This document shows, piece after piece, positions 1 through 64,000 of a stretch of DNA of 64,000 bases. Position numbers and translations under genes: made by a program. Source of the stretch: Bacteroidota bacterium (GTDB lineage Bacteria; Bacteroidota; Bacteroidia; Flavobacteriales_D; Crocinitomicaceae); assembly GCA_024280295.1 (NCBI GenBank), contig JAJRQK010000005.1, positions 1 to 64,000 on the forward strand. The letters run 5' to 3'. Numbering within the stretch: the first letter of the stretch is position 1; every line of letters begins with the position of its first letter. The notes beneath the pieces are model-generated. The model saw only the letters and a program-made list of their open reading frames with translations, was not told the origin of the DNA and made no database searches.

Positions 1-1182
1 ACTGGGGGTATTTATTGTTCGTCGCTCTCAATTTCAGATTTAACAGGAATTGAGGCCTTTCCTAATATTGTAGAGTTGAGGTGTGATGATAATTCTCTCA
101 CCTCTTTAGATCTAACGGTAAACACAAATCTACAAGGTAATTTATGGGTTAAGAGCAATAGTTTAACCTCCCTAACACTTCCTACAACGTGTGCAGTTGT
201 GCAACTCTGGGCATCTTTTAATCCAATTGTAAGTTTGGATGTATCAGGTATGAATAGCGTTGAAATGATTCGAGTAATAGGTTGTACGGTCCTCACTTCT
301 CTGGATATTAGCGTGAATACTACATTAACTCAATTGTTCATGAATAGCACGAACAATTTGGCAAATTTGGACTTAACCACAAATGCAAATTTGACTGCAA
401 TATATATTAGTAATTCAGCAATTGGTTCACTAGACATCAGTAATAACCCATTGATTAATGCTGTGAGCGTTGATAACAATAGTAATCTTGCTTCTTTAAA
501 CATGGCAAATGGAAACAACATGAGTTTTGCACCTGGAAGTTTTTTAGCGACAAGTTGTTCGAGTTTGACATGTGTTGAGGTAGATAACGTTGCTTTCTCA
601 AATGCAGTTTGGACTTCTAGCGTAGATGCAGGCGTGACATTTAGTTTAGATTGTTCAGGTGGCTCTGTTGTTTTAGTAAGCTCAATCGTAGTTCAAGGTC
701 AGGGCGGTGCGACTTCGTTTTCAATTAATGATGTTACACTTCAAATGGAGGAAACAATATTACCTGCAAATGCTACAGATCCTTCCGTAACATGGACTGT
801 TCAGAATGGGACTGGCACTGCAATAATTGACGCGAATGGATTGTTAACAGCTGGTACAGTAGGTGATGTAACTGTTGGAGCTATTGCCAATGATGGATCT
901 AATACTTATGGTACTGCCATAATTACAATAACAGATACACCTGCTAACATTTCTGAAATTAATGAAATCGCACTAAAAGTTTATCCTGTGCCAGCAGGGG
1001 AGAGTATTACAATTGAATCCTCAGAAATCATAACATCAGTGCTCATTTTCGATCAATTTGGTTCATTGGTCCAGAAAGAAAACACTTCTTCGTTTTCTGT
1101 ACAGAAACTTTCAAGTGGAATCTATTTTCTTTCTGTTCAAACTGTTAATGGAATGAGTCGAAGTCGTTTTCTAAAAGAATAA
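1..1182 (+). CDS. Leucine-rich-repeat secreted protein with T9SS type A C-terminal sorting domain (5' truncated by window edge)
   Basis: Frame open from base 1; LRR-like SLDxSxNxxL repeats; C-term 'KVYPVPAGESITIES...GIYFLSV...SRSRFLKE' typical of T9SS CTD. Confidence 0.85.
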   Translation, partial: TGGIYCSSLSISDLTGIEAFPNIVELRCDDNSLTSLDLTVNTNLQGNLWVKSNSLTSLTLPTTCAVVQLWASFNPIVSLDVSGMNSVEMIRVIGCTVLTSLDISVNTTLTQLFMNSTNNLANLDLTTNANLTAIYISNSAIGSLDISNNPLINAVSVDNNSNLASLNMANGNNMSFAPGSFLATSCSSLTCVEVDNVAFSNAVWTSSVDAGVTFSLDCSGGSVVLVSSIVVQGQGGATSFSINDVTLQMEETILPANATDPSVTWTVQNGTGTAIIDANGLLTAGTVGDVTVGAIANDGSNTYGTAIITITDTPANISEINEIALKVYPVPAGESITIESSEIITSVLIFDQFGSLVQKENTSSFSVQKLSSGIYFLSVQTVNGMSRSRFLKE

Positions 1183-1208
1183 AATTTATACACTATAAAA
1201 AAAGAAAA

Positions 1209-2177
1209 ATGAAAAGAGTAATACTATCAGCAATTGTATTAATAGCAACAATTTCAGCAACGCAAGCTCAAGGAAGCTTCTATGAAGGTCTAGCAAAATA
1301 TGCAGGGGAGGAGTTTCAAGTATATCTTACTGCCCATGAAATTGAAGGTAAAGAAGGCCACTATCAACCTGGAAAAGAATTCTACAAAACATCCTATACA
1401 GTTGTTCGAATGGAATCAGGATTGGCGTACGATGTAACATATTTGAATGAGAAAGGGAGAGATTATACCTTGGGAAGTCAAATTGGCGATTATTATGTAG
1501 ATCATCAAACATATCCATCACTACTTCGTCATAAGTATACGGGTGACGGTTATGTATTTATCGATGATATGCTCATAGCGTTAAATGATATTTCGAAAGA
1601 TGGTTCAACATTTGAGTCTATTGGGAGAATAAGCGCAGTTGTCAAAGAAGTTGTTCCAGAAGCAACAAAAGAGGATGAGCCAAAGAAAAAGTTGACGATG
1701 AAGGAGAAAATAGCCGCTGCTAAGGAAAAGATGTCATCTGCAGGTGTCTCACCTCGGGTGAAGGGGATGATGAATTTGAACTTAAATGAAGTCATTACAA
1801 CATATTTAGCTGATATGAAAAAGAAGCAGGCTGGCGCCGATGCAGCTCAAGAAGCGAAGTATATTGCGGAAATTAAAAATGCAGATGCGGCTTTCTTAGC
1901 GAAACGACAATCTCAATCAAGAGAGTTAGCCGACAAAATGGTTGCCAGAGATGCAGCTGCAAATGGAGAATCAGGATCAAACTACACGATTAAAAATAAC
2001 TCCAACGCAAGTGTTAAGTTGATTACTGATTCTGGGTCAACTTCAACACTGAACGCTGGAAGTTCGACTACATTCCTTTGCCAAACAGATGTTTTTTATT
2101 GTATAGGTACAAGCGATAAAGGTGGATTAATTGCCAATGGTGACGATTCTTGTGGTCAGACGATCACATTAGAGTAA
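1209..2177 (+). CDS. Hypothetical secreted protein
   Basis: ORF with N-terminal signal peptide (MKRVILSAIVLIATISATQAQ). Confidence 0.75.
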   Translation: MKRVILSAIVLIATISATQAQGSFYEGLAKYAGEEFQVYLTAHEIEGKEGHYQPGKEFYKTSYTVVRMESGLAYDVTYLNEKGRDYTLGSQIGDYYVDHQTYPSLLRHKYTGDGYVFIDDMLIALNDISKDGSTFESIGRISAVVKEVVPEATKEDEPKKKLTMKEKIAAAKEKMSSAGVSPRVKGMMNLNLNEVITTYLADMKKKQAGADAAQEAKYIAEIKNADAAFLAKRQSQSRELADKMVARDAAANGESGSNYTIKNNSNASVKLITDSGSTSTLNAGSSTTFLCQTDVFYCIGTSDKGGLIANGDDSCGQTITLE

Positions 2178-2199
2178 AAGATTCAATCAAGCTTAATTT

Positions 2200-2234
2200 G
2201 TGCCCTGCAGTCATCGTATTGTAGGGCACTTTTT
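2200..2234 (+). terminator. Rho-independent terminator
   Basis: GTGCCCTGCA...TGTAGGGCAC followed by TTTTTATT, directly downstream of 1209..2177. Confidence 0.75.
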
Positions 2235-2416
2235 ATTCAAATTGACACTGAATTTATGACTAAATTTTTCTAAGCCCACAGAAATATATCATGATCCACA
2301 AAAGTGTTCTTTTAGATAAGTTTTATCGGATAGAAGTGAATTGAAATTTAACCTAAGACTACTAGCAGATAACGCAACTTTTGAACATGCTTCTTCCTCC
2401 TACAAGACTTAATTAA

Positions 2417-3400
2417 TCATCTCATTAAATGAATTATTCCGTCATATTGATATTTTTTTTCTTCCTCGTATTCTTTGGGAATGACTTGATAAAAATAGAC
2501 ACCATCGGATACTTCATTGCCTTTCGAATCTGTCCCATCCCATGTTAAGTTCGAGTCAGATTCGAAAACAATATTGCCCCAACGATTGAGTATAAAATAC
2601 TTTTCGATTTGACTGGCTCCAGAAAGTGTAGTGAATAAATCATTGATGTTATCACCATTTGGGGTAAATACATTCGGGAATTCGATGGCTATGTTTAAAT
2701 TGACTAGTGATACATTATCAACATAAAAATAAGTCGTTAACCCATCACTTATACCTGGTAAGTTGTATAAATAGGTGAATGGAGTATTATTCGAATCATC
2801 AAAATTCCCTATGATAACATACTTCTCACCTCCAGTTGCGAGATAATCAAATTCTAATTGAACCCAATTAAGACTGTCATCAATCGGGGTTGTGTTTTTT
2901 ATGTCCGCCTCCATAATGTCGCTCAAGAAAACGGTGTAATCAAGATTAGTCTCAATAAATTTGAATTGAATATTAGGTGATGTGTATTCTACGTTATTGG
3001 CAAGATTAACGAATAAGCTAAGTTGATAAGTTTCACCTTGCTTTAACTCACTTGAAAATTCTAATTGAATGTATTCGTTGTAGTAGTTGAACGATGATTT
3101 TGACATCCCTAGCCCTAAATAGCCAGTACCTGATTGAGGCTCTTGATAACCTTGTTCATTGTATGGAGAGGAAGCAAAATTCGGTGAGGGAACGCATGAA
3201 TTAAAATAATCTGAGGTGCTTGACCACAGTGGTGGTGGATAATAAAGTGGATTATAGACGTTTTTACATCTTTCTATTTGTGTGAGATTATCAGGACACT
3301 GGAAATACTCCTCAAAGTCGCCATTAAGAATTAAGTTTTCTTGGGCTATCGAAGTGAACCCAAGAAATAAAATAAACACTAGAGTATTGAAATAGTTCAC
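2417..3400 (-). CDS. Secreted protein with gliding-motility-associated (T9SS type B) C-terminal domain
   Basis: C-term 'FPNVFTPNGDNINDLFTTL...ILNRWGNIVFESDSNLTWDGTDSKGNEVSDGVYFYQV'. Confidence 0.9.
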   Translation of the reverse strand: MNYFNTLVFILFLGFTSIAQENLILNGDFEEYFQCPDNLTQIERCKNVYNPLYYPPPLWSSTSDYFNSCVPSPNFASSPYNEQGYQEPQSGTGYLGLGMSKSSFNYYNEYIQLEFSSELKQGETYQLSLFVNLANNVEYTSPNIQFKFIETNLDYTVFLSDIMEADIKNTTPIDDSLNWVQLEFDYLATGGEKYVIIGNFDDSNNTPFTYLYNLPGISDGLTTYFYVDNVSLVNLNIAIEFPNVFTPNGDNINDLFTTLSGASQIEKYFILNRWGNIVFESDSNLTWDGTDSKGNEVSDGVYFYQVIPKEYEEEKKYQYDGIIHLMR

Positions 3401-3635
3401 AGTTGTTTTTTAGTTGATAAGTATGCAATTGCTTATTAGTAAAAGTAGCAGTTGTTATGAAGACGAGAATTGATCTTAAAAAGTTTGCTAAAAATTTAAG
3501 AAAAAGGATAGATTACTTAATAAGTTGACCCTCACTATTCTCTTAATCTTGTCAAGATAAATATTTCATTGACAATAAAAAGGATAAACATGGGTAATTA
3601 ATTTTACAATCGGTAAAAAGAATGAAACACTTTTC

Positions 3636-4943
3636 TTATAGCTTAGTCACGGTTCCGAGATACTCAACCGGTTCGTTAAGTTCCGGGTTGTATAAGACAA
3701 CCTTCCATATATAGGTAGTTGTTCCTCTGTCGCGTTCACCTGTGCGGATATCTGTTCCATTCCAAGGTTGGTCTGAATCTGATGTCTTGTAAACTACGCC
3801 GCCATCTTTACTATCAATGATAACCATATTAAAGTTAACATTGCGCTCAGTCAAGGCGAATGGCATAAAGGTCATATTTCTTGGATCGCTTCCTAAAGGA
3901 TTGAATGCTGTAACAGCCATTAAGTTGTAGTCCTCTTGTATGTAAATTGATTTTACAGCGGTTGCAGAACAAACATCGTTCGAAACAGTAAGAGTTATCG
4001 TCTGTTTTCCTTTCTTATAGAAATGGATGTCAGCAGTAGGTCCAGTAACTATTTGACCGCTGGCTTTCCATGTGTAAGTGTCATTCGTTGATCCGGCCAC
4101 AACATGTGTGGTTGGGATTCCAGACGTAAATTTGTTGATCTCATCAATTGAAAAATCTGCAGTTGGTAAACCTAAGACATTAAATGTAGACTCAGAGTAG
4201 AAATCATTATTTTCCATGAATCCGATTCCATGAATTCCCTCAATCTCTGAAATGTAACTCATAGAATTACCAGGTAAAATTTCAACAAGTTTCCCATTGG
4301 GTGATAAAACCATAATCGAATTATTCTGATTGGTGTTTCCTATTAGAATACGCTCATTTACGCAAATGTCAGGGATTGTAGGTATCAACATTGCTTTAAC
4401 AACAGGCTCTGATATGATTTCATTCGGAGTATATGATGCCCCTGTTCCAATAGGTCCGTTTATAGTTTCATCAGTTGGTGTTGTGTAAGTTATACTAGGA
4501 TTCGTATTAATTTCAACAGAGAAACCATTAATAGTCTCAAGAGATGATGAAGAGTTAGTTGAATTCGTTTTTTTAGAAGTGAATGATATAGTATTCGATT
4601 TTGTAGCAGTAGATTCTGTAGAGTGATTTTCTACTGGAATTTTATTAGGAATTTGATCAAGTGAATTGGAAGATGTCGATTCCTTTTCAGCGATATCATT
4701 TTGCACAATTTGCGCTTCAGATGTTAGCTCAATAACATCATTTTGAGTAAAAATAAAATAAGAAGCAACTACAGCAATTCCAATTCCAGCAGCAGCAATA
4801 TAATATCTTGTGTAAGAACGAGGAGCAGCTATTGGACTTGTAGCATCCAAACGGGAGCGCATTGCATTCCAAGCTTCGGGACGGTACGACATCTCATGCC
4901 CGTCCAAGCTTTTCTTAAATAGTTCTTCAATCGGTTCTTTCAT
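3636..4943 (-). CDS. Single-pass membrane protein with PKD-like segment and gliding-motility-type C-terminal domain, downstream of ECF sigma factor
   Basis: N-terminal cytosolic segment plus TM (YYIAAAGIGIAVVASYFIF), PKD-like 'YTWKASGQIV...GKQTITLTVSNDVCS', C-term 'PWNGTDIRTGERDRGTTTYIWKVVL'. Confidence 0.7.
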   Translation of the reverse strand: MKEPIEELFKKSLDGHEMSYRPEAWNAMRSRLDATSPIAAPRSYTRYYIAAAGIGIAVVASYFIFTQNDVIELTSEAQIVQNDIAEKESTSSNSLDQIPNKIPVENHSTESTATKSNTISFTSKKTNSTNSSSSLETINGFSVEINTNPSITYTTPTDETINGPIGTGASYTPNEIISEPVVKAMLIPTIPDICVNERILIGNTNQNNSIMVLSPNGKLVEILPGNSMSYISEIEGIHGIGFMENNDFYSESTFNVLGLPTADFSIDEINKFTSGIPTTHVVAGSTNDTYTWKASGQIVTGPTADIHFYKKGKQTITLTVSNDVCSATAVKSIYIQEDYNLMAVTAFNPLGSDPRNMTFMPFALTERNVNFNMVIIDSKDGGVVYKTSDSDQPWNGTDIRTGERDRGTTTYIWKVVLYNPELNEPVEYLGTVTKL

Positions 4944-4944
4944 T

Positions 4945-5514
4945 TTATTCTATGTTCATGAACTTTTCTTTCAGAATTTTCTGCAAGTTCAATTTTGCCT
5001 TTGATAAATTTGACTTTGACGTTCCTTCACTGACTCCAAGAATTTCTGCAATTTCCTTATGTGTATATTCTTCTAAGACATAGAGGTTAAACACCGCTTT
5101 ATATGCAGGTGAAAGTTGACCAATTGCTTCTAGTGCAATTTCTGCTTTCAATCCTAAAGATTCTAACTCCTCAGCTATAACAACAGAATCTTCTGCTCCC
5201 AACTTAAAGTCTTCATCTTTATCAGTTAATATCGGGTTTCTCTTTGCTTTCCGAATGCTGTCAATCGCCGTATTGGAGATAATTCTACGCATCCATCCTT
5301 CAAAGGATCCCTTGTAATTAAACGCTTCCAGTTTCTCAAAGATCTTAATGAAACCTTCCTGGAGGACTTCCTCAGCCGAATCCCTATCTACGGTGTACCG
5401 CATGCAAACACTCAGCATCCTACCATAATAAAGTTTAAACAACTCCTCCTGCGATCTACGATCATTTTTCAGGCATCCGCTGATTAATTTCTTTAAATGC
5501 TCTTTGTTCTCCAC
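4945..5514 (-). CDS. RNA polymerase sigma factor, ECF (sigma-70 family)
   Basis: Sigma70 r2 'FKLYYGRMLSVCMRYTVDRDSAEEVLQEGFIKIFEKL...GWMRRIISNTAID' and r4 'YTHKEIAEILGVSEGTSKSNLSKAK'. Confidence 0.95.
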   Translation of the reverse strand: MENKEHLKKLISGCLKNDRRSQEELFKLYYGRMLSVCMRYTVDRDSAEEVLQEGFIKIFEKLEAFNYKGSFEGWMRRIISNTAIDSIRKAKRNPILTDKDEDFKLGAEDSVVIAEELESLGLKAEIALEAIGQLSPAYKAVFNLYVLEEYTHKEIAEILGVSEGTSKSNLSKAKLNLQKILKEKFMNIE

Positions 5515-5628
5515 TCTTTGTTTCGTTAGTTAGACGCAATTAGAATAGGTGCGTTGCCTTTGTTAATAATTTTACTTGATTTCCAATAATTAAGTCTTGC
5601 AAAGTAAAACTTTTTCAAACAAATGTGC

Positions 5629-5636
5629 TACCTTCG
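5629..5636 (+). promoter_or_regulatory. Putative Bacteroidetes -7 element upstream of mdh
   Basis: TACCTTCG resembles TAnnTTTG; 45 nt before the likely mdh start; no clear -33 box. Confidence 0.35.
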
Positions 5637-5680
5637 CGCCCTTACTAGCAAGGTATATTATTAGATCAAATACTCAAGAA

Positions 5681-6619
5681 ATGAAAGTAACTGTTATAGG
5701 GGCTGGAAATGTTGGAGCTACATGCGCAAATGTTTTGGCACAAAAAGAAATTGCAAATGAAATAGTACTTCTGGACATTAAAGAAGGTTTTGCGGAAGGT
5801 AAAGCACTCGATATTTGGGAGACTTCTCCAATTAACTTATATGATTCAAGAACTGTTGGATCTACAAATGATTATTCTAAAACCAAAGATTCTGAGGTTG
5901 TCGTAATCACTTCAGGACTTCCTAGAAAACCAGGTATGTCGCGTGATGATTTAATCGCAACAAATGCTGGTATCGTGAAAATGGTTACTGAAAATGTCAT
6001 CAAATATTCGCCAAACGCAAAAATCATTATTGTTTCAAATCCTTTGGATGTAATGACTTACTGCGCGTACTTAACAGCAAAGGTTGATCGAAGTCAAGTG
6101 TTTGGAATGGCTGGTGTACTTGATACTGCTCGGTACCGTTCATTTATTGCTGAAGAGTTAAATGTTTCACCAAAAGATATTCAAGCAGTATTGATGGGAG
6201 GTCATGGTGATACAATGGTTCCGTTGACGCGTTATACGACTGTTGGTGGTATTCCTGTTACTGAGTTGCTTAGTGAAGATAAATTAAACGAAATCATTGA
6301 ACGGACTAAGTTTGGTGGTGGAGAAATTGTGAAACTTCTGGGAACTTCTGCATGGTATGCTCCTGGAGCTGCTGCGGCGCAAATGGTGGAGGCAATTGTA
6401 CGTGACCAAAAACGTATTTTTCCAGTTTGTGCTTGGTTGGATGGTGAATATGGAATGAAAGATCTATACCTTGGAGTGCCTGTTGTGCTTGGGAAAGGAG
6501 GAATTGAAAAAATTATCGAACTAGATCTTAACGAAGGCGAAAAAGCAATGTTAGCTGAGTCAGCTGAAGCAGTTCGCAACGTAATGAGCGTTCTTGATAA
6601 TATGAACGTAGACGCGTAG
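5681..6619 (+). CDS. mdh: Malate dehydrogenase
   Basis: MKVTVIGAGNVGATCANVLAQ (NAD-binding), 'SGLPRKPGMSRDDL', 'VSNPLDVMTY', 'MGGHGDTMVPL'. Track start (5597, TTG) lies upstream of the putative promoter; ATG at 5681 preferred. Confidence 0.95.
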   Translation: MKVTVIGAGNVGATCANVLAQKEIANEIVLLDIKEGFAEGKALDIWETSPINLYDSRTVGSTNDYSKTKDSEVVVITSGLPRKPGMSRDDLIATNAGIVKMVTENVIKYSPNAKIIIVSNPLDVMTYCAYLTAKVDRSQVFGMAGVLDTARYRSFIAEELNVSPKDIQAVLMGGHGDTMVPLTRYTTVGGIPVTELLSEDKLNEIIERTKFGGGEIVKLLGTSAWYAPGAAAAQMVEAIVRDQKRIFPVCAWLDGEYGMKDLYLGVPVVLGKGGIEKIIELDLNEGEKAMLAESAEAVRNVMSVLDNMNVDA

Positions 6620-6643
6620 TTCACATCAAAATATACTATAGTG

Positions 6644-6673
6644 AAACTCTTCTGCATTTGTGGAAGAGTTTTT
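6644..6673 (+). terminator. Rho-independent terminator after mdh
   Basis: AAACTCTTC...GAAGAGTTTTT hairpin. Confidence 0.7.
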
Positions 6674-6709
6674 GCTTTTATGGAATGATAGTTATTTCGC
6701 ATCTTAGTA

Positions 6710-8086
6710 GTGAATATGAAAATAATCAGCATCCTTTTCTTTTTTAGCTTATTTCAGTCTGCATTTGGGCAAGATTCGGTTGTTGTCGTTATTGAAGTCA
6801 CTGATGCTGAATATAAAGACCCAATTCAAAATGTAACAGCTTCTGTAAGTTATAATTCGACGCAGTTTTTTAAAACTACGAGTACTAAAGGGAAGTTATC
6901 ATTCCAAACTCCAACAGGTATTAAGTTGAATTATGGGCTCACACATCCGCGCTTCAACTCAGAAAGCTCCTTTATTAGAATTTCGGAACGTGAAAAATTG
7001 GACACTATATATGTCAATATTGAGATGGACGGTATTCGATTGAGAGATCTTAATGAGATTGTGATTTTAACTCCAGGAAAGCCTGATACTGTATTTAGTT
7101 CTGATCGACTCCATGTAGAAGATTTTGAGATTCTTCCTGATGGGCGCTTGATATTATTGACCTATCCTAAACAACTTAAGAAGGGGAGTGAGTTGCTACT
7201 TTTTGATGGGAGTATTGTAAATAGTTTTCAAATTCTTGATCGGGCTTATGACTTAGTGAGGGATTATCGAGGAAATCCACACGTGATTTGCGAAAATAAT
7301 GTGTTCGGAATTTACGTCAACGGGAAAAGTATTGAAATTGCAACTTTAGACAAAAGTTATTTCACAAAGTATATTGCTCCGATTATAGATACTAATGCAT
7401 TCAAGATGTATTTTACAACATTTAATCCAGACTACCCGGCAATGGAATATTTTGCGTTTGATCAACTTGATTCTGCTTATTCTAAAATTCTAGGTATTCA
7501 AGATGATTTGATGATGGAACTCTACCGGTCTGAGATCAAGTGGGTAGATGTTCGAACGCGTCTTTGGGCCAAAAATCTCGAACTTCAAACGGGAGTGGAT
7601 GCAGAGATTTATGTTGGAGCGAATTACTTTACTCAATCACTGTATTATAAAGAATTGTATGCCCCACTATTTCACCGAAATGATACACTGTTCATTTTTG
7701 ACTATTACAAGGACAAACTCTACACCTTTGATTCCGCAGGAGATTCTCTTGATAGTATTCCAATTTATCATCACTACCAATCTAAAAGAACGGGCTGGAA
7801 AAAAAAATTAATTCAAGATAGGATGACAGGACAAATTTATGCTGTTTATGATCGGTCTGGTTTCACGTACCTTGGATCAGTAGATACCCATACGGGTGAA
7901 ATCACAGAGCAAGTGAAATTGAAATTTCGCTATGCCGAAAAATTTGCAGTAGATGGTAATTTTGTCTATTACATATATCGACCATTTGAGTCTGCTCAAA
8001 AGAAATTTCTGTACAAAGAGCGATTGCCCTATGATTTCGGAAAGGCAAATGTACCAGATGGAGATGAAATTAAAGGTAAGAAGTGA
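6710..8086 (+). CDS. Hypothetical secreted protein (carboxypeptidase-regulatory-like N-terminus)
   Basis: Signal peptide, 'VIEVTDAEYKDPIQNVTASVSYNS' followed by a likely beta-propeller-like region. Confidence 0.65.
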   Translation: MNMKIISILFFFSLFQSAFGQDSVVVVIEVTDAEYKDPIQNVTASVSYNSTQFFKTTSTKGKLSFQTPTGIKLNYGLTHPRFNSESSFIRISEREKLDTIYVNIEMDGIRLRDLNEIVILTPGKPDTVFSSDRLHVEDFEILPDGRLILLTYPKQLKKGSELLLFDGSIVNSFQILDRAYDLVRDYRGNPHVICENNVFGIYVNGKSIEIATLDKSYFTKYIAPIIDTNAFKMYFTTFNPDYPAMEYFAFDQLDSAYSKILGIQDDLMMELYRSEIKWVDVRTRLWAKNLELQTGVDAEIYVGANYFTQSLYYKELYAPLFHRNDTLFIFDYYKDKLYTFDSAGDSLDSIPIYHHYQSKRTGWKKKLIQDRMTGQIYAVYDRSGFTYLGSVDTHTGEITEQVKLKFRYAEKFAVDGNFVYYIYRPFESAQKKFLYKERLPYDFGKANVPDGDEIKGKK

Positions 8087-8209
8087 TTGATTCACGTTAC
8101 TTTTTTTTTGGATTCTTGGTCTGTGAATTAGTTTTTTTCTATTAGAAGTAGGCTTGCCTTTTTAAAATGATTATTTTTGCGTTAAAACTAACTAACTAAT
8201 TACACTATC

Positions 8210-10309
8210 ATGAAGAAAATTTTACTCGGATTATTTTCCTGTTTCACATTTTTTGGAAATGCACAAACTTATACTTTTACTACCGCAGGTGTTACAGGGC
8301 GGCTTGGACCTACACAAGTAGATGTGAATACTGCGTATTTAACAACAAATTTAAATGGACAAGTAACAATCAACACTCAGGGTATCCAAGAATGGGTGGT
8401 GCCAATTACTGGGAATTATTCAATCCAAGCCGTTGGTGCATCTGGAGGTAATTCAGTTTGGTCTGGAACCGTATTAGGAGGTTTGGGTTCCGATATGAAA
8501 GGAGATTTTTCCCTTACTGCAGGATCAGTAGTTCAAATACTTGTCGGACAGACTGGTGAAACCGATGCTGTTGGAGGTGGAGGTGGAGCTTCTTATGTTG
8601 CTATTCTAAATGTTCCCCAAATTGTTGCTGGTGGAGGCGGTGGAGCTTCTTCAGATCATCTTGGCATATCTGCGGTGATAACTGAAAGCGGTACGCTAGG
8701 AAGTATGAATATTATCGCAGGTGGAACACTGGGGAATGGTGGTAATGCTTGCCTTACTAATGAGAATAATGGTGGCGCGGGTGGCGGCTTTTTTACTGAC
8801 GGTGCTACACCAAATACGGGGATTGGGTTGAATAATAACGGATTCGGAGGTTTGTCATTCCTCAATGGTGGTATTGGTGGATTAGAAGGTAGATTAGACA
8901 ACGCATGTAGTACAGATGCTTATGGAGGCTTCGGAGGAGGTGGTTCTACGACATGTAATACTGTCGGCGGTGGCGGCGGTGGTGGCTACTCTGGTGGTGC
9001 TGGTGGTCAACATTATGGAAACTGCGGTGGTGGAGCAATTCGAGCTGGCGGCGGCGGTGGTGGATCATATAATACAGGTGCTAATGTGATAAAATTAGCG
9101 GGAATTAATTCAGGTCCAGGATATGTTGTGATTACATCTTTGTGTAATGCAACAACTGTTACACCAGTTATCGCATCACTTACTGATTTTATAGGTCAGT
9201 GTTCATCAACTCCAATAGCTCCAACAGCAATAACCGATTGTGGAAATACAATTATCGGAGTTCCAGATGTTACACTCCCTGTAACTGATCAAGGGACAAC
9301 ACTTGTTACTTGGACATTTTACGCAGCTCCTGGTGTATCAATAACACAAACGCAAAATGTAATTTTAACCGATACAATTGCACCTGTTGCTGATAGCTTG
9401 TCGTTGAATGATGTTTCTGGAACTTGTTTAGTTGATAGTGTTGCGGTAAGCATACCTAGTGCAATAGACAATTGTGAGGGTATAATTTATGGTACACCTG
9501 ATCAATCTTTCCCCATAACTTCAACAACAACAATTATTTGGACATATACAGATACAAGTGGTAATGTTTCGACTCAATCTCAAAATATTATTATCAGTGA
9601 TTCTTTAGTTCCAATTGCAGACAATGCTCAGTTAGTCGATATTGTTGCGTGCGGATCTGCTTCACCAATAGCTCCTACTGCAACAGATAATTGTTCTGGA
9701 TCGATTGTGGGAACATCCGATGTTACTTTACCAATTACAACTAACGGTATGACAGTTATTACATGGGCATTTGATGATGGAAATGGAAATATTTCAACTC
9801 AAACGCAAAATGTAACAGTAACCATCGTTGATAATAGTGTAACAGAAGCTGGTTTCGTCTTAACAGCAAATGCAACTGGAGCAACGTATCAATGGTTGGA
9901 TTGTGATGGCCCTATGGTAATCATTTCAGGTGAAACAGGACAGTCATTTTCGGCTAGCTCAACTGGTAATTATGCTGTTATCGTGACAGAAAATGGTTGT
10001 ATTGATACATCTGCATGTACGTTGATTGATTTCTCTGGTTTAACTGAGCAAAATAAAATTGATGTATCGATCTATCCAATTCCTACTAATGGAATTGTTA
10101 CAATTGAGTTCGGGTTTTTGAAATCCGAAACAGCAGAGTTGAACGTAGTTGATATGCGAGGTCGGGTTATCAATAGTGTGTCAATTAGTTCTGATACTGA
10201 AAACCATGTAGTGGAAATTGATTTGTCTGAGAATGAAAGTGGGGTTTACTTCATCGTACTCGAAGGAGATAATGAAGTGCTCTTCTCTAAACGAGTGGTG
10301 AAAAAATAG
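8210..10309 (+). CDS. Glycine-rich/HYR-like repeat secreted protein with T9SS type A sorting domain
   Basis: GGGGG-rich N-terminal domain, repeated 'TDNCSGSIVGTSDVTLPIT...VITWAFDDGNGNISTQTQNVTV', C-term 'VSIYPIPTNGIVTIEF...FSKRVVKK'. Confidence 0.85.
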   Translation: MKKILLGLFSCFTFFGNAQTYTFTTAGVTGRLGPTQVDVNTAYLTTNLNGQVTINTQGIQEWVVPITGNYSIQAVGASGGNSVWSGTVLGGLGSDMKGDFSLTAGSVVQILVGQTGETDAVGGGGGASYVAILNVPQIVAGGGGGASSDHLGISAVITESGTLGSMNIIAGGTLGNGGNACLTNENNGGAGGGFFTDGATPNTGIGLNNNGFGGLSFLNGGIGGLEGRLDNACSTDAYGGFGGGGSTTCNTVGGGGGGGYSGGAGGQHYGNCGGGAIRAGGGGGGSYNTGANVIKLAGINSGPGYVVITSLCNATTVTPVIASLTDFIGQCSSTPIAPTAITDCGNTIIGVPDVTLPVTDQGTTLVTWTFYAAPGVSITQTQNVILTDTIAPVADSLSLNDVSGTCLVDSVAVSIPSAIDNCEGIIYGTPDQSFPITSTTTIIWTYTDTSGNVSTQSQNIIISDSLVPIADNAQLVDIVACGSASPIAPTATDNCSGSIVGTSDVTLPITTNGMTVITWAFDDGNGNISTQTQNVTVTIVDNSVTEAGFVLTANATGATYQWLDCDGPMVIISGETGQSFSASSTGNYAVIVTENGCIDTSACTLIDFSGLTEQNKIDVSIYPIPTNGIVTIEFGFLKSETAELNVVDMRGRVINSVSISSDTENHVVEIDLSENESGVYFIVLEGDNEVLFSKRVVKK

Positions 10310-10328
10310 CATCCGTTTTATACGAAAT

Positions 10329-10369
10329 AAAAGTCCCATCTTGAAATTATCAAGGTGGGACTTTTTTTG
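10329..10369 (+). terminator. Rho-independent terminator
   Basis: AAAGTCCCATCTTGA-AATTA-TCAAGGTGGGACTTTTTTT. Confidence 0.85.
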
Positions 10370-10865
10370 TTTCAAAATAACTAGTTGGAATTGTTGGACT
10401 TTATAGAAATCTGAGTTATGTTTTTTCTCAACATGCAAGTATTTTTTTTAAATAGAGTGGTGTCGCAAATGCTTCTCAATCTATTTAGAAGAATGGATTT
10501 ATTGTGTTGTTAATTCTATGCATAAATGCTGAAGTTTTAATTACTGATTCTTAAACTAAACATTGATTAGTTTCACAGAATTTGTTCTTTGTAACCTAAA
10601 GAGAAAGTTTTAGTTAGCTAGGTTGAATTTGAAATCACTTTTATAATTATTGCGAAAAGTGCATAAGATTTAGTCAATTTTAATTGTAGTAATCCCGCTT
10701 ATTCAAAACTTCTTATGTAGTCTCTTCAAATCCATTTGATTAAGCCAATTTGAAGGGAGGTAAATAATTTAAATAGGTTCGGTAATGGTGATTTGAACTA
10801 CATTTAATCGATATAGATTGGGGGGTGTAATTATTCAAAAAAGGTAACCCAACTGAGGTTCACAA

Positions 10866-13451
10866 TTAATCTATAATCAATGTTGTCATAAAGTAATCAT
10901 CATTGCTTGTAACAATTTTTAGATAATAGACTCCGTCTGACAGTACAGATAAATTTAATTCTCGCGTAAATAATTTTTCGTTAGAACTGTAAGCTTTAGT
11001 CATAATTAATTGACCAACACTATTACTGATCTCTATAGAAACTTCAGTTTCAGCGTTAAACGCGAAATCAAGATTCAACTTTCCATCAGTTGGATTTGGG
11101 TAGACAGAAACAAATGTATTTGTCTTAAGGTTAATTGACCTAGTAGCAGAATAGTTGAAATCTCCATTCTTATCAACCTGCTTCAGTCGATAGTAAGTAG
11201 TTCCTTCAAATGGGCGTAAATCAAATTCTATATAATTTAACTCTGTAGTGGAATTTCCGTTGCCTTGTTGTTTGGCAAACACTTCGAAATTAACGGCATC
11301 TAAACTTCTTTCAAGTAAAAAATAATCGTTATTATATTCGCTAGCTGTTGTCCATAAAAGCTCTACGGATTCATTAGGCAAAAGACGTGCATCGAATGAC
11401 GTTAACTCAACGGGTAAGATAATACACGAATTTACATCAACAGTTACAGTTAAAGTCTGTTTGTACTCACATAACCCACTCACTTCGCACGTATAGGTCT
11501 GCGTTGTTGCTGGAACTACTGAAACTGATTGAGTTGTTTCACCTGAATGTGCCCACAAATAAGATGTCGCCCCAGCAGGAGCAGTAAGAATCACGGAATT
11601 ACCTGGACAGACATCAACTGGAGTAATGTCTGGGAACAGAACACCTGAATTTGGTGCAATTGTGTAATTACAAATATCTCCTGCAAAACCATCAACCATA
11701 AGATAATAATTGTTGCCAATTGTTAAGCCATTTGCTGTAATTGTAAATCCAGTGCTGCTTTCTTCAAAGTTAGAGACAGGAATAAAGCTTGAACAATTTG
11801 TACCTTCAAATACCTGCATTTGAATTCCACCAGCAGGGTATGAGCCTACCCAACAATCGAAAATACTTACCGAAAGAACCGCTGTTGTTGCTGAAGCGGT
11901 AAATTCGATCCAACTATTATTTTCAATATTCACATCGATAAATGTTGAGCCTGTTCCCCAAGGGCCTGCAGATCCAAAAATTCCACCTGAATCTGTTCCA
12001 TCAGGTAAATTAACTCCTAGTGCAGTTTCATTATTTGCAAACATATTACTAGGGCGATCTGCTGTATAAGATGAACTTGTTGATGCACTGTATCCATTAA
12101 TGTCACAGATGAAAAGAGCGTTAGCACAATCGTCATTGGTTACTGTAGAGGCACATATTCCAAACGTTCCTTGAGAGGTGCCAAATCCAAAATAACGCAA
12201 ATAAACCGTTGAATCAGGTGGTAGTCCCGATTCGGATATGAGTGGTAGGAAGTCATTTGAAGCGCCAGGGTAATTATGATCATCAGAACAGGCAATTTGT
12301 GTGAGTGAACCACAAACTCCAGAATACAAAACCATAACGCCATCAGTAATTGATCCTGCTCCGCCATTAGGTTGAGGAGTTACATCAACGTTTCCAGAGG
12401 CAGGAACAGTAATTGCAAACCACACATCGTGCGATGACCCAGAAAACCCACCAATTGCCGCCCCGCTGCCGCCAACACAGCTAGAAGGATTTGGCTCTGC
12501 TACGGAAGCTGTTGAACCAACAGTAGTAAACTGTGAATATTGACAAGCAGAAGTCACATCAGGTAATTGAATGGCATTTGCACAGTCATCATTAGTAGGC
12601 GCCGAAGTTGGTGTACCTGTGATACAGATTTGAAAATCTCCCGTTTCTCCACCGTAGTAATCGTAAACTCGAACGAGGTAAGTGTTTCCTGGAACGAGTC
12701 CGACTATATCTTGTTGCTCATTTTGTGATGTAAAGGTGTTATCGATACAAGCAATTGTAGTCAGTGACCCACAAGTTCCGCTGTAGATTTGGAATACTAG
12801 ATCTAATGGATCTATAGGACTAACTAAAATATTTTGTAAAGAATTGGTGGCTACAAAACTGAACCAGACATCATCATCAGCGTTTCCTGCACATCCAGGA
12901 AAAGATTGAGTTGCCCCATTCGTTGTTGCACTTGTAAATGAGCATGCTGTATTTACAGGAAGCGAAGTAGGGGATCCACAAAGGTTGTTAACTGGAGGTG
13001 GAGGAGGAAGAGTAATACATAAAGTAAAATTACCTGAACCTGACCCTACAAAATAATCGTAAACTCTTATTCGGTAAGTAATACCAATTGTTAGTCCAGT
13101 ACTATTGATCACTTCATTTTCTCCTGTGAGTCCATTGTCCTTGCAAACTAAGGATACCAATGCCGCACAAGGTCCAGAAAATAGTTGAACAACTGGATCA
13201 AATCCTGCACTGGCAGTGACTGTAATTTGATGCCCTGTTGCTGTTGCAACAAACTGATACCAAACATCATCATCTGCTGTTCCTACACAACCAGGAATGG
13301 TTTGTGTTGCACCAGTTGTAGTGCCTGAAATAGGCGCAGAACAATTTGCCGTAATGGCTATTGCAGTTGCGGCAGAGCATCCATCAGATTGAGAATAAAC
13401 TAATGAAGTTGTGAACAGCAGTACTGAGTACAATAAAATTAAATTCTTCAT
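10866..13451 (-). CDS. Multi-domain secreted protein with T9SS type A sorting domain
   Basis: Repeated ~120-aa domain (DDVWYQFVATATGH...; DDVWFSFVATNSLQN...; HDVWFAITVPASGN...), C-term 'VSVYPNPTDGKLNLDFAF...YFMTTLIID'. Confidence 0.88.
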   Translation of the reverse strand: MKNLILLYSVLLFTTSLVYSQSDGCSAATAIAITANCSAPISGTTTGATQTIPGCVGTADDDVWYQFVATATGHQITVTASAGFDPVVQLFSGPCAALVSLVCKDNGLTGENEVINSTGLTIGITYRIRVYDYFVGSGSGNFTLCITLPPPPPVNNLCGSPTSLPVNTACSFTSATTNGATQSFPGCAGNADDDVWFSFVATNSLQNILVSPIDPLDLVFQIYSGTCGSLTTIACIDNTFTSQNEQQDIVGLVPGNTYLVRVYDYYGGETGDFQICITGTPTSAPTNDDCANAIQLPDVTSACQYSQFTTVGSTASVAEPNPSSCVGGSGAAIGGFSGSSHDVWFAITVPASGNVDVTPQPNGGAGSITDGVMVLYSGVCGSLTQIACSDDHNYPGASNDFLPLISESGLPPDSTVYLRYFGFGTSQGTFGICASTVTNDDCANALFICDINGYSASTSSSYTADRPSNMFANNETALGVNLPDGTDSGGIFGSAGPWGTGSTFIDVNIENNSWIEFTASATTAVLSVSIFDCWVGSYPAGGIQMQVFEGTNCSSFIPVSNFEESSTGFTITANGLTIGNNYYLMVDGFAGDICNYTIAPNSGVLFPDITPVDVCPGNSVILTAPAGATSYLWAHSGETTQSVSVVPATTQTYTCEVSGLCEYKQTLTVTVDVNSCIILPVELTSFDARLLPNESVELLWTTASEYNNDYFLLERSLDAVNFEVFAKQQGNGNSTTELNYIEFDLRPFEGTTYYRLKQVDKNGDFNYSATRSINLKTNTFVSVYPNPTDGKLNLDFAFNAETEVSIEISNSVGQLIMTKAYSSNEKLFTRELNLSVLSDGVYYLKIVTSNDDYFMTTLIID

Positions 13452-13457
13452 AAGACT

Positions 13458-13778
13458 CTAGTTAGTTCGCTCTCTAAATGAGAGTGGCGATAAGTTTCGA
13501 TCTAGCAAAAATGATTTTAACTCTTTTGGAGAAAATTGATCGTCCGCTGATCCTCGTTTTTCTTTCATTTCAGAATCAAGAATAATGAACATTTCACCGC
13601 GCATTGATTCTGCTTTATATTTAATCTTAACAGTTGAAATTGATGCTAGTTTAGCACACTCATGCTCCATTTCAGTAATGAGAAAAGGATCAATTTCCCC
13701 TTCGAATGTGTAGATGTATGTTTGTCCATAACAGGTAGAAGTAAAAAGCACCCCTAGAAGAATGATGATAAGTTTCAT
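13458..13778 (-). CDS. Hypothetical secreted small protein
   Basis: Signal peptide MKLIIILLGVLFTSTCYGQ; 6 nt from the next co-oriented gene. Confidence 0.6.
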   Translation of the reverse strand: MKLIIILLGVLFTSTCYGQTYIYTFEGEIDPFLITEMEHECAKLASISTVKIKYKAESMRGEMFIILDSEMKEKRGSADDQFSPKELKSFLLDRNLSPLSFRERTN

Positions 13779-13895
13779 GTGTAGTAGTATTTGTGATTGA
13801 TGTGATATTCACTTAACTCCCACAAAAATAGGGTTTTTCATTGTCGAAAGCAAGTGTAATCGCCAATCAATCGAGCAAAAGCAAAGATAGATCGG

Positions 13896-16019
13896 CTATT
13901 TTAGCTGTTTAAGTGCTTCATTAGCTTTTTGAACTGGTCGCTGACAGGTATTATTCTGACAGACGTAAATGGTCGTTTGATTAGGTACTAATTTACTCTC
14001 TAGTGTTTCAAGATTTCCTTCTTTTTTACCACCATAGAAAAGAACATTTGGCAAATATTCTTGATCCATTTCTTTTCTTAATTCCAAGCAATTTGGGCCT
14101 ACAATAGCTACTTCATAAGGTGCTTTTGTGAGATGAATGAATAATCGATTCCAATTCGAATAAAAATAAGGGTTTTGAGTAGCCCTTTCTGAAACTATAT
14201 TTATCATTTTTCTTGACATTTCTAGTTGGTCTGGATTATAGAAATACTGTCCTAATGCGAAGAGATTTCTTGCCATAACAGAGTTAGAAGATGGGATAAC
14301 ATTATCACTGATTTCACGCTTACGAGTGATCAAATTAGAGTGTTCGGAATGAGTATAAAAGAACATTCCAGAGTTGTTATCGTGAAAATACTTTATCGTA
14401 TAGCTAGTAAGTTCATTTGCACGAATGATCCATTTCTCATCTAGTGTTGCTTGATAGAGGTCAATAAATGCATCGATAGTAAGTGCATAGTCATCAAGAA
14501 AACCATGAATGGAGTGTTTTCCATTCTTATAGCTTCTCATCAGTTCTCCTTTGTGTTTCTTACTGTTCAAATATAGAAAATTAGCATTATTTAGAGCTGC
14601 CTGGAGAAATTCATCTTCATCGAAAGCGCGATAGGCATCAACATAGCCCTTTAACATTAATGCATTCCAAGAAGTTAGTTGCTTGTCATCAAGTCCTGGT
14701 CTTACTCGCGTTTCTCTTTCTTTTAGAAGGATCGATTTACATCTTTCGAGTGTTTTACTCAATTCTTTAGAATCTAACCCTTTCTTCTTTGCGAATTCTT
14801 TCAATTCATTTGTACGAAATAACACATTGTTACCATACTCCCAATTACCTCGTTTTGTGATATGATAGTATTCTGAAAACAGGGAAGCATCAGCACCTAA
14901 AAGATTGTCGATTTCTGTACTTTTCCACACATAGAATTTACCTTCTTCTCCATCACTATCAGCATCTAGGGAGGAATAGAAACTACCATTTATTGCTGTT
15001 AACTCGCGACGAATGAATTCTAGGGTTTCGTAGACTACCAGTTTGTATTCAAGATTTTTATCCGCTTGCCAAGCATGAGAATAGAGACTTACAAGTTGAG
15101 CACTATCGTACAACATCTTTTCAAAGTGAGGGATATGCCAATCAATATCTGTTGAGTAACGTGCAAAACCACCACCGACATGATCATATATTCCTCCTTG
15201 TGACATTCCCTTGAGGGTACTATTTAGTGACTTCTTTACTGTCTGATCCTGCGTTAAATGATGGTATTGAAGGGCGTATTCCCAAAATGAAGGCATTGGG
15301 AATTTGGGCGCTTGATTAAGACCTCCCTTTGCAAAGTCAAGTCGAGATGATAAGTCATCAAAACCTTGCGCTAATACCTCAACTTTAAAAGGAGATGGTT
15401 TTCCTTGGATTTCTAATTCGTCGGATGTTACTAATCCTTGTGCTACTTGTTCAGCTCCACCGACTAGAACTTCGGGTTCAGTTTCGTGTAGATTTATGAA
15501 ATGATTGAGCACTTCTGTCCAATTGCTATTTGAAAAATAAGTTCCCCCAAAAAAAGGTTTGCCATTTGGGAGAGCAATAATATTTAACGGCCACCCGCCA
15601 CCACCATTCATTATTCGAGCAGCATCCATATAAAGTGCATCCACATCTGGTCGTTCCTCACGATCGACCTTTATTGAAATAAAATGGTCATTCATTAGCT
15701 TTGCGACTACTGTGTCTTCAAAACTTTCATGCTCCATAACATGGCACCAATGGCAGGATGAATATCCAATACTGATGATAACTAGTTTATTCTCGATTTC
15801 GGCTTTCTTAAGAGCTTCATCTCCCCAAGGATACCAATCTACAGGATTATGAGCATGCTGGAGAAGGTAAGGGCTCGTTTCGTTGATCAAGGCATTAGTG
15901 AAGACGTGATCATTTGGTTTCACTTTCTCTGCGGTTGATGCACAACCTGTAAAGAGACTGATAGCCATCAAAAGTACTACTAATGAGGAATTGAATTGTT
16001 TTAAATGAGCTTTATTCAC
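13896..16019 (-). CDS. Thioredoxin domain-containing protein (DUF255/YyaL, SSP411 family), lipoprotein
   Basis: '[29 protein letters not shown]...[18 protein letters not shown]' signature; lipobox MAISLFTGC. Confidence 0.95.
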
Positions 16020-16466
16020 AATATCGGTATGTTTGATTTCAAAGATACTTAAAAGGTAAGACTTGAATTGTTCAGATCTAGTTTTACCATGATTGATCGA
16101 ATTTGCTCAAAGAAAAGCTATTCATCTTGTTCTAACTGACAGATAATCGGCTTTGTTTTCCATTACTATGGTAGTGCTCCCCCCTTCTCAATTCTAAAAT
16201 GCAAGAAAACAAATGCGTTGGGATCAAAAGAAATTTATTGATAGCAAAATTATATGATGAATGAAAACTGTTAAGATTGGTAGGTGCAACGTTATATCGC
16301 AAGTGTTCATTGAAGTGTCACTGAATATTACGTTTTTTAGTAACTTGAGATCACTTTTTTGAGTTAGATAATGAATTGTTTCACCAATTTCAACCTAGAT
16401 TTCAACTAAATTTAGAGGTGAAAGACGTTTCAAACTACTATCTTTATTCGATCCGAAATTAAGTTC

Positions 16467-18446
16467 ATGCTAAGACAAATTTCACTTCTAACGATTTTCG
16501 TTATTATTGGCTTTCAGAGCTTTGGACAGTTCTATATTGACTTTCCAGAAGTTAAGAGATATGAAAATAAGTTGCATCGACTCGATAATTTCTTGAAGAC
16601 GAATCCAACCAACCAAGAATCATATTTCTCAGAACTTTATCAACAAGCGAAATCAACGAAAAATGTTACCCTCGAAACGATTTTGGATATTCTAAAAGGT
16701 TCTGGGTTTTATTACTCTGGTCAATCTGATAGTGCTGTTATTTATTTCAATAAAGCAGTATCGTCCGCGGTGAAAATTCATGAGCCTAGTCTTCTTTCTA
16801 CAGCTAGAATTAGAAAAATTTTTATTATAAGTGATTGGACGAATTCTGACGTTGCTTACCGCTTAGTTAAGGATGAGTATGAAATTGCTAGAGAAAATAA
16901 AGATACCTTGAGTATGATGCTTGCGCTTAACGGAATGAGTCTGTTTAGCAAAGAAGATGAGAGTATATTGAAAGCTATCGAGCTTGCTCTTGAGAGTAAT
17001 AACGAATACGAATATGGATCACTGTTAAATAATCTTGCCGTTTCAAAGCTAGATCATGGAGATACTGAAGGTGCTCTTTCAGATTTAATCACCTGTCTTA
17101 GAATTGCTCAAGATGTAAATGATGTCCGATTAGAATTAACCGTATTGGAGAACTTGGGATACTACTACATGGAAGTAGATTCGTTGGATTTGGCAAAGAA
17201 AGAATTTCAAGAAACTTATGAAAAAGCTGCTAGGTTAAGGCATTATCAGATTGCATTAACATCAATAATAAATTTGAGTGGACTGTATAGAGAGTTAGAA
17301 GATTTTGCCAAAAGCGATTCACTTATTGATATTGGACTCCAATTGGCAAGGGATGGAAATTCACTTCATTTTGTCTCTTATATCTATTTGAATATGGCCG
17401 GTAATGAACTTAATAGTTCAAATTATACTAAAGTGAATCAATATTTGGATTCTGTTGAATACTACATGCAATACACTCAGAATTCAGGTGTTGGTGCTGG
17501 GATTTATCAGCTTAAGTACCAAATGGCTAAAAAACGTGGGAATGCTGATCAAGCTTTGGAATATTACATCCAGTTGATGGATTTTCAAGATTCTGTGGAT
17601 AATAATGGTCATGTTCAGATGATAACTGAATTACAATTAAAATATGACGTTGATCAGCAAGAGAAGCAGAGAGAAAATGACAAGCGATTGTACGAAGATG
17701 AATTGGCTAAAAGAGAGTTGAATAATTTAGTTCTCAAACAAAAAATCGCGATTGGACTTGTGCTGGTCGTCATTTTTTTAGCAGCTCTAATCATCTATTA
17801 TTTTCGCCATAAACATAAGAAACAATCTGAATTTAGTCTAGCTTTAGTAAACAAACTAGAAGAGGAACGTGGTAGGATTGCACGCGACTTACATGATGGA
17901 TTGGGACAAAGTTTAATCATATTAAAAAACAAATTTAATAACCTTGGCATGAATGAGAATTCAGAGGTTAGTTCGGTTGATAAAGGATTCTCAGATACGA
18001 TAGAAGAAGTTCGGAGTATTTCCAGAACACTTATTCCTCCTGAATTGAGACGGTTGGGCTTGAAGAAGTCCTTGCTCAAGATGCTGAAAGATATCGAAAA
18101 TACTACAGGTACAATTGTGTCATCTGAGCTTGATGATTTGGAGGATCTTAAGTTATCACAACCTCAAGAAATCAGAATCTACCGCATCATTCAAGAGTTG
18201 ATAAATAATACGCTCAAACACGCCAAAGCAAGTTCTCTTCGTGTTGAGTTAGAGAAGTTTTCGAATCATTTTACCATTGTTTATCAAGATAACGGTGTTG
18301 GAATACAATCGGACCGAGTGGATGTTAAATCGGACTCTATTGGTTTGAAAAGTATTGAACAACGATTGAAAATATTAAATGGCTCCATAAAGTATGATAA
18401 ACCGGTTAAAGGTTTTCGTGCCGTAATTAAAATAAAAATTAACTAG
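16467..18446 (+). CDS. TPR-containing sensor histidine kinase (HisKA_3 / NarL-type)
   Basis: TPR-like N-terminal region, TM 'IGLVLVVIFLAALIIYYF', 'EERGRIARDLHDGLGQSLIILKN', HATPase 'RIIQELINNTLKHAKA'. Confidence 0.92.
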   Translation: MLRQISLLTIFVIIGFQSFGQFYIDFPEVKRYENKLHRLDNFLKTNPTNQESYFSELYQQAKSTKNVTLETILDILKGSGFYYSGQSDSAVIYFNKAVSSAVKIHEPSLLSTARIRKIFIISDWTNSDVAYRLVKDEYEIARENKDTLSMMLALNGMSLFSKEDESILKAIELALESNNEYEYGSLLNNLAVSKLDHGDTEGALSDLITCLRIAQDVNDVRLELTVLENLGYYYMEVDSLDLAKKEFQETYEKAARLRHYQIALTSIINLSGLYRELEDFAKSDSLIDIGLQLARDGNSLHFVSYIYLNMAGNELNSSNYTKVNQYLDSVEYYMQYTQNSGVGAGIYQLKYQMAKKRGNADQALEYYIQLMDFQDSVDNNGHVQMITELQLKYDVDQQEKQRENDKRLYEDELAKRELNNLVLKQKIAIGLVLVVIFLAALIIYYFRHKHKKQSEFSLALVNKLEEERGRIARDLHDGLGQSLIILKNKFNNLGMNENSEVSSVDKGFSDTIEEVRSISRTLIPPELRRLGLKKSLLKMLKDIENTTGTIVSSELDDLEDLKLSQPQEIRIYRIIQELINNTLKHAKASSLRVELEKFSNHFTIVYQDNGVGIQSDRVDVKSDSIGLKSIEQRLKILNGSIKYDKPVKGFRAVIKIKIN

Positions 18447-18449
18447 ACT

Positions 18450-19118
18450 ATGCGCATATTGTTAGCTGATGATCATCCCATTTTTCGCAAAGGGCTTAAG
18501 GCTGTTATTGAGAATGAATATGAGTACTGCGTAGTAGTTGAAGTAAACAATGGTGATGACGCAATTAAAGAGCTGAAGTACGACTCTTTTGCAATTTGCA
18601 TTCTTGACATTGACATGCCAGGAAGCTCAGGAATAGAAGTGCTTTATTACATTAAAGAGAACTCCGTGAATGTGAAGCCAATTATGCTTACAATGCATAA
18701 AGATGAACTCTTCTTTAACGAAGCTTTTGACAATGGAGCAATCGGATACCTTTTAAAGGAAGATTCTAGTATTGAATTATTCGACTGTATTTCAAATATT
18801 CTCGCTGGAAGTTCATTTGTAAGTGAGAAATTGATTCCATTCGTACAAAATCGGAAGTCATTCACATCAAAATTAAGTGAATTCTATCGCCTTGTTGACT
18901 CTTTGACAAATGCTGAGTTTAATACACTAAGGCTGGTTGCAAAGAACAAAACATCTAAGGAAATTTCAGAGTTATTATTTGTCACTGTGAAATCCGTAGA
19001 GAACTATCGCACGAGAATCTGTAAAAAACTTGATATTACTGGAGGAAGCAATACGCTTTATAAATGGTGTGTTGAAAATAAAGTATTGATTGATAGGAAG
19101 GAAGCGAGAATGAGTTAA
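18450..19118 (+). CDS. LuxR-family response regulator
   Basis: Receiver 'MRILLADDHPIFRKGLKAVIE...ILDIDMPGSSGIEVL'; HTH 'EFNTLRLVAKNKTSKEISELLFVTVKSVENYRTRICKKL'. Confidence 0.94.
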   Translation: MRILLADDHPIFRKGLKAVIENEYEYCVVVEVNNGDDAIKELKYDSFAICILDIDMPGSSGIEVLYYIKENSVNVKPIMLTMHKDELFFNEAFDNGAIGYLLKEDSSIELFDCISNILAGSSFVSEKLIPFVQNRKSFTSKLSEFYRLVDSLTNAEFNTLRLVAKNKTSKEISELLFVTVKSVENYRTRICKKLDITGGSNTLYKWCVENKVLIDRKEARMS

Positions 19119-19126
19119 GTTTATGG

Positions 19127-19137
19127 TAGCGTTGGCA
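19127..19137 (+). repeat. Left direct repeat TAGCGTTGGCA of cassette-like unit
   Basis: Identical 11-mer recurs at 19924-19934. Confidence 0.7.
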
Positions 19138-19928
19138 ACAATAAAAAAAACTGAACTGGAAACTTGAAATTACAATACAAAAAAACAAGATGGACTATTT
19201 TGAACAAGAAAGTGAAAGGTTGAAATTTCGAAAATTAACAACAAAGGATATTTCAAGTTGGACAGAATTCTTTGATGATAATGACAGACTTCACTTTTTA
19301 GGAATGGACTTATCAAAGAATAAACAAGAACTTGCAACTGAATGGATAAACGCACAACTTACTCGCTATGAAAAACAAGGGTTTGGTCATTTAGCAGTTG
19401 AAATTAAAGAAACTAATGAATTCATAGGAATGGGTGGAATTCTACCCCGAATATTAAAAGACAAAAATGAATATGAAATTGCATATTCTTTAAAGCCAAA
19501 ATATTGGGGAAAAGGATTTGGAACTGAAATTGCAAGGCAAATAAAGGAATTTGGGTTGAAAAATATAGAAACAGACAGGTTCATCTCAATAATTGACACT
19601 CGAAATATCCAATCTGCTAACGTTGCTAAAAAGAATGGAATGAAAGTGTTATTTGAAACGGAATATTTAGAAATGGATGTAGATGTTTATGGTTATTCTC
19701 TGAATAAAACGGAACAATAAAAAAGCAGGAATTAAAAAATACTGTTGCCAACAATGGCTATAGTTAATACGGGTTTTGATGCTTAACCAAAAGTGGAGTG
19801 CCTTGAATTTAGTCCGCAAAATTTACAATTTTGCGTGATTATTAATTAAAGAAAAAATTGTAAATTTGGCTAAGTGCAAGACCGAAAGTTGAGTCCTTCG
19901 AAATCCCGTACTAACCATAGCCTTAGCG
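19131..19928 (+). mobile_element. Putative integron-cassette-like (CALIN-like) unit: one ORF plus a 3' attC-like imperfect palindrome
   Basis: Bounded by TAGCG|TTGGCA at both ends; a single promoterless-looking ORF starts 60 nt inside and is followed within ~25 nt by a long palindrome whose ends are TGCCAAC / GTTGGCA. Confidence 0.5.
19190..19720 (+). CDS. GNAT family N-acetyltransferase (RimJ/RimL-like)
   Basis: 'ESERLKFRKLTTKDISSWTEFFDD...EFIGMGGILPRI...YEIAYSLKPKYWGKGFGTEIARQIKEFGL...RNIQSANVAKKNGMKVLF'. Confidence 0.92.
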   Translation: MDYFEQESERLKFRKLTTKDISSWTEFFDDNDRLHFLGMDLSKNKQELATEWINAQLTRYEKQGFGHLAVEIKETNEFIGMGGILPRILKDKNEYEIAYSLKPKYWGKGFGTEIARQIKEFGLKNIETDRFISIIDTRNIQSANVAKKNGMKVLFETEYLEMDVDVYGYSLNKTEQ

Positions 19929-19936
19929 TTGGCATT
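19743..19936 (+). repeat. Long imperfect palindrome, attC-like
   Basis: TGCCAAC-AAT-GGCTATAGTTAATACGGG ... CCCGTACTAACCATAGCC-TTAGC-GTTGGCA; arms pair along most of ~85 nt; apical perfect hairpin CGCAAAATT-TAC-AATTTTGCG plus AATTTACAATTTT / AAAATTGTAAATT. Confidence 0.75.
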
Positions 19937-19955
19937 TATTAGAAAAAACGATAAA

Positions 19956-20195
19956 ATGAAGTCAATATCAATACCACTATTAATTCTTGCTACATCATTT
20001 TATTCTTACTCTCAAAGCCTTGAAATTAAGATAGCCTATATTATAAAAAAACACTATTAAAGAATCTTCAATTGTTGGAATTTCAATTGGGATAGTTCAC
20101 AAAGAACATAGTTTTACTAAAAACTAAGGAACTACAGATAGAGGATATATAGTATCAGTTTACACACTTAGCGGGATAGTGTCTAATTGACCAAA
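19956..20195 (+). pseudogene. Degenerate serine hydrolase / class C beta-lactamase-like fragment
   Basis: Signal-peptide-like MKSISIPLLILATSFYSYSQS, then in another frame 'IKESSIVGISIGIVHKEHSFTKN*GTTDRG', like the VGISIGIVxxGxxYTKxYG region of serine hydrolases; frameshift and stop. Confidence 0.4.
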
Positions 20196-20238
20196 ACATG
20201 GAACGACTTCTTAGTCTTGAACGAACTAAATCTTAGTG

Positions 20239-21198
20239 CTATTTAATTTTCACTTCAATTGTAACTGGGAAATGATCTGAATATCCTCCCAGATACTTTG
20301 CCCCACCATACGTTCTGTTTGGAACGATATTTCCACGGTATTCACCAAGTAGGAAGTCTGGGCTATGAATTTTCCCTGACTTTTTCTGAATCTTAATTCC
20401 TTTTTTCTTTAGAAATGATTTGCTCACCATAATATGATCCAACACTCCCCATTCTTGGCGGTAGTTATGTGAGCCACCAAATTTACCAGATTTCTCACTA
20501 ATCATTGGAACTAGAAGATCCGAAATCATTGATGGTGCAAGATTCGTTGGGTAGTCGTTTAAGTCACCCATGAATACAATTTTCACATCTTTATTGGCGG
20601 TTTGTTGTGCATTAATAAATTCTTTAGCAGCAATTGCGGCGACCATTCGTTTGGGTTCGCTTTCTGCCTGTCCTCCTCGTCGACTTGGCCAATGATTAAC
20701 CATTACAAGAATTATGTCGTCACCTCGAATAAATTTAGCCCAAATAATATCTCTCGAAGGTGTACTAGGTGCGGGCATTTCAAAACGAATCCTGCCTTTA
20801 TCAATCAACAAAAGAACTGTACTGTCGTATATCAGAGCATTGTCAATTCCTCTTGCATCAGCCGATTCAAAATGGACAATATTATGTGTGGTTTTTAGAT
20901 TGCCACGTGAAACAATGTCTTTTACGACTGCTTTATTTTCAATTTCACATAAGCCAATTATCAGAGGGCTACACAAACTATCCATGACTTCATTTATATG
21001 CGCGATTTTCTCGAAATAACGTTCAGAATTCCATTCCTTTTTCCCAGATGGCAGATATTCAGAATCTTCCTTGTTTGGTGTATCAAGCGTATCAAATAAA
21101 TTTTCAACATTGTAAAACGCAACTGTGCGATAGGTTTGAGCATTGAGGCCAATTGAAATAAGTAGAAAACTCAGTAATAGAATATATGCTTTATGCAT
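20239..21198 (-). CDS. Endonuclease/exonuclease/phosphatase family protein
   Basis: 'VAFYNVENLFDTLDTPNKEDSEYLPSGKKEWN...GLCEIENKAV...NHWPSRRGGQ...FMGDLNDYP...GGYSDHFPV'. Confidence 0.93.
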   Translation of the reverse strand: MHKAYILLLSFLLISIGLNAQTYRTVAFYNVENLFDTLDTPNKEDSEYLPSGKKEWNSERYFEKIAHINEVMDSLCSPLIIGLCEIENKAVVKDIVSRGNLKTTHNIVHFESADARGIDNALIYDSTVLLLIDKGRIRFEMPAPSTPSRDIIWAKFIRGDDIILVMVNHWPSRRGGQAESEPKRMVAAIAAKEFINAQQTANKDVKIVFMGDLNDYPTNLAPSMISDLLVPMISEKSGKFGGSHNYRQEWGVLDHIMVSKSFLKKKGIKIQKKSGKIHSPDFLLGEYRGNIVPNRTYGGAKYLGGYSDHFPVTIEVKIK

Positions 21199-21219
21199 TT
21201 AGTAGATTTTTTGTTAAAG

Positions 21220-21831
21220 TTAAGATTTCCTCTTGATTAATAAATTTCGAGCCATCGGTCCATCACATAATACAGCATCTAGGATTGAGAGTGAACTTTT
21301 GTACAATGATGAATTGTGGAAAACTTGGATGTATGGTGCTTGCCAAGTTGTATTTGACGTATTTTTTCTAGCGAGTAGATCACGTGGGTCATTCTCAATG
21401 ACTGTTGCAAATTCTTCAGTCGTTGAAAGCGTTGTGTCAAGATCGAGCCACTTAATAATTCGTTCAGTGATTCGTGTATTGTAAGTCAATAGACTAATCT
21501 CTTCATCCAAAATTAGTGCTTTGATTTCCATTCCATAATAGTCGAAATAGGGCGCAGAACTGTATGCATTTTGAATTGATCGCCAGTGACGCGCACGCCA
21601 GTTTTCCGTTGCGGGAATTCTGATTTCATCCGTGGGAGTCTTTGAACCATTTGGACGTTCTGTTGGAATAGAAAGCGAGAGTATTCCATTTGCACCCACA
21701 ATATCGCAACGATTTCGATACGTTTGCTTTGGGTAATGTTCTTTTGCTTCAATAATGACTTCAGAATACTTAGCTAGTGCTTTATAGTATTCAATGCTTC
21801 CAAAGTAGGTTGTTGGAAATACAGGAATCAT
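21220..21831 (-). CDS. WbqC family protein
   Basis: 'FPTTYFGSIEYYKALAKYSEVIIEAKEHYPKQTYRNRCDIVGANGILSLSIP'. Confidence 0.85.
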   Translation of the reverse strand: MIPVFPTTYFGSIEYYKALAKYSEVIIEAKEHYPKQTYRNRCDIVGANGILSLSIPTERPNGSKTPTDEIRIPATENWRARHWRSIQNAYSSAPYFDYYGMEIKALILDEEISLLTYNTRITERIIKWLDLDTTLSTTEEFATVIENDPRDLLARKNTSNTTWQAPYIQVFHNSSLYKSSLSILDAVLCDGPMARNLLIKRKS

Positions 21832-23810
21832 TTTATCAGCGTAAACATACGTTCCCAGCGAACTCCTCCGTAGGGGTTTTTAGAGTACCACACCATTGAC
21901 GCTTTTCCTACGATATGATCTTCGGGTACGAAGCCCCAATACCTAGAATCGATCGAATTATATCGGTTATCTCCCATCATCCAGTAGTAATTCATTTCAA
22001 AAGTATAACTCGTTACTTTTTCACCATCAATATATATTGCGCCTTTTTTCTCAGCAAGAGTATGCCCCTCATAGGCAGTAATCACTCGCCGATACATTGC
22101 TAAATTGTAAGGTGTTAGTTTAACATTCCAACCTTTCTTTGGTATTCTGAAACGAGTAAAGTCTGTATTCGTATTATTTATTTCTGGATTTTTTGGATAG
22201 AGTTTGATGTTATCTAACCTATCCATGTTGGTAGTAATAGTCCCTTTAGTGTCGCTATACTGAGGAGTGATTTCCAGTCGGAATATTGCTCTGTCATGTT
22301 TCTTCTCTAATTTTTTTCTCTGTGTCTCTGTTAGGTGCATGTAATAACATGAGATCAAAGAATCTCTTGATTTTGTTCCATCTGGATTAAGTGGTGCTGG
22401 CAAACCTATACTTTGTGAAGATACATCGTCTAATTTTTGATAATCACCTCTCTTCTGAATCGATTCTAATCCAATTTTTTCCATATACGTAGGATCAATC
22501 TGGATGTTGTAGACCATATATTTGAGATTCTGATTCGGAAATATCGGCGAGGGTTTATTATTCACATATAAAACCGACTCCTTAATCTCAAGCCAATCAC
22601 CAGAAATCCCAACGCAACGCTTGATATAATTCTCACGTTTGTCAACAGGTCTAGGTATAAGGCCATAATGCTCGATAACTTCATATTGGGGAACGCCAAA
22701 ACCATCGTATCCTACTAATCTGTGAGTTTCCCCACTTGCTATTACTTCACGTGCTTTATTTTTCCACTTCTCAATATCTCTGAAAAAATCTTTATAGACA
22801 TTATCAAGCGCAAATTCTTTAATTTGTGAATCTGATATTCGATTCTCAAGTGGACGTTTTATATTCTCGTCTAAGTAATACTTTGAATATTTGCTAAATG
22901 CATTTTTAGATTCAGAACTATTGTCAAATAAATATTTCGCTTCATCCCATAAAATACCATGATAATCATGTCCCATTAAGCCATGTGGCATTCTAGGATC
23001 GTAAACAGCCGTATCTCCCGAAGGATAATTAAATACAACAACATCATAGCGTTCAACTTTCGAGAAACCAGGTAGGCGAATATATTTAGAAGTTTCAAGT
23101 TGCGTATAAGATTTCGTTGTAACCCACGGAAGCGTATTATGAACTAACGGGTAGGAGAGTGGTGTAACAGGAACTTTAGGCCCATAAGCTAATTTATTCA
23201 CGAATAAAAAATCTCCTACGAGCAGCGTCTTTTCCATTGATCCTGTTGGAATTTGAAATGGTTCGAATACGTAGGTTCGAATAATGCTAGCAGCTACAAG
23301 TGCAAAAAGAATAGCATCACCCCATTCCTTAACCTTTGTTCGTTTCCCCGGTTCGGCACGAGTTACAGCTGCAATTCCAAGCGCAATTGCATGTCCAATT
23401 ACAGGTAGCGTCATAAACAGCACCAGGTGATCTCCCCATTCGCGTTGACCTAATTCCTTGCTATTTGCCCAGTTAGTTTCTGGAAGTACTTTATCTCCAG
23501 ATTGTGCAATTTTTGCAAGAATAATATATGGGAAGAATACTCCTTGAAGTGTATCAACTAGTGAGAAATAACCAAATCGTCTGATGTAAGAAACATTAGC
23601 GACAGACCACATCACAAGGTGAATTCCAGGAATTAGCATAAGAAGTGACCACCATGGCTTTTTACTTCCGATTTTGAAAACAACGAAGTAATTGTATAAT
23701 GGTATTAATGCTTCCCAAGAGTTACGATCCGCTTGTTTAAAGCTTTTCCACCACATTGAAATGTATGGATGAACGAAAAGGAGAAATAGGTAATAATATT
23801 TAATATTCAT
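21828..23810 (-). CDS. lepB: Signal peptidase I with N-terminal membrane extension
   Basis: 'FEPFQIPTGSMEKTLLVGDFLFVNKLAYGP', 'KRCVGISGDWLEIK', 'YYWMMGDNRYNSIDSRYWGFVPEDHIVGKA'. Confidence 0.95.
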   Translation of the reverse strand: MNIKYYYLFLLFVHPYISMWWKSFKQADRNSWEALIPLYNYFVVFKIGSKKPWWSLLMLIPGIHLVMWSVANVSYIRRFGYFSLVDTLQGVFFPYIILAKIAQSGDKVLPETNWANSKELGQREWGDHLVLFMTLPVIGHAIALGIAAVTRAEPGKRTKVKEWGDAILFALVAASIIRTYVFEPFQIPTGSMEKTLLVGDFLFVNKLAYGPKVPVTPLSYPLVHNTLPWVTTKSYTQLETSKYIRLPGFSKVERYDVVVFNYPSGDTAVYDPRMPHGLMGHDYHGILWDEAKYLFDNSSESKNAFSKYSKYYLDENIKRPLENRISDSQIKEFALDNVYKDFFRDIEKWKNKAREVIASGETHRLVGYDGFGVPQYEVIEHYGLIPRPVDKRENYIKRCVGISGDWLEIKESVLYVNNKPSPIFPNQNLKYMVYNIQIDPTYMEKIGLESIQKRGDYQKLDDVSSQSIGLPAPLNPDGTKSRDSLISCYYMHLTETQRKKLEKKHDRAIFRLEITPQYSDTKGTITTNMDRLDNIKLYPKNPEINNTNTDFTRFRIPKKGWNVKLTPYNLAMYRRVITAYEGHTLAEKKGAIYIDGEKVTSYTFEMNYYWMMGDNRYNSIDSRYWGFVPEDHIVGKASMVWYSKNPYGGVRWERMFTLIK

Positions 23811-23813
23811 TTT

Positions 23814-24536
23814 TTAAAATTTGATAATGTCTTGCATTGTATAAATGCCTTTTTTGTGTTGCAACCATTCAGCAGCGATAATGGCTCCTAAGCCAAATCC
23901 CTCACGACTATGCGCCGTATGTGTCATTTCAATAGTATCTACTTCTGAATTGTATGATACCTTATGTGTTCCGGGAACGTTCGGAGTACGCTGCGATCTT
24001 ACTGCAATTTGACCAGATGCTATAGCTGTTGTATCATTTTCTGCATGAATCCACGAAGATAAATTCTCATTTTGTTCCAATATATTGTTCGCAAGTGATA
24101 TAGCGGTTCCACTTGGTGCGTCAAGTTTTGCGGTATGATGTACTTCCTTAATACCTGCCGTGTAATCTGGATGAGTAGCCATTAATTTTGCCAACCTCCT
24201 ATTCAAATCGAAGAAAATATTAACTCCAATACTAAAATTTGAAGCATAGAGTAATGAACCTCCATTTTGAATTACATAATCTTTGATTAACGGAAGGTGC
24301 TCACCCCAAGCGGTAGTTCCAACTACGATTGGAGTTGAATGATCAACGCAATATCTAATGTGATTTACAGCGAGTTCGGGTGTTGTAAATTCTATTGCTA
24401 CGTCTACATTTGAAAAATCAATTTGATTAATGGGCAATGTACTTGATGAGCGTGCTGTAATAGTATGACCGCGAGAAATTGCTATTTTCTCAATGATCTT
24501 GCCCATTTTCCCATAACCGATAAGTGCTATTTTCAT
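23814..24536 (-). CDS. dapB: 4-hydroxy-tetrahydrodipicolinate reductase
   Basis: 'MKIALIGYGKMGKIIE', 'EVHHTAKLDAPSGTAISLA'; internal ATG preferred over the 24572 start. Confidence 0.95.
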   Translation of the reverse strand: MKIALIGYGKMGKIIEKIAISRGHTITARSSSTLPINQIDFSNVDVAIEFTTPELAVNHIRYCVDHSTPIVVGTTAWGEHLPLIKDYVIQNGGSLLYASNFSIGVNIFFDLNRRLAKLMATHPDYTAGIKEVHHTAKLDAPSGTAISLANNILEQNENLSSWIHAENDTTAIASGQIAVRSQRTPNVPGTHKVSYNSEVDTIEMTHTAHSREGFGLGAIIAAEWLQHKKGIYTMQDIIKF

Positions 24537-24588
24537 GTAGAATTGAATTGCAACAAAAATAGGAGTTTCCAAAGCTTAGGCAAGGGAA

Positions 24589-25143
24589 TTAACGAAAATT
24601 AAGGCGGATTCCAACACCAGGTGTAAAGCCGGTAAGTAATGTTGGTTGAATGGTCATAGATAAGTCTTCTGAAATATCAAATGAGACAAAATGTGCTTCT
24701 ACACCAGCATCTGCAACTTGCAAAAAGTAAAATGCGGCAACAGCAAGGATTGATAAGTCGCGCCAATCTAAGTACTGGTTGTATATGGTAAGTATTCCAG
24801 CATTATCATATACTCCTAGTGATGGGTCAGTTGGAGATCCATCAGTTCTGTTACTATATTCCTGTCGAAATCTTTTTTGCTGAGTTTGATTTCTAATTAA
24901 TAAATAGGTTGAAGTACTAAGACTACCGTAAATCAGTGGAAGTTTCCAGAATGCTTTTTTTTGCCCTTTAGGCATTGCTCGATGGTTGTATATTTGACCA
25001 GCACCAGGTAGAACAGCAGAAAGAATTATAGCCTTTTTTACTGAATGTGGTTTAACAGTATCGATTGATAGAACAGATAAGTCTTGTCCGAACAGGAGAA
25101 AAGTAGAAAAAATAAAAAAAAATGCAACTAGGTGTTGTCTCAT
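24589..25143 (-). CDS. DUF5683 domain-containing protein
   Basis: 'KPHSVKKAIILSAVLPGAGQIYNHRAMPKGQKKAFWKLPLIYG' typical of this family between parB and dapB in Bacteroidota. Confidence 0.8.
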   Translation of the reverse strand: MRQHLVAFFFIFSTFLLFGQDLSVLSIDTVKPHSVKKAIILSAVLPGAGQIYNHRAMPKGQKKAFWKLPLIYGSLSTSTYLLIRNQTQQKRFRQEYSNRTDGSPTDPSLGVYDNAGILTIYNQYLDWRDLSILAVAAFYFLQVADAGVEAHFVSFDISEDLSMTIQPTLLTGFTPGVGIRLNFR

Positions 25144-26045
25144 TTTGTGTTTAAGAGTTCCATAATACGATTGAGATCCACATCAGAACTGAAGTTTACA
25201 ACGATCTTTCCGTTTCCGTTTGGCGATTTTTTTATATCAACTATTGTTGAGAGTCGATCACCTAGGTGTTCTTTAAACGTATATTCTCCATCAGAAATTG
25301 CAGTTGCTGCTTTTTTCTGTGCTGTTGAGACTTCTTTTGATACAATAATTTCTCCACGTATGATGGCTTCGATATCTCTAACAGATAGTTTTTCTGCTAC
25401 AACTCGATTGAATAACTCAATTTGAGTTTGCTCATCTCCTGCGGAAACAATAGCTCTAGCATGCCCCATGGTTATGTCGTGCTTTTTTAATCCAGTTTGG
25501 ACGGGAGCAGGAAGCTTTAATAATCGCAAATGGTTCGTGATACTCGATCGACTTTTTGAAATTTTTTGACTTAATTGATCTTGTGTTAAATCGCATTCTT
25601 CAATTAATCGCTCGTAAGAAAGTCCAACTTCGATAGGGTTTAGGTCCTCACGTTGAATATTTTCGACCAATGCCATTTCTAACATTGCCTGGTCATTTGC
25701 AACACGTATGTAGCAAGGAATTTCTTCTAGGCCTGCAAGTTGAGCTGCTCTAAATCTTCGTTCACCTGATATGAGTTGATATTTATCCCTACCGAGCTTC
25801 CGAACGGTTAATGGTTGAATAATTCCGTGGATTTTGATCGATTGGCTTAGTTCAGTAAGCGAATCCTTTTCAAAATTTGAACGTGGATTAAAAGGATTTG
25901 CTTCAATTTTTTTAACTGAAAGCGTTGAGATTGATCCTACAATACCCGTTCCATTATTTTTTGTTGTGATATCTGTTTCTGCATTTTCGAGCAGTGCACT
26001 TAATCCCTTCCCTAAAGCTGATTTTTTCTTCGAACTAGAGCTCAT
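25140..26045 (-). CDS. parB: ParB/RepB/Spo0J family partition protein
   Basis: 'IEANPFNPRSNFEKDSLTELSQSIKIHGIIQPLTVRKLG...LISGERRFRAAQLAGLEEIPCYIR...ALVENIQREDLNPIE'. Confidence 0.95.
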   Translation of the reverse strand: MSSSSKKKSALGKGLSALLENAETDITTKNNGTGIVGSISTLSVKKIEANPFNPRSNFEKDSLTELSQSIKIHGIIQPLTVRKLGRDKYQLISGERRFRAAQLAGLEEIPCYIRVANDQAMLEMALVENIQREDLNPIEVGLSYERLIEECDLTQDQLSQKISKSRSSITNHLRLLKLPAPVQTGLKKHDITMGHARAIVSAGDEQTQIELFNRVVAEKLSVRDIEAIIRGEIIVSKEVSTAQKKAATAISDGEYTFKEHLGDRLSTIVDIKKSPNGNGKIVVNFSSDVDLNRIMELLNTK

Positions 26046-26847
26046 TACCAATATTTATTTTTTTATCCTCGTTAGAGATTCTTGTCAAGTCGTTTCGTTG
26101 GAGAACTTCACGTGCAAAATTTAAGTAATTCACGGCTCCTTTGCTAGACGCATCATGCATAACGATTGTCTCTCCATGACTTGGAGCTTCACCAAGCTTC
26201 GTATTCCTGTGAATAACCGTATCAAAAACGATTTCTTGAAAATGCATTTTTACTTCCTCAACAACTTGATTTGCCAAACGAAGTCGTGTATCATACATTG
26301 TTAATAGAATTCCTTCAATTTCAAGGTTCTCATTCAGTCGACCTTGAACAATTTTAATCGTATTCAAAAGCTTGCCTAATCCTTCAAGTGCAAAGTATTC
26401 ACATTGAACAGGGATCAGTACTGAATCTGCTGCTGCAAGAGAATTTACGGTAATTAAGCCGAGTGATGGAGAGCAATCAATAATAATGAAATCGTAATCA
26501 TCCTTGATCTTCTCTAAAGCCATTTTTAGTCGATGTTCTCGATTCGGCAGATTTATCATCTCCAATTCTGCACCAACTAAATCAATATGAGACGGAAGGA
26601 TGTCTAAGTTTGGATTCTCCGTTTTAATGATTAAATCTCTTGGATCGGCATCGTTAATCAAGCAATCATAAATGTTCTTTGAAGCTTTGGGGTCTAGCCC
26701 TACACCCGAAGTCGCGTTTGCTTGAGGATCGGCATCGACAATTAATGTTTTGTATTCCAAAACACCTAAGCAGCCACCTAGATTGATTGTAGTTGTAGTC
26801 TTTCCGACTCCGCCTTTTTGATTCGCAATTGCAATGATTTTACCCAT
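26035..26847 (-). CDS. parA: ParA family ATPase
   Basis: Deviant Walker A 'MGKIIAIANQKGGVGKTTTTINLGGCL'; 'LIVDADPQANATSGVG'. Confidence 0.97.
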   Translation of the reverse strand: MGKIIAIANQKGGVGKTTTTINLGGCLGVLEYKTLIVDADPQANATSGVGLDPKASKNIYDCLINDADPRDLIIKTENPNLDILPSHIDLVGAELEMINLPNREHRLKMALEKIKDDYDFIIIDCSPSLGLITVNSLAAADSVLIPVQCEYFALEGLGKLLNTIKIVQGRLNENLEIEGILLTMYDTRLRLANQVVEEVKMHFQEIVFDTVIHRNTKLGEAPSHGETIVMHDASSKGAVNYLNFAREVLQRNDLTRISNEDKKINIGNEL

Positions 26848-26866
26848 TTAGTGATACAATTCTATT

Positions 26867-26886
26867 CCAATACATCGGTGTATCGG
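26867..26886. promoter_or_regulatory. Near-palindrome upstream of parA (possible operator)
   Basis: CCAATACATCGGTGTATCGG, 20 bp inverted repeat with two mismatched pairs, 20 nt upstream of parA start. Confidence 0.3.
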
Positions 26887-26987
26887 ACGATAAAGATACG
26901 GTAAAGTTCGTAATTCTTTAGGTGATTTTTTCAGTACTTATCAACGATAAAAATGAAGAATTGTGAATAAACTAGGGAGTGAAAGAA

Positions 26988-27332
26988 TTAAAGATCTTCG
27001 AAGGACACTTCCGAGTATTGATCCGCCGTATTGTTACTTGTAGAATTACTTTTGTCAGCAGAACTGTCTTGACGAAATTCTCCAGTTGAAACTAATTCCT
27101 CAATCTTAGTAAGTACGTCTGCAAGCCCATCTTGAAACTTCTCGAAATCTTCTTTGTAGAGGAATAATTTATGTTTTTGGTATGATTCTCGACCATCGAT
27201 TGTAGTTTTTTTACTCTCTGTAAGGGTAAGGTACAAATCGTTTCCCTTTGTTGATTTGACATCAAAGAAGTAGGTTCTCTTTCCAGCTCTAACTACCTTT
27301 GAATATACTTCACTATTCTTATCATACTCCAT
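26988..27332 (-). CDS. DUF3276 (PUR family DNA/RNA-binding) protein
   Basis: 'YSKVVRAGKRTYFFDVKSTKGNDLYLTLTESKK...HKLFLYKEDFEKFQDGL'; start at MEYDKN likely, longer ORF to 27425 possible. Confidence 0.85.
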   Translation of the reverse strand: MEYDKNSEVYSKVVRAGKRTYFFDVKSTKGNDLYLTLTESKKTTIDGRESYQKHKLFLYKEDFEKFQDGLADVLTKIEELVSTGEFRQDSSADKSNSTSNNTADQYSEVSFEDL

Positions 27333-27445
27333 GCCTTGTTCCTTTAAGTTTCTCAACAAATATGGAACTTTTTTTTGTGATCTGAAAGTAATGCGATAAA
27401 GTACTCTATGAGATGATGTGGTCAACTGCTTGTATCTGTATTAAT

Positions 27446-29212
27446 TCAATCGCTGCCCAACTCATCTAGTTGCTTGTGATAAATTTCAGCATAACGCCCA
27501 TTTAATTTGAGTAACTCATCATGGCTTCCTTCTTCTGTTTTTGCACCATCATCAATTACAATTACTCTATGAGCATGTCGAATAGACGAAATTCTATGAC
27601 TAACAATTATTGATGAATCGATTTGACTTTCTTTCAAATGCTTGAGGATTATTTCTTCTGTTTCTGTGTCTACTGAAGAAAGACAATCATCAAGTAATAG
27701 GAGAGAGGGCTTGCGAATTAAAGCCCTTGCAATGCTTATTCGTTGTTTTTGTCCACCGCTCAAATTCACCCCGCGTTCTCCTAATTGCGTATCAAATTTG
27801 TCTTCAAATTCCATTATGTTGTGATATACATGCGCTTTTTTAGTTACTTCTTCTAATTCTTTGTCAGTAAGGTCTTCGGTTGACCCAAATGCTATATTAT
27901 TTCGAATTGTATCAGAAAATAAGAATACGTCCTGTGGAACAATCCCTGTTGATGAGCGAAAATCATCTAGGTTAATTTGATTTAAGGGAATTCCATCAAT
28001 TAATATTTCACCTGAGTTTGGTTCAACTTGCCGCATTAATAATGCAAGAATAGTTGATTTCCCACTTCCAGTCCGCCCTACAATTCCGAGTGTCTCTCCG
28101 TTTTTAATTTTAAAACTAAGATTTTTGATTGCCCTAATTCCAGATGATGTATATGTAAAGGATACATTTTTGAATTCAATTGTTCCTTGAAAATCAAAAG
28201 GTTCACTACACGTGTTCTTTATCTCAGCTTCCTCTTTTAAAAATTCATTGATCCTCGTCTGACTAGCCGAAGCACGTTGAACAAGTGAAGTAACCCAACC
28301 AATCGACGCGAATGGCCAAGTTAGTAGGTTGACATAAAAGATGAATGTTAAGATGTCTCCTGGTGTAATATCACCTTGTCCAAAGAAAATACCTCCAAGG
28401 TAGATGCATAGTAAGGTACTGAAACCAATAAGCATGAATATTGTTGGCATGAATAATGCGTTCACTAAAACAAGTTTCATGTTCTTGTTCTTATATCGAT
28501 CTGCAGATTCATCAAATTTCCCCGAAACTTCCTTGTTCCTACCATAAGCCTTTACTACTCGAATCCCTGAGAAGTACTCTTGAGCTTGGGTAGACATTTT
28601 TGATTGCTCTTCTTGAACGTGTGTACTGAGTTTGTTCATTTTAGAAGACACTCTGTAGATTAAAAATGACATTATTGGCAGTGGAATGAGGACGAAAATT
28701 GTTAAGTATCCGTTGATGTTAACCATGTTCCATACAACCATCACTGTCAATACGACAAGATTGATTGTGTACATTAAACTTGGACCGAGATACATTCTCA
28801 CCTTAGAAACATCCTCAGAAATTCGATTCATTAAATCCCCCGTTGAGTTCTTTTTATAAAAAGTATAGCCTAAGCGCTGGTATTGACTGTAGATTTCATT
28901 CTTCAAGTCAAACTCAATATAGCGAGACATAATTATGATTGTTTGCCTTTGGAGAAATAGAAAAAAACCAGAAGCAAGCGAAAGTCCAAAGTAGATTAAG
29001 CCAACAGTAAATCCATACTGCATAATGTTATCAGATGAAACTCCCTCAATTAATTCATCGATAATTCCACCAGTAAAATCGGGCATCTTCACCTTAAAAT
29101 AGTTCTGACTAATTACGAACAAGATCCCAAGAAGGAATCGCCACTTATATTTAACGAAATATTTGTTGAGATAGCTCAGTGACTTCATCCGATAATTTCC
29201 TATTTTTGCCAT
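27446..29212 (-). CDS. ABC transporter, ATP-binding/permease (multidrug/lipid type)
   Basis: Walker A 'GIVGRTGSGKSTILALL', signature 'NLSGGQKQRISIARALI', Walker B 'LLLLDDCLSSVD'; TM domain. Confidence 0.95.
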   Translation of the reverse strand: MAKIGNYRMKSLSYLNKYFVKYKWRFLLGILFVISQNYFKVKMPDFTGGIIDELIEGVSSDNIMQYGFTVGLIYFGLSLASGFFLFLQRQTIIIMSRYIEFDLKNEIYSQYQRLGYTFYKKNSTGDLMNRISEDVSKVRMYLGPSLMYTINLVVLTVMVVWNMVNINGYLTIFVLIPLPIMSFLIYRVSSKMNKLSTHVQEEQSKMSTQAQEYFSGIRVVKAYGRNKEVSGKFDESADRYKNKNMKLVLVNALFMPTIFMLIGFSTLLCIYLGGIFFGQGDITPGDILTFIFYVNLLTWPFASIGWVTSLVQRASASQTRINEFLKEEAEIKNTCSEPFDFQGTIEFKNVSFTYTSSGIRAIKNLSFKIKNGETLGIVGRTGSGKSTILALLMRQVEPNSGEILIDGIPLNQINLDDFRSSTGIVPQDVFLFSDTIRNNIAFGSTEDLTDKELEEVTKKAHVYHNIMEFEDKFDTQLGERGVNLSGGQKQRISIARALIRKPSLLLLDDCLSSVDTETEEIILKHLKESQIDSSIIVSHRISSIRHAHRVIVIDDGAKTEEGSHDELLKLNGRYAEIYHKQLDELGSD

Positions 29213-29270
29213 GCATTTTACATAACGTTGTAAAAGTAATTAATAGACTTGAGATAATATTTGCTTTCCT

Positions 29271-30368
29271 ATGTTTGAAGTGAAAAATATTGAGGACACG
29301 GACCTCGTGAAAAATCCTGTAATTGCTCAAATGACTAATTACAATCATGAACAGTTGCTATTTTGCAATGATAATTCAACTGGACTGAAAGCAATTATAG
29401 CAGTGCATAACACTGTTTTGGGGCCAGCACTTGGTGGAACTAGAATGTGGACGTACAAAGATGAAATGGAAGCATTAAATGATGTTTTACGACTATCTCG
29501 TGGAATGACTTACAAAAATTCAATCTCTGGATTAAATCTTGGAGGAGGTAAAGCTGTCATCATTGGTGACTCCAGAAGTATGAAGTCGGAAGCGCTCTTC
29601 AGAAGATTCGGAAAATTTGTAAATAGTTTAGCTGGAAAGTACATTACTGCTGAAGATGTTGGGATTTCACCAATCGATATGACATGGGTGAATATGGAAA
29701 CTGATCATGTTGTTGGACTTCCTGGTAAAAGTGGAGATCCATCACCAGTTACCGCTAGAGGAACTTATATGGGTATGAAAGCTTGTGCTAAGGCTCAATT
29801 TGGTTCTGATTCATTAGCAGGAAAGAAAATCGCTGTTCAAGGTGTTGGTCACGTTGGTGCTTATCTTGTAGATTTCCTCACCAAAGAAGGTGCTCAAGTT
29901 TATATTTCTGATATTCATGAGCCAACATTGAAGAAAGTATCTGAAGAATTTGGTGCTAAGGTTGTCGGTTTAGACGAGATCTACGATTTAGATATGGATA
30001 TTTATGCTCCTTGTGCATTGGGGGCTACAATTGATGATGATACATTGTCTCGTTTGAAGTGCTCAATTATTGCAGGAGCTGCCAATAATCAACTTAAAGT
30101 TGAGGATGTTCATGGTAAAACCGTTATGGATAAGGGAATCGTTTATGCACCAGACTTCACCTTAAATGCAGGCGGTGTAATTAATTGTTATGCTGAAGTG
30201 AAAGATTTAAGACCAGAATGGGCAATGTCTAAAGCTGATGAGATTTATACAACTATATTGAATATTATTAATCGTTCTAAATTGGAGGGGATTCCAACCT
30301 ATCAGATTGCTAATAAGATGGCAGAAGAACGTATTGAATCAATCGGAAAAGTAAAATTACCTCTTTAA
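29271..30368 (+). CDS. Glu/Leu/Phe/Val dehydrogenase (leucine dehydrogenase-like)
   Basis: 'LGPALGGTRMWTY...LNDVLRLSRGMTYKNSISGLNLGGGKAVI...VQGVGHVGAYLVDFL'. Confidence 0.93.
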   Translation: MFEVKNIEDTDLVKNPVIAQMTNYNHEQLLFCNDNSTGLKAIIAVHNTVLGPALGGTRMWTYKDEMEALNDVLRLSRGMTYKNSISGLNLGGGKAVIIGDSRSMKSEALFRRFGKFVNSLAGKYITAEDVGISPIDMTWVNMETDHVVGLPGKSGDPSPVTARGTYMGMKACAKAQFGSDSLAGKKIAVQGVGHVGAYLVDFLTKEGAQVYISDIHEPTLKKVSEEFGAKVVGLDEIYDLDMDIYAPCALGATIDDDTLSRLKCSIIAGAANNQLKVEDVHGKTVMDKGIVYAPDFTLNAGGVINCYAEVKDLRPEWAMSKADEIYTTILNIINRSKLEGIPTYQIANKMAEERIESIGKVKLPL

Positions 30369-30371
30369 GCT

Positions 30372-31319
30372 ATGTTGAATAGACGCCATTTACGTATTAA
30401 GGTTTTACAGGCCCTGTACGCATATTTCCAAGCAAATGAAGATGATTACGGTAAAGCTGAGAAACAACTTTTCTATTCTGTGGAACGAATTTATGAGTTA
30501 TATATATATATGTTGCTCTCATTTTCCGAACTGAAATCCATTGGTGAACATCGAATTGAAGAGAATAAGAAAAAAATTCGCCCAAAAGAGGAGGATTTGA
30601 AGCCAAATACTAAGTTTATAGAGAATGAACTCATTCAGTCTTTGGAAGAATGCGTTGAACTCCGAAGTCAGTCTGAATTATTGAAAGTAAATTGGATTAG
30701 TGACGAGAAACACGAAATGTTTCGAAAGATATTTTTGACTATTCGTGAAAGTGAAACGTTCTATGAGTTTATGAATAATGAAGAACGCGGATATGAGGAA
30801 GATAGAGCGTTCTTAATTGCTCTGTTTAAAGCAGAAATTGCGAACTCAGGCCTACTCTATACGTTCTTTGAAGATGAGAGTATCCACTGGATGGATGACA
30901 TTGATTTGGCTTGTTCAATGGTGATTAAAACACTGAAGTCATTTCAGAAAGGGGAGATAAACCAAATCTTGCCATTGTACAAGGATGAGTCGGATGAAAA
31001 GGAGTTTATTAGGCTTCTCTTCCGTAAAACAATCATGTTTGAAGAGGAGAGTGAAAAAATGATCGACGAGTTAACAGCCAATTGGGAACTCGATAGAATT
31101 GCTAAAATGGACATTATATTGATGGAAATGGCGATTGCAGAATTCCAGGTTTGTAGTAACATTCCAACTAAAGTGACTTTAAACGAATACATTGAAATAT
31201 CCAAATTCTATAGTACACCGAAAAGTAATGGATTTATCAATGGAGTTTTGGATAAAGCAATAAGTAGATTAACAAAGGATAAAAAAATTACTAAAGTCGG
31301 TAGAGGCTTAAAAAAATAA
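30372..31319 (+). CDS. nusB: Transcription antitermination factor NusB
   Basis: 'MLNRRHLRIKVLQALYAYFQ' and C-term 'LDRIAKMDIILMEMAIAEFQ...IPTKVTLNEYIEISKFYSTPKSNGFINGVLDK'. Confidence 0.93.
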   Translation: MLNRRHLRIKVLQALYAYFQANEDDYGKAEKQLFYSVERIYELYIYMLLSFSELKSIGEHRIEENKKKIRPKEEDLKPNTKFIENELIQSLEECVELRSQSELLKVNWISDEKHEMFRKIFLTIRESETFYEFMNNEERGYEEDRAFLIALFKAEIANSGLLYTFFEDESIHWMDDIDLACSMVIKTLKSFQKGEINQILPLYKDESDEKEFIRLLFRKTIMFEEESEKMIDELTANWELDRIAKMDIILMEMAIAEFQVCSNIPTKVTLNEYIEISKFYSTPKSNGFINGVLDKAISRLTKDKKITKVGRGLKK

Positions 31320-31323
31320 ATCT

Positions 31324-31710
31324 ATGAAATATTTAAGTATTGCACTAATTAGCCTTCTTTTCTTCTCATGTAAGGAGACCACAAGTCGTGTAGGACAAAA
31401 AACAACTGTTGAGGTTAATGCTAAATTTGATGCTGGCGAGGTCATTCAAGGGGAGATCATCAACGCTAAGTTCACAATAAAGAACACTGGGGATTATCCG
31501 TTAATAATAGCAGCGGCAACTCCATCTTGCTCCTGCACAGTTCCTTCTTATACGGATGAGCCGATTGCGCCAGGGGAAACAGGGGAGATCTTAGCTCAAG
31601 TTACAACAGATAAAGCAACAGGAGTGATTAATAAAACGGTGACGTTGGTTGCGAATACTGAAGTCCCAATGGCGCCATTAGTTATTACGGCGATAGTTAA
31701 ACGAAAATAA
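31324..31710 (+). CDS. DUF1573 domain lipoprotein
   Basis: 'FDAGEVIQGEIINAKFTIKNTGDYPLIIAAATPSCSCTVPSYTDEPIAPGETG'. Confidence 0.9.
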   Translation: MKYLSIALISLLFFSCKETTSRVGQKTTVEVNAKFDAGEVIQGEIINAKFTIKNTGDYPLIIAAATPSCSCTVPSYTDEPIAPGETGEILAQVTTDKATGVINKTVTLVANTEVPMAPLVITAIVKRK

Positions 31711-31736
31711 AGAACACAATTAAACTAGAATAAGTT

Positions 31737-32018
31737 ATGCAAGGAGGAACAGGTCAATTGGTTATGTTAGTGATGATAGTCATCGTATTTTACTTTTTCA
31801 TGATCAGACCACAAATGAAAAAACAAAAGGAATTAAAGAAATTTCGTGAGTCGATGGCTGTTGGCGATAAGGTAGTTACCATTGGAGGGATTCATGGTAA
31901 GGTACTTGAAGTCGCAGAATCAACGATTACAATTTCAACAGAAAGTGGTAAATTAAGATTGGATAAATCTGCAGTTACAAATGGTACTGGAGGTCAAGCT
32001 CAGTTAGGAGGAAGATAA
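31737..32018 (+). CDS. yajC: Preprotein translocase subunit YajC
   Basis: '[44 protein letters not shown]'. Confidence 0.95.
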
Positions 32019-32040
32019 TCGAATAGTTATTTTTAGCGGT

Positions 32041-32802
32041 TTATCCTTTTCGGGTAGACCGCTTTTCTTTGCGCTTACGCTTACGATACTTTTTGATTAC
32101 TTTTCGCGTCTTTTTACGTGATTCTCGATACTCCTTCATTCCCTTTTTATAAGCTTCACGATCTTTTTTATTCATTTTGAAATCGAAGTCAACAACACCA
32201 GATTCAATGTCAGCAATGACTATTTCTGTTACATAATCTACACCAAGCGGATCATAGCGATCACTTAAGTTTTGCCCCCACATCCTAGCAAGTCCGCTTT
32301 GAATGGAATTCTGAAAACTGCCTCTATATTGCGTGAGAATATCCGAGACTGTCATCCCTGTTTCTCTGTCTATTAATCGAATCAAGAGATTTCCCTCTGA
32401 TTGATATAAATCCTTAATGTCAAAATTGAATTCATTCTTGAGGGCTTTGTTCGCTTTTTTAGTGTATTTCTTCTTTTTTCGTTTTCGATCGATCGTAGAT
32501 AAATCATCTTCATATTCATCAAGCATCATTTTGGCATACATCGCTAAAGGGTAAACACGTCGAAGTCGCTCTAACTGACGCCTGTATTGGAAATCGAAAT
32601 CTTTAATAATGCGTACTTCTTCGATTTCTTGAAAAATCGAATCGCCTTCTTGTGCAATCAATGTTCCCACTGAGACTGCGCTTGATAAATATATCATTAT
32701 GAATATTCGATACATATAGTTTAATATTTTAACAATCAGTTTAATTCCATTATTCTTTGTATTATTGTTAAGCAAAATTGTTGCCAAATTGATCGCCGAC
32801 AT
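32041..32802 (-). CDS. DUF4294 domain-containing protein
   Basis: 'DFQYRRQLERLRRVYPLAMYAKMMLDEYEDDL...DLYQSEGNLLIRLIDRETG'. Confidence 0.8.
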   Translation of the reverse strand: MSAINLATILLNNNTKNNGIKLIVKILNYMYRIFIMIYLSSAVSVGTLIAQEGDSIFQEIEEVRIIKDFDFQYRRQLERLRRVYPLAMYAKMMLDEYEDDLSTIDRKRKKKKYTKKANKALKNEFNFDIKDLYQSEGNLLIRLIDRETGMTVSDILTQYRGSFQNSIQSGLARMWGQNLSDRYDPLGVDYVTEIVIADIESGVVDFDFKMNKKDREAYKKGMKEYRESRKKTRKVIKKYRKRKRKEKRSTRKG

Positions 32803-33256
32803 GTATAAAGTCCTTTTCTTAATAACGCTTTCCCTTATAATAAGTTGTAATACAGAGGTTAAACCTAAAGAAAATCACGATCATAAGAATATAGAATCAC
32901 CTGAAATAGTTGATAAAGACAGTTTGGACACGATTAAGGTTATTTCTAACTATGATCTTGATGGTGTTGATCCCAATATGCGTGCCGAATTTAAGCAGAC
33001 GCTTGCAAACATTGAAAAAGAGCATGGTTTACAATGGGATTTTTGCTCTTGTGTAATAAAGAATGATTCAATCAATAAGGCATTCCAAGAACCTAATTTA
33101 CCAGATAAAGATTTTGATCGATTATTCGAAAGGTCTAATGTTATTGAGCAACGATGTCAAGCATTCTTGGCTCAAAATCCTAATCAAACTCCAGATGATC
33201 GTGCAAAGCATGAGAAGAATGTTAGAGATTGCTTGAAGGGGGCAGGATTAAAATAA
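32801..33256 (+). CDS. Hypothetical lipoprotein
   Basis: Lipoprotein signal MYKVLFLITLSLIISC; ATG at 32801 preferred. Confidence 0.7.
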   Translation: MYKVLFLITLSLIISCNTEVKPKENHDHKNIESPEIVDKDSLDTIKVISNYDLDGVDPNMRAEFKQTLANIEKEHGLQWDFCSCVIKNDSINKAFQEPNLPDKDFDRLFERSNVIEQRCQAFLAQNPNQTPDDRAKHEKNVRDCLKGAGLK

Positions 33257-33261
33257 TCACA

Positions 33262-33968
33262 ATGACGGTAAGTGAAGTAATGGAATCCCTAGAAAATATG
33301 GGGACAGCGTAAACACTGAAAATTTTTCGAAAGCATGGTGCTCTTGAAAATAGTTTTGGTGTGAAAGTAGGCGATATGAAAACAATCGTCAAAAAAATGA
33401 AGAGAGATCATCAGTTAGCACTCGACCTTTATAAGACAAATAATGGTGACGCTCAATATATTGCTGGGTTAATTTTAATCCAGCTGCATTCACGAAATCT
33501 GAGTTTAAAAGTTGGGCAAAGAATGCAACATGGTATATGGTCGCAGAATATTCGTTGGCATGGAACATTGCTGAAAGTCCACTATGCATAGAAATTTACA
33601 AAGAATGGATAGATGATGATAATGCCAATTTACAACAAGTCGCTTGGGCTTCATTGACTTCATACTTACTCACAACTTCAAATGACGATATCGATTTTGG
33701 CTATCATAAATCTCTTCTAAAAAGGGTAGAGCAGGAGATTCATTCTTCTGATAATCGAGTAAGGTACACGATGAATAATTATGTGATTTCCCTTGGAGGA
33801 ACAATTCCAATGTTGACAGAGCTTCGCAAGGAAGTCGGTGAGAGAATTGGAAAAGTAAGTGTTAATATGGGAGATACAGCATGTAAAACACCATTAATCA
33901 AGCCTTATCTTGAAAAGATGGAAGCAAGAAATCGAATTGGAAAGAAGAAGAAGACGGCTAAATGTTGA
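33262..33968 (+). pseudogene. DNA alkylation repair (AlkD-like) protein, disrupted
   Basis: 'MTVSEVMESLENMGTA*TLKIFRKHGALENSFGVKVGDMKTIVKKMKRDHQLALDLYKTNNGDAQYIAGLI' then frameshift to 'NPAAFTKSEFKSWAKNATWYMVAEYSLAWNIAESP...VEQEIHSSDNRVRYTMNNYVISLGG...IGKVSVNMGDTACKTPL'. Confidence 0.85.
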
Positions 33969-33993
33969 AGTAAATTCAATTTGAAAAATACTA

Positions 33994-34031
33994 AATTAGG
34001 AATGCACAATCGCAATTCTGCATTCCTAATT
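33994..34031. terminator. Strong hairpin, possible terminator between convergent units
   Basis: AATTAGGAATGCA-N12-TGCATTCCTAATT, 13-bp perfect stem; no T-tract directly after. Confidence 0.45.
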
Positions 34032-34043
34032 ATTAAACTCAGG

Positions 34044-35495
34044 TTAATAATAAATAGCTCTTCTTACTTTAGTGATGTACTTTGCCATTCTAATCACCTG
34101 TTTCGTATAGCCGTACTCATTATCATACCAAGCGTATAAAACTACATTCCTACCATCATTTGAAATGATAGTTGCTTTCGAATCAAATACAGAACAGCAG
34201 TGATTGCCAATGATATCATTTGATACTAATTCAGGATCAATTGAGTAGTAAATTTGATTAATTAGTTCGCCATTCAATGCAGCATGCCTTACTTTATCAT
34301 TTACTTCTTCTAACGTTGTTGTTTTTCCAAGCGTCAAATTCAGAATTGCTAACGAACCATTTGGAGTAGGTACACGGACTGCATTTGCTGTAAGTTTACC
34401 ATCGAGTGACGGAATTACTTTTGTAACTGCATTCCCTGCTCCTGTTGACGTAATTACCATGTTGATTGCTGCTGATCGACCTCTTCTTGGTTTTTTGTGC
34501 ATGTTGTCAAGAAGATTCTGATCATTTGTGTAGGCATGTACCGTTTCAATATGTCCTTTCTCAACTCCAAATTCATCAGTTATTACTTTGAGAATTGGTG
34601 CAATCGCATTCGTTGTACATGATGCTGCAGAATAAATGTTTTCCTTTTCAAGGTCAAGATCACCTTGGTTGATTCCGTAAACTACATTTGGAATCTCTTT
34701 TCCTGGTGCGGTTAATAAGACTCTTGATGCTCCATTAGCTTTTAAATGTCGGCTTAAAGCTTCACGGTTAGTAAATGCGCCAGTATTATCAATGATTAAT
34801 GCATTATTAATCCCATATCTAGTGTAATCAATATCTTCTGGAGCATTTGCGCTGATTAAATGAACTATTTGTCCGTTAATGCTGATCGTTTGATTTTCAA
34901 CATCCTCAATAACGCTTCCTCTAAATGCTCCATGAACTGAATCGTTTCGGAGTAGAGCTGCACGTTTAACAATCGCTTGTGGATCATTTCCGCGTGTTAC
35001 AATAGCTCTTAAGCGTAATTGCTGACCTTTCCCAGCTTGTTTAATCAATTCCCTAGCAGCTAGTCTACCAATTCGACCAAATCCATAAAGTACAACATCT
35101 CTCGGCTCGAAGGGTTGTGCGTTTTCTAGGGTGAAATCACTCAGTTTTCTGCTTAGGAAATCTTTCTTTGATGTGAAATTAGTTTGCTCTGTCAACCACT
35201 CACTTGCCAATTTGCCAATATCCAGTTTTGCTGGGGCCAAGTTCATCTCAAGAAGCTCAGTTGATAAATCGGAGGTTGTAAATATATCGATTGGTTTATT
35301 CACCACTTTATCAGCGTATTCGTGAAAATTCAATACTTCAGAAATAGTTGTATCCATTAAGTGCTGACGAAAAAGTACAAGTTCAACACCTTTGTCATAA
35401 AGAAGCTCTCCTACATTACTTGACAATTTTACTGCCGCGCGTTCTCTTTTAAGATGAGACTTTAATTCATTTTCGTAGCCTAGTGCTGTTTCCAT
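34044..35495 (-). CDS. gap: Glyceraldehyde-3-phosphate dehydrogenase (long form)
   Basis: 'YGFGRIGRLAARELI', 'SAASCTTNAIAPILKVI', 'WYDNEYGYTKQVIRMAKYI'. Confidence 0.95.
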   Translation of the reverse strand: METALGYENELKSHLKRERAAVKLSSNVGELLYDKGVELVLFRQHLMDTTISEVLNFHEYADKVVNKPIDIFTTSDLSTELLEMNLAPAKLDIGKLASEWLTEQTNFTSKKDFLSRKLSDFTLENAQPFEPRDVVLYGFGRIGRLAARELIKQAGKGQQLRLRAIVTRGNDPQAIVKRAALLRNDSVHGAFRGSVIEDVENQTISINGQIVHLISANAPEDIDYTRYGINNALIIDNTGAFTNREALSRHLKANGASRVLLTAPGKEIPNVVYGINQGDLDLEKENIYSAASCTTNAIAPILKVITDEFGVEKGHIETVHAYTNDQNLLDNMHKKPRRGRSAAINMVITSTGAGNAVTKVIPSLDGKLTANAVRVPTPNGSLAILNLTLGKTTTLEEVNDKVRHAALNGELINQIYYSIDPELVSNDIIGNHCCSVFDSKATIISNDGRNVVLYAWYDNEYGYTKQVIRMAKYITKVRRAIYY

Positions 35496-35526
35496 GGGAT
35501 TGATAAATTATTAATTTTAATTGCAT

Positions 35527-35560
35527 AAAAAAAAGCCGCCCGAAGTTGGGCAGCTTTTAA
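35527..35560 (-). terminator. Rho-independent terminator after rpoD
   Basis: On minus strand AAAAGCTGCCC-AACTTC-GGGCGGCTTTTTTTT. Confidence 0.8.
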
Positions 35561-35566
35561 AAGTGT

Positions 35567-36433
35567 TTATCCAAGATAAGCTTTCAGCAGTTTGTTTCGT
35601 GAGGTGTGTCTGAGTCGGCGAATTGCCTTCTCTTTAATTTGACGTACACGCTCACGTGTTAAATTGAACTTAGTTCCTATTTCCTCAAGTGTAAGTCCGT
35701 GGTTCATCCCAATTCCGAAGAACAAACGAATTATTTCACGTTCCTTATCTGTTAATGTACTTAATGATCGCTCGATTTCTTTTTGCAATGATTCTGCCAT
35801 TAGCGCGTGATCTGCTTTTGGTGAATCATTGTTTGCCATAACATCCATCAAGGTTCCTCCATCTTCAGATGTTGAAAGCGGTGCATCCATAGATACATGT
35901 CGACCAGAAACGTTTAGGCTTTCCTTGATTTTATCCTCCGGCACTTCCAATGCCTCAGCTAATTCTTCAGCTGATGGAGGACGCTCAAATTCTTGCTCAA
36001 GGCGAGAAAACGCTTTATTTATTTTGTTTAAAGATCCAACTTGGTTCAATGGAAGACGAACTATACGAGCTTGCTCTGCTAAAGCTTGCAGTATCGATTG
36101 ACGAATCCACCATACAGCATACGAGATGAATTTGAATCCACGAGTTTCATCAAATTTTTGCGCAGCCTTGATTAGACCTAAATTTCCTTCATTAATAAGA
36201 TCGGGGAGAGTTAACCCCTGATTTTGGTATTGTTTTGCTACTGATACAACGAAACGAAGATTGGCTCTCGTTAGTTTTTCCAAGGCTTTTTGATCTCCTT
36301 GTTTAATTTTTCTTGCCAATTCTACTTCTTCCTCAGCAGTAATCAACTCTTCTTTACCAATATCCTGTAAGTACTTGTCTAATGACTGACTTTCACGATT
36401 GGTAATTGACTTCGTAATTTTAAGTTGTCTCAT
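35567..36433 (-). CDS. rpoD: Primary sigma factor RpoD/SigA
   Basis: '[47 protein letters not shown]...[29 protein letters not shown]...[30 protein letters not shown]'. Confidence 0.97.
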
Positions 36434-36569
36434 ACTCTTCTTTTCCTCTTCTTTTTTCCGCTTAAAAAGCGTTCGGCAAAGATACAACCAAATCGAACTG
36501 TTATCCAAAAAATATTCAGGTTTTTTAACTTAAATATTTATTATCTGCAATCCGTTTGTGCTAAAGGGT

Positions 36570-38054
36570 TTAAGGCCCTACTGCAATGTAATCCTTTATT
36601 CCGCTCTCTGTCATAATCTCTAACAGGACGCCTTCTTTACTAATTGTTCGTAATTTATTTGTGAGTTGCTCAACACTTTGGATGCGGTCATTGTTGATTT
36701 TGGTGATGATCATGCCTTCTCGTAGACCTTTGGATTTTAGCTTCCCAGCTGTCAACGATTTGACTTTTACGCCACTTGTGATGTTAAGTTCCTTCTTCTC
36801 TATACTCGATAATGAACGAAAAGTTGCACCCATTGCGATGTTTTTTTCATTACTTGATTTTGAAATGAGTGATGTTTGTCCGTTACGGTTTCGCAGAACA
36901 AGTTTTTTTATTACTAGAGATCCTGCTGAATTCCTTACTGTAACTGATAATTTATCACCTGGACGACGTTTCCCTATTTCCTCTTGAAGTGAAGCTGTAG
37001 AATTAATTGTTTTTGTTCCAATTTTAAGAATAACGTCACCTTTCTTAATTCCTGCCTTTTGAGCACTCCCATTTGAAACTATTCCAGCAACGTAAACTCC
37101 TTTCAAATTTTTCAGACTGAATTCTTCTTTCATCTCTTGAGTAATGTCTGCTATCTGAACTCCCAAATATCCACGTTGAACTACTCCGTAATCAATAAGA
37201 TCTGTCATTACTTTTTTGACAAGATTCACTGGAACAGCGAAAGAATAGCCAGAATAACTTCCAGTTTCAGATGCGATTGCAGTGTTAATTCCAATAAGTT
37301 GCCCTTTCGTATTGACAAGAGCTCCACCGCTGTTACCAGGATTTACTGCTGCATCCGTTTGAATGAATGACTCAATTGGAACAATGTTATCTTTTCCACC
37401 TTGAGAAATTAGATTTAAGTTTCTCGCCTTTGCGGAAATTATTCCTGCTGTCACTGTTGATGTCAAATTGAATGGATTTCCAACGGCTAATACCCATTCA
37501 CCAACATTAATATTGTCGCTATTACCTAGTGGAAGTGAAGAAAGTCCTGTTTCATTGATTTTCAAAACAGCAATATCTGTTGAAGGATCCGTCCCTACAA
37601 CTTCAGCTGTGTACTTACGATTATCATTCAATGTTACTTGAATCTCTGTTGCGTTCTGAATTACATGATTGTTCGTTACAATATATCCATTGTTGGTTAC
37701 AATAACTCCAGATCCAGATCCTTCACCATATTGCTTTAATTCTCGCCCTCCAGATCCAGGACCATAGAAAAATTCAGAGAAGATGTCTCTCCTAAATGTT
37801 GTCGTTTCTAATTTAGTTGTGACATGAACAACTGAATTTAAACTGCTTTCAGATGCGAAAACAAAATCTTCAGCAGGTACAGCATTCGACCAAGAAAAGT
37901 TCGCATTCTTTGAGTTTGGTACCCCATCGTTATTAATTACTATGTCACTTTGGTTCGAAAATATATCATTCGAACTGATCATCATGTATCCTGCAAGTGG
38001 GAGCATTCCTCCTAAGAGTCCTAGAGCGAATAGCTTGAAATTTTTGCCTGTCAT
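36570..38054 (-). CDS. Do-like periplasmic serine endoprotease (DegP/HtrA family)
   Basis: 'GSGVIVTNNGYIVTNNHVI', 'VNPGNSGGALVNTKGQLIGINTAIAS', two PDZ domains. Confidence 0.95.
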   Translation of the reverse strand: MTGKNFKLFALGLLGGMLPLAGYMMISSNDIFSNQSDIVINNDGVPNSKNANFSWSNAVPAEDFVFASESSLNSVVHVTTKLETTTFRRDIFSEFFYGPGSGGRELKQYGEGSGSGVIVTNNGYIVTNNHVIQNATEIQVTLNDNRKYTAEVVGTDPSTDIAVLKINETGLSSLPLGNSDNINVGEWVLAVGNPFNLTSTVTAGIISAKARNLNLISQGGKDNIVPIESFIQTDAAVNPGNSGGALVNTKGQLIGINTAIASETGSYSGYSFAVPVNLVKKVMTDLIDYGVVQRGYLGVQIADITQEMKEEFSLKNLKGVYVAGIVSNGSAQKAGIKKGDVILKIGTKTINSTASLQEEIGKRRPGDKLSVTVRNSAGSLVIKKLVLRNRNGQTSLISKSSNEKNIAMGATFRSLSSIEKKELNITSGVKVKSLTAGKLKSKGLREGMIITKINNDRIQSVEQLTNKLRTISKEGVLLEIMTESGIKDYIAVGP

Positions 38055-38207
38055 AATCTTCTGGTTTGTTGTGTTAATCTAACAATTATAACGCTATTGT
38101 TTTGAAATTCATACTCGTAGCGTTGTTAATCTTTGTTAAGCTGTGTGGCTTATAAAAACGGAATTCCCATAGACACACTAGCTAGAATAAACATATATTT
38201 GTTTCGA

Positions 38208-38927
38208 ATGAAAAACATTACTCGAACATTTATCATTTCTAATATAGTTTCGGCTGTAGTCCTTGTTTCGACTATTCCGCTTCTTGTTGGTCAAAAAACT
38301 GATATTCTCAATAATAAGCAAGATATTTGGAAAGGAATCCTTTTACTTCTCACATTCCTCTTGGGTTTTGTACTTCGGATCATGAAGTCAATAGAAGTCG
38401 CTAAGAACGGTAAAAGGAGCTTATCTATCATTGAGAAATTATTTTTAGGTGTATTATTCATGTTCGCTTTATCGTCGAGTTTAAATTTTGCATCAATTTC
38501 ATCAATTTATATTTTCGGAAGTCATGATTCAGATGGTGGTATGACATACACAATAATTCTAATTCTTTCATCAATTTTCATTCTCCTTTTTGAGGCTTTT
38601 ATGGTCTTCGCAGATGTGGCGCATGTTCCTACAAAACCAAAGAAATCGATTAACTTTCTTTACGGCTATTATATGTCTGCAGGGATAGCATTATCATGGG
38701 ATGTATCAATTATTGGAGGAGATAGTGGGCTTTCATTAGGAATGGAAAATTTATGGTCAGAATTAGGAGCTTATGTGTTGTTAGCTTTGATGATGATCCT
38801 CTCAATTCAACGATTATTTTGGTTCGAGGTATTTATCAATTCCAATGGTTGGCGAGATAATTTGAAAGTTGTGTCATCAATTGTACTTGTTTTAATTTGT
38901 GCGATCGTTCCTTTATTCTTTATCTAG
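38208..38927 (+). CDS. Hypothetical integral membrane protein
   Basis: Multiple TM segments; ATG at 38208. Confidence 0.6.
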   Translation: MKNITRTFIISNIVSAVVLVSTIPLLVGQKTDILNNKQDIWKGILLLLTFLLGFVLRIMKSIEVAKNGKRSLSIIEKLFLGVLFMFALSSSLNFASISSIYIFGSHDSDGGMTYTIILILSSIFILLFEAFMVFADVAHVPTKPKKSINFLYGYYMSAGIALSWDVSIIGGDSGLSLGMENLWSELGAYVLLALMMILSIQRLFWFEVFINSNGWRDNLKVVSSIVLVLICAIVPLFFI

Positions 38928-38962
38928 AGATTCAGAATAGAACTTTTCATATCTTTGCTACA

Positions 38963-39736
38963 ATGAGAGTTTCATTCACTAAATATCAAGGAACAGGTAA
39001 TGATTTTATCATGTTAAACAACATGTCTAGAGATTATTCAGACCTTTCTATCGAGCAAGTTTCTTTCTTGTGCTATCGAAAACTTGGAATTGGAGCAGAT
39101 GGTCTCATTATAGTATCAGAAAGCAATATAGCTGATTTTCACATTGATTATTATAATTCTGATGGCTCCCAGAGTTTTTGCGGAAACGGTGCGCGATGCA
39201 GCATTGCTTTTGCTAAGGAGATAGGAATTATTAATTCTGAGACACGCTTCGATGCAATTGATGGAATTCATTCGGCTTCTATTATAGGTGATATTGTTCG
39301 TTTAGAAATGCTCTCTGTTGATAAAATAGAATCAATTGGAGAAGACTTTTTCGTTGAAACTGGCTCTCCACATTATGTTCACTTGAAGAGAGATGATAGT
39401 TCAGATATAATTACTTACGGAAGACGTATTAGACACTCTGAAAGATATGAAAAAGAAGGAGTTAACGTTAACTACTTAAATAAAATATCGAATAATAGTA
39501 TTGAAGTTGAAACATACGAAAGAGGAGTGGAAAATGAAACACTTTCTTGTGGAACTGGTGTTACTGCATGTGCTTTAGTTCAGATGAAAATTCATTCTGA
39601 AATTGACAAAGTGAATGTTCAAACGAAAGGTGGTAACTTGACCGTCGAAGCAGAAAGAAATCAATCTGGTGGATTTAAGAATATCTGGTTGTCTGGACCA
39701 ACAAAACGTGTTTTTGATGGGAGTATTAACGTCTAG
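38963..39736 (+). CDS. dapF: Diaminopimelate epimerase
   Basis: 'FTKYQGTGNDFIMLNN', 'NSDGSQSFCGNGARC', 'ETLSCGTGVTACAL'. Confidence 0.96.
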   Translation: MRVSFTKYQGTGNDFIMLNNMSRDYSDLSIEQVSFLCYRKLGIGADGLIIVSESNIADFHIDYYNSDGSQSFCGNGARCSIAFAKEIGIINSETRFDAIDGIHSASIIGDIVRLEMLSVDKIESIGEDFFVETGSPHYVHLKRDDSSDIITYGRRIRHSERYEKEGVNVNYLNKISNNSIEVETYERGVENETLSCGTGVTACALVQMKIHSEIDKVNVQTKGGNLTVEAERNQSGGFKNIWLSGPTKRVFDGSINV

Positions 39737-40229
39737 TTATACGATTGACAAGATTGTTGATTTCAAAGAATCAAATTTAGATCCTGATAAGGTGATCTTA
39801 TGGATATGGCATGCCAACAAAATCCCTCCACATATCGGAATATCTTCAGAAGGAAAATATTTTAGCTTGAAATCAACAGGAAAGGATGTTAATTTACCAA
39901 TTGATCAAGTTATTCAGTTAATTCAACGGAAAAGTATTAAAACACTTGCTGTTGAACTTAATATTGATGTGAATACTGTTGATCTTGATACTGTATTTGA
40001 TCACTATTCAATAACCAAATCGAATCAAGTCACTTGTTTAACTCCTATTAAAAATGTTCTTCAGATGCGATCTCCATCTAAATTGGAACATTTACTGAGT
40101 GAACTTAGTGAGATGAAAGTAATTCGAAAATTTGTAGGATTCAATATTGATGCTTCATTTCAAGGAATACCAAATTACTCGGTGGAAGATATTCATTCTC
40201 GATTGGAAACCTTGGAACATGAAAGTTAA
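39717..40229 (+). CDS. Hypothetical protein, translationally overlapping dapF
   Basis: ORF starts inside the last codons of dapF; no recognised domain. Confidence 0.55.
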   Translation: MGVLTSSYTIDKIVDFKESNLDPDKVILWIWHANKIPPHIGISSEGKYFSLKSTGKDVNLPIDQVIQLIQRKSIKTLAVELNIDVNTVDLDTVFDHYSITKSNQVTCLTPIKNVLQMRSPSKLEHLLSELSEMKVIRKFVGFNIDASFQGIPNYSVEDIHSRLETLEHES

Positions 40230-40740
40230 TTCTACAATAAGTCTAAGGTCTGCGAAGTTGGAAGATGCAGAAATTATCCTCGATTGGGAGAATAACCTGG
40301 AAAACTGGGCGGTTAGTAGCAACAATAGCCCTTATTCATTGATAGATATTCAAATGCTCATTATTTCGCTACGGAATGTTAGGAAAGCTTGTCAAGCGAG
40401 ATTTATGATCATTCATAAAAGTTCGAATGAGATTCTTGGTAGTGTTGATTTGTATGAGATTGATTGGGGAAATAAAACAGCTGGTGTCGGTGTGTTAATT
40501 TCTAGTAAAAAGTATAGATCCAAAGGTTTTGCTTCGGAGGCACTTCTATTGTTAGAAGAACTAGCAATTAACGAATGGGAATTAAAACATTTCAATGCTG
40601 AGGTTCATTTAACAAATATTCCAAGCCTCAAACTGTTCGAAAAATGCGGTTACAAAAAAAAGGATGGTGTGATTAAAGCTAAATCCCCCAATGGTGATTA
40701 TATTGAAACGATTTTATTTGAAAAATGGTTAAACGACTAA
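40219..40740 (+). CDS. GNAT family N-acetyltransferase
   Basis: 'ISLRSAKLEDAEIILDWENNLENWAVSSNN...AGVGVLISSKKYRSKGFASEALLLLEELA...NIPSLKLFEKCGYKK'. Confidence 0.9.
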   Translation: MKVNSTISLRSAKLEDAEIILDWENNLENWAVSSNNSPYSLIDIQMLIISLRNVRKACQARFMIIHKSSNEILGSVDLYEIDWGNKTAGVGVLISSKKYRSKGFASEALLLLEELAINEWELKHFNAEVHLTNIPSLKLFEKCGYKKKDGVIKAKSPNGDYIETILFEKWLND

Positions 40741-41792
40741 TTTTATTTGCTTTTATCGCGACCATCGGAGTTGCAGTATATCTTGGGCGACACAAAATAA
40801 TGGGACTGTTTGGTGATGATACTCGGACAACAAATAGTTCTGAAGTAAAACTCTTGTTTCGAGAGAATCCAACAGCTGATTTACTTGCTGCAAAACTTGT
40901 AGAAGAAGGAATTCTTCCCAATGAGAAGATATTTAACGATTTTGTGAAATCAGAAGGTGTTGATACATCAAATTTTGCCGCTGGAAAGTATATTATCCTA
41001 TCAGGTACTCAATTGTCGGACCTAATAAATGGCTTTGTTAAAGGCGATAATGGGCATGGAAATGCAGAGGTAAAAGTCAATGTGACATTTAATCACTGTA
41101 TCGATATTCAGGACATTGGTGCGAATATTGGTCAGTGTATTTTAGCGGATAGTGCGTCAATTGTCGATTATATTCTCGATCCAGAAACATTAAATAAATA
41201 CGCTTTTACTGAAGAACAAATTCCTGCGTTGTTTATTCCTAAGCAATATCAGATGTACTTTGATACAGATGCAGCGGAATTTGTGGCATTCATGGCAGCA
41301 GAATTTAGGAACTACTGGAATGAAGAGCGAATGCAGAAATTGAAAAATGTTGGGTTAACATCTCCCTCACAGGCAGTAACACTTGCTAGTATCGTTTATA
41401 GTGAGCAATCTCGTGTTTCAGAAGAATGGCCGACTATTGCAAAGCTTTATTTGAATCGTATTAATCGCGGAATTCCACTCGAAGCTGATCCAACGTTCAA
41501 GTTTTGTTGGCCTGATCGATTGAAAGGAGTGGAACATTTACTAGATGTTCACAAAAACAAGGATTGTCCTTACAATACTTATTTACATACAGGAATTCCT
41601 CCAGGTCCAATATGCTTACCTCCTTACGATGTTGTTGATGCTGTTTTGAATCCAGCCAATGTTGATTACATTTTCCTTTGTGGAGACGGGACGGGGCATC
41701 ATAATTTTGCGACAACTAATTCTGAACACAATAAAAATGTAGCGGAATATCGAATATGGTTAAAGGAATACATGAAAAACAAGAATAAATGA
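40725..41792 (+). CDS. mltG: Endolytic transglycosylase MltG
   Basis: 'QAVTLASIVYSEQSRVSEEWPTIAKLYLNRINRGIPLEADPTFKF...YNTYLHTGIPPGPICLPPYDVVDAVLNP...YIFLCGDGTGHHNFATTNSEHNKNVAEYR'. Confidence 0.95.
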   Translation: MVKRLILFAFIATIGVAVYLGRHKIMGLFGDDTRTTNSSEVKLLFRENPTADLLAAKLVEEGILPNEKIFNDFVKSEGVDTSNFAAGKYIILSGTQLSDLINGFVKGDNGHGNAEVKVNVTFNHCIDIQDIGANIGQCILADSASIVDYILDPETLNKYAFTEEQIPALFIPKQYQMYFDTDAAEFVAFMAAEFRNYWNEERMQKLKNVGLTSPSQAVTLASIVYSEQSRVSEEWPTIAKLYLNRINRGIPLEADPTFKFCWPDRLKGVEHLLDVHKNKDCPYNTYLHTGIPPGPICLPPYDVVDAVLNPANVDYIFLCGDGTGHHNFATTNSEHNKNVAEYRIWLKEYMKNKNK

Positions 41793-42799
41793 GTGATTTA
41801 AAGAGAAGAACGTTTTTCAAATTAGGGTTGTTTGGTGTGGTATTGAGTCTTGTGAAACCAACCAAAGCTGCCGAACTACTGACAAATATAAAGGGAAGTA
41901 GATTTGCTGCTACACCAAAGAGAACAGTGATTTCGACATGGAGTCATGGGATGGAAGCTAATGAAACTGCATGGGAAGTGCTTTCTTCAAATGGGCGAGC
42001 ATTAGATGCTGTTGAGAAAGGTGTGATGACAACTGAGTCTGATATGTCTAACAGAAGCGTTGGAGCAGGAGGAAGGCCAGATAGAACAGGTCATGTTACG
42101 TTGGATGCCTGTATCATGGATGAGAAGTCACGCTGTGGTTCAGTAGCATACCTGGAAGGAATTAAGCATCCCATCTCAGTTGCACGTGGAATAATGGAGA
42201 ATACTCAACACGTTATGCTTGTTGGAGATGGTGCTAGAGATTTTGCGTTAGACTACGAATATGAAAAGGTTAAATCACCTATTAAAGAAGTTAAGAAAGA
42301 TTGGAGAGAATGGAAGAAAGAGAACAAGGATCTTTTTAAGAAGCCAACGATCAACCATGAAAATCATGACACGATAGGAATGCTCGTTTTAGATGATTAT
42401 GGTAACCTTAGTGGCGCTTGTACTACAAGTGGGTGGGCATATAAAATGCCTGGACGAGTGGGGGATTCTCCGATAATTGGTGCTGGGCTTTTTGTCGATA
42501 ATGAAGTAGGAGCAGCATGTGCAACAGGGTTGGGTGAAGCAATTATACGTATTGCTGGAAGTCATACTGTAGTCGAGCTTATGCGACAAGGGAAGTCACC
42601 GCAAGAAGCATGCAAGCTAGCGGTAGAACGTATTATTTCAAAACACGATGATCTTACCAATCTTCAGTGTGCATTTATAGCACTGGATAAGTTTGGAAAC
42701 TATGGCGGGTATTCTGTTTACAAAGGGTTTGACTTTGCACTGAAAACAGATGAAAGAAATGAAGTGGTCAAAGCGGATTATAATCTAAGTTGGGAGTAG
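41789..42799 (+). CDS. N4-(beta-N-acetylglucosaminyl)-L-asparaginase family (Ntn hydrolase), Tat-type signal
   Basis: 'LKRRTFFKLGLFGVVLSLV' twin-arginine motif; 'NHDTIGMLVLDDYGNLSGACTTSGWAYKMPGRVGDSPIIGAGLF'. Confidence 0.93.
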   Translation: MSDLKRRTFFKLGLFGVVLSLVKPTKAAELLTNIKGSRFAATPKRTVISTWSHGMEANETAWEVLSSNGRALDAVEKGVMTTESDMSNRSVGAGGRPDRTGHVTLDACIMDEKSRCGSVAYLEGIKHPISVARGIMENTQHVMLVGDGARDFALDYEYEKVKSPIKEVKKDWREWKKENKDLFKKPTINHENHDTIGMLVLDDYGNLSGACTTSGWAYKMPGRVGDSPIIGAGLFVDNEVGAACATGLGEAIIRIAGSHTVVELMRQGKSPQEACKLAVERIISKHDDLTNLQCAFIALDKFGNYGGYSVYKGFDFALKTDERNEVVKADYNLSWE

Positions 42800-43171
42800 C
42801 GTTTTGTCCTGTTTCCAATCTTCATAGGGGCACCCAAAACGGTTCTCTAGTCTCTCAATCTCATTGACGAGCCTTTTTAAGTAGCCAAACATCACTTAAT
42901 GTTTTAATCATGAGAGTCTGATCGTTTTTCTAACTTATCCAATTCAATAGACTTAGAGTGAAATTAATCTAAATGGTTTTGTGAATAATAAGGTTAATCA
43001 CATTGGTATATTGCTCCTAATAGATTTAATTAGTGTCGGGGACTCTATTGAGAAATCCTGCTAATTTCACACCGATCAATATTTGTTTAATTCAAATGTC
43101 AATTCCAACTACGTAATTTATTTGCGCTCTAATTGGTGAAATTCCCGATAGGTATTATCTGATTTTCACTA

Positions 43172-43201
43172 AAAAGCGAGAATCAATTGACCCTCGCTTT
43201 T
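43172..43201. terminator. Bidirectional terminator-like hairpin
   Basis: AAAAGCGAG-N-CTCGCTTTT between convergent genes. Confidence 0.7.
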
Positions 43202-43249
43202 AAAATTAATTTTCACCGTTGCAACTCTACTAATCCAACAATTGTATAG

Positions 43250-44200
43250 TTAATGTCCTTTCGCAGCTAAATAACGTTCAGCATCCAAAGCTGCCATGCA
43301 GCCCGTTCCGGCTGCTGTTACTGCTTGACGATAGGTTTTATCCGCAGCATCTCCAGCAACGAAAACGCCCGCGACATTCGTTTTTGAAGTCCCTGGTTGT
43401 TCGTAGACAATGTAACCTGTATCATCCAAGTTGATGTAGTCCTTAAAAATATCCGTGTTTGGTTTATGTCCAATAGCAACAAAGAATCCTGTTGCTGGAA
43501 TATCTTTAACTTCACTTGTCTTATTATTCTTGACACGAACTCCAGTTACAACTTGTCCATCACCTAATACTTCTTCAGTTTCAGTATTGAACAGGATTTC
43601 AATATTCTCTGTATTCTTAACGCGCTCTGCCATGATTTTAGAAGCTCTAAATTCGTCTCTTCTAACAAGCATAGTAACTTTCGCACATAGTTTTGATAGA
43701 TAATGTGCCTCTTCACATGCAGAATCTCCCGCACCAACAATCACTGTTTCTTGTCCTCGATAGAAAAATCCATCACAAACTGCACAAGCAGAAACTCCTC
43801 CGCCGAGTTTGAGGTACTTTTGCTCACTCTCAAGTCCAAGGTATTTTGCAGTTGCACCTGTTGAAATTACTATTGTATCAGCGTGAATTTCTTTACCGTC
43901 ATCTGCCCAAGCTTTGTGGACACTTCCTGAGAAATCAACTTTTGTGATGAACCCAAATCTTACGTCAGTTTCAAATCGTTTCGCCTGTGCTTCTAATTGC
44001 ACCATCATCTCTGGACCTGTAACCCCTTCTGGGTATCCTGGGAAATTTTCAACTTCATTCGTTGTTGTTAATTGTCCCCCTGGCTGCATTCCTTGATATA
44101 ACATTGGACTCATATCTGCACGTGCAGCATATATAGCAGCTGTATATCCAGCAGGTCCTGATCCAATAATTAGGCATTCTACTTTTTCGATCTCGCTCAT
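43250..44200 (-). CDS. trxB: Thioredoxin-disulfide reductase
   Basis: 'IIGSGPAGYTAAIYAARA', 'CAVCDGFFYRGQ', 'AGDAADKTYRQAVTAAGTGCMAALDAERYL'. Confidence 0.97.
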   Translation of the reverse strand: MSEIEKVECLIIGSGPAGYTAAIYAARADMSPMLYQGMQPGGQLTTTNEVENFPGYPEGVTGPEMMVQLEAQAKRFETDVRFGFITKVDFSGSVHKAWADDGKEIHADTIVISTGATAKYLGLESEQKYLKLGGGVSACAVCDGFFYRGQETVIVGAGDSACEEAHYLSKLCAKVTMLVRRDEFRASKIMAERVKNTENIEILFNTETEEVLGDGQVVTGVRVKNNKTSEVKDIPATGFFVAIGHKPNTDIFKDYINLDDTGYIVYEQPGTSKTNVAGVFVAGDAADKTYRQAVTAAGTGCMAALDAERYLAAKGH

Positions 44201-44367
44201 ATTCTGTATCTAAAATTTATCTCATTTGACGTAAGAGCAAAAGTAACATTTCAACTAGAACTAAAATATGATTAAAATTTCTTTCTATATATCGCACTAA
44301 AATTTCTAGGAATTCAATGATTTTAAATCATCACCTTAGGTTTTAATAATCAAAACAAGGTATATAT

Positions 44368-44398
44368 TTTGCTATTGACAAAAAGAACACTAATTTTG
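44368..44398 (+). promoter_or_regulatory. Bacteroidetes sigma-A promoter
   Basis: TTTG-N19-TAATTTTG matches TTTG-N19-TAnnTTTG, 27 nt upstream of the helicase start. Confidence 0.6.
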
Positions 44399-44424
44399 TA
44401 CCCACTTTTTCTGCCAAATATATT

Positions 44425-45936
44425 ATGATTGATACTGAATTGTACGAAGCCAAAACCCTCTATCCATTCCAAGAACAGACGGTTATTTCGATCTTAAAAG
44501 AGTTAAAAGAGAACGGGAAGGATTTTAATCTCCTATTTCAATTGCCAACTGGTGGAGGAAAAACGGTTATTTTCTCTGAAATTGCTAGACGATATATTGA
44601 AGAAACGAATGAAAAAGTTCTAATTCTTACACATCGTATCGAACTTTCGGTTCAAACGAGTCGTCAACTTACAGCTATTGGAGTTGGTAACATGGTGATT
44701 AGCAGTGAGGTGAAAGAAATTCCAAAAGACTGTGATCACGAATGCTTTATTGCGATGGTTGAGACATTGAATAATCGCTTGAATGATGACAAAGACTTTA
44801 TTAAAGGAGTTGGTTTGGTTATCGTTGATGAGGCACATTACAACAGTTTTCGAAAGATATTCCAGTTTTATGATAATGCAAATATCTTGGGAGTTACAGC
44901 AACGCCATTAAGCAGTAACAAGGCTCTACCATTAAATGATAATTACAATAAATTACTAGTTGGAGAAAGTATTTCTTCTTTAATCGAATGCGGTTATCTA
45001 GCTGATGCTGATTCATATACATACGATGTTAACTTGCATGGATTGAAGATTGGTTCTAATGGTGACTTTACAGTTAGTAGTTCTGATGTTGTTTATGGAA
45101 ATTACTTTATGCAGGAGAAATTACTCTTTGCTTATGAGGAAGTTGCAGTTGGAGATAAGACTTTGATTTTCAATTCTGGAATTGAGACATCACTTCGTGT
45201 GGAGGAAACATTCAAGAAACGAGGTTATCCAATTCGACATCTAGATTCAACGTTTAGTGATAAAGATCGTAAGGATGTTTTAGCCTGGTTCAAGAAGACA
45301 GATGATGCAATATTGACTTCCGTCGGGATTTTGACGACAGGATTCGATGAACCGACAGTTCAGACTATCATTTTAAATCGTGCTACTCGTTCGTTAACAC
45401 TCTACCATCAAATGATAGGACGTGGATCAAGACGTCTCCCGAAAAAAGCACGCTTTAAAGTAATTGATCTTGGGAATAATGTGCGTCGCTTTGGGGTTTG
45501 GCAAGATTTCCTTAATTGGCAAGATGCGTTTAAATTCCCAGATCGATTCTTAGAGGCAAGACTGAGCGAAACTGAAGACTTAGAATTCGAGGTTGAATTT
45601 GAATTTCCCCGTGTTATATCTGATGCACTCAAGGTCGATATGATGGATGGATTCAACATTAAAGAAGTTTATTACGAATGTGTCGATAATGGCCATAAAG
45701 GAAAGGTTGCAATCGATGCTTCCTTAGACAATCATTACGATACAATAATGGCATCCGCTGAAGATTATTTTCATGGATTGGAGCTAATGGATATGTTACG
45801 TGATCACATCGATCATCGATTGAAGCGCTATACAAAATGTATTACTAAGAGTACACCGAACTATTTGAAATATATCACTGAAACCTATCATAGACAACTC
45901 CGTCAAAGATTAAGAGCCAATTTGGAAGACGATTAG
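44425..45936 (+). CDS. DEAD/DEAH box helicase family protein
   Basis: 'LFQLPTGGGKTVIFSEIA', 'VIVDEAHYNSF', 'VTATPLSS', 'HQMIGRGSRRLPKKARFKVIDLGNN'. Confidence 0.93.
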   Translation: MIDTELYEAKTLYPFQEQTVISILKELKENGKDFNLLFQLPTGGGKTVIFSEIARRYIEETNEKVLILTHRIELSVQTSRQLTAIGVGNMVISSEVKEIPKDCDHECFIAMVETLNNRLNDDKDFIKGVGLVIVDEAHYNSFRKIFQFYDNANILGVTATPLSSNKALPLNDNYNKLLVGESISSLIECGYLADADSYTYDVNLHGLKIGSNGDFTVSSSDVVYGNYFMQEKLLFAYEEVAVGDKTLIFNSGIETSLRVEETFKKRGYPIRHLDSTFSDKDRKDVLAWFKKTDDAILTSVGILTTGFDEPTVQTIILNRATRSLTLYHQMIGRGSRRLPKKARFKVIDLGNNVRRFGVWQDFLNWQDAFKFPDRFLEARLSETEDLEFEVEFEFPRVISDALKVDMMDGFNIKEVYYECVDNGHKGKVAIDASLDNHYDTIMASAEDYFHGLELMDMLRDHIDHRLKRYTKCITKSTPNYLKYITETYHRQLRQRLRANLEDD

Positions 45937-45948
45937 TCTAGCCCTTTT

Positions 45949-46920
45949 ATGGAAAATGAACTAAACCTGCATCTTAATGTACAGGTAATAAATTCTAATA
46001 CCATGAAGAAAAACATCGACATCAAGGAACCATGTTCAGAAAACTGGGAACAAATGGCTCCAACACAGAAGGGGGCTTTTTGTGACAAATGTGCTCTGGA
46101 AGTCTACGATTTTTCGAATAAATCAGGAGATGAAATCCGTGATATTCTAAAACTGAATTTGGGAGGTCTATGTGGGAGGTTGAAACCTAGTCAACTTTCA
46201 GAATTGAACGATGATTTTACTGCATGGAACATGAATTCTAAACGTTCATTCCAAAGCGCTCTGGTCTTTTCATTGATTGTAGCCTTTGGGATGACCCTAT
46301 TTGGTTGTGAAGAAGATGAAGATGTTCAAATTAAAGAGATTCAAGCGATAGGACTTACATTTATGGATGATGGTAAAGCTGTCTCTGACTCTATGAATCC
46401 AGATAATCTTGAAGTTAATTTAATTAAGAAGGTTAGCAACCCTATTATATTAGAAAATTTTGAAGATGTTGGGATTTACGAAGATCAAATTATGGGGACT
46501 ATGGTTATGGATGTTGACAATGAGCCTGTACAAGATGTTGAGACTCCGATAACACTAGAATTGGCAGAACAGCCAATGATGGCAGGTGGGATCGGCTATT
46601 CGAGTGATTATGCCAACTACCTTGAGGAAATTCCAACTCAATTTATAGAAGTAGAGACGGAAATCAAATTTCAAGCATTTGCTTTTCCAAACCCAGCAAA
46701 AGAGCGTACTACGTTAAAAATCATCCTACCCGAAGAAACTAAAGTACAAGTAAAATTATTTGATATTGGCGGTCAATTTATCAGGGATATAAGCTCTAAA
46801 AAACTTCCAAAAGGAGAATCAAATTTTCCAATTGATCTAATAGGTTTGCGGGCAGGAACCTACATTTTATCAGTAATTACTTCTGAAAACAATGAATCAG
46901 TTAAGTTTATTAAACGCTGA
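45949..46920 (+). CDS. Bacteroidota Cys-motif membrane protein with T9SS-type C-terminal domain
   Basis: 'IKEPCSENWEQMAPTQKGAFCDKCALEVYDFSNKSGDEI', TM 'ALVFSLIVAFGMTLFGC', C-term 'AFPNPAKERTTLKIIL...VKFIKR'; ATG at 46003 is an alternative start. Confidence 0.8.
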   Translation: MENELNLHLNVQVINSNTMKKNIDIKEPCSENWEQMAPTQKGAFCDKCALEVYDFSNKSGDEIRDILKLNLGGLCGRLKPSQLSELNDDFTAWNMNSKRSFQSALVFSLIVAFGMTLFGCEEDEDVQIKEIQAIGLTFMDDGKAVSDSMNPDNLEVNLIKKVSNPIILENFEDVGIYEDQIMGTMVMDVDNEPVQDVETPITLELAEQPMMAGGIGYSSDYANYLEEIPTQFIEVETEIKFQAFAFPNPAKERTTLKIILPEETKVQVKLFDIGGQFIRDISSKKLPKGESNFPIDLIGLRAGTYILSVITSENNESVKFIKR

Positions 46921-46925
46921 ATTTG

Positions 46926-46957
46926 CTTCAGCACCAATCTACTTCAGCACCAATCTA
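46926..46957. repeat. Perfect 16-bp tandem duplication
   Basis: CTTCAGCACCAATCTA x2. Confidence 0.9.
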
Positions 46958-47455
46958 CCCCCATTGACAAAGGATACCTCCCATCAATGCGATAGTAATT
47001 ACCCAGTAACCTGTATTAATGAATATCAGTTTGAAAGATTTGCGCTCGAACATGGCATTGGTTGCTATAATGGGGAAAACAACTAGTAATCCAATTACAG
47101 TTCCATGAAATGCACCATGTTTGAATGTTCTATATCTATCTCCAATTGTTGATATTAATTCATTAAGGTGATTCATCGTTGCAGATCCATCAATCCCAAA
47201 GCCATCTTCTCCTGCGTATAGTGAATAGACATCAGTTTGATGCACTACGAGCATAAAGATTGCAAATCCGAGCACAAAACTAAACACTAAACTTAGAATG
47301 TAAATTAATGGCATATTTGCATTCTTGATTTTTTCTTCTGTCATTCCTGCTTCTTTCATCCAAGCAGATCCTATAGTTTTTGGATTGTAATATAAAAATC
47401 CAATAATCATTGGTACAAGTGCAGCTAAAGCTACTATTCCAATATTTGGCATCAT
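46955..47455 (-). CDS. DUF1761 domain-containing membrane protein
   Basis: 'IGIVALAALVPMIIGFLYYNPKTIGSAWMKEAGMTEEKIKNANM'. Confidence 0.8.
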   Translation of the reverse strand: MMPNIGIVALAALVPMIIGFLYYNPKTIGSAWMKEAGMTEEKIKNANMPLIYILSLVFSFVLGFAIFMLVVHQTDVYSLYAGEDGFGIDGSATMNHLNELISTIGDRYRTFKHGAFHGTVIGLLVVFPIIATNAMFERKSFKLIFINTGYWVITIALMGGILCQWG

Positions 47456-47638
47456 AATTCAGAGAGTTTTTAAGTTACGCTAAGTTAAATATACTAAAAA
47501 CTTGGATTAGTATTTTAATCTAGGTAGGACGGATTTCTGGGAAGAGATTTTTTTTGGTTTTTTAAGGGCGGGACTGTCTGATCAAAAAAACCAAAGATAC
47601 TTGAGTATAAGGTGGTTTTCATTTTCTAATGAATGCAG

Positions 47639-47678
47639 CAAAGTGATAACGATTGAACTTAAAAGTTGTTACAGCTTC
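47639..47678 (-). repeat. 40-bp perfect repeat, copy 1 (inverted relative to copy 2 at 60332)
   Basis: CAAAGTGATAACGATTGAACTTAAAAGTTGTTACAGCTTC. Confidence 0.95.
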
Positions 47679-48169
47679 AATTTCATGCGATCCACACTTC
47701 TATATTTGTTATTCCATTTCACAGCATCGACCTCATGGCTAAAGCGTTTAAAACCGAATTTACTGTATAGTGCAATTGCGATATTGTTGTGCGACATAAC
47801 CGTTAAATTTATTTGCTCCACCCACTCAAGTTTTTCTACTCGTTTTAGAACTTCAGCGACAAGAGACTTGCCAACTCCCTTACCTCGAAATTCCTCATCA
47901 ATCATCATTCCGCCCAGGATAGCTCGATGAGTCAATTTCTTTCTGTTTTCTTCTTCCAATTGGAAACTTACAATTCCGACTAGCTGATTTACTAAGAAAG
48001 CACCCAAAGTAAAGCTATTCTGATTTGCACTTGTTGGAAAAGATGCATCTCCTATATCCTCAGCAGAAATTCTAAAGTTTATTTCATCTTTTTTAAGAAT
48101 TGATCGCTTAAAATTAAGGTAAGATTCATTTTCATTTGGTTCAATTATTCTGATAAGAAAGTTGTCCAT
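47669..48169 (-). CDS. GNAT family N-acetyltransferase
   Basis: 'GGMMIDEEFRGKGVGKSLVAEVLKRVEKLEWVEQINLTVMSHNNIAIALYSKFGFKRF'. Confidence 0.92.
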   Translation of the reverse strand: MDNFLIRIIEPNENESYLNFKRSILKKDEINFRISAEDIGDASFPTSANQNSFTLGAFLVNQLVGIVSFQLEEENRKKLTHRAILGGMMIDEEFRGKGVGKSLVAEVLKRVEKLEWVEQINLTVMSHNNIAIALYSKFGFKRFSHEVDAVKWNNKYRSVDRMKLKL

Positions 48170-48228
48170 AGTTTGAATATCGTCTCAAAGGTAATTTATT
48201 GGTGCATTTCGAGCCGAAATTTGGACAA

Positions 48229-48262
48229 AGAAAAACAGTGTGCTCAAATTGAACACACTGTT
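48229..48262 (-). terminator. Rho-independent terminator after fibre-like gene
   Basis: AACAGTGTG-N-CACACTGTT hairpin followed on minus strand by TTTTTC. Confidence 0.8.
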
Positions 48263-48278
48263 GCAGGGTGAGTTATGG

Positions 48279-49931
48279 CTATTTTTGAATCATCACCTTA
48301 TTTTGGAAGAAAACGCCATCAATTACAGTCTGGATGATGTACTGTCCAGCTGGCTGATTAGAGAGGTTAATCTCAATTTGTGCATTTCTAACGTTCGTAG
48401 CATTTGTATAGATCACTTGTCCTTTAGCGTTGATCACTGAAACATCAACAGTTGATTCATTTTTGTTCTCTATTGCGACGTTTATCTTTCCTGTAGAAGG
48501 GTTTGGAAAGCATTTAACAAGCGAACGATCATCATTCTGAACAGTTGTAGATCTTTCTGAAGAAGTCAATTGAGAAACGAGCACCTTCAATTCAGCAATC
48601 TCCGATTTCAATGATTCAAGCTCATCTTGTTGTTCTTGCGTTGCTTTAACTAGTGGTACCACGAACTCAGCATAGCGAATTGCATAGTGGTCAGCATCGT
48701 TTTGAGGTTTCACTACTCCACTGAAGTTGTAATTCATCTCGTTTGCAGCTTGCTCAACTTCTTGTGCAATGAAACCAGTGTAAGTAATTGCTTCTGATTT
48801 AGCTTGTTGTTCTAGCCAGTCGCGTTTTGATTGTTCAGACATTAGGGTATCAGTTTCAATGTCAAATCCTGAGTGCTTATTGTAGGAAGCTAGATTGTAG
48901 TTATAGGTAACAGGTCTTAATTTCTGAATGAATTTAATTCCCGGAACGTCACCTTCAACATTTTCCTTGAAACGTCCATCAGATAGTGTACTCCAACCAA
49001 CTTGTCCCCCGATGTTTGTAACGTTAGCATTCCCAACTCTAGCCGCGTTAGAAGCAGTTACATTGGCATTATAGCCGAGTGATAGTGTATTATTTATTCC
49101 ATTTGGAGAATTGAATGTTGCTCTTGAACCTAAGGCAGTATTGTAATCACCATTATTAATACTTGACAAAGCATCAGCTCCTATTGCGGTATTATCCCAT
49201 CCATCTATACTATTGAAAAGAGAACTTTTTCCCACTGCTGTGTTGCCGTTTCCTGATGAATTAGTGAACATTGACATATATCCTAAAGCGGTGTTGAAAT
49301 CGCCTTGATTTTGTCTTAGAGCATAATAACCATCGGCTACATTAAAACTACCATTATTTTCTTCCATAGCTCGATACCCAGTTGCAGTATTTTCTGATCC
49401 TGTGAAATTATTGCGCATTGCTTGCATACCAACAGCTGTATTAGCATTGCCAGTTGTGTTTTCTTCTAATGAGGAAAATCCAGTTGCAGTATTATCGATA
49501 CCTGTTGTATTATAGTACATCGCGGAGAATCCGCTGGCAGTATTATTATACCCTGTCGTATTTAAGTGCAGAGAATAAGCACCATGAGCAGAATTGTAAT
49601 GACCAGATGAATTAATATAAAGTGAATATGCTCCACTGGCAGTATTATAATACCCATGTGTATTATACTTGAGCGCAGTAGTACCGATTGCGGTATTGTA
49701 AGAGCCTTGAGCGTTAGATTTCATTGCATCGTCACCAAAAGCCGAATTGTAACTTCCAATTGTATTTCCATTCATCGAGTTCAAACCAAAAGCAGAATTC
49801 CACTGTCCTGAGGTGTTACTCGATAACGAATTCACTCCGTAGTTTGTATTTTGTCCGTAAGATGCAAAAGTGCAGCCAATTATCAATGGAAGAACAAGTG
49901 CTTTTCTAATTATTAACCTTTTCTTTTTCAT
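48279..49931 (-). CDS. Tail-fibre-like repeat protein with S74 intramolecular chaperone-type domain and T9SS type A sorting domain
   Basis: ~15 copies of a 17-aa NTAxG repeat; 'DGRFKENVEGDVPGIKFIQKLRPVTYNYN...GFIAQEVEQAANEM'; C-term 'CFPNPSTGKINVAIE...FQNKVMIQK'. Confidence 0.92.
   Translation of the reverse strand: MKKKRLIIRKALVLPLIIGCTFASYGQNTNYGVNSLSSNTSGQWNSAFGLNSMNGNTIGSYNSAFGDDAMKSNAQGSYNTAIGTTALKYNTHGYYNTASGAYSLYINSSGHYNSAHGAYSLHLNTTGYNNTASGFSAMYYNTTGIDNTATGFSSLEENTTGNANTAVGMQAMRNNFTGSENTATGYRAMEENNGSFNVADGYYALRQNQGDFNTALGYMSMFTNSSGNGNTAVGKSSLFNSIDGWDNTAIGADALSSINNGDYNTALGSRATFNSPNGINNTLSLGYNANVTASNAARVGNANVTNIGGQVGWSTLSDGRFKENVEGDVPGIKFIQKLRPVTYNYNLASYNKHSGFDIETDTLMSEQSKRDWLEQQAKSEAITYTGFIAQEVEQAANEMNYNFSGVVKPQNDADHYAIRYAEFVVPLVKATQEQQDELESLKSEIAELKVLVSQLTSSERSTTVQNDDRSLVKCFPNPSTGKINVAIENKNESTVDVSVINAKGQVIYTNATNVRNAQIEINLSNQPAGQYIIQTVIDGVFFQNKVMIQK
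49092..49850 (-). repeat. Coding tandem repeat, ~15 units of ~51 bp (17-aa NTAxGxxALxxNTTGxx)
   Basis: Periodicity read directly from protein; two units are 16 aa. Confidence 0.85.
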
Positions 49932-49975
49932 GTATTTAAGTTTAAATAGTTACTGTTTTATTATTAATTACAGGC

Positions 49976-50044
49976 CAAATGTAAGCGGGTAATTATCTAG
50001 TAAAAAATAAACTCAGTGAGTGACATGAATTCTCAGTGAATGAC
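49976..50044 (-). promoter_or_regulatory. Regulated promoter module A: GTCATTCACTGA-N8-GTCACTCACTGA-N29-TACATTTG
   Basis: Direct repeat with 20-bp period plus Bacteroidetes -7 box; near-identical architecture at 55333-55401. Confidence 0.75.
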
Positions 50045-50084
50045 GAACATTTAACAGAGTATTACACATTGTTATAACAAAAAA

Positions 50085-50108
50085 GAGCCTGATCAACTGA
50101 TCAGACTC
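50085..50108 (-). terminator. Rho-independent terminator after 50129..51556
   Basis: Minus strand GAGTCTGATCA-GT-TGATCAGGCTCTTTTTT. Confidence 0.8.
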
Positions 50109-50128
50109 ACACTAAATTATGCGAATTT

Positions 50129-51556
50129 TTAATTAAAAATAAGCAGAGCCTGATTTGATTTGAAAGATTCCCAATTCCATTGAACAGCTTTACTGCCATT
50201 TAGAACAGGAGCATCGAATTTAGTAAGGTATCTTCCCTCTCCGAACTTAGCGTCATAGAATGACATGTACCTAGTTAAAGGAATATGTGATTCAGGGTTC
50301 ATTTCACGTTTTTCGTCCATAAACTGCTGTCTTTCTGAGATTGTTTCAGCATCGAGGTGATTAAATGGTTTACATTGAGGATAGACCTTCTCAATTAAAA
50401 ACTCGATAAACTCTTGAGATTCAGTAATCCATGCTTTTTCTACTTTCCACTTGAAAGAAGGATGATGGAACATTTCTTGAAAGGTTAATCCAAAATATTC
50501 CTCAAACAAACGCGCTCTCTCCTTGAATAATCCTGGTTGGATATTTTGTATATCAATAGCTGCTTGTTTAGGATTTCGAGCTCCTTTCCAAGGATCTATG
50601 TGTGGAGCAATCTTGGTATAGGATAAGCTCCAATGTGACAAATCTTCAATTAATGCTTCCCATCGATTAACAATTTCATCCCAAGTAATGATATTCAACT
50701 CATGTTTTCGCTCCATCATTTCATAGCTGAAATTTAGTTCAGCAGTTTCGGGCACTCCAAAAGGAGATTTTGAAGCCAATTCATCAAACGCCTTAATGTT
50801 ATCTTTTCTTTTCTCGATTTCGTGTGGGTTATTCATCATTGCTTCAGCATATCCAAGCTCGTATATATAAGCATCTCTCACTAATACGGATCCTTCCATG
50901 GCTTTATCTAATCCTTTTTCCATCTGAATCTTGAGGAATTTAGGCAAAGTCATTCCATCTTGTTCTCCAAGCGCAATTAACTCTTTAATCGCTGAAACGA
51001 TAGGCTCATGATTGATTAGAATATCAATTTCCACATCATTGTTCCCCATATTTGGTTTACAATTTAATGCTTCGTTGATTTCTTTATCGGTCTTCTTTCT
51101 GACCCGTTTAGATTCACGTTTCGATCCGATTAAGTCAGTTTGTCGCTCAACAAGATCCATGCCTTTATTCATCTCTGTTGCCGCATCATGGCTTCGTGTA
51201 AGTTCTATTGCATCTTTTTTTCCTTGCTCTAGACTAACTATTGCACCTTTTAAAGCATCGATTGATTGTTTGAGTAATCGACCATCATCATATCCACCTT
51301 CTTCTTGCTCTGCAATGGCTTTAGCACTTAACACCCGACCATAGCAATTACTGAATTTCACGTACAAATTTTCTTGCATTATTATACCATTAAACTCGTT
51401 CATGTCGGAAATCTCGTTTGCCAATTGCTCCATTCTATCTAAGTGGGCACACATGTCATCATAATCAGGGCCAGATGCACCTTGATCTGCGCACTCTTTT
51501 GCCATATTTGTAAATGTTCCAAGAAGTGCCTCTTTCATTGCTGGATCTAATCCCAT
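50129..51556 (-). CDS. Hypothetical protein (475 aa, mostly helical)
   Basis: Long ORF; no domain recognised. Confidence 0.7.
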   Translation of the reverse strand: MGLDPAMKEALLGTFTNMAKECADQGASGPDYDDMCAHLDRMEQLANEISDMNEFNGIIMQENLYVKFSNCYGRVLSAKAIAEQEEGGYDDGRLLKQSIDALKGAIVSLEQGKKDAIELTRSHDAATEMNKGMDLVERQTDLIGSKRESKRVRKKTDKEINEALNCKPNMGNNDVEIDILINHEPIVSAIKELIALGEQDGMTLPKFLKIQMEKGLDKAMEGSVLVRDAYIYELGYAEAMMNNPHEIEKRKDNIKAFDELASKSPFGVPETAELNFSYEMMERKHELNIITWDEIVNRWEALIEDLSHWSLSYTKIAPHIDPWKGARNPKQAAIDIQNIQPGLFKERARLFEEYFGLTFQEMFHHPSFKWKVEKAWITESQEFIEFLIEKVYPQCKPFNHLDAETISERQQFMDEKREMNPESHIPLTRYMSFYDAKFGEGRYLTKFDAPVLNGSKAVQWNWESFKSNQALLIFN

Positions 51557-51558
51557 AA

Positions 51559-52218
51559 CTATCTGTTTATTATTTTTCTGTACTTAGCCAATTGCTCTTC
51601 GATGTGCTGATCTGAGTAAGGCAACAAACGTCGATTCCTATATTCGATTACTAATTCAGGTGCATGCCTCCAGCCTGGTTGCCAATGAATATTATTCTCT
51701 TCCAAGGATTCATTTGACTCAACTAAATTCGCTCTATGACCATCTGCCCAGCCTTGAAGTTTGGATTTGTAATTATTAGGGACTTCTGCGGATTCATAGA
51801 TTTCTATATTGTCCAACTGACCCCATTCAGTGTGAAATTGACGATGCGCTTGATCCATTGAAATTTTCACACCACCCTTTGTTTCAATTTCAGAAACAAC
51901 CGTAACGACATCCATAGCGTCAACTGCTTTAACAACTTCACGAATAATATCTTTAATAATTTCGAGATGAATTACTTCTTTGAGTTCTTCGTAAAATTCG
52001 AGTCTCATTTCATATTGATCAAGAATGAGTGCAATGGCACATTTTACATTCTTATCGCCTAATTGATCTTTAAATTCAATTAATTCGTTACATCCAAGCA
52101 TTGCTTCAGCTAGTTTTTGTTCTGCAGCGTAGCTATGCTTATAATTCTCATTGCTTTCATACCTTTCACCCCGTGATTTGTAGTATGCTTTGTATTCCTC
52201 TAATAATGGATCACTCAT
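51559..52218 (-). CDS. Hypothetical protein (219 aa)
   Basis: ORF; 4-nt overlap with upstream gene, 2 nt from downstream gene. Confidence 0.7.
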   Translation of the reverse strand: MSDPLLEEYKAYYKSRGERYESNENYKHSYAAEQKLAEAMLGCNELIEFKDQLGDKNVKCAIALILDQYEMRLEFYEELKEVIHLEIIKDIIREVVKAVDAMDVVTVVSEIETKGGVKISMDQAHRQFHTEWGQLDNIEIYESAEVPNNYKSKLQGWADGHRANLVESNESLEENNIHWQPGWRHAPELVIEYRNRRLLPYSDQHIEEQLAKYRKIINR

Positions 52219-52709
52219 GATTTAATTTTATGTGATTTATAATTCAGTCTGTTCTTCTTGTAAAGTCTGCTCAACTTGCTCGTTATAAAATCCTCCATTT
52301 TGTGTCCGCAGCGCTTAGTAATGTAAGAGAATTTATTTGATGTGAGTAATTTCATGTGGTAGTTATTCTTGTCTTTGTTATCGCTTTTAATCAATTGTGA
52401 CAACGTGCGATTATTCTTTATTCTTTCCTTTTTACTGGCTGAAGTGATGGTGTTCAAACTATCATTGCTATCACCTCGAAACAGCGTGACACTCGTTTCT
52501 ACATCAGATTTGTGAAGATAATAACTTTGCCCATTAAAAGTAGAACTAGAAACATTTACAACTTCTTTTGCAACAAACTTGCTAAACTCAATTCTCTCTA
52601 GGCCTAGGTTGAAATCTGGATTCTCATTACTTCTTACAACTGTCAAATTATCCGATGGGAAATAATCAGTGATAGCATCAATATAGTTCTCTTTGAAATT
52701 GTTAAACAT
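52215..52709 (-). CDS. Hypothetical protein (164 aa)
   Basis: ORF overlapping both neighbours by a few nt. Confidence 0.65.
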   Translation of the reverse strand: MFNNFKENYIDAITDYFPSDNLTVVRSNENPDFNLGLERIEFSKFVAKEVVNVSSSTFNGQSYYLHKSDVETSVTLFRGDSNDSLNTITSASKKERIKNNRTLSQLIKSDNKDKNNYHMKLLTSNKFSYITKRCGHKMEDFITSKLSRLYKKNRLNYKSHKIKS

Positions 52710-52872
52710 CGTTGATGTTCAGATGTTTTGTATAGTTAGAAGTACTCACGGAGACCAATATTATATTATCTACAATTGCAGTCGTCCTGTTAATCTCAAG
52801 TCTTTTTCCAAGCGAGCATGAAATCAACCCTGCAAAAAGTGCAAGAGAAAAACCTAATTTAGCCCACTTCAA
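52702..52872 (-). CDS. Small lipoprotein-like ORF (56 aa from TTG; not in ORF track)
   Basis: LKWAKLGFSLALFAGLISC-SLGKRLEINRTTAIVDNIILVSVSTSNYTKHLNINDV: lipobox LISC; stop overlaps the next gene's start (ATGTTTAA). Confidence 0.5.
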   Translation of the reverse strand: MKWAKLGFSLALFAGLISCSLGKRLEINRTTAIVDNIILVSVSTSNYTKHLNINDV

Positions 52873-52907
52873 CTTTTATCTTGCTGAATTTCAAACTTCT
52901 TCATGGT

Positions 52908-52954
52908 TTAAAAAATAAAAACCACCTCTACAGAATAAACTGATTTATGAGGTG
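52908..52954 (-). terminator. Putative terminator after small ORF 52971..53108
   Basis: Minus strand CACCTC-...-GAGGTGGTTTTTATTTTTT. Confidence 0.5.
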
Positions 52955-52970
52955 ATTATAGGTGAGATTA

Positions 52971-53108
52971 TTAGTCACTTTTTACTTTTTCGGCAAGCCC
53001 TTGAGCTTCTTTTCTTTGTTTTCGTTTTTTTGCCTGTCCTGTTATGAAGTAAAATAAACTCATAAAGATACTGTACGGTGAAAATCCGCTGTGTGAAAAT
53101 TTAATCAT
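52971..53108 (-). CDS. Small ORF, 45 aa, hydrophobic segment plus basic tail (not in ORF track)
   Basis: MIKFSHSGFSPYSIFMSLFYFITGQAKKRKQRKEAQGLAEKVKSD. Confidence 0.45.
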   Translation of the reverse strand: MIKFSHSGFSPYSIFMSLFYFITGQAKKRKQRKEAQGLAEKVKSD

Positions 53109-53145
53109 TGGTTTCGTTTTATATTTAGTTAATTTTTATTCCGAT

Positions 53146-54636
53146 CTAGTTAATATTTCCACAATCTATATCCTGTTCAATTTTATGAATTCCACCAAGT
53201 GTAATTGTTGAACTATATTTCCCGTTACCTTGATATTCTTGATATACACTAGGATAGAAAATTGTACAAAACCCATTTGCGTCTTTCACAGCAACTGCAA
53301 CATTGATCTGTCTTTGAAGGATCGTTCCGTAAAATTTATCAGTTACAGTACGCCAATCACTTTCGAGAATTACAACTTTAATTGGAGTTTGCACCCAACC
53401 TGCATTAATGATAGCCTTTTTCACATTGCTTTCGATTGTTGAATTACTCATCTTTGCTTTAGGCATTTTCACACTCTTCAAGAGTATTGATCGATACTCG
53501 GCAACGATTTTTCTGAATTTTTCTCGACCTGATGCACTTGTATTATCAAATTTAAAAGATACTTCTCCTAAAGCATTCGACATGCTTAATCCTACTTTTT
53601 GATATACTACTACTAACTTGATGTCATGGATTCCAGGTTTCAGACCGATCAATTTTTTCGTTAAGGAATAAGCTTCTCTTGGAGATTCTATTGATGAAGT
53701 ATTTGGTGAAATTTGCACTTGATAGTTTGATCCTTGACTTCGAATTGCTTCAGCATTCATTGTCCATTCGAACTCAGATAATTTCTCATCATTTGCATAA
53801 ATCATCTCACTCATCGTAACTTTATAGCTTGTACCTTGCATTAAATCAAGGAATGATTCTGGTAAGTAAATTTTTGCATAAATATTATCTCCAGCAACGA
53901 AAGTTTTAATAGTTGTAGAGCCACTAGGAGTTATACCAAGAGGGCTACTAGATATTTCTGTTATATTTGGAACAATCACTTCATCGGGTGTCCCATAGAC
54001 ATGAATATAGTCTACATCAATATTAGTCCCTGGATAAACTACGAAACCAAATTTCTTGAAACTTTCATGCATGTTTGACCTATTGTCTGTAACAATTTCT
54101 TGCCCATTCAAATAGTATGTCATTTCTTGATGATTGTAAGGACCATCATCGACTAATTTGCAGACCAATTTTAGTGTTATTGATGTCCCCTTCTTATTAA
54201 AAGAATCATCGGAAATAGCTTTATAGCTATCATACGCGCCACCATTTGCAAATCCAGAGCCAGTATAACAAATTGGTTTTGCCTTGCCTCCAGAAACTTC
54301 ATAACCGAAAAATCGACTATCCCAATCAACGAAATTTGATAAAAAGACCACTCCGTCATCACCAATTGAATTGATTGTGAATTTCGTTTCAAAGGTGAAA
54401 GACTCATCTATATCATAGCCCAATTCGTTAAAGATTGTTATTGGATCATTACTTGAGTTTACAAGTCTCAATGCACCATTACCTATTGAAGTATTCACAT
54501 TACTTTCTTTAGTTAAGTCCCATTCAAGATTATTGTTATTGAAATCCTCTAAGACTATGACATTCAGATCTTGAGCGTAAACTTGTGGTATACAAATTAA
54601 AGATGCTACTATTAATTGTTGAATTTTATTTTTCAT
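53146..54636 (-). CDS. Hypothetical secreted protein with LamG/concanavalin-like N-terminal domain
   Basis: Signal peptide; 'FNNNNLEWDLTKESNVNTSIGNGALRLVNSSNDPITIFNELGYDIDESFTFETKFTINSIGDDGVVFL...IDVDYIHVYG'. Confidence 0.7.
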   Translation of the reverse strand: MKNKIQQLIVASLICIPQVYAQDLNVIVLEDFNNNNLEWDLTKESNVNTSIGNGALRLVNSSNDPITIFNELGYDIDESFTFETKFTINSIGDDGVVFLSNFVDWDSRFFGYEVSGGKAKPICYTGSGFANGGAYDSYKAISDDSFNKKGTSITLKLVCKLVDDGPYNHQEMTYYLNGQEIVTDNRSNMHESFKKFGFVVYPGTNIDVDYIHVYGTPDEVIVPNITEISSSPLGITPSGSTTIKTFVAGDNIYAKIYLPESFLDLMQGTSYKVTMSEMIYANDEKLSEFEWTMNAEAIRSQGSNYQVQISPNTSSIESPREAYSLTKKLIGLKPGIHDIKLVVVYQKVGLSMSNALGEVSFKFDNTSASGREKFRKIVAEYRSILLKSVKMPKAKMSNSTIESNVKKAIINAGWVQTPIKVVILESDWRTVTDKFYGTILQRQINVAVAVKDANGFCTIFYPSVYQEYQGNGKYSSTITLGGIHKIEQDIDCGNIN

Positions 54637-54700
54637 AATGTCAGTTTATAAAAATGATTCTGCCCAAGAATAACCTTGCACGTGATCATTGAATGTTTGA

Positions 54701-55309
54701 TTAAAAATGCTTTACTGAAGTAATAGTTCCACCTTTTAGGTGGAGTGAATTATTGTCCCCTTCAATTTGATCACCCTCAATCTCAATTACCGCCTGAGTA
54801 TGGAAGATTGTTTTGCTATCATCACCGGCTCTCACCCTTTCAGCCTCAGTAATTGTAATTGAGTTACTGAGTACAACTGCTAAAAATTCTAAACCATAAG
54901 GCACATCTTTTTGCTCAGGCATTTCATCGCCATCAACGATAACACCCGCTCCAGTACTTGGTGAAGAGTAGCCTAAAAAATGATTCTCAATTTGATCAGA
55001 GTGACTTTCCATATAACCCGGGCCTTCGCCAGATACAACATTATTACCTTCAACTTCGTAGACATTGGCAAACCTAAAGATGACATCAGTAATTGTGACA
55101 TCTTTTCCTTTAAGACTAGCGATCAACGCTTCTGGATTGTCTTTGTATTCTTTTAATAATGAATAACTGGTATACTTAACACTTGTTTCCTCCGCTTCTT
55201 GTTCATCACCTTGTTCAGTAACATTAATGTCAGCTGATTCCTTGGTCGAATTGGAATTACATGCGACCATTAGTGCTAGTATTCCAATACTTAAAATAAT
55301 TTTTTTCAT
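54701..55309 (-). CDS. Lipoprotein with OB-fold (tRNA_anti-like) domain
   Basis: Lipobox ILALMVAC; 'YSLLKEYKDNPEALIASLKGKDVTITDVIF'. Confidence 0.65.
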   Translation of the reverse strand: MKKIILSIGILALMVACNSNSTKESADINVTEQGDEQEAEETSVKYTSYSLLKEYKDNPEALIASLKGKDVTITDVIFRFANVYEVEGNNVVSGEGPGYMESHSDQIENHFLGYSSPSTGAGVIVDGDEMPEQKDVPYGLEFLAVVLSNSITITEAERVRAGDDSKTIFHTQAVIEIEGDQIEGDNNSLHLKGGTITSVKHF

Positions 55310-55332
55310 CTTGATTTGATTTTTGTTTAGAC

Positions 55333-55401
55333 CAAATGTAGATGTGTAATTCTACTCAAAAAATAAAAGTAAGTGAGTGACATGAATTCTCAGTGAATGA
55401 C
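55333..55401 (-). promoter_or_regulatory. Regulated promoter module B: GTCATTCACTGA-N8-GTCACTCACTTA-N29-TACATTTG
   Basis: Same elements and spacing as module A (49976-50044). Confidence 0.75.
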
Positions 55402-55422
55402 AAGAATTAGCAAGGGAAGTTA

Positions 55423-56148
55423 TTAAAGAAGGTTCAATTTATTAAGTAATTCCTCTTTATGGCTGCGGCTCACAGGAATTAATTCGCCCGCTATTTCAAC
55501 TTGGTTGCCAATTACCTTCTCTAAATGATTGAAATTAATTGAATACTTGCGATGTATTTTCACAAAGGAGGTGTTTTGAACCTTTTGCTCAAGTTCTTTC
55601 AATGTAACGGTCGCTAATATTTTCTCTTTCTCCATTCTAATGAACGAATAGTAATCGTATGCTTCAATCCAACGAATATCAGCAATAACAATTTTCTCAA
55701 GTCCTTTTTTAGTTTTTATGAAAATTGTATTCTTTGGGGTATTGTCAGTATTGGCAATAGATTTAACTTGTTTTGTTTTAAATTTATTTAGGGCCAAATC
55801 AATTGTGATCATTAGATCTACATCGTTGTAAGGTTTAGAGACATAGCCATAAGGGTTTGTATGCTTTACGCGCTCTATAGTTGCTGAATCAGTGAATGCC
55901 GTAACAAATATGAATGGTTTTTTATACTCTGTATTTATTATGTGGGCAATCTGAACCCCATCGACTGGTTGATTTAAATTGATATCAAGTAAAATTAAAT
56001 CAACTGCATTTGTCGCGATTAATTCCAGAAATTCATCTACATTTTCAGCAACTCCAATAACTGTATATCCGCATTCTTCAAGTGTTGCTGAGAGATCATC
56101 AGAGATAATAAATTCATCTTCTACGATAATAATGTTCGCCTTACTCAT
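55423..56148 (-). CDS. LytTR-family response regulator
   Basis: Receiver 'NIIIVEDEFIISDDLSATLEECGY...DLILLDINL'; LytTR 'IFIKTKKGLEKIVIADIRWIEAYDYYSFIRMEKEKILATVTLKELEQKV...FVKIHRKYSINFNHLEKV'. Confidence 0.95.
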   Translation of the reverse strand: MSKANIIIVEDEFIISDDLSATLEECGYTVIGVAENVDEFLELIATNAVDLILLDINLNQPVDGVQIAHIINTEYKKPFIFVTAFTDSATIERVKHTNPYGYVSKPYNDVDLMITIDLALNKFKTKQVKSIANTDNTPKNTIFIKTKKGLEKIVIADIRWIEAYDYYSFIRMEKEKILATVTLKELEQKVQNTSFVKIHRKYSINFNHLEKVIGNQVEIAGELIPVSRSHKEELLNKLNLL

Positions 56149-58144
56149 TTGTCCTATTTGTAAAATAAAAAGTTAACAGAAACCCTTTCGAATTTTCGGA
56201 ATTTTCAACGATTTCTCCATTCATTTTTTTTATAATTGAACGAACTAATTTCATCCCGAAACTTGTACCAATCTTTATTCCGCTCCCCCCATTATCCCCA
56301 ACTCCATTATCTCGATACGCAAACTCAATGTCGTTTTCTTTAGTAGTAAGATCTACACTTATTATAAAATCTTCTGAGTCTGATTTTTGTCCGTGTTTGA
56401 TGGAATTTGTAATTAACTCAGCAGTTAACAGGCCCAAGTTTACAGCTACATCAGCATGCAGATTGCGAACACGCGAATTAACTGCAAGTTTAATTTCCTT
56501 ATGCTTATCATAGGAGAACAAGAGATTTTCAGCTAAGTCCAATAAATAATCCTCTAAATCGACATTCGTTAAATCCGTTTGTAGATAAAGTTTTTCATGT
56601 ACGAATGAAATTGCTTCAATTCGCTGTCTACTGTAAGCCAGTGCTCCTTTCACTTCATCGCTAGTAGACTTTCTTTGCTCAGACTTGAGGAGGCTTGAAA
56701 TAATCTGTAGATTGTTTTTTACGCGATGATGAATTTCCCGAATAAGTACTTCTTTTTCCTTGTCACTTTTCTCAATTTTGGCTTTTTGAAGATTCAATAA
56801 CACATTATTCTTCTTTTGCTTGACAACCTGAGCAATAACCACAATGAGAAGTGCGAGAAGCAGTATAGAACCAATTGTAGCTATAAAGGCAAAACGTTTT
56901 TCATTTGCGAGTTCAGCTTCTTTTGCTTCAGCTTCTCTATCTCGTTCAACTTTTATAATTCTAGCTTTAACATCCCGATTTATGCTATCCGCATAATTTC
57001 TTTTCTCAAATTCGGAATTCAATTCTGCTCGATCAACATCTCTATGTGTATTCTCACTAATAAGTGAATCTCTAAGGGTAATAAAATCCTTGTAATGATC
57101 CAGAGAAAGTTGAAATTCTCCTGTTTCACTGAAGAGCTTACTCAACCATTCATGTGCAAATTTCTGCTCCTTAACAGATCCTATTTCCTCCGCTAACAAG
57201 AGTGACTTGGATAAATACAACTTTGATTGTGAATACTTCCGAAGTTTCAAATAATATTGCCCCAGATCAACATAAGCGGAAGAAATTCTCTTCTTTGAGC
57301 CAGTCTCAAGTGCAATTTCAAGTCCGATTTCTTGATTTTCAATAGCCTTTCGTGTCTCCCCCAATATATAATACAAATTCCCTATGTTTCCGTATGCATT
57401 AATTTGACCAATTTTATTCTGAGTTTCGATTGAAAACTGAAGGCTTATTTTTTGATAAATCATTGCTGAATCTACATCCCCTTTAGCTTTGTAGAGATTT
57501 CCTATATTTGAATAAGTAGTGGCTTGACGATCTATATTTTTGAGTGCTAGGTCTATTTTAAGACATTTACGCTGAAAAGACAAGGCTTTATCGAACTGAC
57601 CTAGATGCTTATATATCACACCTATATTTCCATAAGATACTGCCATTTTATCTCTGCGATCGAGGACTTCCCACATGCGAAGGCTTTGTAATTGATTCTC
57701 AAGAGCTTTAGGATAATTACCTTGATTTTTATATAGTATTCCACGGTTGATGTATGTTTGAGCAAGACACGCACGTGCAGCTTCTCTTACTGAATTCTTC
57801 TTACTATCAAGATCATTTGAGGCTCGAATTATCGCCTTTTCATAATAATCAATTGCCTGGAAATATTCCCCTTTAAGAGTTGAGGCCACTCCCATAGCAT
57901 TGTAAAGATTCACAATATCTGGAGTGCTATTCATTTTTTGTGCAAATTCAATCCCTTCATTTGAAAGGCGAATAGCTGAATCAGCATCTGAGAACACAAG
58001 TTTCCAGCAGACGTCATATAAAGCAGTAATTCTATCGGAATCACTTGCTGTTTTATTCTGCCAAACATTCATTAACGAGTTCACATTTTGCCCAATTGAG
58101 CAAAATGTGAACATAAAAAGAATGAATAATAGACAGTATTTCAT
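56141..58144 (-). CDS. TPR sensor histidine kinase (HisKA_2 type)
   Basis: TPR array, TM, 'EVLIREIHHRVKNNLQIISSLLKSEQRKS'; overlaps response regulator start by 8 nt. Confidence 0.93.
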   Translation of the reverse strand: MKYCLLFILFMFTFCSIGQNVNSLMNVWQNKTASDSDRITALYDVCWKLVFSDADSAIRLSNEGIEFAQKMNSTPDIVNLYNAMGVASTLKGEYFQAIDYYEKAIIRASNDLDSKKNSVREAARACLAQTYINRGILYKNQGNYPKALENQLQSLRMWEVLDRRDKMAVSYGNIGVIYKHLGQFDKALSFQRKCLKIDLALKNIDRQATTYSNIGNLYKAKGDVDSAMIYQKISLQFSIETQNKIGQINAYGNIGNLYYILGETRKAIENQEIGLEIALETGSKKRISSAYVDLGQYYLKLRKYSQSKLYLSKSLLLAEEIGSVKEQKFAHEWLSKLFSETGEFQLSLDHYKDFITLRDSLISENTHRDVDRAELNSEFEKRNYADSINRDVKARIIKVERDREAEAKEAELANEKRFAFIATIGSILLLALLIVVIAQVVKQKKNNVLLNLQKAKIEKSDKEKEVLIREIHHRVKNNLQIISSLLKSEQRKSTSDEVKGALAYSRQRIEAISFVHEKLYLQTDLTNVDLEDYLLDLAENLLFSYDKHKEIKLAVNSRVRNLHADVAVNLGLLTAELITNSIKHGQKSDSEDFIISVDLTTKENDIEFAYRDNGVGDNGGSGIKIGTSFGMKLVRSIIKKMNGEIVENSENSKGFLLTFYFTNRTNE

Positions 58145-58250
58145 ACGACTAATGATGACTAATGCTAAATTAGTAATTGATTACACATCGCCAACTAATA
58201 CATAGGAATGATGCTAGCGTAATTTCAGATAGATTCCGTACATTCGACCT

Positions 58251-58676
58251 ATGAAGCGACACCTAATTTTCATCTTAATTTGTATGCTTTTTGCAGTATT
58301 AACGCTTACTCTTCCTTACGTTCAAGAATTAACAAATGGGGAAGTGACAAACTTAATTGATGGTTATCATATCAATTTGGCTTGGTATCAGTTCTTGATA
58401 TATTTGGTCATAATATTAATTTCAGGAATAAAACAGACAATTGTTACGGCACTTGTGGGGTTGGTCTTCTGCTCTTCCTTTTTTCTGTTTTTCATTCTTC
58501 TTTCAACAGATATAATGCTTGTACAACTGTTAGAACGTAATTTTGGTAGTGGCTATTTTTACGCGATAATGATTGCCGTGATTTTTTGGCTACTTCATGT
58601 TTTGAACTTGATATTTCTCATCAGAAATACAAAGTCCAAAATGAACACAAAGATAGATTTACTTGGCACCAACTAA
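58251..58676 (+). CDS. Hypothetical membrane protein
   Basis: Four or so TM segments; stop overlaps downstream start (TAATG). Confidence 0.6.
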   Translation: MKRHLIFILICMLFAVLTLTLPYVQELTNGEVTNLIDGYHINLAWYQFLIYLVIILISGIKQTIVTALVGLVFCSSFFLFFILLSTDIMLVQLLERNFGSGYFYAIMIAVIFWLLHVLNLIFLIRNTKSKMNTKIDLLGTN

Positions 58677-59287
58677 TGGCAATTATCACTGGAATTTTAT
58701 TGGGGTTGAGCACACTTATCTTTATTGGTCCCGTACTTTTTTATTTGATTAAAAGTTCAATGGAGTCTGGAGCAAAAGCTGGAATTTCCGTCGCATTCGG
58801 AATAATTTCAGGAGATATTATCTATGTCTTACTTGCGTTATATGGTGCTAAGACGTTTTTTGACGATCCAATTCATCAAAAATGGATTGCTCTATCTGGC
58901 GGATTAATATTACTTATCATAGGAATTAAGTACGCCCTCAAGCCAAACATTGATACACAGATTGATGGTAAAATCAAGAATAAATCACTAGGAATCTACT
59001 TTCTAAATGGATTTCTGATCAATTTCATAAATCCATTTGTTTTTGCAGTATGGTTAGGATTCATAACCTATAATCACTCTTTATACAATGACCAATGGAC
59101 TATCATTTCATTAATTGCTACACTTTCAGTCATACTGGGAACTGATATTTTCAAAGCAATTTTCGCAAATCGATTATTAAAACTAATTCGTCCACGAATA
59201 TTAGCAAAAGTATTTCGAGTATTTGGAATTGTAATGATTCTATTTGGGTTTAGGCTTATTTGGGCTTATTTCACCATTCAGATTTGA
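58676..59287 (+). CDS. LysE family translocator
   Basis: 'IITGILLGLSTLIFIGPVLFYLIKSSMESGAKAGISVAFGIISGDIIYVLLALYG...NGFLINFINPFVFAVWLGF'. Confidence 0.88.
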   Translation: MAIITGILLGLSTLIFIGPVLFYLIKSSMESGAKAGISVAFGIISGDIIYVLLALYGAKTFFDDPIHQKWIALSGGLILLIIGIKYALKPNIDTQIDGKIKNKSLGIYFLNGFLINFINPFVFAVWLGFITYNHSLYNDQWTIISLIATLSVILGTDIFKAIFANRLLKLIRPRILAKVFRVFGIVMILFGFRLIWAYFTIQI

Positions 59288-59303
59288 TATAGAGCATGAA
59301 AAA

Positions 59304-59331
59304 CCCCGACACCACATTTCGTAGGTCGGGG
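59304..59331. terminator. Terminator between convergent genes
   Basis: CCCCGAC-N14-GTCGGGG; T-tract on minus strand. Confidence 0.75.
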
Positions 59332-59360
59332 AGATTTAGTTGTAATAGAATTATCTTAAT

Positions 59361-59702
59361 CTATATACGCTTAAGCGTAACTGTTTCATCACGATCTGTA
59401 AAGCTCAATTTATCTGCTGTTAATACAACATCTTCCATTGTATCTTCATTACCACCTTCCATTACGAGTGTAATCGTCTTACCGTCTTCGCTAAGTTTGT
59501 AAGTTGCTTTACGAATACGATCTCCACGCTTGTTTTCACACGTTCCATCCTCATTGAATGTCATGGTTGATTCTTTTTCAGCGTCAGTCAATTCTTCACC
59601 AACGACACTTTCTAATTGCCATTTACCAACAACAGAATCTCCGCCGCCGCAAGATGTCAGTACTAATGATAGCACTGCAAATACAAATATTATTCTTTTC
59701 AT
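59361..59702 (-). CDS. Lipocalin-like small lipoprotein
   Basis: Lipobox VLTSC; 'VVGKWQLESVVGEELTDAEKESTMTFNEDGTCE'. Confidence 0.75.
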   Translation of the reverse strand: MKRIIFVFAVLSLVLTSCGGGDSVVGKWQLESVVGEELTDAEKESTMTFNEDGTCENKRGDRIRKATYKLSEDGKTITLVMEGGNEDTMEDVVLTADKLSFTDRDETVTLKRI

Positions 59703-59789
59703 TAATTGTAGTTTAAGTCTACAACGAGTTTAGTCTCGTTGTAGTGATTAATAAATTAGTCGTCAATAATAGTATCTTTAAACGTGAAA

Positions 59790-60331
59790 TGCAATTATTT
59801 ATCGAATAAACTCACTAGCATCCGAAAAACGGTTTTATAGAAAAATAACAAATGTTTATGTCGCAAGTGCAGATGTATGACCCTACTTTAGAAATTAGCC
59901 TCTGTTTCTTTAAAACAGTACAAAACAAATTACATTGGGCTATTACAGAACAGACAGCCGCTGAAATAATTACACAACGAGCAGATAACGCCAAAGAAAA
60001 GATGGGGTTAGCCACTTGGAGTGGTGCTATATATTCGAAAAACAGATTTTTAAATAGCAAAAAGCTATTTAAGCGAAAATGAGTTATCAGAACTAAAATA
60101 ACTTAGTGGAACATTTTTTTTGCACAAGTACAAGCCAAACGGAGAGTTCCAGTGTCTATGACTAATTGGATTGAAAAACTAAATGGCTTTTTAGCATTAA
60201 ATAACCGTGAAATACTTAACAGTGTAGGGAGCGTTTCATACGAAATAGGAAAAGAAGACTTTGAAAAAGTAATGCAGAGAATAAAAAATAGAAAAAATGA
60301 TAAAATAGTTACTTTGGCTAAGTGCTATATC
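59790..60331 (+). pseudogene. RhuM family protein remnant (5' truncated, several frame lesions)
   Basis: Frames spell 'IIYRINSLASEKRFYRKITNVYVASAD / YDPTLEISLCFFKTVQNKLHWAITEQTAAEIITQRADNAKEKMGLATWSGA / NELSELK* / FFAQVQAKRRVPVSMTNWIEKLNGFLALNNREILNSVGSVSYEIGKEDFEKVMQRIK'. Confidence 0.85.
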
Positions 60332-60371
60332 GAAGCTGTAACAACTTTTAAGTTCAATCGTTATCACTTTG
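60332..60371 (+). repeat. 40-bp perfect repeat, copy 2
   Basis: GAAGCTGTAACAACTTTTAAGTTCAATCGTTATCACTTTG, reverse complement of 47639-47678. Confidence 0.95.
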
Positions 60372-60440
60372 TTAAAGTTATCATATCGACTTTTCAATAA
60401 ATGATTTAATGTTATCTTTTCACTCAAAAACAAGCAAACT

Positions 60441-61094
60441 ATGAAACTAAATAGAATCATTGCAGGATTTTTTCTCCTATGTTCAATTTCTCTAAATGCT
60501 CAAGACTGGAACTCAGACACCTACAAATATGGTGAACAATATGAAGGTTATGTGATTGACTTAAATGGTGATCGAATTGATGGATTTATTAAGTATCGAA
60601 ATCGAGCAATCATGCAAGAAGAAGTGATTTTCTATAGTGATAAAGATAATTCCAGTACTAAGAAAAAGTATGATGTTGACGATCTATCTGAATTCAAGGT
60701 TGGAGACAAGCATTATCATTGTATCCCTTACTCTGGAAATAATGGAGGCCAATCTATTCGAGCAAATTTACTTGCTTTAGATAATGGATGTATTAAAACG
60801 TATGTTTGGTACAATCGTGCTTCAGGTTACAAGTCGATGAAAAAACGTTCAGGTGAATCTGATGAAGCTTATGGTGATCGTAAATTTCCTTCTGCAAAAG
60901 TTTATTTTAAATCAACCGATGGGATGGGAGTGACGCAAGAGTTCTTTCAAGATGATTTCAAAAAGAAAATGACTGCATACACTTCTGATAACAAAGAATT
61001 ATCGAAAAAAGTGAAGAAAGGTGAGAATGGCTACCAAGAACGAGATTTCATGGCAATCATTAAAGAATTCAATGCAGGATGTACTAATCCTTAA
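60441..61094 (+). CDS. Hypothetical secreted protein
   Basis: Signal peptide MKLNRIIAGFFLLCSISLNAQ. Confidence 0.7.
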   Translation: MKLNRIIAGFFLLCSISLNAQDWNSDTYKYGEQYEGYVIDLNGDRIDGFIKYRNRAIMQEEVIFYSDKDNSSTKKKYDVDDLSEFKVGDKHYHCIPYSGNNGGQSIRANLLALDNGCIKTYVWYNRASGYKSMKKRSGESDEAYGDRKFPSAKVYFKSTDGMGVTQEFFQDDFKKKMTAYTSDNKELSKKVKKGENGYQERDFMAIIKEFNAGCTNP

Positions 61095-61218
61095 TCATTT
61101 TACTGATCTCTTTTAAACGCTCTTTCATTTTCTCTTTGGCAATACGCTTCTTGTCTTTTTTTTGATTGAGAAGTTTCGTGTGCTTCTTCTTATTACTTGT
61201 GTTTTTTTGCTTAGACAT
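61084..61218 (-). CDS. Small Lys-rich ORF, 44 aa (not in ORF track)
   Basis: MSKQKNTSNKKKHTKLLNQKKDKKRIAKEKMKERLKEISKMIKD; 3' end overlaps 60441..61094 antisense. Confidence 0.45.
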   Translation of the reverse strand: MSKQKNTSNKKKHTKLLNQKKDKKRIAKEKMKERLKEISKMIKD

Positions 61219-61326
61219 TCCTGCGAAATTAGCGCAAATTTTCAAATTCTATGCAATGGATGATTAAGCACAATTTTTGGAATAATTTATGCTTAACTTT
61301 GAGTTGTTAATCTACAAATTAAAGAG

Positions 61327-64000
61327 ATGAAAAATTGTCGATACTCAACCAACTTGAAGAAAGGGAGACTTACTACCATTGTGTTATTTGGTACCTTTGT
61401 ATCATTTGGACAATTGACATTCAGTGAAATAAGTTCTGAAGAAAGTGGGATTAAATTCCAAAATAATCTTCGAGAGTCCCCACAGATAAACGTCTTAACT
61501 TATCAATACTTTCACAACGGTGGTGGAGTTGCTGTTGGGGACTTAAACAATGATGGTTTACCTGATATTTACTTCACCTCAAACCTTGAACCGAATCGTC
61601 TGTATTTGAATGAGGGTAATTTCAAATTCACTGAAATCAGCAGTACAGCAAAAGTTAGTGGAGGAAGAGGATGGGCAACTGGAAGCTGTATGATTGACAT
61701 CAACAATGACGGATTCTTAGATATTTACGTCTGCAAATCTGGAAACACAACTGATGAAGCACGCAAAAATAAATTATACATCAATCAAGGAGATCTAACT
61801 TTTGTAGAAAGTGCAGCAGCTTATGGCTTAGATGATCTGGGATATTCTTCACAAGCATATTTTTTAGATTTTGACAAAGATGGTGATTTGGATATGTACC
61901 TCCTTAATCATTCGATCAAACCACTACAAGCAAATACTTCAAATATAGATCTATCATTTGAACGTGACCCTCTTGCTGGTGATAAGTTCTTTCGCAATGA
62001 TAATGGTAAATTCATTGATATTAGTGATACAGCCGGAATCAAAGGAAGTCCACTTGGGTTTGGATTGAGCGCATCAATAGGTGATGTAAATGGAGATGGA
62101 TATCCTGATGTTTACGTGTGTAATGATTACCTTGAAAGGGATTACCTCTATATCAATAATGGCAATGGAACATTTACAGATCGATTAAAGGAAAATACTG
62201 GACATATTTCAAACTTCTCAATGGGATCAGATATTGCGGACATTAATAACGACGGACACCTAGATATTATGGTAGCTGATATGGCGGCTGAGGACAATTA
62301 TCGCTCAAAAACCAACATGTCAGGTATGAATCCTGAACGTTTTTGGAATTTTGTAAATAATGGTTTTCACTATCAGTACATGATCAATACACTTCAGTTG
62401 AATAGAGGAGATGGTTCGTTTTCTGAAATTTCTCAACTTGCGGGTATTGATAAAACTGATTGGAGCTGGGCACCTCTTTTCGCCGACTTTAATCAAGATG
62501 GTCTTAAAGATTTATTTGTAACAAATGGTTTAAGAAAAGAAGCACGAAATAATGATTTTGTCAAAAAGAAGAAGATTCTTTTGGCGAGAATGAAGGAGTT
62601 TCCAGACAGCACGAATTTTTACCTAAAGGAGATCCTTGATGAAATGCCTGAAGAACCAATTTCAAATTACCTCTATACAAATAAAGGGGATTTACACTTT
62701 TCTAAAATTGGAAATACAGGAATGTCAAACCCTACTTTTTCCAATGGTGCAGCTTATGCCGATCTTGACGGTGATGGAGATCTTGATCTTATTGTGAACA
62801 ATATTGATAATGTTGCAACAATTTATCGCAATGATTCTGAAACAGATAATTATATTAAAATCAAATTGGCAGGAGATAGAGGGAATGTGTCCGGAATTGG
62901 AGCGAAACTGACAATTGTCTGTGGAAATCTGGTTCAGACAACTGAGCATTATCTCTCTAGAGGCTATTTATCTTCTGTGGAGGACTTGATTCATTTTGGA
63001 TTGGGCAAGAATAGAATTATTGATAAGGTTGAAGTTGTTTGGTCTAACGGAACTGTTACTCTACTTGAGAATATTGAAATCAACCAGGTATTGGCAATCG
63101 AGCAAAATGGTATAGTTAACACTGACCAGACTAATTTTAGAACTACTCTTGAATTAAATACTGAACTTCAACAAATTGACTATAAACATACTGAGAATGA
63201 TTTCGATGACTTTGAAAGAGAGGTGCTTCTTCCACATAAAATGAGCAATTTAGGTCCTGCTATTGCCGTCGCTGATGTTAACGGTGATGGGCTTGATGAC
63301 TTTTATGTTGGTGGGGCTAGTGGTCAATCTGGACAACTTTTTATACAGTCGGCTAATGGAGAATTTAGAAAAGAACAGGATTATGCCTTATCTTCAAATG
63401 CCAGTCGTGAAGAGGTTGTTGCTCATTTCTTTGATGCTGATGGGGATAACGATCTCGATTTGTATATTGGAAGCGGTGGAAATGAGTTTCTGAATGGCGC
63501 TGATGACTTAAAAGATCAACTATATCTTAACGAAAATGGGAGCTTTGTTCTATCAAATGCTCTCCCAAAAGATATGAGTACCTCTACAGGTACAATAATT
63601 TCAACTGATTTTGATGGTGACGGCGACCTTGATTTATTTGTTGGATCACGACAAACCCCAGGGAAATACCCATTTGCTTCGAAGAGTTATATTCTCAAGA
63701 ATGAAAATGGTCAGTTTACAGATATAACTGATGAAATTGCTCCCGTTTTAAATGAACTTGGGATGATCACAGATGTGGTTTGGGCTGACCTCAATAACAA
63801 TGGAAACCTTGAGCTAGCTTTATCTGGAGAATGGATGCCTCTTACTATTTTAGAAATCGAAGATGGAGTGTACATCGATCGTACTACTGAATTTGGACTT
63901 AAAAACTCTAATGGATGGTGGTTTAGCCTTGAATCTGCTGACATTGATAATGATGGTGATCTTGATTTGATAGCAGGGAATCTCGGATTGAATTACAAAT
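61327..64000 (+). CDS. CRTAC1-type VCBS/FG-GAP repeat protein with ASPIC/UnbV domain (3' truncated by window edge; not in ORF track)
   Basis: Frame open from ATG 61327 to window end; 'VGDLNNDGLPDIYFTSN', 'LDFDKDGDLDMYLLNHS', 'GDVNGDGYPDVYVCNDYLERDYLY', UnbV 'GIGAKLTIVCGNLVQTTEHYLSRGYLSSVEDLIHFGLG'. Confidence 0.93.
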   Translation, partial: MKNCRYSTNLKKGRLTTIVLFGTFVSFGQLTFSEISSEESGIKFQNNLRESPQINVLTYQYFHNGGGVAVGDLNNDGLPDIYFTSNLEPNRLYLNEGNFKFTEISSTAKVSGGRGWATGSCMIDINNDGFLDIYVCKSGNTTDEARKNKLYINQGDLTFVESAAAYGLDDLGYSSQAYFLDFDKDGDLDMYLLNHSIKPLQANTSNIDLSFERDPLAGDKFFRNDNGKFIDISDTAGIKGSPLGFGLSASIGDVNGDGYPDVYVCNDYLERDYLYINNGNGTFTDRLKENTGHISNFSMGSDIADINNDGHLDIMVADMAAEDNYRSKTNMSGMNPERFWNFVNNGFHYQYMINTLQLNRGDGSFSEISQLAGIDKTDWSWAPLFADFNQDGLKDLFVTNGLRKEARNNDFVKKKKILLARMKEFPDSTNFYLKEILDEMPEEPISNYLYTNKGDLHFSKIGNTGMSNPTFSNGAAYADLDGDGDLDLIVNNIDNVATIYRNDSETDNYIKIKLAGDRGNVSGIGAKLTIVCGNLVQTTEHYLSRGYLSSVEDLIHFGLGKNRIIDKVEVVWSNGTVTLLENIEINQVLAIEQNGIVNTDQTNFRTTLELNTELQQIDYKHTENDFDDFEREVLLPHKMSNLGPAIAVADVNGDGLDDFYVGGASGQSGQLFIQSANGEFRKEQDYALSSNASREEVVAHFFDADGDNDLDLYIGSGGNEFLNGADDLKDQLYLNENGSFVLSNALPKDMSTSTGTIISTDFDGDGDLDLFVGSRQTPGKYPFASKSYILKNENGQFTDITDEIAPVLNELGMITDVVWADLNNNGNLELALSGEWMPLTILEIEDGVYIDRTTEFGLKNSNGWWFSLESADIDNDGDLDLIAGNLGLNYK

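Follow-up and report, generated by a model that had tools for sequence, protein, structure and literature searches.

A lone gene cassette in a Crocinitomicaceae genome and its probable membership of an integron-like system with a XerA-like recombinase

The acetyltransferase gene and long palindrome that lie side by side in a 64,000-nucleotide stretch of a Bacteroidota genome (GenBank assembly GCA_024280295.1, contig JAJRQK010000005.1, positions 1 to 64,000; hereafter the window) are very probably a lone gene cassette of an integron-like Bacteroidota system with a XerA-like recombinase. Judged from its sequences, this system works like an integron, yet its recombinase would not pass as an IntI. 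We also consider it rather likely that XerA-like recombinases lacking the I2 insertion carry out integron-style capture through a folded single-stranded attC, as a second mechanistic solution or as an ancestral or derived state beside IntI, and that the system is widespread in Flavobacteriales and in at least one other family of the class.

Results

Structure of the window cassette

The GNAT ORF and the attC-like palindrome make up a single cassette in the window, which opens at G^TT 19131 (Table 1). The initial annotation had claimed a repeat, TAGCGTTGGCA, at 19127 and 19924; both copies were present, with the GNAT ORF and the palindrome between them. The box layout that it described was also exact, with AAC at 19750, the spacer AAT, the two L arms, the spacer TTAGC and GTT at 19928. 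The heptamer repeat understates the match, because R'' (TGTTGCCAAC) is complementary to its own cassette start over 10 nt (19131–19140) and matches the sequence beyond the site over only 7 nt. In integrons, R'' is complementary to the start of its own cassette, and both ends meet in the circular cassette. The window cassette appears to follow this integron logic, and by analogy with integrons its cut position would be at G^TT.

Table 1. Features of the predicted cassette and adjoining sequence in the window.
Feature	Position	Strand	Basis or remark
Predicted cassette unit	19132..19928	+	797 nt if G^TT is cut at both sides
Cassette start / own R' box GTTGGCAACA	19131..19140	+	exact 10-nt complement of R''
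Cargo gene, GNAT acetyltransferase, 176 aa	19190..19720	+	PF13302, 6.1e-25
attC-like folded site, R'' through GTT of the next unit	19743..19930	+	fold z and dispersed homologues
R'' box TGTTGCCAAC	19743..19752	+	complementary to cassette start
L'' arm GGCTATAGTTAATACGGG, after unpaired AAT	19756..19773	+	pairs with 19905–19922
Inner AT-rich hairpin, variable terminal part of the site	19816..19870	+	inverted repeat I17, 94% complementary
L' arm CCCGTACTAACCATAGCC, before unpaired TTAGC	19905..19922	+	box layout and folds
Start of putative second, truncated cassette-like unit: GTTGGCATTT and short ORF	19928..20061	+	sequence

The R box had been said to depart from the integron consensus. GTTGGCA does lie outside RRRY, as do GTTGTxx and GTTATGC, and only the GTT of the R' consensus GTTRRRY is constant; this need not be an obstacle, because the bases beyond AAC/GTT are specific to each cassette. 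GTTGGCA by itself was not rare (10 occurrences in the window, 5.7 expected), and we take the signal to be the full architecture rather than this heptamer. Folded as single-stranded DNA, 201 nt gave fold z values of −5.0 (top strand) and −5.7 (bottom strand), and none of 200 shuffles folded equally well. The L'' arm has two top-strand A·C mismatches, which are G·T wobbles on the bottom strand. An Rfam search of 18900–20300 gave no credible match.

The cassette is followed by what may be a truncated second unit, with a ~34-codon signal-peptide-like ORF from 19957 and no attC after that ORF. Its start, GTTGGCATTT, is the complement of R'' (AAATGCCAAC) in another copy of the palindrome, on contig C10. 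The initial annotation had proposed either a CALIN-like cassette or a distinct recombination unit of folded ssDNA, and this was borne out: relatives have arrays of cassettes that obey the same rules, and the genome holds further copies of the palindrome. The window has one complete attC-like site plus the truncated unit and is not itself a CALIN as defined by the IntegronFinder 2 default (at least two attC sites without an integrase).

Genes for a TPR histidine kinase and a LuxR-type response regulator (16467–19118) end 13 nt ahead of the cassette. This pair is kept in five same-genus relatives (62–65% identity). The junction is not comparable across them, because neither a GNAT nor an exo/endonuclease gene was found within 1.5 kb past the pair; no empty site for the window cassette was found in that interval. 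The window's GNAT was not detected in the same-genus genomes listed but is present in other genera, one of which carries a homologue (70% nucleotide identity) within a cassette with an unrelated attC (L255).

Cassette arrays in related genomes

Cassettes were sought in relatives with a detector that required GTT plus 6 nt, the complement of these bases with AAC after it no more than 4.5 kb away, inner arms, and GTT at the close. It returned 54 chained cassettes on the same strand, in 14 loci, whereas 20 first-order resamples of those sequences yielded none; in a chain, the end of each cassette coincides exactly with the beginning of the next. Because the sites are palindromic, the reverse strand is unfit as a control, and its reading offers no independent check on chaining. 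The complement to the cassette's own start measured 9–10 nt (101 cassettes) versus mostly 3–6 nt with the next cassette; a 9-nt minimum for the own complement is built into the detector, so that only chaining, the next-cassette comparison and the strand bias are independent of it, and the complement never exceeded 10 nt. Cassettes had a median length of 882 bp, and the longest ORF was sense in 92 of the 101 and antisense in 5. A canonical integron of the same phylum (L291) was also picked up.

The common format was GTT with 6–7 specific nt, an ORF, the complement of the start, AAC and a long palindrome. The sites have the attC boxes R''/L'' and L'/R' with an unpaired spacer, and R'' is complementary to the cassette's own start. 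Tandem cassettes, each with a terminal attC, were found in the genomes G038, G136 and G517, while the window holds only one cassette. Array sites (e.g. L130:15867–15924) fell into length classes of ~46–68, 114–126, 155–161 and 174–186 nt, the shortest being ~50–60-nt hairpins, near ordinary attC.

Array cargo comprised lipoproteins, an esterase, a desaturase, a methyltransferase with a NOV_C protein, and a class D beta-lactamase. The beta-lactamase is encoded in G038 (L130:15943–16782; NF012161, 266.9 bits, cut-off 250), as is a cassette (L130:9905–11889) whose D12 adenine methyltransferase and NOV_C protein (putative nuclease) are probably a restriction-modification pair. Duplicated cassettes in L130 (788 bp, 100%) and L246 (92%), and a cassette common to two families (L194 and L244, 71%), support movement.

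The recombinase and its platform

In the complete genome G038 the array lies directly behind a gene for a 381-aa tyrosine recombinase (L130). Arrays behind a recombinase were also seen in two further complete genomes, G136 and G517, and on contigs from G202, G311, G791 and G417, and some looser relatives (group B, e.g. L194, L241) likewise head arrays. The arrays are downstream of the recombinase gene and in the same orientation. Nine of the 10 array-bearing genomes from the genome scan had a related recombinase, and in G417 a canonical IntI coexists with a group-B array platform. The closest recombinases (E < 1e-140, ~30 loci among 245 sampled genomes of the order) number about one per genome; at most of these loci, and in most draft genomes, the contig ends within ~2 kb on the downstream side, which is expected of repeat arrays. 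A related recombinase on a Persicobacter plasmid (40% identity over 97%) was not accompanied by any chained array that the detector could find.

In family-A loci with a called first cassette, this cassette begins 38–50 nt past the recombinase stop. A palindrome of 20–32 bp, perfect or nearly so (e.g. GTGGATAAAGTGCACTAGTGCACTTTATCCAC), stands right after the stop, a few nt from the GTT of the first cassette, and was significant against shuffles in 25 of 33 cases. By position it corresponds to an attI next to an integrase gene, and it may function as one.

The initial annotation had described the window cassette as lacking an integrase and advised looking for a tyrosine recombinase elsewhere in the genome. 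None stands beside the cassette, but a tyrosine recombinase of the kind that heads the arrays, not an IntI, is encoded on another contig (C65:50029–51186). That contig stops 204 nt later, past GTTAGCATGC and an ATG, inside the first cassette behind the recombinase. Because the array is cut off there and the attI-like palindrome is weak (p = 0.28), family resemblance is the only link between this recombinase and the GNAT cassette.

Several of these loci (L133:5565–5939 on C65 of the window's genome, L130:6495–6884 and others) also encode a Cys-rich, Zn-ribbon-like protein of ~125 aa that has two CxxC-like pairs. Its gene is divergent in 26 of 35 family-A loci, mostly 75–130 nt upstream of the recombinase, and the protein, which matched nothing in Pfam, NCBIfam or PADLOC, is a possible partner or regulator of the recombinase. 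Recombinase genes with an in-frame stop were seen at G030:C8, G057:C16 and G792:C29 (G792 is Tenacibaculum dicentrarchi TDCHD05), and these platforms are probably dead. G214:C1 (L194) carries seven related recombinase copies, six of them near-identical forms of 300 aa, possibly a mobile element, and the seventh at the head of an array.

The best NCBIfam model for the protein of the window's genome was XerA (NF040815, 228.6 bits, cut-off 220; G038 protein, 217.5), and with the catalytic residues in place it is of XerA type. All six residues, R-K-H-R-H-Y, were present in 35 of 35 recombinases. The array-type recombinases tested scored 193–234 bits with the IntI model TIGR02249 (cut-off 265), which matched in two pieces. 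The distance from the catalytic K to HxxR was 64–66 residues in 35 of 35, compared with 106 in 21 of 21 IntI. That is, the IntI-specific insertion of ~42 residues (I2) is absent from array-type recombinases, and they lack the additional domain that marks an IntI-family integrase. The XerA-like family and IntI formed separate clades in a tree (support 100/99 and 100/100), in which long branches leave the deeper order unsure. The nearest solved structures were XerA (4a8e and 5hxy) and then IntI4 (2a3v), split in two; a predicted recombinase structure (pLDDT 82) matched XerA, IntI4 and XerH. The protein also carries a ~105-aa N-terminal extension, a candidate for taking the place of I2 in gripping the unpaired bases. 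A role at a single duplex dif in chromosome dimer resolution seems unlikely, because cassette arrays follow this gene and there are further Xer-like recombinase genes.

These data bear on whether the window cassette belongs instead to a canonical integron and was mobilised by an ordinary IntI, since lost or missed, with the XerA-like recombinase a bystander. The cassette rules (G^TT, R'' as the complement of its own start, bottom-strand bias) are indeed those of integrons, canonical IntI scored over the cut-off in 90 of 326 Bacteroidota genomes, and our detector recognised a canonical array. However, nearly all canonical IntI lay outside the window's class (a single case inside it among the matches listed), and none exceeded the cut-off in the window's genome or in 20 others that bear the palindrome. 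Members of the XerA-like family were found in Flavobacteriales and in at least one further family of the class, arrays begin directly behind their genes in many lineages, and the array of the canonical control (L291) is divergent from intI. We rejected the lost IntI on the lack of an above-cut-off IntI in this genome and on the position of the arrays, and consider it very improbable.

Strand bias of the folded sites

The stems of the 101 sites contained 165 A·C and 10 G·T oppositions on the top strand, which places the wobbles on the bottom strand. In 91 of the 101 sites the fold of the bottom strand was the more stable (median 3.4 kcal/mol); the p-values for this bias count related sites as independent, and the bias is nearly universal across loci. 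It matches the use of the bottom strand by integrons, and the folded bottom strand would be the recombination substrate.

A different proposal is that the sites recombine as duplexes, in the manner of dif or pdif, and that the hairpins are incidental. The pdif (Xer) modules of Acinetobacter plasmids are gene modules possibly moved by a Xer-type enzyme; they have short duplex sites and are not known to have a dedicated adjacent recombinase, attI or hairpin attC. Our recombinase is nearest to XerA in sequence and fold, and the attI-like palindrome resembles a two-arm duplex site. Yet R'' and R' are separated by 50–190 nt and come together as a two-box site only in the folded strand, and wobbles and stability favour one strand, a bias that a duplex mechanism would not need. 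Box spacing and one-strand bias led us to reject this proposal, which we regard as very improbable.

Dispersed copies of the palindrome

The initial annotation had recommended a search for the palindrome elsewhere in the genome. Further copies were found at C10:33800 (88%) and C14:87720 (76%), together with a half copy at C1:18368. The half site (L004:1501–1563) comprises the first 62 model positions with another gene directly after, and resembles a disrupted cassette end. We scanned 84,980 genomes for a 24-base 3' pattern and obtained 22 loci, most of them in Flavobacteriaceae. They conserve the core AAC-AAT-GGCTATAG ... CCATAGCC-GAGAC-GTT, and the bases outside AAC/GTT vary by copy, as expected if such bases belong to the cassettes. 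With 2 mismatches allowed, a half-site pattern proved too loose for relatives, and an attC-start pattern gave no excess in the window's own genome (20 matches, 18 in the reversed control). Near-identical sites also occurred in MAG contigs labelled Lysobacterales, Thermus/Deinococcus, Parcubacteria and Desulfocapsa (L063, L064, L075, L076, L078), which would represent misbinned contigs or wide transfer.

That the palindrome is a dispersed MITE- or REP-like repeat flanking genes by chance, without cassette movement, would suit a long imperfect palindrome with several copies per genome, often at contig ends, but we rejected this as extremely improbable, because in 101 cases the bases bordering the repeat complement those at the far end of the adjacent gene unit and the units are chained head to tail, neither of which a self-moving repeat would predict, and because one GNAT family is found with unrelated palindromes.

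Discussion

The architecture, the arrays, the adjacency of the recombinase, the strand bias, the missing insertion and the catalytic residues can be read from the DNA itself, and they suggest how a cassette system with a XerA-like recombinase may operate. A platform would consist of the ~125-aa Cys-rich gene, usually divergent, a ~380-aa XerA-like recombinase, the attI-like palindrome with G^TT, and a co-oriented array. Cassettes would pass through circular intermediates, as in integrons, in which a cassette's own start pairs with R''. The bottom strand of the palindrome would fold into a hairpin whose paired R and L boxes flank an unpaired spacer. The recombinase, as the presumed enzyme of cassette movement, would then join the folded strand to attI or to another attC at G^TT. 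The GNAT cassette would have been placed at its present site away from the platform, or left behind there.

With IntI chromosomal integrons (class 1–3, the Vibrio superintegron; in Bacteroidota, Salinibacter ruber M1, PMC9024848) the system shares an attI or attI-like site by a tyrosine recombinase gene, arrays, G^TT, an R'' complementary to its own start, R and L boxes with an unpaired spacer, and bottom-strand bias. It differs in a XerA-like recombinase without I2 and with a ~105-aa N-terminal extension, in an array downstream of and co-oriented with the recombinase gene, in a palindromic putative attI, in an R complement never longer than 10 nt, and in the divergent Cys-rich partner gene. 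Like a CALIN or single attC, the window has a cassette without an adjacent integrase; here, however, there is one complete site of another sequence type and a candidate recombinase elsewhere in the genome. The XerA/XerH single-recombinase systems (PDB 5hxy, 4a8e, 5jjv) provide the best sequence and fold matches of the catalytic core, but they act at a ~28-bp duplex dif, whereas the sites here are long hairpins that accompany gene cassettes, and the protein carries an additional domain at its N terminus.

IntegronFinder 2 found one complete integron in Bacteroidetes proper, that of Salinibacter ruber M1 (PMC9024848). The I2 helix is described in PMC7790495, citing Messier and Roy (2001), as necessary for cassette capture and absent from other proteins, and single-strand cassette recombination as exclusive to IntI. 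We found no prior description of the present system in the open-access literature searched.

A cassette system without I2 suggests that there is a second way in which integron-style gene capture operates or came to evolve. A dedicated cassette platform whose recombinase lacks I2 makes the claim that I2 is necessary directly testable, and it could show how, or how often, integrons arose. The system would also account for a class of long palindromes and assembly breaks in Bacteroidota genomes. It would reveal a cassette pool overlooked by searches that require the IntI domain, whose cargo extends to a class D beta-lactamase and to a DNA methyltransferase accompanied by a putative nuclease.
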